From Blastopirellula marina (GTDB taxonomy: Bacteria > Planctomycetota > Planctomycetia > Pirellulales > Thermoguttaceae): a DNA stretch of 33,215 nt. Below, one piece after another: positions 1 through 33,215 of this stretch. Position 1 is the first letter of the stretch. Each line of letters begins with the position of its first letter. The stretch spans positions 1 to 33,215 of the forward strand of contig DYLS01000047.1 of assembly GCA_020721965.1 (NCBI GenBank). Direction: 5' to 3'. The position numbers and the translations under genes were made by a program. A model generated the notes under the pieces. That model did not search any database. It was given only the letters and a program-made list of their open reading frames with translations, and was not told the origin of the DNA.

Positions 1-305
1 ACGACACCGCCAACCGCAACCACTGGCTGCAACTGCTGCTCGAAGGGCAGGAATCCAATCGCAGCGCCATCGGAGCGAAAGTCGAAGTCAGGGCGGGCAA
101 TTTGCGGCTTGTGGACGAGGTTCACAGCGGCCGCGGCTACCAAAGCGACTGGGGCCGACGCCTCCACTTTGGACTAGGTCCCCACGCTATGGTCGATCTC
201 ATCGTTATCCGCTGGCCCAGCGGTAACCGCGACGTCCTGAAGGACGTTCCCGCCGATAGGCTGACCTGCATCGTGGAAGGCCAATCGCCGGCGGCGCGGG
301 AGTGA
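1..305 (+). CDS. ASPIC/UnbV domain protein, C-terminal fragment
   Basis: The reading frame is open from base 3 at the left edge and stops with TGA at 303-305, so only about the last 100 residues are present. They match the C-terminal ASPIC/UnbV module found after FG-GAP/VCBS repeats in CRTAC1-like secreted proteins: an IGAKVEV segment, then GRGYQSDWGRRLHFGLG, then VIRWPSGNRDVL and a closing IVEG. In known family members this module follows a calcium-binding beta-propeller and the protein is exported; the propeller would lie to the left of the window. The exact role is unknown. The stop is followed about 80 bases later by a dispersed inverted-repeat element. Confidence 0.85.
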   Translation, partial: DTANRNHWLQLLLEGQESNRSAIGAKVEVRAGNLRLVDEVHSGRGYQSDWGRRLHFGLGPHAMVDLIVIRWPSGNRDVLKDVPADRLTCIVEGQSPAARE

Positions 306-387
306 GGGGCCGCTGAGCCGCACGATTGCCGTTCTGCGACGTCTTGTCGCTGCGAGATACCGCAAGGTACGTCGATCCGCAGCGTGG

Positions 388-591
388 TACTACAGCGCAA
401 TATCCGCCTGATTGCGAGCTGCGCCCACTGATTGCACGCTGTGCCCACGAATTGGAGATGCGCACACGAATTGCACGACGTGCACACAAATTGCAGATCT
501 GCAAACGGCTTGCAGATCTGCCCAATATCTGTGCGAGACGTTACCATCACCACGAGATATTGAGCCAAGCAAACAACCCTGCGCTGCGGTA
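388..591 (+). repeat. Family-1 inverted-repeat element, copy A (internally expanded)
   Basis: One of seven related elements in the window. The left end reads TACTACAGCGCAA, the right end GCGCTGCGGTA, and the core reads CCATCACCACGAGATATTGA followed by GCCAAGCAAACAACCC. It is 204 bp long against 105-114 bp for the others because its internal part is a six-unit tandem array. Its right end abuts the stop codon of the minus-strand glycoside hydrolase (CTA at 592-594). The flanking tetramers GTGG and CTAG are only a weak match as a target duplication. Confidence 0.75.
411..526 (+). repeat. Tandem repeat, about 20 nt x 6, inside copy A
   Basis: Units begin at 411, 431, 451, 470, 490 and 509, mostly with ATTG. 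Each carries a small palindrome such as GCACGCTGTGC, GCACGACGTGC or TTGCAGATCTGCAA. The other family-1 elements have a single related segment (for example TGCATGATGCGCCCAC) at the same place, so this looks like local expansion of an element-internal sequence. It is not a CRISPR array because there are no unique spacers. Confidence 0.8.
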
Positions 592-1851
592 CTAGGGTTG
601 CATCAAGAAATACATCGGCGCGTCCCTCAGATCCAAGATGGTGCCCTCTCCGGAGGACTGCAACTCACGAGTCTCCTGGCCTAAGTAGTCCACGGCGTGG
701 TACCGGCCGGCGGGCACCTTGGCCGTGACGCGGGCTGTTTGTCCATCCATTTGTGTCCAGGCCGCTAGTGCCCACTTTCCTTCCTTTTCGAAAAGCAGGA
801 CGTGGGCCTGGTCCGCGCTTTCGCCCTCTACGTCCAGGCGTTGCACGAACCGGTAGCCCGACAGCACGCGATTGAGCGTCTGCGCGGCCACGTAGGCAGG
901 CTTGGGGTCGTAAACCGGATCGCGCCCCTCCTGGTACGGAAATGCCACCGTGCCGAAGTGATGTTCCGGCTCCTTCGGATCAGGACCATCGTCGTGCCAG
1001 TCGTACCAAATGGATACCGGAATCCCCTCAGCCAAATTGGTCAACCACTGTCGCGGGAGATACTTTCCCTGGCGATGTTCGTCGTAGTTCTTCCAAGCCG
1101 CCGAAAAGCCCCATTCGCCCGAAATAATGGGAATCGTTTTGCCGGCCGGTGCATACTTGGCAATCAGCTCGCGCAATTTCTGATATTCCGGGATGACCGT
1201 CTCTGGAGCGGTCTGGCGATAAGGATGAACGGATACGGCATCCCAATACTCCAGCAAGCCGGCCTTGAAGCAGTCTTCCAAGAACTTCATGTCGATTTGC
1301 GAAGTGGCAGGGCCAATATAGATTTCACCGGGGGCCTCGCGGTGCAGTGCTTTGCCAACCTCGATAGCCAGGGCGATGTAATCTTGAACATTGGGCTTGG
1401 GCTTCCAAGCGCCGATGTTTGGCTCATTGTACATTTCCCAAAGTATGCCACGACCGGCGAAATGTTTCGCTGCCGCAGCCGCCCAACGTGCAAACGCTTG
1501 CCGCCCTTCCTCCGAATGCGGCGAAAGACCTTCGTCATAGTGGCGATTCGAATAATCCAGGATCAACACGGCTCGGATTCCGTGCTTTTCCAGGTCTTGC
1601 AGCAAGTGGTCGAAGGCGGAAAAGTCGTATGCGCCCTTTTCCAGTTCCGTGCCGCCCCATGAGAAATCCATGCGTATCCACCGGATCCCGGAGGCGGCCA
1701 GCATCTCCATCTCGCCGGGCCTGGCATGGGTAAAGTGGATGTTGGCCCCGAAACCGTCGGGTACGACCGCGGCCGGCCAGGCAATCTCTGCCGAAAGGCC
1801 CAGACTTGTCAGAGCGAGCCAAACACCAACTGTCAGAAACCATCGCATCAT
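592..1851 (-). CDS. Secreted GH-A clan glycoside hydrolase (cellulase-like)
   Basis: This 419-residue protein has an N-terminal signal peptide (MMRWFLTVGVWLALTSLGLS) and a TIM-barrel glycoside hydrolase domain over residues of about 30-335. The motif MYNEPN places the likely acid/base glutamate at E143, and ISGEWG places the likely nucleophile at E246, the spacing expected in clan GH-A (GH5/GH39-like). Other family-typical features are GIRWIRMDFSW near the start of the barrel and AVSVHPY after strand 5. A short beta-rich tail follows. It probably cleaves a plant- or algal-type polysaccharide outside the cytoplasm, but the substrate cannot be read from the sequence. It is divergent from the sugar isomerase/transporter/oxidoreductase genes to its right, which suggests a carbohydrate-use locus. 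The stop codon touches the end of element copy A. Confidence 0.82.
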   Translation of the reverse strand: MMRWFLTVGVWLALTSLGLSAEIAWPAAVVPDGFGANIHFTHARPGEMEMLAASGIRWIRMDFSWGGTELEKGAYDFSAFDHLLQDLEKHGIRAVLILDYSNRHYDEGLSPHSEEGRQAFARWAAAAAKHFAGRGILWEMYNEPNIGAWKPKPNVQDYIALAIEVGKALHREAPGEIYIGPATSQIDMKFLEDCFKAGLLEYWDAVSVHPYRQTAPETVIPEYQKLRELIAKYAPAGKTIPIISGEWGFSAAWKNYDEHRQGKYLPRQWLTNLAEGIPVSIWYDWHDDGPDPKEPEHHFGTVAFPYQEGRDPVYDPKPAYVAAQTLNRVLSGYRFVQRLDVEGESADQAHVLLFEKEGKWALAAWTQMDGQTARVTAKVPAGRYHAVDYLGQETRELQSSGEGTILDLRDAPMYFLMQP

Positions 1852-1979
1852 GGCGTTCTTCCTTTCTCTTCCATCACATCATGACATGGGGCGGGCGACA
1901 ATCTCCCACCGCAGGGAGACGTAGGATTCGCGTTCTCGGGCCAAGAGTTTGCCGTGCGGTGCACCGCCACAACAGGTTT

Positions 1980-2054
1980 GGGGGGATTTTGCCACAATAG
2001 CATCGGGAGGATTGTGCCGCGGCAGCCTGGGGAGGATTACGCACAATCGCAGTC
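1980..2054 (+). repeat. Tandem repeat, 25 nt x 3
   Basis: Three degenerate units start with GGGGGGATT (1980), GGGAGGATT (2005) and GGGAGGATT (2030). Each is followed by a TGCC/CGCA stretch and a CA-rich segment. Spacing is exactly 25 nt. Confidence 0.75.
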
Positions 2055-2197
2055 CATCGCAGGCCGCGAGTTGCACGCGGCGGGCATCCGTCTCGACCGA
2101 CGGCTTGCTTCCGATTATGGCATGAGCCTATATTGGCGGCAAGTCGCCGTGGAAGATTTCCCCGTGGTATCTTCCGTGGCCAATGTTTCGAGGTAAC

Positions 2198-2302
2198 GTG
2201 TGGGAGGAGAGGGATGGGCGGAGTCGGGCGGGAGGAGACTGGTGGGAGGAAACGGGCGGGAGGAGACAAGCGAGAGGGGACGCGTGGGAGGAAATGGGTG
2301 GA
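2198..2302 (+). repeat. G-rich tandem repeat, about 13-16 nt, 6-7 units
   Basis: Variants of GTGGGAGGAGAC and GGGCGGGAGGAGAC alternate along about 100 bases. The array ends about 60 bases before the start of the sugar isomerase-like gene, so it may lie in its 5' leader. The plus strand is very purine-rich. Confidence 0.75.
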
Positions 2303-2361
2303 TAGTGCGAATCATTGATAGCTGGGAAAACCTGAACTCTTGCCGCTAGGAGATCGACACG

Positions 2362-3327
2362 ATGTTGTACAGTCATGCTTCGCGACGTAGCTTTCTGGGT
2401 GGCTTAGGGGCGACCTCTGCCGCAATGTTCTTGTCCGACCTAAGCGTGATGGGCAAGGCGTTCGGCGAAGCGGCGGGAGGAGACGGGCTGCACGTGGCCT
2501 CGAATGCCTACCCTTGGTTCACCTATTACCGTCGAGAAAACCGCGATTTCAACGCCGATTTGGATGTGGGATTGGCTGACGTGGCCCGTGCCGGCCTCCA
2601 AGGGTTCGAGGCTCTGCTGGGGTCGCCGGAGGATGTGGATCGCTATGCCCCCTTGCTCAAAAAGCAGGGCTTGGAAATGCGTTCCTTCTACATCGGCGTG
2701 CCGCTTTACGACAAGGAGACGACGGCGGCTTCGATCCAGCAGGTTTTAGCCGTCGCCGAAAAGGCCAAGGCGGAATTGAATACGGGGATCGTTGTGATCA
2801 ATCCCGCGCCGCTCTCCTGGAATCGCCAGGCTGGACCTGCGGACAAGACCGATGAGCAGCTCGAAATCCAGGCCGACGCCTTGAACCGCTTGGGTGCCGC
2901 CCTCCGCGAACGCGGGATAGTGCTTTCGTGCCACAATCACGACATGGAGTTGCGGAATGCCGCCCGCGAGTTTCAACACATGATGCTGGCCACGGATCCA
3001 AGCAACGTGACGTTATGTCTGGACGCACACTGGATGTACCGCGGCTCGGGCAACTCGCAAGTCTTTCTGTTCGATGTCGTGAAACTGTATGGCAAACGAA
3101 TCACTGAAATTCATTTCCGCCAGTCGCAAGACGGGGTGTGGAAGGAAGTGTTCGGCCCCGGGGACATCGACTACGAACGATTGGCTCGCGAACTTCGCGA
3201 AATCGGTGTGCGGCCTCATCTCGTGCTGGAACAGGCAGCCGAGGTGGGAACGCCCCACACGATGGATGGTGTCGCGGCGCACCGGGAAGGCCGGAAGTAC
3301 GTCGTCAAGCTATTCGGACAAGGATAG
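2362..3327 (+). CDS. Tat-exported sugar phosphate isomerase/epimerase-like protein
   Basis: This 321-residue protein starts at ATG 2362 behind AGGAGA at 2348-2353. Residues 8-14 (RRSFLGG) plus the following hydrophobic stretch form a Tat signal. The rest is an AP-endonuclease-2/xylose-isomerase-type TIM barrel. Likely metal and substrate ligands are visible in LSCHNHDMEL, LCLDAHWMYRG, EIHFRQS and LVLEQA. Members of this family isomerise or epimerise sugars or inositol derivatives, but many exported planctomycete paralogues have no known substrate. It is followed by an OFA transporter and a Gfo/Idh/MocA oxidoreductase on the same strand, a common partnership in sugar catabolism. The 370-base gap to the next gene argues against tight translational coupling. 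Confidence 0.8.
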   Translation: MLYSHASRRSFLGGLGATSAAMFLSDLSVMGKAFGEAAGGDGLHVASNAYPWFTYYRRENRDFNADLDVGLADVARAGLQGFEALLGSPEDVDRYAPLLKKQGLEMRSFYIGVPLYDKETTAASIQQVLAVAEKAKAELNTGIVVINPAPLSWNRQAGPADKTDEQLEIQADALNRLGAALRERGIVLSCHNHDMELRNAAREFQHMMLATDPSNVTLCLDAHWMYRGSGNSQVFLFDVVKLYGKRITEIHFRQSQDGVWKEVFGPGDIDYERLARELREIGVRPHLVLEQAAEVGTPHTMDGVAAHREGRKYVVKLFGQG

Positions 3328-3696
3328 GCACGTTATTTGAGCACGGATCGGTTCATTCGAGGCCGGATCGGCGCGTTCTTCGGGCACGGTTGGACCAGCG
3401 GTTCCGTCCAGCCCGAGGGCGGGGAATGGGGGAATATCAAACAGGGTTCGACAACTACCGAGCAGCCCTTGAGCCGCAATTCCTGCCGCGATAGAAGGCT
3501 GCAAGGGTAGCGACGATATTCGGATGCGAGTGTCGTGATCGCCGTCGGCGGGCCGTATCGCCTGCGGACAAAGGGGATGGTGCGGTCGCGTGCCGCTGGG
3601 TTCCGATACGAGGTCGAAACTCCCCGGCAATACGCAGACGGCGATGTTCGTCGTAAGGGACGCTGTTCTTCCATTGCTTCCGGGAGGGCCCAAATC
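3328..3696. other. Intergenic spacer, no gene seen
   Basis: It contains a short imperfect direct repeat around 3344-3385 (CGGATCGGTTCATTCG and CGGATCGGCGCGTTCTTCG). An open frame upstream of the transporter start (from 3535) is arginine-rich, lacks transporter character and is treated as non-coding. Confidence 0.5.
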
Positions 3697-5064
3697 GTGT
3701 CGAAACCTGTCATGAACCGCTGGTGGGCGGTGCTCGGCGCCGTTCTGATTCAGTTGTGCTTGGGAGTCATTTACGCGTGGAGTGTCTTTACGAAGGCGCT
3801 TACAGAGCAGCCTTTCGGGTTCTCCAAGACCCAAACTCAGGTCATCTTCAGCATCGGTCTGGCAACCTTTGCGGTGGTAACGGTGTTGTCGGGAAAACTG
3901 CAAGGCAAGATCCACCCACGAATGATGGCCCTGGCGGGAGGCCTCGTCTTGGGCATCGGCTACATTGCCGCATACTTTGTGGGCGCCAGCTACGAGGGCT
4001 TGGTGGTAACGATCGGCTTGGTCGGTGGAGCCGGCATTGGATTGGCCTACACGGTGCCCATTGCCGTCGGCGTGCGTTGGTTCCCGGATAAAAAGGGCTT
4101 GCTGACCGGCCTGGCCGTGGCGGGCTTTGGATTCGGCGCCTTGCTGTGGATCCAGTTGGCTGGCAGTTTCGGCGGTTGGATCGCCAGCCTCGGCGTCTCG
4201 CAAACTTTCTTGCTCTTTGGGATTCTCTTCGCGGTTCTGGTGGGGATCGGCTCCCTGTGGATGGTCAATCCACCAGCGGGTTATTGCCCCCCAGGATGGG
4301 ACCCGGAACGGGCCAAGCTCCGCAAAAGCTCGGCCGTGGCCGGCCACGATTTTACCGCTCTGCAAATGTTGCGAACCCCGCAGTTCTATCAGTTGTGGCT
4401 CATGTTCGTCGCGGGTGCCATGGCCGGTTTGATGGTGATTGGTTGCATCAAACTCTTCGGCAGTGAGCGGCTTCTGGCGTACTTCCGCGTGGCCGGCCTG
4501 GATGATGAATCTGCCGTGCAAAAGGCGGCGGCCACGGCCGAGTTGGCCATGGGCGTGTTTTTCGCCATCGCCAACGGGCTGGGTCGAATCATCTGGGGCG
4601 TGATCTCCGACATCATTGGTCGCAAGGCATCCCTCTTCTTGATGCTGCTGATTCAGGCCGGCGTCATGGCTTCCTTTTATGCCCTGGCTGCCACGCCTGC
4701 CGTCTTTTGCGTTGCGGCGGCACTCATCGGATTCAACTTCGGCGGAAACTTCGCTCTATTTCCCGCAGCGACGGCGGACCTGTTCGGGAATAAAAACGTC
4801 GGCGCAAACTATGGCTGGGTATTTACGTCCTACGGTCTTGGCGGGATCGTGGGACCGATCCTCGGCGGCTGGTTCGGCGACTTTGCAAAAAGCAGCGGGA
4901 CTCTCACGGCCTGGCTGGTTCCGTTTTGGGTCGCCGCCGGAGCGTGCCTGCTCGCCGCGATCCTGGCTGCTATCCTGAAGCCGCCACGTTTGGCATCGGA
5001 TAAGCCGGAGATAGCACCAGACATTCCCGACGCCCTCCGCGAGCACATCCGCAGGGCTTCGTGA
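3697..5064 (+). CDS. MFS transporter, OFA (oxalate/formate antiporter) type
   Basis: The start is placed at GTG 3697 because GGGAGGG at 3682-3688 precedes it with 8-nt spacing and OFA proteins begin close to the first membrane helix. ATG 3712 is an alternative. The product is about 455 residues with about 12 membrane helices. The opening NRWWAVLGAVLIQLCLG followed by IYAWSVF is the hallmark N-terminus of OFA-family major facilitator proteins, and VRWFPDKKGLLTGLAVAGFG matches the helix 4 region. A second-half motif, GRIIWGVISDIIGRK, is the MFS signature loop. The family moves small carboxylates by antiport; the substrate here is unknown. It sits between two exported sugar-metabolism-like proteins, so a sugar-acid or carboxylate product is a reasonable guess only. 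Confidence 0.88.
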   Translation: MSKPVMNRWWAVLGAVLIQLCLGVIYAWSVFTKALTEQPFGFSKTQTQVIFSIGLATFAVVTVLSGKLQGKIHPRMMALAGGLVLGIGYIAAYFVGASYEGLVVTIGLVGGAGIGLAYTVPIAVGVRWFPDKKGLLTGLAVAGFGFGALLWIQLAGSFGGWIASLGVSQTFLLFGILFAVLVGIGSLWMVNPPAGYCPPGWDPERAKLRKSSAVAGHDFTALQMLRTPQFYQLWLMFVAGAMAGLMVIGCIKLFGSERLLAYFRVAGLDDESAVQKAAATAELAMGVFFAIANGLGRIIWGVISDIIGRKASLFLMLLIQAGVMASFYALAATPAVFCVAAALIGFNFGGNFALFPAATADLFGNKNVGANYGWVFTSYGLGGIVGPILGGWFGDFAKSSGTLTAWLVPFWVAAGACLLAAILAAILKPPRLASDKPEIAPDIPDALREHIRRAS

Positions 5065-5210
5065 AGCCTCGCCGCTTCATCTGTCATTAGCGAATCATCC
5101 GTCATCATGATGTGTGGCATGATGGGTGGCCCCCGAAACCGAGCGGTGGGCCAGCAGTGGGGCTTGTTGCAATGTAGTTCTTGCTAGCCAGTAATCTGGA
5201 GGTCGCAGTC

Positions 5211-6551
5211 ATGAAAACCGAATCCTCTCCGCATGCGTCATCCTCTCTGCATCCGTCGGCCAGCCGTCGAACCTTTCTCAAAGTGGCGGGCGCCGGTGGG
5301 GTGATTAGCACGTTGCCACTAACCCGGGCCGTTCATGCCGCGGGAAGCGACGCGATCCGGATTGCCCTCAGTGGTTGCGGGGGGCGGGGCACCGGCGCGC
5401 TGGCCGACGCCCTCTCCAACAGCGTGGGTGCCAACGTGCGACTGATCGCCCTGCACGATGCCTTTCCGGAACGCATCGAGAACTGTTTGCGGGCCATCCA
5501 ATCCCGCTTTCCCGACAAGGTGGACGTGCCGCCCGAACGCCGATTCACGGACCTGGACGGCTACAAAAAGCTGGCCGAGACCGATGCCGACATCGTCCTG
5601 GATTGCAGTCCACCGGGTTTCCGCCCCGTCCATTTCGAGCACTACGTACAGGTCGGCAAGCACGTCTTCATGGAAAAACCCCTGGCCGTGGATGCGCCGG
5701 GGGCACGCCGCATCCTGGCTGCCAACGAGCAGGCCAAGTCCAAGGGGTTGCGAGTAGCGGTCGGCCATCATCTCCGTCACGAGGTGAAACACAAGGAGAT
5801 GATCCAGCGGATCAAGGATGGTGAAATCGGCAGGATCACGCACTTGCGGGTTTACTTCAACTCCAGCGGGGTATGGGTGCGTCCGCGCCAGCCCGACCAG
5901 ACCGAGATGCAGTACCAGGTCAACAACTGGTACTACTTTACCTGGCTGAGTGGCGACCACATCGTTGAGCAGCACGTGCACGACTTGGACGTCATGAATT
6001 GGATGATGGGAAACCGGCATCCCGTTTCCGCCCAGGGCATGGGCGGGCGCCAATTCCGAGTCGGCAAGGACTACGGCGATATCTTCGATCATCACGCCGT
6101 GGAATTCACCTACGAAGACGGCACTCAAGGCTTCAGCTATTGCCGCCACATTCCCGGCTGTTGGGACAGCTTTTCGGAGCACGCCCACGGGACGAAGGGC
6201 TTCGTCAGTATCGAAGGGCACGGGCACGCCATCATCCAGGTGGAAGGCCGCGAGCCGGTCCGCGTGGAGCGCGGTCCCGACGGGCATCGGCTGGAGTGGG
6301 ACGACCTCCTCAAGGCCCATCTCGCCGGCGAGGCCTACAACGAGGTGGACAACACCATTCTGGGAACCATGACGGCCATCCTCGGCCGCATGGCGACGTA
6401 TTCTGGCCAAATCGTCACCTGGGACGAAGCGGCCAATTCTCAGCTCGATTTGTCCCCCAGCGGCTACACCTGGGACGCGGAACCCCAGCCGAAACCTGGC
6501 CCCGACGGCGTGTATCCCTGCGCCATGCCCGGACAAACCAAGGCCTTTTGA
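5211..6551 (+). CDS. Tat-exported Gfo/Idh/MocA family oxidoreductase
   Basis: The start is placed at ATG 5211, 8 nt after GGAGG at 5198-5202; the in-frame TTG at 5181 has no such site. The 446-residue product has a Tat signal (SRRTFLKVAGAGG), then a Rossmann domain opening with IRIALSGCGGRGTGAL. The family motif EKPLAV carries the conserved lysine, and EQHVHDLDVMNWMMG lies in the alpha/beta C-terminal domain near the expected catalytic histidine. Family members oxidise or reduce sugars and cyclitols with NAD(P); exported forms are abundant in planctomycetes and probably carry the cofactor through Tat in the folded state. Substrate unknown. It is the last gene of the plus-strand block; the next gene converges on it. 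Confidence 0.87.
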   Translation: MKTESSPHASSSLHPSASRRTFLKVAGAGGVISTLPLTRAVHAAGSDAIRIALSGCGGRGTGALADALSNSVGANVRLIALHDAFPERIENCLRAIQSRFPDKVDVPPERRFTDLDGYKKLAETDADIVLDCSPPGFRPVHFEHYVQVGKHVFMEKPLAVDAPGARRILAANEQAKSKGLRVAVGHHLRHEVKHKEMIQRIKDGEIGRITHLRVYFNSSGVWVRPRQPDQTEMQYQVNNWYYFTWLSGDHIVEQHVHDLDVMNWMMGNRHPVSAQGMGGRQFRVGKDYGDIFDHHAVEFTYEDGTQGFSYCRHIPGCWDSFSEHAHGTKGFVSIEGHGHAIIQVEGREPVRVERGPDGHRLEWDDLLKAHLAGEAYNEVDNTILGTMTAILGRMATYSGQIVTWDEAANSQLDLSPSGYTWDAEPQPKPGPDGVYPCAMPGQTKAF

Positions 6552-6635
6552 CAGCCCTAGGGCCGCGCGAAACTCAGCCAGTACCAAGCTCCGGGGCGCC
6601 TATCGTCGGCACGATGGGTCGTGACCGGCCGTGGG

Positions 6636-6747
6636 TACCGTAGTGCAATGTCCGCCAAATGGCATGATGTGCCTGGCTTGGATTGCGAGGCATGGTGTCC
6701 CACCACCACAAGATGTTGAGCCAGCCAAACAACCTTGCGATGTAGGG
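6636..6747 (+). repeat. Family-1 inverted-repeat element, copy B
   Basis: This 112-bp copy lies between the convergent oxidoreductase and ftsK genes. The left end is TACCGTAGTGCAATGTCCGC, the right end CTTGCGATGTAGGG, and the core CACCACAAGATGTTGAGCCA is intact. No clear target duplication was found, so it is probably an old insertion. Confidence 0.75.
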
Positions 6748-6793
6748 GTAGAAGTTGCCTCATGCCTTGGGGGTATAAGAGCAATCGCGGGCC

Positions 6794-9535
6794 TCAAGCC
6801 CCTTCTGCCTTGCGCGGCCGCGGGGGCGGCGCCTCCCAGGGCGGAAGGTCTTCGTCCTCGTCGCGCGGCACGGCGTGAGGGGGCTGCTGCGGCTGCGGTT
6901 CCGGCCCAGCAAATGGCCGCCGCAGGGTCCGGGTTTGCGGCTCTTGCTGGCGGCTCGCCGAGGCCGGACCAAGCTGGCCCTCTGGCGAAAAAGATGCCGC
7001 CGGCACTTCGGGAGGCTGGGGCGAATTGCGGCGTTCCCGCGGATCGACATCGCCACTCGCCACGCTTAACGATGACAACACAATTCGTTTCTCGGCAAGG
7101 GGCTGTCCCGCTTGGCCAGGGGCGTTTCGAGCGGGTATCACCGGTGATCCACTCTGGCCAGGTTGTGGCATCCCCCCGCCCTCTCTTGCCTCCCAGTCTT
7201 CCAGGCTGACCAGCACTTCCCGGGCTTGAGAACCATTGTACGGTCCGACGATGCCGTCTTCGGCCATGTAGTCGATCAGCCGTGCAGCGCGGCCATATCC
7301 AATGCCCAAGGCTCGTTGCAATAGCGAGACGCTTCCCCGTCCCTCGCGAATGACGATATCGACGGCAGTCTCATACAGCTCGTCGCGGACGGCGGGCGGC
7401 GAATTCGCCCCGCCCTGCGAGGCTGGCTTCAACTGGACCAGCTCTTGCACGAATTGCGGCTCGCGGACCGCCACCGCGTCGATCACGCGGTTGATTTCAT
7501 CGTCGCTCACGTAGGTGCCTTGCCCGCGAATCAGCGTGCTGGTGCCCGGCCGGAGGAAGAGCATGTCGCCGTTGCCCAAGAGCTTTTCCGCTCCCATTTC
7601 ATCCAGCACGACGCGGCTATCGACGCGCGATGCGACCTCGAAACAGATTCGGGCGGGCAGGTTCGATTTGATCAAGCCGGTGATCACGTCGACCGTTGGT
7701 TTCTGCGTGGCCAAGACCAAATGAATGCCGACCGCGCGGCTCTTCTGAGCCAAGCGAATGATGTGCGTTTCCACTTCCTTGGCGGCCGTCATCATCAGAT
7801 CGGCCATCTCGTCCGCCACGATCACGATGTAGGGCATGTGGGTCGGTATGCGGCTGCGTTCCTCGTCGCTTTCAGGCCGCATCCGCTCCATCAATTCCTC
7901 TTCGCCCAATTGGTTGTACACGCTGAGGTGCCGCACACCGGCGCGGGCCAAAAGGCCATAGCGTTCCTCCATCTTTTCGACGGCCCAGGCGAGAATCGCC
8001 TCCGCCTTGCGCATGTCGGTGACCACGGGATGCATCAAATGGGGGACGCGTTTGTACGGGCTAAGCTCGACCATCTTCGGATCGATGAGCAACAGCCGCA
8101 CGTCTTCGGGCGTCCGGGTCATCAAGATCGACATGATGATGGAGTTGAGGCAGACGCTCTTGCCCGTTCCCGTTCGCCCGGCGATCAAGAGGTGCGGCAT
8201 GGTGGATAGGTCGACGGTCAGCGGCGCGCCAGCCACGTCTTTCCCCAAAAAGATGGGAATCCGCATGGCCGAGAATTTGGCGTGAGATTCCTCGATTACC
8301 TCCCGCAATCGCACCAATTGGCGCTCGCTGTTGGGGACCTCGATCCCCACGGTATTCTTGCCCGGGATAGGTGCCACGATGCGGACGCTGGGTACGCGCA
8401 GGGCGATGGCCAGGTCATCCGCCAGCACGGTGATCTTGCTCAGCCGCAGCCCGGCCTCCAGTTCCACTTCGAACTGCGCAATGACCGGCCCGGTCTGGAC
8501 CTCCACCACGCGGACGCGGTATCCGAAATCGGCAAAGGTCTTTTCCAAAATCGCGGCCTTGCGGCGGACGTCTTGCTCCTGGGTCTCGAATCGAAATGGC
8601 TCGGACTCTAGAAGCAGGTCGAGCGACGGCAGTTTGTAATCCACCCGCGGAGCCGCGACCGCGATCGATTCGATCTCTTCCAACAAGGACTCGCGGGAGG
8701 GTTTCTGAGGCTTTCGAATCCGCACGTCTTGGCGGTGTAGGGGGGGGCTGCTGGAGGGGGCACCCGGCGCGCTCACGTTGGCACCGTCGCGAGCGGCGTC
8801 GGGGCGGGGCGGAACTACACGCACTTCCCGCGACGTTGCATCATCCTGGGAGTCCGCGCCGGATGCCACGGCCGGCGGGGCGACCTTCCTGCCGCGGCGT
8901 CTGTCGTTCTGGCTCGTTCCTTCGAGGGAAACCCCTTCCAGCGACCCAATCGGCAAACCGTACGCGCGGGCCACGAGGAGAAAGCTCTGCATCAGCCCGG
9001 CCAGCGGCCTCGCGGCCAAATGTGCAAACCCGCTGAGGTGGGCCTCCGCGGCTGCCACAAGACCGCCCGCAAACGCCAGCATGGCGATCAGCAGCGTCCC
9101 TGCCGTCCCTGCGTATTGGCGCAATATCAGGGCGGTCAAGGCCCCCAAGTATCCCCCCGGCCCAACGGACGGTGCGGGACTCCAGTTGGGAATCAAAATG
9201 TCCACGGCGGCGGTCAGTCCCAAAAGGGAGAAGAACCAACCAGCGATTCGCATCCCAGGATGGGAAAAGGGAAGGCGGAACAGCAACGCGATCGTCAGGC
9301 CCGCAAACGCGACTGCCGCGTAGGCCGCGCCCAGGCCTGTCCAATTCAACAAGAAATGGGCTGTCACGGCCCCTGCCCAGCCGCAAACGTTCGACGGCTC
9401 CGGGTTGCCAGGATAGATCGCCTGCGAGGGAGGGTCGGCGGGGTCGAACGTGGCCAGCGATGCGATGAGAAATAGCGTGAGCGCAAAGGAGATCAGGGCA
9501 AAAAGGTCGCGCCGTATTTCCGATTGCACGGACAT
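6794..9535 (-). CDS. ftsK: DNA translocase FtsK/SpoIIIE
   Basis: The start is placed at ATG 9535 (MSVQSEIRRD), just before the first membrane helix; an upstream in-frame start at 9616 would add 27 unlikely residues. The product is 913 residues. The N-terminal about 200 residues contain four or five membrane helices, followed by a charged linker. The motor domain has Walker A GRTGTGKS (K459) and Walker B LLLIDPKMVEL. The DNA-reading gamma winged helix lies at about residues 717-777 (LLQRALGIGYGRAARLIDYM). FtsK pumps DNA at the division septum and activates XerCD at dif. Unusually, about 135 Pro/Gln/Glu-rich residues follow the gamma domain, which is normally at the C-terminus. The stop is about 45 bases from element copy B. 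Confidence 0.95.
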   Translation of the reverse strand: MSVQSEIRRDLFALISFALTLFLIASLATFDPADPPSQAIYPGNPEPSNVCGWAGAVTAHFLLNWTGLGAAYAAVAFAGLTIALLFRLPFSHPGMRIAGWFFSLLGLTAAVDILIPNWSPAPSVGPGGYLGALTALILRQYAGTAGTLLIAMLAFAGGLVAAAEAHLSGFAHLAARPLAGLMQSFLLVARAYGLPIGSLEGVSLEGTSQNDRRRGRKVAPPAVASGADSQDDATSREVRVVPPRPDAARDGANVSAPGAPSSSPPLHRQDVRIRKPQKPSRESLLEEIESIAVAAPRVDYKLPSLDLLLESEPFRFETQEQDVRRKAAILEKTFADFGYRVRVVEVQTGPVIAQFEVELEAGLRLSKITVLADDLAIALRVPSVRIVAPIPGKNTVGIEVPNSERQLVRLREVIEESHAKFSAMRIPIFLGKDVAGAPLTVDLSTMPHLLIAGRTGTGKSVCLNSIIMSILMTRTPEDVRLLLIDPKMVELSPYKRVPHLMHPVVTDMRKAEAILAWAVEKMEERYGLLARAGVRHLSVYNQLGEEELMERMRPESDEERSRIPTHMPYIVIVADEMADLMMTAAKEVETHIIRLAQKSRAVGIHLVLATQKPTVDVITGLIKSNLPARICFEVASRVDSRVVLDEMGAEKLLGNGDMLFLRPGTSTLIRGQGTYVSDDEINRVIDAVAVREPQFVQELVQLKPASQGGANSPPAVRDELYETAVDIVIREGRGSVSLLQRALGIGYGRAARLIDYMAEDGIVGPYNGSQAREVLVSLEDWEAREGGGMPQPGQSGSPVIPARNAPGQAGQPLAEKRIVLSSLSVASGDVDPRERRNSPQPPEVPAASFSPEGQLGPASASRQQEPQTRTLRRPFAGPEPQPQQPPHAVPRDEDEDLPPWEAPPPRPRKAEGA

Positions 9536-9825
9536 GAATGACCGCCTCGTGGAAGGCAGAGCGAGGTGAGCAGGGATCCCTTGGCCTTCATCGGCACTCA
9601 GAAATGGGCGGAACACCTTTCCAGCGTCTTCCCAGTTAGTCTTCGCGACCCCTTTTCACGGCACGGTCGGCAGGAAAGCGCCGTCCCGAACAGTTTTCCC
9701 GACCACCGTGTTCCAACCGCTGCAACCCGCATTACCGGAACCGCCCCCACCGGATCGGAGCAGGGGCAGCGACTCTTTCAAGCTCGATCCGAGTCTGGAA
9801 TGCAAGCTCCGCTGGCCTGCGGTCG

Positions 9826-9937
9826 TACTACAGTGCAGGGTTGATTGCTTGGCTGGACGTCTTGTGGTGATGCGGCATAACGGCTCCCAATAGATGCTGG
9901 GCACAGCATCCAGTCAGGCAGAGTCTGCGCTGTAGTA
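9826..9937 (-). repeat. Family-1 inverted-repeat element, copy C (reverse orientation)
   Basis: Read on the minus strand it begins TACTACAGCGCAGACT, contains GCATCACCACAAGACG, GCCAAGCAATCAACCC and ends GCACTGTAGTA. It is 112 bp long and lines up with copies A, B, D, E, F and G along its whole length. It sits between divergent ftsK and bcp. Its right-hand (plus-strand) end is repeated in tandem. Confidence 0.8.
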
Positions 9938-9998
9938 CGCAGACTTTGCGCCGTCGTGCGCAGACTCGGCGCTTATATGCAGACTTTAGCGCTGTGGC
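9918..9998 (+). repeat. Tandem repeat, 19-21 nt x 4, of the end of copy C
   Basis: Units start at 9918, 9939, 9960 and 9979 with GCAGAGTCTGCGCTGTAGTA, GCAGACTTTGCGCCGTCGTG, GCAGACTCGGCGC and GCAGACTTTAGCGCTG. The complement of this unit is the left end seen in copies D and F (TACAGCGCAAAGTC), so the array is an amplified element terminus. Confidence 0.8.
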
Positions 9999-10339
9999 AC
10001 TCGGCAACTTTCCGAATTGCGGAAATCACCCGGCCCACGGAAAAATTGCCGTTCTTTCACGCTGGCTTCCGCTGAACGAGGGCGTGGAAGTCGCCGTCAA
10101 CTCGTTCCACAGGGCAAAGGTCGTGCCGGGGCGGTCTGGCCTTTGTATCCCAGCGGCATAAAATGGTTATCGGCTTCTGTCGCGAGTAGCGCAGGGGCGG
10201 TTCCCCGCAGCAACTCGTGACGGTAGCGACGCGTGACGGTACGATCGGTCTTGGGCTAGGCTCGGTCGACAACGGAGGCCATCGCTGTCAGAAAGACTGC
10301 GGTTGGTGAGAAAGATTGCAGCTAGAAGGATTAGTGAGC

Positions 10340-10816
10340 ATGGACGACTGGTTGGAACCCGGGAAAAAGGCCCCTGATTTCACACTCCTGTCCGATTCGG
10401 GAGAAAAGGTCAAGTTGAGCGACTTCCGCGGCAAAACGGTGGTCCTGTACTTCTACCCCAAGGACGACACGCCGGGCTGCACGAAGGAGGCGTGCGCCTT
10501 CCGCGATTTGCAGGCAGAGCTGCAAAAGCGGAACGCTGTGGTCTTGGGCATCAGCGCCGATGATGTCGCCAGCCACGGCAAGTTTCGCGACAAATACCAG
10601 CTCAATTTCCCACTGCTGGCCGACGCGGATCACAAGGTGGCCGAGAAGTACGGGGCCTGGCGGGAGAAGGTTCGCTTTGGCAAGAAATCCTTCGGCATTC
10701 AGCGATCGACATTCCTGATCGATTCCGAGGGCAAGATTTGCAAGGTGTGGAAGAACGTCCGGGTAGAGGAACATGACCAGCAAGTCCTGAACGCCCTCGC
10801 CGAAACGGCTTCGTGA
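10340..10816 (+). CDS. bcp: Thioredoxin-dependent peroxiredoxin, Bcp/PrxQ type
   Basis: The start is placed at ATG 10340 behind AGAAGGA (10324-10330); upstream in-frame GTG and TTG codons lack a ribosome site at good distance. The product is 158 residues, the usual size. The thioredoxin fold carries the peroxidatic site [11 protein letters not shown]47 attacks the peroxide and C52, five residues later, is the resolving cysteine of PrxQ-type enzymes. [12 protein letters not shown] and the later RSTFLID are family-typical. It reduces hydrogen peroxide and alkyl hydroperoxides in the cytoplasm using thioredoxin. A lipoprotein gene follows after 80 bases on the same strand. Confidence 0.95.
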
Positions 10817-10896
10817 GTCCAAGGCGACAGCCTGGCCGCAAAGGATCCATGATTGGATGGGGGTAGTATTCTGCATCAACTGGAGAGAATGTGTTC

Positions 10897-11694
10897 ATGA
10901 AGATGCTTGCTTCGCTATACGTGCGTGCCGTCTCGCGGCAGCGGGATCGCCTTTCGCCTGTTTTTTCTCAGCGGCTCGTTGCCGTGTTGTCCATTGTCGG
11001 CATCGGAATGCTGATTGCGTCGGGATGTTCCGAGCAGCCCGCGACGTCCGAAGCCGGGGGCGAGGCCGAGACGGTCATCATTCGGCCTGAGAGTTCCGGA
11101 GCCGATTCCGCCGTTTCTGGTAGTGCGTCCGCCAACGCCCCAACCAGCGAAGAGCCTCCGGCCGCTTCCGCCACGCAAGGCCGCGAACCGTCCCCGGAAG
11201 CCATGCCGGGGCATTCCGGCGGCGAGCTGGTGCTTGCGGGCAAGTTTCGGGTAACCTTGCCCGACGGTTGGCAGCCCAAGCAACCGGCCATCAACATGAT
11301 CGAATATGAATTCACCGTGCCCGCGGCGGAGGGTGACCCGCGGGATGGACGAGTCACATTTATGGCGGCCGGAGGGACGGTGGAGGCCAATATCGATCGT
11401 TGGCTAGCCCAGTTCGCGCAACCCGACGGCTCCGACACCCGCGATCGGGCCAAGATCGAAAAAATCCAAGTTTCTGGCTTGGATGTGCACCTGGTCGATG
11501 TCGCGGGGACGTTCAATGAATCGAGCGGCCCGATGATGGGGAACCCCATCCCCAGGCAAAACTATCGCATGTTGGGCGCCATCATCGCGAATCCGGATGG
11601 CGGCATGCCCTACTTCATCAAGTTCTACGGTCCTGAAAAGACCGTGGCCGCAAACGCCGACGCCTTTCGTAAAATGATCGAGTCGCTGCACTGA
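10897..11694 (+). CDS. Predicted lipoprotein of unknown function
   Basis: The start is placed at ATG 10897, 9 nt after GGAGAG at 10882-10887. The 265-residue product has an unusually long N-region, then a hydrophobic stretch ending in the lipobox LIASGC with C44 as the predicted lipidated residue. Residues of about 45-105 are a low-complexity Ala/Ser/Glu/Pro linker. A compact domain of about 150 residues follows, starting near FRVTLPDGW, with alternating beta strands and a final helix (ANADAFRKMIESL). This resembles a family of planctomycete envelope proteins annotated only as hypothetical; I assign no function. It may be co-transcribed with bcp. Confidence 0.75.
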   Translation: MKMLASLYVRAVSRQRDRLSPVFSQRLVAVLSIVGIGMLIASGCSEQPATSEAGGEAETVIIRPESSGADSAVSGSASANAPTSEEPPAASATQGREPSPEAMPGHSGGELVLAGKFRVTLPDGWQPKQPAINMIEYEFTVPAAEGDPRDGRVTFMAAGGTVEANIDRWLAQFAQPDGSDTRDRAKIEKIQVSGLDVHLVDVAGTFNESSGPMMGNPIPRQNYRMLGAIIANPDGGMPYFIKFYGPEKTVAANADAFRKMIESLH

Positions 11695-11837
11695 GCCGTA
11701 TTCACCGCAGCCGGACCCGTCTTGCCGTCCCCGGGGCCGGAATCTGGCTCGGTCGTTTCAGGGTAGCCTCTCCGGCTGCGCAAATCATCCCGTTCACCAC
11801 GGTTGATTGGTTCCGATTGACGGAGGATGCGTCCGCA

Positions 11838-12296
11838 ATGAAGGTCTTTCTGGCCGGGATCATGCAGGGGTCTCTCACCGAAAAAGGCCTGCACGATCAG
11901 GATTATCGGTCGGAGTTGCGAGGCGCGCTTGCGCGGGCCTTTCCGGACGCGGATATTTACGATCCCCTGGCGGACCACCGAAACTCGCTGGACTACTCAC
12001 GGAAGACGGGCCGTGAGGTCTTCTTCCAGCACAACCGGATGTGCCGCGAAGTGGACCTGCTCGTCGCCTACCTACCGCAGGCCTCGATGGGGACTGCGAT
12101 CGAGATGTGGGAGGCCCATCAACACGGGGCGGTGGTCATCAGCATCAGCCCCATGCGGCACAACTGGGCGGTGAAGTTCCTCAGTCACGCCATCTACCCG
12201 GATGTCCCCGATTTTTTCGCTGCCCTGGAGTCGGGGGAGGTCGCGCAACTCATTCGTCGAACTCGAAGCGCGACCACTGCGGCTGAGGGCGATTGA
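11838..12296 (+). CDS. Nucleoside 2-deoxyribosyltransferase-like protein
   Basis: The start is placed at ATG 11838 behind CGGAGGA at 11821-11827. The 152-residue product opens with MKVFLAGIMQGS, like the FLAG-type phosphate loop of the nucleoside 2-deoxyribosyltransferase fold. It has the DIYDPL segment after strand 2. It continues with CREVDLLVAYLPQASMGTAI followed by EMWEA, where the GTAIE glutamate corresponds to the catalytic position of the family. These enzymes exchange bases on deoxyribonucleosides or hydrolyse nucleotide N-glycosidic bonds. The fold assignment is fairly secure; substrate and pathway are not. It converges on the next gene with an 83-base gap. Confidence 0.7.
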   Translation: MKVFLAGIMQGSLTEKGLHDQDYRSELRGALARAFPDADIYDPLADHRNSLDYSRKTGREVFFQHNRMCREVDLLVAYLPQASMGTAIEMWEAHQHGAVVISISPMRHNWAVKFLSHAIYPDVPDFFAALESGEVAQLIRRTRSATTAAEGD

Positions 12297-12379
12297 TTGC
12301 CAAGTTGCGGATTCCACGCGCGGACGGCGGCGCGGACCGCGGGGGCGGGGGAAAGGCCACGGATATGGCACCCGGCCGC

Positions 12380-12907
12380 TCAGGACGCCTTGCGGGCCAA
12401 CAATTCCCGGAACGCGCGCTGGGCCATCCAAATCCGACGTGCCTGCTCTGCCACGGCGGGTGCAAACGGCACCGCCTGCCACCGGAGTCCTTCTGCGTCT
12501 TCCCGCAGAAAAACGATGTCGCCTACGGAACTGGATTCCAGGCCTGGCAGGGGGTGAATCTCGATACCCCGGATCTCGTCCCACGGCACAAATTGCACGA
12601 CCCGGCCGGGCATACCGCGGAGAATGGCAGCGCCGCTCTCGGTCAATCGATAATACAAACAGCCCCAAGGGCGAATGCGCCAAAGATAAAGCGCCGCCGC
12701 CGGTAGCGCGACGATCGCCCCCACGGCGACCGTCAAAAGGCGGTTCGCGCGGATCGCCGAGTTCCACAGCCGCACGATCGCGACGCCGAGCGGCCACAGC
12801 GCAATCGTGGGCCAAACCGTCTTGATGCTACGGCCCAGCCCTCTGGCCTCGCTCGTAGAACGCTCGTCTTCCATCAGATGCTTGGGCCTCTCGAGTAAGG
12901 TGGTCAC
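12380..12907 (-). CDS. Small membrane protein with PH-like cytoplasmic domain
   Basis: This 175-residue protein may start at GTG 12907 or at ATG 12874 (MEDERS); neither has a strong ribosome site. Two membrane helices are evident at about residues 30-50 (TIALWPLGVAIVRLW) and 57-79 (LLTVAVGAIVALPAAALYLW). The C-terminal half (YRLTESGAAILRG, then VPWDEIRGIEI) is like the bacterial PH domains of DUF304/YdbS-type proteins, where a tryptophan-rich WDEI element follows a two-helix hairpin. Function unknown. Confidence 0.6.
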   Translation of the reverse strand: MTTLLERPKHLMEDERSTSEARGLGRSIKTVWPTIALWPLGVAIVRLWNSAIRANRLLTVAVGAIVALPAAALYLWRIRPWGCLYYRLTESGAAILRGMPGRVVQFVPWDEIRGIEIHPLPGLESSSVGDIVFLREDAEGLRWQAVPFAPAVAEQARRIWMAQRAFRELLARKAS

Positions 12908-13356
12908 TATCCGTCGCTCTGGCTGCTCAATGAGTAGTACAGGAGTTTGAGATGCCTTGCATCCGGAATGCGGCGGCCTCCGCGGACGCGGAACCGCGGC
13001 AATCCAGGAACCACTGGCAAGATGCTTTGCACCCCGCCGCGACTAAGGCCATCTGATCCTTTGCGATCATACCGCTTCGATCGTGATCATACGGCTTCGA
13101 TCATACCGCGCCGTTCCAGGCCGGGCAATCGGATGTCGCCATTCGCGAGCTCCCTTCGGCCCGTCATTGACCACCAGGGAAACCAGCGTTAGACTGATTG
13201 ATTGACCGAGCTGGCAAGTGCGCACGATTGGGCGAGCTTTAGGCGTAAGGCCGGTCGGCCATCGAGGGGTTATGCATCGGATAGCCCACCGGTTGGCTAG
13301 TCGGTTCCCTCCAATGAGGCATTCGCCGCCGGTTAAATTTCTGCTGATTCGTTCGT
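12908..13356. other. Intergenic region upstream of tRNA-His
   Basis: This 450-base spacer contains no credible gene. A short repeat built on GATCATACCGCTTC recurs at 13065, 13085 and 13099. The tRNA promoter should lie in the last 60 bases, but I could not assign it. Confidence 0.5.
13065..13110 (+). repeat. Short direct repeat GATCATACSGCTTC x 3
   Basis: GATCATACCGCTTC, GATCATACGGCTTC and GATCATACCGC occur at 13065, 13085 and 13099. It is a small member of the short tandem repeats that fill the spacers of this window. Confidence 0.65.
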
Positions 13357-13431
13357 GGTGGCTGTAGCTCAATTGGTTAGAGTACCAGACTGTGGATCTG
13401 GGTGTTGGGGGTTCGAGTCCCCTCAGCCACC
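13357..13431 (+). tRNA. tRNA-His (GTG anticodon)
   Basis: A full cloverleaf is readable. The acceptor stem GTGGCTG (13358-13364) pairs with CAGCCAC (13424-13430). The D arm starts TAGCTCAATTGGTTAGAGTA. The anticodon stem CCAGA/TCTGG encloses the loop CTGTGGA with anticodon GTG at 13392-13394, and the T arm is GGGGGTTCGAGTCCCC. The preceding G at 13357 can pair with C at 13431, the extra G-1:C73 pair diagnostic for tRNA-His. CCA is not encoded. A terminator follows directly. Confidence 0.97.
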
Positions 13432-13439
13432 CTTCTCAA

Positions 13440-13472
13440 GGTCGCCGGTCAGGCAATGGCTGGCGGCCTTTT
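13440..13472 (+). terminator. Rho-independent terminator of tRNA-His
   Basis: GGTCGCCGGTC (13440-13450) and GGCTGGCGGCC (13458-13468) form an 11-pair stem including three G-T wobbles around the loop AGGCAAT, followed by TTTT. It lies 9 bases after the tRNA and about 30 bases before the 3' end of the convergent hydrolase gene. Confidence 0.75.
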
Positions 13473-13500
13473 GGGGGTATTGGGGGACGATCAGCCCGGG

Positions 13501-15228
13501 TCAATTGGCTCCCCGGCTGATCAGGCGTCCGAATTCCGGCAAGAGGTCGTAGCGTTTCGTCCAGGGAGTGTACATCAAGCCCCGCACTCCGGGCAGATCG
13601 TTCGCACATCGCATCCAGCCCTTTACGTCCTCTAGATTGTCGGCATCGTAATAGCAGGCGATCAACATGCGGAAACCCTGATCGGCGAAGAATTTCAGGG
13701 ATTCTGGTCGTGGCTTTCCGCCCCAGACCGCCATGATGACGTCCTTGGGGACGTAGTTCCACGAGCCTGTGAAGTCGCCGCCCACCAAATAGTAGTCTCC
13801 GTGGGCGTTGTGATTGGGGTCGAACATGTCGGACCAGATGTAAACTTCGATGCCGGGATTGTGGCGGCGCAGGGCCTCCACCTGCCGCTGGACGCACCGT
13901 CCCAGCAGCTCCGCCATGTTCTGCCCGCGGCAGGCCTCGCAGGTTCCGCCCATGCGGACTTCATCCATGTTTAGCAGCACCTTTTGGGGATGAAGGTGCT
14001 GTGCCAGCAGCGCCGCTTCGTGCTCGAATATCTCGTACACTTCCGGTTCGCCCATGCAAACCGTGATTTGCGATTCATTGATTTTCTGGGCGTGATACCA
14101 ACTGACGCGGAGGCGCTGCCCATCACGGATACGGGAGTCCCGGGTGAGTCGCAGCGGCGGGGCCTGTCGATCGACACGGTACGGGCTGTAGGCAGGATCC
14201 TCCAGAGGAAGGTAGTCCTTGCCCTCCTCGAAAACAGTTCCGTCCTCCCCTCGGACGGTGACCAGCGTTCCGGGTCGCCGCAGCACATTCAGCGGGCCGA
14301 TTTCCTCGATCGACCAGTCATCCAGCCAGAACCGCCCGCCACGGCCCCCCCAAACCCCGGCGTAGAGTCGCACCCGATCGAATTGCAGGCTATTGAAAAC
14401 GAACGTGCACTTGGTCCAATCGGCGGTCTCCGGTAGGTTGAATTCGAGCGGGGCGAGAGTCCGCTTGTCGGTCAGGACTTGGATCCGGAATGCCTGGCGG
14501 GGCTGCAATCGCTCGGTTTTCACCCAACAAGTGACGCGATAGCAACGGTACGGATGGACGGCTACCTCTTGCATCACTCGCCCGTGGCCGTGCGGATTGG
14601 TGCCGAAATTCTCCATGCGGAGCGAGGCCCTGCCACCGTGGAAGATTTGGGTATCGATGAAGCTGACCTCGCCCGGTTGGTCGTGAAAGTGGTACGCCTT
14701 GGCACGGTTCCCCGAAAATTCCTCGAAGCCACCGTTGGCCAGTTCGACGGGCGGGTCCGCCTCCAGCCAGGCACGGTCACCGTGAACGACGAGGAGGGCG
14801 TCGCGGACGGGAAGCCCCTCGGCCAAATAGCGATTGTGAGCGAGGATACCGCCGCCATAACCTACGGAAAACACGGCGGGTATCAACTCGAGATGAAGCC
14901 GCGCGCAGGTTTCGCGAACGGCCTCCAATCGCCGGAAATATTCCGGGGACCCTTTGCAGAGGCTGTCCAGACCGCAGGAAATTACGGCACCGTTGCAGCC
15001 GTTATCGACGGCGGTTTGCAGCACCCGGCCGATTTCCTCCACATCGGTATCTCGGCTCAATCCCCAGCCGAAGACCCAAACAAAGCGGTCCTGGTATTCC
15101 GCGGCATGACCCGCCGCGAGAGCACTCGGCACGAGCAGGGCGAGCAGCAAGGCCCCTGGAATGCGCTCGGGCCGCCTTGTTGCACAAAACCAGACTCTGA
15201 GCGCCGCGAGCGAGAAAAGTCGATCCAT
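13501..15228 (-). CDS. Secreted GH20-like hydrolase with inserted carbohydrate-binding module
   Basis: The start is placed at ATG 15228 (MDRLFSLAALRVW); the upstream in-frame extension to 15330 looks non-coding. The product is 575 residues with a late signal peptide (GALLLALLVPSALAAGHA). Residues of about 48-165 look like the first half of a TIM barrel (VFGWGLSRDTDVEEIGRVLQ). Residues of about 170-340 resemble a CBM4/9-like jelly roll, opening ELANGGFEEFSG and closing RFWLDDWSIEEI. The barrel then resumes with KVLLNMDEVRMGG: the D422-E423 pair recalls the catalytic Asp-Glu of GH20 hexosaminidases, and VYIWSDMFDP the later barrel strand. A hydrolase acting on a beta-linked sugar is plausible, but I cannot name the family with certainty. 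The FG-GAP gene upstream on the same strand may be co-expressed. Confidence 0.7.
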   Translation of the reverse strand: MDRLFSLAALRVWFCATRRPERIPGALLLALLVPSALAAGHAAEYQDRFVWVFGWGLSRDTDVEEIGRVLQTAVDNGCNGAVISCGLDSLCKGSPEYFRRLEAVRETCARLHLELIPAVFSVGYGGGILAHNRYLAEGLPVRDALLVVHGDRAWLEADPPVELANGGFEEFSGNRAKAYHFHDQPGEVSFIDTQIFHGGRASLRMENFGTNPHGHGRVMQEVAVHPYRCYRVTCWVKTERLQPRQAFRIQVLTDKRTLAPLEFNLPETADWTKCTFVFNSLQFDRVRLYAGVWGGRGGRFWLDDWSIEEIGPLNVLRRPGTLVTVRGEDGTVFEEGKDYLPLEDPAYSPYRVDRQAPPLRLTRDSRIRDGQRLRVSWYHAQKINESQITVCMGEPEVYEIFEHEAALLAQHLHPQKVLLNMDEVRMGGTCEACRGQNMAELLGRCVQRQVEALRRHNPGIEVYIWSDMFDPNHNAHGDYYLVGGDFTGSWNYVPKDVIMAVWGGKPRPESLKFFADQGFRMLIACYYDADNLEDVKGWMRCANDLPGVRGLMYTPWTKRYDLLPEFGRLISRGAN

Positions 15229-15416
15229 GCCACACCCCCCGGTGTTTCTCAAAAACGGCAAACCCTGACGCGACCGATTCGCCGATTTAGCAGGACGCGC
15301 CACGTCCGTAGCCGCTAACCAATCCCGCACTCTGTGGGATTTAACGCCCCCCGCTAGGGCTGTCAGAGATCGCAGCGGTCAGCGGCTCACGCTCAGTAGC
15401 ACATGCAGCGGGAAAG

Positions 15417-16598
15417 TCACTCTGCCGCGGCAGGGGCACGCCCTTTGTTTTCGAACCACATCGGGCCGCCCCATTTGCCCGTGACGACCACGTCCAGGTC
15501 GCCGTCTCCGTCCAGGTCCACGACGGGGACGTTCAAGCCAGAACCAATACCCTGGTCGTAAACGATGGTATGCTTGGTCCAGTGGACTTCAGGCGTTCGC
15601 TGAAGCTCGTACCAATACGCGCCCAACGGCGCGAACTCCTCGGGATCACCACCGTTATGGGCCATGAAGCGTTTGCCGGTGACCAGGTCGGGCAGGCCGT
15701 CGCCATTGATGTCGCCCAGGGCGAGCGAATGGGCCTGCGTCCACGATTGGTCGATGACGTGCCGCTTCCAAGAGATTTCATTGCCCTGCCGCTGCTGCTC
15801 ATACCAGAAGATGCCATACTTGTGGGCCGAGCTGGTCAAGACGTCGTTCCATCCGTCGCCGTTGATGTCGAGGACGAGGATTTGGGGGGTATGGTCGGAA
15901 GTGCCCTCTTCGGCGCCGCCCAGCGCCCAGGGGTGCTCGATCCAGTTTCCGGTGCGCGGATCGGCCGGGGCCTCGAACCATGCCTCCGGGCGGAGGAAGT
16001 CGGGCCTGCCGTCGCCGTTGATGTCTCCCACGCCCGCCCCGAAGTTCATCGGCTTTTCTCTAATGGTGTGCCGTTGCCAGCGAATCGAGCCATTGTCGCG
16101 GACGACCTCCCACCACGTGGAGATGCGGACATCGGGAATGACCTCAGCGGCGATCCCGTCGCCGTCCAAATCGGCGATCTGGGCGGTCTCGTGGTTTTCG
16201 CTAACGTCGATGACGGTCCGCGGCCACATCGGCCCGTCGAAGCCAATGTTGCGATGCCAATCCAGGCACTTCTCGAACCAGTCGCACGAGACGACGTCGA
16301 TTTTGCCGTCGCCGTCCACGTCGAGCGGCAAGTCCGCGAAATTCCACATGTAGCCCTTGCCTTGCTCGTCGACGCTGCCTTTGAGTTCACGGATTTTGTG
16401 AGCAGTCCAATCGGGGGCCAGGTAAACGAACGGCCCCGCCACCACGTCGAGTTTGCCGTCGCCATTGAAGTCGGCCACGCCGCAGGCCTCGCTGCGATAA
16501 TTGCCGATCCGGTGAGCTTCGAACACAAGCTCTCCCCCGAAGATCGGCGTGGCCGCTGGGAAAGCAATTAGCAGGGCGGTTGCGAAGGATTTCCACAT
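15417..16598 (-). CDS. Secreted FG-GAP/VCBS beta-propeller protein
   Basis: The start is placed at ATG 16598 (MWKSFATALLIAF), 8 nt after GGAGA; an in-frame TTG at 16622 lacks support. The 393-residue product has a signal peptide ending near TPIFGG. It then has seven calcium-loop motifs of the type DxNGDGxxD (ADFNGDGKLD, DVDGDGKID, ADLDGDGIA, DINGDGRPD, DINGDGWND, DINGDGLPD, DLDGDGDLD), enough for a seven-bladed propeller. Blades carry aromatic-rich segments such as WFENKG and WYELQ. Such proteins are exported and abundant in planctomycetes; they may bind polysaccharide or other proteins, with no enzymatic residues evident. The third motif lacks its final Asp. Confidence 0.85.
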   Translation of the reverse strand: MWKSFATALLIAFPAATPIFGGELVFEAHRIGNYRSEACGVADFNGDGKLDVVAGPFVYLAPDWTAHKIRELKGSVDEQGKGYMWNFADLPLDVDGDGKIDVVSCDWFEKCLDWHRNIGFDGPMWPRTVIDVSENHETAQIADLDGDGIAAEVIPDVRISTWWEVVRDNGSIRWQRHTIREKPMNFGAGVGDINGDGRPDFLRPEAWFEAPADPRTGNWIEHPWALGGAEEGTSDHTPQILVLDINGDGWNDVLTSSAHKYGIFWYEQQRQGNEISWKRHVIDQSWTQAHSLALGDINGDGLPDLVTGKRFMAHNGGDPEEFAPLGAYWYELQRTPEVHWTKHTIVYDQGIGSGLNVPVVDLDGDGDLDVVVTGKWGGPMWFENKGRAPAAAE

Positions 16599-16673
16599 GA
16601 CGCTGTCTCCAAAGGTCTCCAATGGGTTGAAAAAACAAAACGTTGGGAGGTTCCTGCACTTACTTTACGAGGC

Positions 16674-16771
16674 GGGATCTGCGATGCGGTCTCTGCGCTG
16701 CGGTTTGTGGGATGTGCTCTGTGGGATGTGATCACTACGATGTGGTCTCTGCGATGTGGTCTCTGCGATGT
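16674..16771 (+). repeat. Tandem repeat, exactly 14 nt x 7
   Basis: Seven units of 14 nt run without a gap. Consensus GGTCTCTGCGATGT; variants include GGTTTGTGGGATGT and GCTCTGTGGGATGT, and the last two units are identical. The array forms the 3' end of the flavodoxin-like reading frame on the minus strand, adding a repetitive Arg/His/Ser-rich tail. Confidence 0.92.
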
Positions 16772-17178
16772 GGCGGCGTGCCTTGAAGCGACGCGTCACT
16801 TCGGCGATACGGCGCCCGGCGGCCTCAGCCGTTTCCAAGTCGCCGGTGCCAGGGGCTTCTTCGGAGGGCACTTGGAAGCTCGCAGCCATCGGCCCGACAA
16901 ATGAGCCGACGCGGTTTTGCGCGTCCGGTCCTGGCCCTTGCAGGGTGTACATGCCGTCGGGTCGATTGGCGGCAGGCAATATCCCGAGGCCGACATAGAT
17001 CATACCATGCTGGAGGGCGTTGATCATCAGGCCGACCAAGGTGTTGAGCTTATCGCCGGAAAATGAACTGGAACTGGTGAAGGCGCCAGACATTTTATCA
17101 CGCCAGGATTGCGTAAACCACTTTTCTACTCCAGCTTCCAGGAATTGCTTCATCTCGGCCGACATATTGCCCATTTAG

Positions 17179-17292
17179 TCCTACAGCGCAAAGTCGGTGT
17201 GCCTGCATGATGCGCCCACCATACGTTCCAAACCATTCAATGCGAGGTTTCCCATCACCGCAAGATGTTGAGAACAACCCAGCGCTGTAGTG
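17179..17292 (+). repeat. Family-1 inverted-repeat element, copy D (in flavodoxin gene)
   Basis: This 114-bp copy starts TCCTACAGCGCAAAGTC, has the core CATCACCGCAAGATGTTGAG and ends CAGCGCTGTAGTG. The flanking tetramers are TTAG (17175-17178) and TGAG (17293-17296), which fit a 4-bp target duplication with one later change. It is nearly identical to copy F apart from a 9-bp insertion (near 17230) and a few substitutions, so both are probably recent. Confidence 0.88.
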
Positions 17293-17526
17293 TGAGGTAG
17301 GGCACCCGAACGCGATGGCATCGGCGGTGTCCAGATTGTCCAAATCTTCGATGGCCTGCTGGGTCGCCCACAGCTCGGCCTTTGCGCCGGGGACGCTGTT
17401 GGCTTTGCGGGAACCGGCCTCGACCTGACGCTGCGTATGGCCAAAACGGCTGTGATACACAACGACAACCCGAACCTCCATAGCCTCGTCCAGGGACAGC
17501 ATGGGGTATTTTTCCCTTTCAGGGAC

Positions 17527-17554
17527 TTGCAAGCGGATTTGAGAAAATTATAAT
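17527..17554 (+). promoter_or_regulatory. Sigma-70-type promoter for the PEP-CTERM gene
   Basis: TTGCAA (17527-17532) and TATAAT (17549-17554) are separated by 16 nt in the spacer between the divergent flavodoxin remnant and the PEP-CTERM gene. The start of transcription would be near 17561, leaving a leader of about 70 bases that includes GAGGAGA at 17618-17624. Confidence 0.6.
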
Positions 17555-17630
17555 GTTGGGCGCGGAGTTGGCTATTGGAGCTTTTCACCCTCGACTCTTG
17601 CAGCCTGCTTATCGATTGAGGAGATCGGCA

Positions 17631-19052
17631 ATGTTGAAAAGGCGATCCCTGGTCGCGGTCCTTGCGTTGGGGACCGTTGCGTTGGCGTGGCCGTCGCTTG
17701 CCGCGGACATCGAGATCGAACTGTATCCCGAGCTGGACCTTTTCGGGAATCAAATTGAGGTTGTGCAGGGTTACCAATGGGGCAGCGAAATGGCGCTGGC
17801 CTTTGGAATCTACGACACCGGGGCCAGCGTCTTGACGCTATCGGCCACAGACCGAGCCGCTTTCGAGCTGCAAGGCGCAACCGTGCCCATCAAAGTGCCG
17901 GGAGGGGCCCAGGCCGATGCCGTGGACGGCGTTGTGGTGGGCGATGTTTCCGTACCGATGACGTTCTGGGCCGACGGTTTGCACGCGGTGACCATGAACT
18001 GGTCGGCAGTTTCCGGGGACATGGAATTCAGCTATGACGTCTCGGCTGGCGCCACGGTCCCCGGGGTTCAGGTATTCGTTGGAACCGACACCGGCAGCCC
18101 CCAATTGCCGAACATCGCGGGAACGCCCATTCACTTGGGTACGTTGACGGGAAACACGCAAAGCCCGGCTGCGAAGATCGACATGCTTGGGTACGCGCTC
18201 GACCTCGGAGATTTCTTTGCGGACGATCCGTTCTTGGGGCCGCTTTACGATGGCATCGTGGTTTACATGCCGGACGTTTCCTTCGTCGCGGCGGGCCTGC
18301 AATTGGCGGGGACGCCGGGCGTGACGACGGACCCCGTGCGGATTCCATTGTCCTTGTGGGGACCCACCAATCACCCCAACCCCGGCGATGATGTGACGGT
18401 GGCCCCCAATCCTGTGCAAGCGATGGTTACGCTCCAGGAGCAACTGGCTACGATCACCGATGCAACATTCCTGTTCGACACAGGCGCCGCGGTGAGCGTG
18501 ATCTCCACCACTCTGGCTCAGCAACTGGGGCTGGATTTGGGGGCTCCCGAAACCACGATCGATATCGTCGGCGCGGCAGGCGCTCCGGTAAGCGTGCCCG
18601 GCTTTACCTTGGACAGCCTCTCTGTGCCCATCGACAGCGACTTCGATGGGGTGATAGACGGGGTGCTCCGCTTTTTGAACCCTTCCGTATTCGTCCTCGA
18701 TCTCGTGGAAGGGTTGGACGGCATCCTGGGCATGAATCTGTGGAATCCCGCCAAGGACATGCTGTACGATCCCTTCGATCCCCTGGGACCATCGCTCCAG
18801 GTCTCATTCCTGACAGCGGCTAGAGAACTCCCTTCAGAAGAAGAGACAGAGCTGCTGCAAGGGTTGGCGGAAGCCGATCCGATGTTCGGCCAACTCTTGG
18901 GGATCAGAACCGGCCCGCTGTCGTTCCCCCGATTTCAAATGCAGAGCGCGGGTGACGTCGTACCGGAGCCGGGGAGCCTGGCCCTGCTCATTTTGGGCGG
19001 CGGGGCGCTGGTCACCGCGGTACGACGGCGGCGCCGGCTCGTGGTCGATTAA
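17631..19052 (+). CDS. PEP-CTERM-anchored protein with two aspartic-protease DTG motifs
   Basis: The start is placed at ATG 17631, 6 nt after GAGGAGA. The 473-residue product has a signal peptide (LVAVLALGTVALAWPSLAA). Two retropepsin/pepsin-like repeats follow: the first has FGIYDTGASVLTLS with D62, the second TFLFDTGAAVSVIS with D283. Each is followed by a hydrophobic strand region, and a hydrophobic-hydrophobic-glycine segment such as LDGILGMNLW closes the second. A C-terminal PEP-CTERM sorting signal is clear: VPEPGSLALLILGGGALV followed by a basic RRRRR run. Proteins with this tail are expected to be processed at the membrane by an exosortase. It is likely an exported aspartic endopeptidase of the cell surface, although activity is inferred from the paired DTG motifs alone. 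Element copy E begins at the base after its stop codon. Confidence 0.82.
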   Translation: MLKRRSLVAVLALGTVALAWPSLAADIEIELYPELDLFGNQIEVVQGYQWGSEMALAFGIYDTGASVLTLSATDRAAFELQGATVPIKVPGGAQADAVDGVVVGDVSVPMTFWADGLHAVTMNWSAVSGDMEFSYDVSAGATVPGVQVFVGTDTGSPQLPNIAGTPIHLGTLTGNTQSPAAKIDMLGYALDLGDFFADDPFLGPLYDGIVVYMPDVSFVAAGLQLAGTPGVTTDPVRIPLSLWGPTNHPNPGDDVTVAPNPVQAMVTLQEQLATITDATFLFDTGAAVSVISTTLAQQLGLDLGAPETTIDIVGAAGAPVSVPGFTLDSLSVPIDSDFDGVIDGVLRFLNPSVFVLDLVEGLDGILGMNLWNPAKDMLYDPFDPLGPSLQVSFLTAARELPSEEETELLQGLAEADPMFGQLLGIRTGPLSFPRFQMQSAGDVVPEPGSLALLILGGGALVTAVRRRRRLVVD

Positions 19053-19163
19053 CACGACAGCGCATCATCTGCCTGATTGCATGATGGACTCGGCATCTGT
19101 TGCGATGCGTTGTGTCCCGTTGCCACGAATGGTGATCCAAGCAAGCAACTCGGCGCTGTAGGA
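19053..19163 (+). repeat. Family-1 inverted-repeat element, copy E
   Basis: This 111-bp copy starts CACGACAGCGCATCATCTGC, runs through GTCCCGTTGCCACGAATGGT and ends CGGCGCTGTAGGA. It begins right after the TAA stop of the PEP-CTERM gene; the left tetramer is TTAA, the right one GTAG, so the duplication is only partly recognisable. The core is the most diverged among the seven copies. Confidence 0.75.
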
Positions 19164-19277
19164 GTAGAGGCTGCCGTGAAAATCGCCAGCCCTCCATCTC
19201 CTGGCACCGCAATCGCGTAGTGGTTCACAGGGGTTCTCGTGCCTGTCAAACGGCTCGCCTTCCTGTCCTCGCCCTTC

Positions 19278-19369
19278 TGTCATTTCGAGCGAAGCGAGAA
19301 ATCTTGCGAAGCGAAAGGTCTTCTCGAAAAGGTTTAGATTTCTCCTCGCTGGCGCTCGTCGAAATGACA
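19278..19369 (+). repeat. Palindromic GTCATTTCGAGCGAAGCGAG-type dispersed repeat
   Basis: The left arm TGTCATTTCGAGCGAAGCGA plus GAAATCT (19278-19304) is mirrored by AGATTTCTC, CTCGCTGGCGCTCGTCG and AAATGACA (19336-19369). The whole can fold into one long hairpin. The same motif type (GTCATTCCGAGCGAAGCGAG) is known as a scattered repeat in many bacterial phyla. It sits between element copy E and the truncated methionine-synthase-like gene. Confidence 0.8.
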
Positions 19370-19383
19370 TTCCGTTGCACACT

Positions 19384-19863
19384 CTAAGGAATCTCAGGAA
19401 CCTCTGATGAACCCTCGGGTACGCCTGAACAATCCTCGTTGTTTCCCAAATCTTTTCCGTTATAGCTCAGCCGTGAACGGTTACCGATCGGCCAGCGCCA
19501 GCCCGTGTAGATCTCGTGCAGCAGTGTGCCGGCCGGGTATCTCAACCATGGAGATCGGGTCTCCTCGGATTGAAGCAAGTCTCCCTCCAGACCCTTCCAT
19601 CGCTGAAGCGGATAGTGGTGCCAGGATCGGTCCGCGAAGTCCTCGTCGCAGTGGAAGTCGCCGTGGGTCACCAGGTCCAGCCCGGCCCGCTCCTGATCAC
19701 TGATCACGACAGCCAGGGCATCCTGGAACTTTTCGCGGAACCGAACATCCATCATGCACGTGTCCAGCGGCCGTCCCCACATGCTGACGTCGAACCAGCG
19801 GGGGCGGGGGAACGATCCGGTGGTGGTGCACGGCAACATCAAGTCTTTGGTCGCGGTGAACAT
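19384..19863 (-). pseudogene. Truncated cobalamin-independent methionine synthase-like gene
   Basis: ATG 19863 is preceded by GGAGG at 8-nt spacing, so the 5' end is intact. Residues 9-120 match the N-terminal part of MetE/UroD-superfamily proteins: MLPCTTTGSFPRPRWF, the VTHGDFHCDEDFA segment and HHYPLQRWKGLEG. After TGWRWP the sequence loses similarity and stops at 159 residues, whereas relatives have about 340-400. The zinc-binding C-terminal half (His, Cys, Cys) is absent, so the product cannot be an active methyltransferase. No matching C-terminal fragment is visible downstream before the palindromic repeat, which points to a deletion. Confidence 0.75.
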
Positions 19864-20577
19864 GAGTCACACCTCCATCAGTCTGGTTACTGGACAAATC
19901 GCTCTCCCATGAGACGGCTGACGCTACGCGAACCCTTGGGGGCCGCCTCAGCCCGGCCGGAAAGGCGATCTGCTCGGCGTAAAAAGGGAACTTGCACGAA
20001 ATTACGACAGACAATGGCGACATTTTAGGAGCCGTGTCGCGAAAGAGCAACGGATTGAGGGCCATTGTCCAGCGAATTACACATCATTCGGGTGGCACGG
20101 CGACCAAAATTCTGTGGTCCCGCTGGGGATCAACCGGGGCGAAGCCGGCAGGCTACGAGGAAGAAGTTGATGGGCAACCGGGAAGAATCTGAGAGGCAAC
20201 CAGGAAGAATCTGGCAAGCATGCAGGACAAAAAAGTATGTTTTTGATGGAGAAGATGTTATCGTATTGCCTGCGCTTCTGGAGTGGCGGGCGAGGGATTC
20301 GCAGAATCGAAGGCGCGAAGCACCCGCCGCCTTTCGTGTTGGGCCTTGTTTCATGCGCTCGGTTTGGTTGACGCAAGAAAAAGTATCCTAAATATGGTCG
20401 TTTCCCGATTACGGGAACGTGGATTGCAAGGAGTTGTACGTTTAGGGCACGCGGCGTGCGGGCCGGTCCATGAACGGAAAAGATCGGCCTGCTTGTTGCC
20501 TGCGTCTTGCCTGCCTTCCCGGATAGAGCTTTGCATTCCCCATCTGGCATGAGACGCGTCGAAAGGTGCATCACGGC
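19864..20577. other. Intergenic region with a 22-nt repeat, no gene recognised
   Basis: This 710-base spacer precedes the acetyltransferase gene. Open frames here are short, arginine-rich and lack ribosome sites. The part nearest the methionine-synthase remnant should hold its promoter. No riboswitch motif that I recognise is present. Confidence 0.5.
20158..20223 (+). repeat. Tandem repeat, 22 nt x 3
   Basis: Units start at 20158, 20180 and 20202 and are built on RGGAAGAATCTGAGAGGCAA. Spacing is exactly 22 nt; the third unit is the most diverged. Confidence 0.8.
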
Positions 20578-21708
20578 ATGGCCGGGGTCATTGAGCTGAA
20601 CTCTCTGGAGGCCCTTGAGGCGTACCGCTTTGTGTGGCACCGTCTTTGGCAAGACACGCGCCGCGCGGACTTCTTTTTGACCCACGAATGGTTCGCCACG
20701 TATTGGCGGCATTTTGGGCAAGACAAGGCCATGCGGGTACTGTTGGTGGAGTCTGAGGGGGAGATCATCGGCCTGATGCCATTGGTGCTGGGCTCCCGTG
20801 CGACCGCCTTCGGCCCAATCCGGACGCTCACCTATCCCTTGGACGATTGGAGCGGGTTTTACGGTCCCATCGGGAGTCAGCCGACCGCGACATTGATGAC
20901 AGCCCTCCGTCATGTCGCGGATTCCGCGGAGGATTGTGATCTGCTGGACCTGCGGTGGATTGATCGTCGGCGGACGGATGGCCTGCGCACCCCGACCGCG
21001 ATGCGCCAGATGGGTATGCGACCGCTGGCTCAGCCTTGGATGGAGTACCCGCTGATTGACCTGAGTTTGGGGTGGGACGGATTGCAACGTGCACGGTCCG
21101 GCGACCGCCGCCGGGAAGAGGATCGCTTATTGCGGCGGTTGCGGGAGCGCCACCACGTGCGGTTTGAGCGGCATCGCCCCGCTGCAAGAAGGCTTGGGGC
21201 CGGCGATCCCCGCTGGGACCTCTTCGACGCCTGTGTCGCGGTCGCTGAAAGGAGTTGGCAAGGACGGGAAGCGACAGGTACCACCCTGGCGCACGCCGGA
21301 ACCCGAGACTTCCTCCGCGACCTGCACGCTCCAGCGGCCCAAGCCGGTTGCTTGGACGTCAACGTTCTTTTCCTTGATGATCGACCGGCCGCCTACGCCT
21401 ATAACTACGTGCATCAAGGTCGGGTCATTGGCCTGCGGATGGGGTATGATCCGGGCTTCAAGGCGGTTGCTCCCGGGGTCGTGCTGCTCCGCTTAATGAT
21501 CGAGGACAGCTGTGCCCGCGGCGATGTGGAATTCGATTTGGGACCCGGGCGCACTCCCCTGAAGCAGTCGTGGACGCGCGAGGTGGCGGTGAGCTATCGC
21601 TACACGCATTACGCTGATTCATTCCGTGGCCGGTTATTGCGGTTGCGGCGGTGGTGGGTCGACCGCTTCGTCGCGCCCGACGCCCTGCTGGCACGGCGAT
21701 CGGCCTGA
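20578..21708 (+). CDS. CelD/BcsL-type GNAT acetyltransferase
   Basis: The start is placed at ATG 20578 with AAAGG at 20562-20566; a GTG at 20566 is in frame but too close to that site. The 376-residue product matches the FemAB/CelD type double-GNAT layout. The N-terminal half has FFLTHEWFATYWRHFG and then VLLVESEGEIIGLMPLVLG. The C-terminal half has LDVNVLFLDDRPAAYAYNYV, a GYDPGFKAVAPGVVLLRLMI helix and VEFDLGPGRTPLKQSW, typical of the Acetyltransf_6 domain. Relatives act in exopolysaccharide, cellulose or lipid modification, transferring acyl groups in the cytoplasm. No polysaccharide genes are adjacent, so the substrate is open. The stop is followed by a 12-nt repeat. Confidence 0.8.
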   Translation: MAGVIELNSLEALEAYRFVWHRLWQDTRRADFFLTHEWFATYWRHFGQDKAMRVLLVESEGEIIGLMPLVLGSRATAFGPIRTLTYPLDDWSGFYGPIGSQPTATLMTALRHVADSAEDCDLLDLRWIDRRRTDGLRTPTAMRQMGMRPLAQPWMEYPLIDLSLGWDGLQRARSGDRRREEDRLLRRLRERHHVRFERHRPAARRLGAGDPRWDLFDACVAVAERSWQGREATGTTLAHAGTRDFLRDLHAPAAQAGCLDVNVLFLDDRPAAYAYNYVHQGRVIGLRMGYDPGFKAVAPGVVLLRLMIEDSCARGDVEFDLGPGRTPLKQSWTREVAVSYRYTHYADSFRGRLLRLRRWWVDRFVAPDALLARRSA

Positions 21709-21725
21709 GAGGGGTCCTAAGAGGG

Positions 21726-21761
21726 GGCTTGAGGGGCGGCTTGAGAAACGGCTTGAGAGGC
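21726..21761 (+). repeat. Tandem repeat, 12 nt x 3
   Basis: GGCTTGAGGGGC, GGCTTGAGAAAC and GGCTTGAGAGGC follow one another exactly, about 20 bases after the acetyltransferase stop codon. A weaker unit may precede and follow. Confidence 0.8.
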
Positions 21762-22007
21762 CGCTTTTGCCGCACGAATCGCCACCGCTGGAGATGCTTC
21801 CCAGCCGCGGAGTCGTACTCGTATCACGATGCGGATTTTCGTCGCCATCCAGCGCACGCCTCTCCCTCGGAGCACGGTCGGCCAGCCTCCTTGCCCCTTA
21901 CCAGATTCCGGCTTTGGGTATAGGATGAATCGTTCCTACGGTTGACGCCGGGAGATGACCGGGCGGCGGATCGCAGCAGCCGGAGAGTGCTCTGCGGGCA
22001 CTGTTGG

Positions 22008-22208
22008 ACCTGCGAAGAGAGCACTGCGTAACCTGCAAGGAGAGTACTCCATAACCTGCAAAGAGAATCTTGCTTAATCTTACAGCGCAAAGTCGGTGTG
22101 CCTGCATGATGCGCCCACCATACGTTTCAATGCGTGGTTTCCCATCACCACAAGATGTTGAGATCAACCCAGGGCTGTAGTGTTAACCTGCAAAGAAAGG
22201 TGCTAATC
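22008..22208 (+). repeat. 23-nt tandem repeat x 4, split by element copy F
   Basis: Units at 22008-22030, 22031-22053 and 22054-22076 start ACCTGCRARGAGAG and are exactly 23 nt apart. The fourth unit, ACCTGCAAAGAAAGG..., is at 22186-22208 beyond the inserted element. Removing the element and one TTAA puts it in exact phase, so the repeat is older than the insertion. Confidence 0.9.
22078..22182 (+). repeat. Family-1 inverted-repeat element, copy F (TTAA duplication)
   Basis: This 105-bp copy starts TCTTACAGCGCAAAGTCGGT, has the core CATCACCACAAGATGTTGAG and ends AGGGCTGTAGTG. It is flanked by a perfect TTAA duplication (22074-22077 and 22183-22186). It is the cleanest example for defining the ends of the family: two bases outside the CTACAGCGC-type inverted repeat on either side. 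Confidence 0.93.
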
Positions 22209-22425
22209 GAGCACTCTAAGAGGCTGGAGGGGGGCTCTGGATAACCATGAGCTGGCAAATCGGCCGACGGAGCGGTCGTCCACGTACCGCAAGTTGGAAC
22301 AAGGGAGCCTGCGTTGGGGTATGGTCCGGCGTCACTGACCGCAAGGGGTGGACGTCAGCCCGCGGTTTGTTGACGTCATTTCTTTGAATGTGGTCGATGT
22401 GATTCCTTTGAATTGAGGCTACTCG

Positions 22426-23886
22426 ATGTCCAAGTCCACGAAGGATTTGCCCGTCCTTCAGCAATATGTCGCGCATTCGCAACCGGGGTCGGAGGCCGCG
22501 GAGGTCTTCGATCAGGGCGCGATCAAGGGAACGTGCAGCCTGATTGCCTTAGGTTGTCCCAAGAATCTGGTGGATGGCGAGCACATGCTCGGCCTGCTCG
22601 AAGCGGACGGATACCGACTGGTCACTGATCCAGAACGCGCTGACATCGTCGTTGTAAACACGTGCGGCTTCCTCCGGGCATCGCGGGAAGAATCGTTCTC
22701 CGTGATCGAGGATGTGCTGAAGCTGAAGCGTCGCGGGAAAATCGCCGGCGTGATTGTTGCCGGTTGCCTGGCGGAGCGCGATCGCGAGGCCCTGCTGGAG
22801 CGATTTCCGAATGTGGATCAAGTGGTGGGGCTGTTTGCACGGGAACAAATCGTGCAGGCGGCGGATCGCATTTTGGGGGGGATTCGTGAACAGCGGACGC
22901 TGTTTCAGCCAGCCTCTGTGGTGCCGATGAACGATGCCCGACGGCTCCGCGTAACTCCCAGCCATCTCGCCTATCTGAAAATCTCGGAAGGCTGCGACCG
23001 GCTTTGCACGTTTTGCACTATTCCTCGGATCCGCGGGCGGCACGTGACCAAGCCGTTGGAAGATGTCGTCGCGGAGGCCCGGACGTTGGCGGCGGACGGG
23101 GTCCGGGAACTCATCATCGTGGCCCAGGACAGCACCTATTACGGCATAGATTTATACGGCAAACCCAGGCTAGCGGAATTGCTGCGGCAACTGCGGCAAA
23201 TCGAGGAGCTCCGCTGGATCCGGCTGATGTACCTCTATCCCATGTATTTTACGGACGAACTCATCGAGGTCGTGGCCGAGGGTGGCAAGATTCTGCCTTA
23301 CCTGGACATGCCGTTGCAACATATCAACGACCGCGTCCTGCGGCGCATGAAGCGTCGCGTGGGCCGGGCGGAAACAGAGGTCCTTTTGGATCGGCTGCGG
23401 TCCGCGATCAAGAACTTGGTGCTGCGGACAACGATGATCGTCGGCTTTCCCGGGGAAACGGAGCGGGATTTCGAGGAACTGGCGGCGTTCGTCCGCGAAC
23501 AACGTTTCGAACGGTTAGGGGTATTCGAGTTTTCACGGGAACCTGGGACTCCGGCGGACCGGATGAAGGAGCACCTGCCGCCGCGCGTGATTCGGGATTG
23601 GCGCGAAAGGCTGATGGAACTTCAGCAGAAAATCACGTTTCAGTGGTCTCGGAACCAGGTGGGACGCCGTTTGACGGTCCTCTTGGATCAGCCGGTCAAG
23701 GACCAGAACGATGTCTGGATTGGCCGCTCCTATGCCGACGCCCCGGAGATCGATGGAGTGGTGTACGTCACCGGCGCGGGGTTGCGATCGGGCCAATTCG
23801 TGGAGTGCGAAATCGTGGCGGCCGAGGGCTATGATCTGGTAGCGGCACCGCTTGAACAGGATGCCACGTCTCTAGAGCGAAAGTGA
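22426..23886 (+). CDS. rimO: Ribosomal protein S12 methylthiotransferase RimO
   Basis: ATG 22426 follows GAGG (22415-22418). The 486-residue product is somewhat longer than usual because of about 38 extra N-terminal residues. Domains in order: UPF0004 with cluster cysteines C44 (ALGCPKN), C80 (VNTCGF) and C114 (AGCLAE); the radical SAM barrel with C190-xxx-C194-xx-C197 (SEGCDRLCTFCTIP); and a C-terminal TRAM domain from about residue 405. The presence of LGCPKNLVD and GFPGETERDF fits RimO rather than MiaB. It adds a methylthio group to the conserved aspartate of ribosomal protein S12 using two [4Fe-4S] clusters and SAM. It stands alone between two copies of the family-1 element. Confidence 0.95.
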   Translation: MSKSTKDLPVLQQYVAHSQPGSEAAEVFDQGAIKGTCSLIALGCPKNLVDGEHMLGLLEADGYRLVTDPERADIVVVNTCGFLRASREESFSVIEDVLKLKRRGKIAGVIVAGCLAERDREALLERFPNVDQVVGLFAREQIVQAADRILGGIREQRTLFQPASVVPMNDARRLRVTPSHLAYLKISEGCDRLCTFCTIPRIRGRHVTKPLEDVVAEARTLAADGVRELIIVAQDSTYYGIDLYGKPRLAELLRQLRQIEELRWIRLMYLYPMYFTDELIEVVAEGGKILPYLDMPLQHINDRVLRRMKRRVGRAETEVLLDRLRSAIKNLVLRTTMIVGFPGETERDFEELAAFVREQRFERLGVFEFSREPGTPADRMKEHLPPRVIRDWRERLMELQQKITFQWSRNQVGRRLTVLLDQPVKDQNDVWIGRSYADAPEIDGVVYVTGAGLRSGQFVECEIVAAEGYDLVAAPLEQDATSLERK

Positions 23887-23898
23887 CTCGCCGCTCCG

Positions 23899-24010
23899 TC
23901 CAACAGCGCAAGTTTGCTTGCTTGGCTCAGCTTCTTGCCGTGACGGCACATGACGCCCCGCAACCCATGCCGCGCACATCGTGCAACCAGGCGGACTTTG
24001 CGGAACAGCA
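23899..24010 (-). repeat. Family-1 inverted-repeat element, copy G (reverse orientation)
   Basis: This 112-bp copy begins 12 bases after the rimO stop. On the minus strand it reads CGCAAAGTCCGCCTGGTTGC, later CGTCACGGCAAGAAGCTGAG and GCCAAGCAAGCAAACTTGCG, ending CTGTTGGA. The left inverted repeat is damaged. No clear target duplication remains. Confidence 0.7.
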
Positions 24011-24581
24011 TCAGGAATTATGGGCAGATGACCATAGCTGCCGCTCGAACGGCAGCGTGCAGGCCCCGAGAATGCCGGCAGGAGGGAAAGGCGGGCCTTT
24101 TCAAGCCCGGATTTCGACGACACGAAGGGCTGGCTGCATCCCAGCTGTCATGGATATCTCCGGGGTCTATCTCCGCCGCAAACCGCCAACGGCGCGCCGT
24201 AAATAGAATAACGGCGGGGGCGGGTCACGTGGCTGTCTCCCCTGAGTGGCAAGGAGCGGCACGCAACGTACCGCTCCCGCCCTCAGGCAAATCAAAGCCC
24301 CACCGAGAAGCGCTCGCCGGAGCGGCCGACCCAGAAACCGCATCTTCCGACAAGCATCATGCTTCGACCCCAGGAGGGAGGGCTGCGTCAGGCTCCCGCA
24401 AACCTGGACGCAATCGGTGGGGCTTCCCGCTGGCTCCTTTCTGTTCCGTGGGTTTCTTCGTACCCGCCCTTGTTTCTGCTGTCCCTGGTGCCCGTTCGCC
24501 TGCCTTCCGTTCCCAAACCGAGCGCGTCATCTTTGAGCTGGGGGTAAATTGCAAGGTCCAGGAACCGTCGTCGCTAATCCG
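24011..24581. other. Convergent rimO-murE-like intergenic region
   Basis: This 570-base spacer lies between convergent 3' ends. It has two hairpins: CGGGCCTTTTCAAGCCCG near 24093-24110, and a two-tier structure at 24241-24287. A 221-codon open frame from 23950 runs through element copy G and this region, but it has no ribosome site or recognisable domain and is rejected as a gene. Confidence 0.55.
24241..24287 (+). other. Two-tier hairpin in the rimO-murE-like spacer
   Basis: The outer stem CCTGAG/CTCAGG encloses the inner stem GGAGCGG/CCGCTCC with an 11-base loop. There is no T-run, so termination is only a possibility. Confidence 0.45.
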
Positions 24582-26048
24582 TCAGGGGGAGGGAGCGGCA
24601 GGCTCGAACTCCTGATACAGCCACTGCCTGGCGAATTGATAGTCGTCCACACGCAACGAACCGCCGCTGATCGGTTGCCATAGCCGATGCCCGTTGCCTG
24701 CGATCAGCACGCAATCGTCCGGGCGAGCTTGTTGCAGGGTCCAGGCGATTGCCTCGGCCCGATCGGCCAGGTAGCGAAATCGGGCGGGTGTATAAATATG
24801 CTTTTCCACGCGATCCATCAAGACCGAAAAATCATCCCTTGCAGGGTCGCCCGTCGTCAGCACGGTCAGGTCTGCATAGGTCTCCAGTACGTGCATCCAT
24901 TCGGCATCCTCGGTGACTCTTGAGGGCGGTCGGGATACCAGGATCAGCCTGCCCGTCACCAGGGGCCGCAGCGTCCCGAGCACGGCTTCCAAGGCATGGG
25001 CGTCGGCCGCCGCATCGACAAAGGCGGAAAACGGCTGGCCACAGATAACGGGCTGCATGCGGCCGGGGAGGGACGTCACGGCCTCCAATCCCTTGACAAT
25101 CGCCTCGATGGGCACGCCGGCCGCCAGCCCCACCGCGGCGGCGACCAGGCAGTTTTGCACGTGATGTCGGCCGAACAGTTTGGTCTGAACGGGAAACGTT
25201 TCATTGCCAGCGGATAGGAAGAACGTTTCCTCCCCCAACTGGCGTGAAATTTCTCGACCTTGAATGTTGGCCGCGATCTCCAACCCTGCGGTGAGGACGG
25301 GTTTGGACATGCTGGAAAGCGCTGCCCGGCACGCCGGATCGTCCGCGTTGAATACCGCATATCCGTCCGCGGCCAGATACTGGAGCAGTTCGAGCGGCTT
25401 GGCACGCTGCCGACTGCGATCCGCCCGCTGATTCGTGATCGCGACCGCGTGGAACGCCAGCCCGGCTACACGTTTCTCTGCCAACCCCGCGGTGGAGATT
25501 TCCAATACGGCGTGGGTGCAACCGCTGGTTACCATCCGTGCCAAACGGTCGGCCAGCTCATCCGATTCCGGCGTAGCCTGAGTCGCGGTCGAGGAATCCT
25601 CGCCGTCGAAGTACCCGAGGCTGCCCAGTAGACCGACATTGTGCCCTGCCTCACCCAAAATCCTTGCGATCAAGCAGGCTGTGGTGGTCTTGCCGGAAGT
25701 CCCAGCGACCCCGACGAGATTGAGTTTGCGGGCGGGATATCCGTGAAGGGCCTGGGCGACTTCGCCAAATGCGGCTTGGGCGTCGGCGGTATAGCAAACG
25801 GGGACGGGCAGCTCGCCGAGCGGTTCGTCCGCCAACACCGCCGAGCAGCCCCGCTGGATGGCCTCCCGAATCGCGGCGTCGCGCCTCGGTCCAGCACGCA
25901 ACGTAACGACAAAGAGATCGCCCGCCCGGATCTTTCGGGCATGACGGCGACAACCCGTAACTTTTACCTCGTGCGCACCGATGAGCTGCGATTCCGGCAA
26001 GAGTCGGTTGAGACGGATGTTCGTTGCCGTATTGGGGCAAATTCCCAT
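24582..26048 (-). CDS. MurE-like Mur ligase with degenerate catalytic motifs
   Basis: ATG 26048 follows GGAGG at 9-nt spacing. The 488-residue product has the three-domain Mur ligase layout. The N-terminal UDP-binding-type domain contains DSRKI-like RRHARKIRAGDLFV. The ATPase domain has GTSGKTTT with K120, and the C-terminal domain ends in VLIAGNGH. It is closest to MurE, which adds the third residue to UDP-MurNAc-dipeptide in the cytoplasm. Several signature motifs are changed. TN-(L)TRDHLDYH is replaced by TNQRADRSRQRA (residues about 204-216), DYAHTPD by DAAADAHAL (about 343-351), the DNPR motif by GDPARDD, and SSHGL by STAGL. It therefore may not be the working MurE. No other cell-wall gene is adjacent, unlike typical dcw clusters. 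Confidence 0.75.
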   Translation of the reverse strand: MGICPNTATNIRLNRLLPESQLIGAHEVKVTGCRRHARKIRAGDLFVVTLRAGPRRDAAIREAIQRGCSAVLADEPLGELPVPVCYTADAQAAFGEVAQALHGYPARKLNLVGVAGTSGKTTTACLIARILGEAGHNVGLLGSLGYFDGEDSSTATQATPESDELADRLARMVTSGCTHAVLEISTAGLAEKRVAGLAFHAVAITNQRADRSRQRAKPLELLQYLAADGYAVFNADDPACRAALSSMSKPVLTAGLEIAANIQGREISRQLGEETFFLSAGNETFPVQTKLFGRHHVQNCLVAAAVGLAAGVPIEAIVKGLEAVTSLPGRMQPVICGQPFSAFVDAAADAHALEAVLGTLRPLVTGRLILVSRPPSRVTEDAEWMHVLETYADLTVLTTGDPARDDFSVLMDRVEKHIYTPARFRYLADRAEAIAWTLQQARPDDCVLIAGNGHRLWQPISGGSLRVDDYQFARQWLYQEFEPAAPSP

Positions 26049-26306
26049 CGCTAGAGGCCTCCATACCTCTGCGGCGGTACACTGTCAACGCTTTGGTCGG
26101 CCGGCAAGGGGGTGACGGTTCTCCTCCGACCGGGAGAGTATCCCGGCCGAATGCCACCGAAACCTCGCCATCCTTATCACTGTATTCGTGACGGCCGAGC
26201 ACACACTTCCTTGTGGGTGCCAGGGGGGATTTTCCGGATTCCCGCCGTTGTGTCAAGTCGGGAAATCGCCGCCGGTCCTCCATCGCCTCCCCGTGGACGT
26301 GATGAC

Positions 26307-26469
26307 TGCACTTTTGCAAACAGTTCCCCCTCCCTCTGAAAGAGGGCGGCAAATCGGGTGCTTGAGTCATTCAGGCAAACAGCCCAAGCCGTTTTCGCAG
26401 CAAACTCCCTTCACCCTGCCACTTTACGCGAGGAAAGGGACGCTTGTCGTCCCAATTTGCAAAAGTCCA
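26307..26469. repeat. Family-2 inverted-repeat element (TTTTGCAAA ends)
   Basis: TGCACTTTTGCAAA (26307-26320) and TTTGCAAAAGTCCA (26456-26469) are terminal inverted repeats about 163 bp apart. The right end (complement: TGGACTTTTGCAAATTGGG) recurs at 33145. A small internal hairpin (CCCTC/GAGGG) lies near the left end. Confidence 0.65.
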
Positions 26470-26620
26470 GCGATTAGATCGCTGCCATTCGGGTCAGGGG
26501 ACAACATGCGGGCAAGCCGCCCGAGTGAAGGTCGTAGGGTTTATTGGATTCGTACCGCAGCGGGTATGCCCGCAGGCCGCATCCCGTCCTGCCGCGGGCA
26601 AAGAATCGTTGGGCTTTACG

Positions 26621-26649
26621 TTGACACTGCCCACGGTCCAATTTAGAAT
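26621..26649 (+). promoter_or_regulatory. Sigma-70-type promoter for the coiled-coil gene
   Basis: TTGACA (26621-26626), a 17-nt spacer and TAGAAT (26644-26649) give a near-consensus promoter. Transcription would start near 26656, about 134 bases before the coiled-coil gene's ATG, with AGGAG at 26775-26779. Confidence 0.7.
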
Positions 26650-26789
26650 CGACTTAGGTTCTTTTACTTATCCAAATTACCCGAACCACAAAACCCCGAA
26701 AGATTGTCCCAGACGGCACGTCGGCACCGGGCTGCTTGTTCCCGGACCTGTCTCCCAGCACCGAATAATATCTCAGGAGCGGATGCGTC

Positions 26790-28199
26790 ATGGCGAGAGA
26801 AAACCAAGGGCTTCAAATCGCCTTGATAACGTTTGTCATTCTTACCCTATTGCTGGGAGTGACGACGTACTTGTTCTTTCGGCAATACGACGAGCAATAT
26901 CAGAAGGCTCAAGAGGCGGCCAAGAAAGCAGCCGACGCGGATAACTCGGCTCGGTCCGCGCAGAGCGACTTGAATACGCTCAAGGGCATCCTGGGATTCA
27001 GCGCGACGGAGGGAATGGACAAGATCACCCAGGACGTTAAGACCGAAATGGACACCTATGCCGCGGACCTGGACGAATCGGAGAAAAACTACCGGTCGGT
27101 AGTCAAACACCTTTTCGACACGCTTCAGGCAAAGAGCGCGACGTTGGTGGCGACCGAGCAAAAGCTCCGTGATGCGGAGACCAAGATTGCCCAACTCGAG
27201 CAGAGCAAGGCCCCGCTGATTGCGCAGCAACAGAATCGGGCAGATGCGGCGGAACAATCGCTGGCGCAAGAGCAGCAGAAGTTCACACAGGATTTGCAAG
27301 CCTCCGTGCAAGCCAGGAACGATTTGCAAAACCGCGTGGACACCCTCCAACAACAGGCCCAGGAAGCGCAGGCCCAGTTAACTTCTTACAAGGATACGTG
27401 CGAGAAGCGGCTAGGGACGGTATCCTCCCTCCTCAAAACTCGTACCGAGGAGATCGAACGGCTGAAGAATCCTCGCCTGGAGTCACCAGATGGCACAGTG
27501 CAATGGGTGAATCAAGAATTGCGTGAAGTATGGATCGACCTGGGCGAGGCGGACGGCTTGACAGTGGGTACTACGTTCGCCGTCTTTCCCAGTGATGCCT
27601 TGAATGTGGCCGACGCCCAACGCAAGGGGGCCATCGAAATAACCGCGCTGCGGGGGCCGCACCTGGCCGAGGGACGCATCGTGGATGACGTGATCTCCAA
27701 CCCCATCGTGCCGGGAGACCTCATCCACACGCCGATCTGGTCGCCGGGGGACCGTCGCCATTTCGCCCTCACCAACTTCATCGACATCGACGGTGATGGG
27801 AAGAGCGATCAAGAGCTGCTGATCTCCATCATTCGCAATAGCGGGGGCGTGGTGGATGCATGGTTAGACGACCAGGGCAACATCAACGGTACCGTCACTC
27901 CCGAAACGGACTATTTGGTCCTGGGGAGCGAGCCACCGGAGGGCACGGACGCCGCCGTAATCCAGGCGAGGTCCGATTACTTGAAGCGGGCGGGAGAATT
28001 GGCGGTCGTCTCCATCTCGCTCAAAGATTTGCTCCGCCGCATCGGCTACAAACGGGAATCCCAGGTGGTGCGGTATGGCTCCGCGGCTAACCAGGAGGAT
28101 TTTCGAGCCAAGCCGCCGGAGGGCGTGGTCCGCGAGTCGCAGGGCAACGTGAGCGAGATCTTCCAGAAGCGTCAGCCCCCGGCAGACCGCAAGCCGTAG
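26790..28199 (+). CDS. Membrane-anchored coiled-coil protein of unknown function
   Basis: ATG 26790 follows AGGAG (26775-26779). The 469-residue product has one N-terminal membrane helix (residues about 9-30, IALITFVILTLLLGVTTYLF). A long heptad-rich coiled coil spans about residues 35-225, with many Gln/Ala/Glu (EQKLRDAETKIAQLEQSK). A beta-rich domain starting at about residue 235 (SPDGTVQWVNQELREVWIDL) follows. The C-terminal segment IIRNSGGVVDAWLDDQG followed by NGTVTPETDYLVLGSEP resembles a BRCT-type GG and T-x-YLVxG pattern. The domain order suggests a cytoplasmic or periplasmic scaffold tied to the membrane. I recognise no enzyme motif. A strong promoter lies 140 bases upstream and no operon partner is evident. 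Confidence 0.8.
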   Translation: MARENQGLQIALITFVILTLLLGVTTYLFFRQYDEQYQKAQEAAKKAADADNSARSAQSDLNTLKGILGFSATEGMDKITQDVKTEMDTYAADLDESEKNYRSVVKHLFDTLQAKSATLVATEQKLRDAETKIAQLEQSKAPLIAQQQNRADAAEQSLAQEQQKFTQDLQASVQARNDLQNRVDTLQQQAQEAQAQLTSYKDTCEKRLGTVSSLLKTRTEEIERLKNPRLESPDGTVQWVNQELREVWIDLGEADGLTVGTTFAVFPSDALNVADAQRKGAIEITALRGPHLAEGRIVDDVISNPIVPGDLIHTPIWSPGDRRHFALTNFIDIDGDGKSDQELLISIIRNSGGVVDAWLDDQGNINGTVTPETDYLVLGSEPPEGTDAAVIQARSDYLKRAGELAVVSISLKDLLRRIGYKRESQVVRYGSAANQEDFRAKPPEGVVRESQGNVSEIFQKRQPPADRKP

Positions 28200-28529
28200 C
28201 CCTTCCTGGGCCGGTAATCTCCTGAGCCGATTCTCCGCGCGGCAAAGGATAGCAGACTCCTGTCTTGTCGAGACCTCGGGCCGGGACGGCAATTCCAAAT
28301 CGCCCTGGCGCCAGCACGTGGCCGCGGTCTGAGCAGGACAAGAGGCATCCACGCAACGATCCGTCACCTGCGCCCCGGCTGCGTCGTCGGCTTAGGAATG
28401 CGTCATCGCGGGGGTGGGACGGGACACGGGGCTTTTTTTACCTCCCTGATGTGTCGTCGGCGTAGGGATGCGTCGTCGCCGCAGGTCCCGAGAGGCGGCG
28501 GTGCGAGCAGCGTAGGTTCGGCGTGGCGG
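28200..28529. other. Convergent intergenic region with a 30-bp direct repeat
   Basis: This 330-base spacer lies between the coiled-coil gene and the convergent YgiQ-type gene. It contains the repeat at 28381-28480 and a T7 run at 28434-28440 that lacks an adjacent stem. No gene was recognised. Confidence 0.5.
28381..28480 (+). repeat. Direct repeat, 30 nt x 2, spaced 70 nt
   Basis: GCGTCGTCGGCTTAGGAATG plus CGTCATCGCG (28381-28410) and GTGTCGTCGGCGTAGGGATG plus CGTCGTCGCC (28451-28480) match at most positions. Confidence 0.7.
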
Positions 28530-30479
28530 TCAAGAGTCTTCCCTTCGCCTCACGGCTGTGGCCCGGTGAGGACGGTAGCCCCGATTGGGATTCGACTTGC
28601 CGATACCGGCTCGGTTGCTGCCGGATGGGGGAGGGAGCCTGGCCGCATTGCGCTGCTTGCGGTTCTGTAGGGGCTCTTTCGGGGGTTTCTTGGGGATGAG
28701 GCAATTGGGCCCGTCGCCAATCAAGTCTTCTCGCCCCTCGCTCAGCAGGGCTTCTCGGACCAGAAAGTAGTTTTCTGGTTTCCAGTACTGCAACAAGGCC
28801 CGTTGTAGCCGTCTCTGCCGTTCCCCTTTGGCGACATACACGGTCTCACCGGTGATCGGATCCATTCCGGTATGGTACATGCAGGTTGCGATGTCGAAGG
28901 GCGTGGGCATAAAATCCTGAACCTGCCGCGGCCGATAACCGGTACGCTTGAGGAATTCAGCCAGGCGAATCATGGCAGCCAGGTCGCAGCCCGGATGTCC
29001 AGCGATGAAATACGGAACCAGGTACTGATCCTTTCCGGCTGCCCGCGAGCTTTCGCGAAACTTGGCCGCGAACCGCTCAAAGTCATCCACGGAGGGCTTT
29101 TTCATCAGCCGCAAGACGTCGGCGTCGCAGTGCTCGGGGGCAACCTTGAGGTGCCCACCAACGTGGTGGCGGACCAGCTCGTCCATGTATTCGGGACTTT
29201 GTTGGGCCAAGTCCATGCGAACACCAGAGGACACAAAAGCCTTCTTGACCCCCTTTTTCTCCCTGACCGCGCGATACAGTTGAATTAGCGGGGTATGATC
29301 CACATGGAGCAGCTTGCACACGGTAGGGTGGATGCAGCTCAATCGCCGGCACTTGGCCCGCACATCCGGGCGGCTGCAATTCATGCGATACATATTGGCC
29401 GTCGGCCCACCGATATCGCTGATGACGCCCTTGAAGTCCGGTGCGGCGGCCATCTTCCGCACTTCTTCCAGAACCGATGCGGGACTTCGGCTTTGGATGA
29501 TTCGTCCCTCATGGGCCGTAATCGAGCAAAACGTGCAGCCGCCAAAGCAGCCGCGCATGATCTGAACGGAGTGTTTTACCACCTCAAAGGCCGGGATCGG
29601 CTCATCGCCGTAGCAGGGATGCGGGCGGCGCTGGTAGGGCAGGCCGTACACGCGGTCCATCTCGGTTTCGGAGAGCGGAAAGGCTGGCGGATTGACGACC
29701 ACGGCCTCACGCCCATGCATTTGCACCAAACGCCGCGCGTTGTACGGATTGGTCTCGAGATGAGTCAGCCGGGTCATGCGGGCAAAGGCGAGCTTGTCGC
29801 TGGCTACCTCTTCATAGCTGGGCAGGAAAATTGCGTCTTGGGGTGGCGATTCCGCGGCCCCCAAACGATACGCCGTACCCCGAACGTCGCGAATCGCGCG
29901 GATGCTTTCTCCGGCGGTGAGACGCGCCAATACCTCCAACAGCGGCCGTTCGCCCATCCCGTAAACCAACAGATCGGCCTTGGAATCGAGCAGGATGGAG
30001 CGGCGGACTTTGTCGCTCCAATAGTCGTAATGGGCAATGCGGCGGAGGCCGGCCTCCACGCCGCCCGCCAGGATGGGGACCCCGCCGAACGCCTCCCTCG
30101 CACGTTGACAATAGACCGCGGTCGCTCGATCAGGGCGCAAGCCGATGCGTCCACCCGGGCTGTAGGCGTCATCATTACGGACTTTGCGGTTGGCCGTGTA
30201 GCGGTTGACCAGGGAATCCATGTTTCCCGCGCTGATCGCGAAACAAAGCCGGGGGCGGCCGAATTGCCGCCAAGGCTCGCACGAACGCCAGTCCGGCTGG
30301 CTCAGAACGGCCACCCGGTATCCCTCCGCTTCTATCAAGCGGCTCAACAACCCCACGGCAAAGCTGGGATGGTCCACGTAGGCGTCGCCGCTGACGAAGA
30401 CCACATCTACCTCGTCCCAGCCACGGGATCGCATTTCCTGCCGGTTCGTCGGCAGAAAGGGAAGGGTATTGGATTTCAT
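28530..30479 (-). CDS. YgiQ family radical SAM protein
   Basis: This 649-residue protein starts at ATG 30479. The N-terminal domain ([20 protein letters not shown], then [20 protein letters not shown]) is the B12-binding-like region of YgiQ proteins. The radical SAM motif is [11 protein letters not shown] with C311, C315 and C318 binding the [4Fe-4S] cluster. Also typical are [10 protein letters not shown], the SGVRMDL strand and the [19 protein letters not shown] segment. The C-terminal 60 residues are basic and low-complexity ([19 protein letters not shown]). The biochemical function of the family is not established as far as I know. PurF lies upstream on the same strand with a gap of about 280 bases. 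Confidence 0.93.
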
Positions 30480-30625
30480 GGATTCACTTAGCGACCGGTT
30501 TGAAGCAAAAGCGGATGTATTTTCGCCCTCTCGAACGGCCTTGGTCAGCTAGTGCTTGCTTTTGGGATCGCAGCCGTCGGCTTTGTCATTTTACGGCGTT
30601 ACAGGGTGCGGGGTAGCGATTGGCG

Positions 30626-30667
30626 GATTTTGCGCCATAGTGATAAGATTTTGCACCATAGTAGTAA
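30626..30667 (+). repeat. Tandem repeat, 21 nt x 2
   Basis: GATTTTGCGCCATAGTGATA(A) at 30626 and GATTTTGCACCATAGTAGTA(A) at 30647 are adjacent. The unit resembles the first unit of the 25-nt array at 1980 (GATTTTGCCACAATAG). Confidence 0.7.
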
Positions 30668-30708
30668 ACGGTTTGCCCCAGAAGGCGACCAGGATGAGCC
30701 AAGCGATC

Positions 30709-30737
30709 CTCTTCCGATTTTCCCGAAACCGGAAGAG
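30709..30737 (-). terminator. Hairpin downstream of purF
   Basis: CTCTTCCG (30709-30716) and CGGAAGAG (30730-30737) form a perfect 8-pair stem with a 13-base loop, 25 bases past the purF stop codon on the minus strand. No U-run follows, so a terminator role is uncertain. Confidence 0.4.
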
Positions 30738-30761
30738 ATGTGCTTTTGCCGTCCAAGCATT

Positions 30762-32366
30762 CTATGACCCGCACTTGGCACTGGAGGTCGCCGCTTCCTG
30801 GGCCGGGATTTCAAAGGCCCGCCCGGAAATGCCGCACTGAAAATGTTGCAGGGATTCCGCCGCCAGAATTTGCCCCCAAGGAGTGGGGTACCGACCCGTG
30901 ATGCAGGCTTGGCACAGGTTTTCGGCGGGCAGATCAATCGCCCGAGCCACCGATTCCACGGGCAAATAGCGGAGAGAATCGGCCCCCAGTTGCTCGGCCA
31001 TCTTGGCCTGGGCCTCTTCCGTCAGTCGGCCCTCGGTCAAAAAGTGCGGGGCGAACAACTCTTTGACGGAAGACATGTCGATCCCGTAAAAGCAGGGAGA
31101 AATGATGGGTGGGCAGGCCACGCGGACGTGAATTTCGGACGGCCGCCCCAAATCTCGCATCCTCCGGAGCAGAACCCGCATCGTCGTGGACCGCACGATC
31201 GAATCTTCCACCAGGAGGATGCGTTTGCCCTCCAAGACCTCGCGCAAGGGCGTGTACTTGGCGCGGGCCTTGCGCTCCCGGCTTTCGACCCCCTCGATGA
31301 AGGTGCGACCAGCGTAGCGATTGCGGATCAATCCCTCCAGGCACGGTATGCCCAGCGCATACGCCAGCCCATCGGCCGCCGCCTTGCTGGTGTCCGGGAC
31401 TGGAACGACGATAGTGTGGCCATCGTGGACATCCAGGGTTTCCAGTCTCGCCAATTCCTCACCCAATGATTTTCTGGCCAGATAAACGCTGCGGCGGTCG
31501 AGCGTGCTGGCAACGTTGGAGAAGTAAACCCATTCGAAAAAACAATGGGCCCGCCGCTTGGACTCAAAGAATGTTTCTTCGCGAAGCCCCGCCGAAGAGA
31601 CGACGATGGCTCGCCCGGGTTCAACTGGTTTGATATCCTCGGGCGAGAACCCAAGGTTCAAAAGGGCCACGCTTTCGCTCGCCGCGGCGAAAAAGCGACC
31701 GTCGAACGCCCAGCTCAGCGGCTTGATCCCGCACGGATCGCGTACCACCATCAGCTCACCGAGCGCGTTCAAGAAGACCAGGCTGTAGGCACCGTCGAAT
31801 TCCTCCGGGAAGACGCGGCAGACGTCCAAGAGGTCGGGAGCGGGGTTGGGCATCAGCTCCCGGCACAACACATGCATGATTACTTCCGTGTCCGTCTCGC
31901 GGATGAGGTGGTGATCCGCGTCTTCCAGCAGCCGATCCCGCAACTCCTGATAATTGGCCAACTGGCCGTTGAAGGCGAAACTGAACCACTTGTGTTTCTT
32001 GATGTGGTGCCGCTCAAAGGGCTGGGCATAGCCCGCATCTTCCCGACCGCACGTGGCATACCGCACATGCCCGATCCCTGCCGGACCGCTCAGGATTGCC
32101 CCCAGTCGCTCGAATCGTTCGCGGTGCCCCAGCGAAAAGACCTCGGTGACGGAGCCGACATCTTTGTGCGTCAAGAGGAGCTGCGGGTCGTGGGGAGAAT
32201 ACCGCGTCATTCCTGCCGCCAATTGCCCCCGATTTTGTATATCCAACAGCATCTTGGGAAGGAGCCGCGTCGCCTGGTCGGGTCCTTCCGGACACAACGG
32301 ACTGCAACCGACTCCCGGCAGGTGGTACACAGCGGCCACGCCGCACTCTTCGCGCAACTCGCCCAT
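30762..32366 (-). CDS. purF: Amidophosphoribosyltransferase PurF
   Basis: The start is placed at ATG 32366 so that the short propeptide MGELREE precedes the catalytic Cys8 (ECGVAAVYH); an in-frame GTG at 32453 would add 29 residues of no family character. The product is 534 residues. The N-terminal Ntn glutaminase domain has GIGHVRYAT and FAFNGQLANYQELR, which bind glutamine. The C-terminal phosphoribosyltransferase domain has the PRPP loop ILLVEDSIVRSTTM. Cysteines in RAHCFFEW, HVRVACPP and ENLCQACITG match the four [4Fe-4S] ligands of Bacillus-type PurF. It makes phosphoribosylamine from PRPP and glutamine, the first committed step of purine synthesis. It is not next to other pur genes here. 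Confidence 0.95.
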   Translation of the reverse strand: MGELREECGVAAVYHLPGVGCSPLCPEGPDQATRLLPKMLLDIQNRGQLAAGMTRYSPHDPQLLLTHKDVGSVTEVFSLGHRERFERLGAILSGPAGIGHVRYATCGREDAGYAQPFERHHIKKHKWFSFAFNGQLANYQELRDRLLEDADHHLIRETDTEVIMHVLCRELMPNPAPDLLDVCRVFPEEFDGAYSLVFLNALGELMVVRDPCGIKPLSWAFDGRFFAAASESVALLNLGFSPEDIKPVEPGRAIVVSSAGLREETFFESKRRAHCFFEWVYFSNVASTLDRRSVYLARKSLGEELARLETLDVHDGHTIVVPVPDTSKAAADGLAYALGIPCLEGLIRNRYAGRTFIEGVESRERKARAKYTPLREVLEGKRILLVEDSIVRSTTMRVLLRRMRDLGRPSEIHVRVACPPIISPCFYGIDMSSVKELFAPHFLTEGRLTEEAQAKMAEQLGADSLRYLPVESVARAIDLPAENLCQACITGRYPTPWGQILAAESLQHFQCGISGRAFEIPAQEAATSSAKCGS

Positions 32367-32838
32367 CGATGTCACGTTTCCGGGTTCAAGGACGCCGGCC
32401 TCGGAGATACTCCGCAAAAAGGCAAAATCCGAAAGTGCAAGAAGGAACGGCACGCCAATTCAGCCAGGGGCCCGACTGCCCAGGACTGGTTTGCGGAGGG
32501 GCTATCCCTCGTAAGCTATGCAGCTCTCTGTGACTCGTTCCAGCTCTCGCTTGCTCTTTTCGGGCTACACCTTTCATTCTAGGATTCGTTTTTCGTTCTC
32601 TCAATGGATTGCCACGACGTGGGCGAGGCCCCCCCCAGAAAGCTGATGGCTGCCTCAGAAAACTTAGGGCTAGCCCTTCGACGGGGTAACGGATGGCTCT
32701 TTGCAGGGGAAGGCCAGAGTGCCTCCAAACCAGAGTCCCCCCCAAGAAAGCGGCCGTGACGCCAGGCTGAGGGTGCCAACGCCACGGACCAAAGGCATCG
32801 AATCGCGAGCCGTTACTGCAATGCCGCGGGCGGAAATG
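32367..32838. other. Intergenic region upstream of purF
   Basis: This 470-base spacer contains two C-runs (CCCCCCCC near 32629 and CCCCCCC near 32738) followed by AGAAAG or AAGAAAG. No gene, riboswitch or clear promoter was recognised. The purF leader lies in the left part. Confidence 0.45.
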
Positions 32839-33045
32839 TCAGGATGTTGGAGCGGTGCACGGTTTTAGGCCCAGCTTTTGCAACAACCACACGGCCGGAC
32901 ACCAGTTCGTAAATGCCGACTGAAGGAGATTCAGTCCGACAATGAGCATGAGGATGAGCCAGTAGGGGCTATGCACCGTGGCCAACACGGCGCTCGCCGT
33001 GACCACAATTCCCGCCATCAATCGCAAGCCACGTTCGACCGTCAT
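32839..33045 (-). CDS. DUF2892-like small membrane protein
   Basis: The start is placed at ATG 33045 (MTVERGLRLMAG) behind GGGAGA at 8-nt spacing; the in-frame extension to 33168 runs into the family-2 repeat and is rejected. The 68-residue product has two membrane helices: about residues 7-22 (RLMAGIVVTASAVLA) and 26-43 (PYWLILMLIVGLNLLQSA). The closing NWCPAVWLLQKLGL is characteristic of DUF2892/YgaP-type transmembrane domains. In other bacteria this domain is sometimes fused to a rhodanese and may relate to sulfur handling; here it is alone. Confidence 0.8.
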   Translation of the reverse strand: MTVERGLRLMAGIVVTASAVLATVHSPYWLILMLIVGLNLLQSAFTNWCPAVWLLQKLGLKPCTAPTS

Positions 33046-33144
33046 GGTTTTCGTCTCCCAACCTTGGAACCGAAGTACCTCTCGACTTAATGATGGATCT
33101 TGTACGCCAGCGTCAAAACGGCCTGGCCATCCGCACGATATTAC

Positions 33145-33215
33145 TGGACTTTTGCAAATTGGGCACAAGCCCCTCTAGGCCCCTAGGAGAGGGTTAGCCT
33201 GTGGGCAATTAGGCG
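33145..33215 (+). repeat. Family-2 inverted-repeat element, left part (cut by window end)
   Basis: TGGACTTTTGCAAATTGGG at 33145 is the same 19 bases as the complement of the right end of the element at 26307-26469, followed by CACAAG against ACGACAAG. Then comes CCCCTCTAGGCCCCTAGGAG, able to form a hairpin. The rest of the element lies outside the window. Confidence 0.65.

Follow-up and report, generated by a model that had tools for sequence, protein, structure and literature searches.

A 114-bp MITE-like element inserted in a flavodoxin-type gene of Thermogutta

Introduction

MITEs are non-autonomous DNA transposons of about 50–500 bp that are dispersed and without coding capacity. Correia/NEMIS, ERIC and similar bacterial MITEs are about 100–200 bp long, contain no open reading frame, carry terminal inverted repeats and occur in tens to hundreds of copies, with up to 711 copies of ERIC in Photorhabdus (PMC10969869). 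The family described here is alike in these properties, but differs by its terminal sequence TNCTACAGCGC and its 4-bp NTAN target duplication. Likewise, the Chunjie MITE of Geobacter uraniireducens is, as the present family, a short, mostly intergenic non-coding element with terminal inverted repeats and direct repeats, and one of its copies disrupts an operon (PMC10969869). This likeness is one of description alone, and the Chunjie MITE differs in its length of 235 bp and its unrelated host. The IS5 family, of which IS711 is a member, has a 4-bp YTAR/NTAN target duplication. For IS711 of Brucella the target consensus is YTAR (PMC2266754), a target shared by most copies of the present family, whereas IS711 duplicates TA only and the present family duplicates four bases. 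A literature search found no report of MITEs in Thermogutta or close relatives.

We analyzed a stretch of 33,215 nt, termed the window, which is contig C32 of a 4.95-Mb genome of the genus Thermogutta assembled in 380 contigs. It contains seven copies of a MITE family that is undescribed but belongs to a well-known kind, and one of them, copy D, is a 114-bp element that we conclude with a probability of about 94% to have inserted in and inactivated a flavodoxin-type gene. Gene disruption of this sort has close precedents; MITE insertions in genes are already well known, and that of copy D is well documented but ordinary. Given an intact sister gene, an empty site and measurable decay, the repeat becomes a directional event, and fixing the element ends and the target rule for the whole family makes other copies annotatable and a search for the transposase possible.

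Results

The disrupted flavodoxin/WrbA-like gene lies on the minus strand, where its 5' part (17293–17502, 70 codons) reads MLSLDEAMEVRVVVVYHSRFGHT...AIAFGCPTS from 17502 to 17293 before entering element sequence, and its 3' part (16665–17174, 169 codons) resumes from MGNMSAEMKQ and ends in a lineage-specific C-terminal tail. Between the two lies the inserted copy D (17179–17292, plus strand, 114 bp), a non-coding, MITE-like element, for which the alignment of copies delimits a left terminal inverted repeat TCCTACAGCGC (17179–17189, plus strand) and a right one, CACTACAGCGC (17282–17292, minus strand; GCGCTGTAGTG on the plus strand). Based on the target statistics of the family, the flanking tetramers are the two copies of a 4-bp target duplication, the left one now TTAG (17175–17178, plus strand; coding strand CTAA) and the right one now TGAG (17293–17296, plus strand; coding strand CTCA). 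Removal of 17175–17292 (118 bp) with the TGAG copy kept yielded a stop-free 720-nt frame of 239 codons plus stop, confirming to the base the first-pass annotation, which had proposed a disrupted gene whose frame is restored by virtual excision. Its statement that only the TGAG copy leaves sense codons also held, as keeping TTAG in its place introduces an in-frame TAA, and read-through of the 114 bp in the gene frame meets several stops. Neither half contains another frameshift and both frames are open.

The NCBIfam model NF002999 matched the 3' half with an E-value of 1e-10 and the intact orthologue with 1.5e-26, the latter at 93.5 bits and thus below the curated cut-off of 141 for WrbA. As the FMN_red and Flavodoxin_1 scores exceed their cut-offs, assignment as a flavodoxin-fold FMN enzyme is safe, whereas assignment as WrbA proper is not. 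Downstream of the disrupted gene, an FG-GAP repeat gene (15417–16622, minus strand) was identified with Pfam and by a blastn match in contig L049 (2078–2454) of the congener Thermogutta sp. AS27yjCOA_190 (G003). The C-terminal tail of the disrupted gene is formed by a 14-bp minisatellite with 6.9 copies (16678–16773), which is absent from the G003 orthologue and lengthens the C-terminus by ~30 codons relative to this congener.

The G003 orthologue is uninterrupted, open over 203 codons, 80% identical and followed by the same FG-GAP gene. Its junction in L049 reads CCT ACG TAC ATG GGC AAT ATG (PTYMGNM) and neither holds an insert nor lacks a residue, corresponding to a length difference of 118 bp between the studied locus and this empty site, which within the genus was observed in this one congener. 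The empty site that the first-pass annotation had anticipated in a close relative is thus present, but the tetramer there is GTAC, with the Tyr codon TAC, and not TGAG/CTCA. Among 20 orthologous loci in GTDB genomes, 18 were readable across the site, all of them uninterrupted and all carrying Tyr (TAC/TAT); as these include the G003 contig once more, they amount to 17 further orthologues. The TY(M/I)G motif is continuous over the junction in loci of many phyla, so that two normally separate genes, with the same 114 bp between them in orthologues, are ruled out. No orthologue was detected in the congeneric genomes G001 and G002, indicating a patchy distribution of the gene among its members. 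In L049 we also observed a second palindromic repeat (GGACTTTTGCAAA ... TTTGCAAAAGTCC), which lies upstream of the intact gene.

Copy D belongs to an abundant family with the terminal inverted repeats at both ends of its copies. A DNA search at E≤1e-3 yielded 41 copies in the host genome, and an iterated profile 174 hits without overlap in a 1.09-Mb sample, of which they make up 1.6%, a density that is overestimated because the contigs were picked for containing hits. Genome-wide, the left end CTACAGCGCAAAGTC occurred 245 times with ≤2 mismatches versus 25 times for a reversed-pattern control. Most copies are about 105–130 bp long; by core-to-core length, copies of the young group span 101 bp and those of the older group 108 bp. 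Besides copy D, the window contains copies B (6635–6754), E (19043–19168) and F (22078–22182, flanked by TTAA/TTAA) on the plus strand and copies C (9823–9938) and G (23894–24016) on the minus strand, all of the same family. Copy A (384–597, plus strand), recovered by the nhmmer scan as two half matches, is a long variant of ~214 bp, ~100 bp longer than the other copies and with internal repeats of a ATTGCAGATCTGC-like unit. Copy D is 96% identical to a sister copy in the same genome (C338:10471–10587), and among the aligned copies a 9-bp internal insertion is common only to these two.

The median open span around copies was 157 codons versus 440 at random places, indicating that copies lie in less gene-like DNA and that a gene is an exceptional insertion site. 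In a nested pair, inspected by eye, the inner copy is flanked by TTAA/TTAA and the outer one by CTAA/CTAA. A 26-base family pattern had no exact match outside this lineage in GTDB contigs and IMG/VR. A sister family of 118–120 bp with the ends TACCACAGCGCAG / CTGCGCTGTAGTA is found in the congeners G002, whose genome is closed (4,810,751 bp), and G001, with six and one copies, respectively, at E≤1e-3; some of its copies are flanked by TTAG/TTAG, in line with the NTAN targets of the present family, and its core has diverged from it. Two further repeats were noted: the second palindromic repeat lies nested in first-family copies (L099 18905–19220, L072 7285–7590, L121 7910–8366), and a third dispersed repeat of ~320 bp (window 19268–19481; L127 14831–15230) occurs in many sampled contigs, once within a first-family copy.

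The target duplication was assessed on 94 copies against 10,000 shuffles, with the tetramers placed two bases away from the core at either end. Identical flanking tetramers were found for 23 of the 94 copies versus 4.3 expected (largest shuffle 14), and the two outer tetramer positions matched in 65/94 and 63/94 copies versus about 36 expected. Where both flanks have TA, the outer bases also agreed (27/32 and 24/32 copies versus 13 and 11 expected), showing that four bases are duplicated and not TA alone. In 34 copies the two flanks have the same central dinucleotide, which was TA in 32, TG in two and GA in none. Together with the G003 empty site and the uninterrupted orthologues in many phyla, these statistics bear out the insertion with a 4-bp duplication.

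After the insertion, the gene changed faster at conserved residues. Of 73 alignment columns that do not vary among 11 other orthologues, nine differ in the disrupted gene, with eight the safer figure since one is the start-region Met, and the motif Tyr is among the residues lost, whereas one column differs in G003. Where the disrupted gene and G003 carry different residues, the derived one lies in the former at 19 sites and in G003 at eight. This excess loss of invariant residues identifies the disrupted gene as a recent pseudogene. The pairwise values of dN (0.16) and dS (1.24) against G003 stem mostly from the time before the insertion.

No match to the element was found in Rfam, and RNAalifold over 30 copies yielded no common base pair. 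Single copies folded at z-scores of −2.9 to +0.4, with the stem of copy D at about −2.7 to −2.9. The element is best called a MITE, as it is non-coding, lacks an Rfam match and shares no conserved fold; the family is short and dispersed, with terminal inverted repeats, a fixed 4-bp target duplication with a TA center and an empty site in G003.

Discussion

Which tetramer was duplicated can be approached from both the gene and the family. The first-pass annotation held that the element had entered a TGAG target, of which TTAG is a mutated copy, because a sense codon (Ser) results. This choice is disfavored by the Tyr in all orthologues and by the absence of GA centers among the 34 copies with the same center in both flanks. 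On the coding strand, CTAC/CTAT restores PTYMGN in an open frame, and as it agrees with the Tyr of the orthologues and with the targets that the family prefers, it is the most likely original tetramer, a normal NTAN target of which both flanking copies would have mutated since. In that case the Ser codon TCA would be a product of decay after the insertion. Alternatively, the gene may have been dead already, its Tyr codon having changed from TAC to TAA and so created a CTAA target into which the element inserted, with TGAG as the mutated copy. Such an order of events calls for the fewest base changes, two, against three in eight for CTAC/CTAT and three plus a non-canonical target for CTCA, and CTAA/TTAG is a favored target of the family; it requires, however, an earlier nonsense mutation at exactly that codon of an otherwise open frame, and we regard it as unlikely, though a serious contender. 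We therefore infer the order CTAC/CTAT, CTAA and, last, CTCA. The two flanks are not identical to one another, nor probably to the original, with up to three of eight bases changed; this exceeds the expectation for an element that shares 96% identity with its nearest sister.

Three further readings question the disruption itself. The gene might still be functional, with the element excised from the transcript or bypassed by ribosomes, or with the halves acting as separate polypeptides, as would suit the open frames in both halves, the lack of another frameshift and an ATG of the second half directly after the left flank, exactly at the junction. This ATG, however, encodes the Met that nearly all orthologues have in their TYMG motif, the element shows no intron-like or conserved structure, and the loss of nine of 73 invariant residues against one in G003, the motif Tyr included, makes a functional gene very improbable. 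Even less credit is due to the 114 bp being an old structured RNA or a regulatory intergenic repeat between two separate genes. The stem that copy D forms from its terminal inverted repeats and the position of most other copies in less gene-like stretches would suit such a role, but other copies fold near z = 0 with no consensus structure over the 30 aligned, Rfam holds no counterpart, and the orthologues are one gene whose site is empty, which upholds the first-pass annotation in its preference for an insertion. The least probable is a chimeric join made by the assembly at a repeat. The genome is indeed in 380 contigs and the repeat abundant, but the unique sequences on either side come from one gene, are correctly ordered and spaced, and retain a 4-bp duplication that has decayed; decay of the gene is seen independently as well, and typical reads are longer than 114 bp.

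The results above show that copy D was inserted into the gene, together with its exact length, its terminal repeats and the 4-bp duplication, whereas the enzyme and the transposition chemistry are inferred. Most likely, a DDE-type transposase acting in trans recognized the terminal repeats of copy D, and insertion into an NTAN tetramer within the conserved PTYMGN motif of this quinone-reductase gene of the flavodoxin/WrbA-like type duplicated 4 bp. The gain of 118 bp shifts the frame and introduces stops, cutting the protein inside the flavodoxin fold. Since then the gene has drifted under relaxed constraint, and both target copies have probably mutated.

An autonomous partner with matching ends was not found in the host genome among four transposase families searched and in the part read directly. 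DDE_5, DDE_Tnp_1_2 and DDE_Tnp_4 had no matches there, and the DDE_Tnp_1 matches in contigs C372 and C72 are only fragments whose ends differ from those of the family. The family has the 4-bp YTAR/NTAN duplication of the IS5 type, and these targets point towards IS5-like enzymes. Its ends do not follow the same type: the host transposase fragments lack them, and the element of the genus carrying a DDE_Tnp_4 transposase, in G001, ends in GGAACCTCTGCACAA, unlike the terminal inverted repeats of the present family. As no partner with family ends emerged for any of the four transposase families, mobilization by a transposase lineage not yet linked to MITEs, the family having risen to hundreds of copies in a single species of Thermogutta, with related sister elements in congeners, is conceivable but doubtful.

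Larger elements were also considered as a source. Longer variants of up to ~540 bp contain other dispersed repeats and no recognized transposase, and unpaired family ends, examined within 4 kb, did not reveal a convincing larger element. G002 also has larger elements, which end in sequence similar to TACTACAGCGCAA, at L162 2517–2912 (about 396 bp), L163 about 2800–2985 and L170 1500–1690; without a long internal open reading frame they were rejected as the autonomous partner. They share 120–190 bp inside the right end and are possibly remnants of a bigger parent element.
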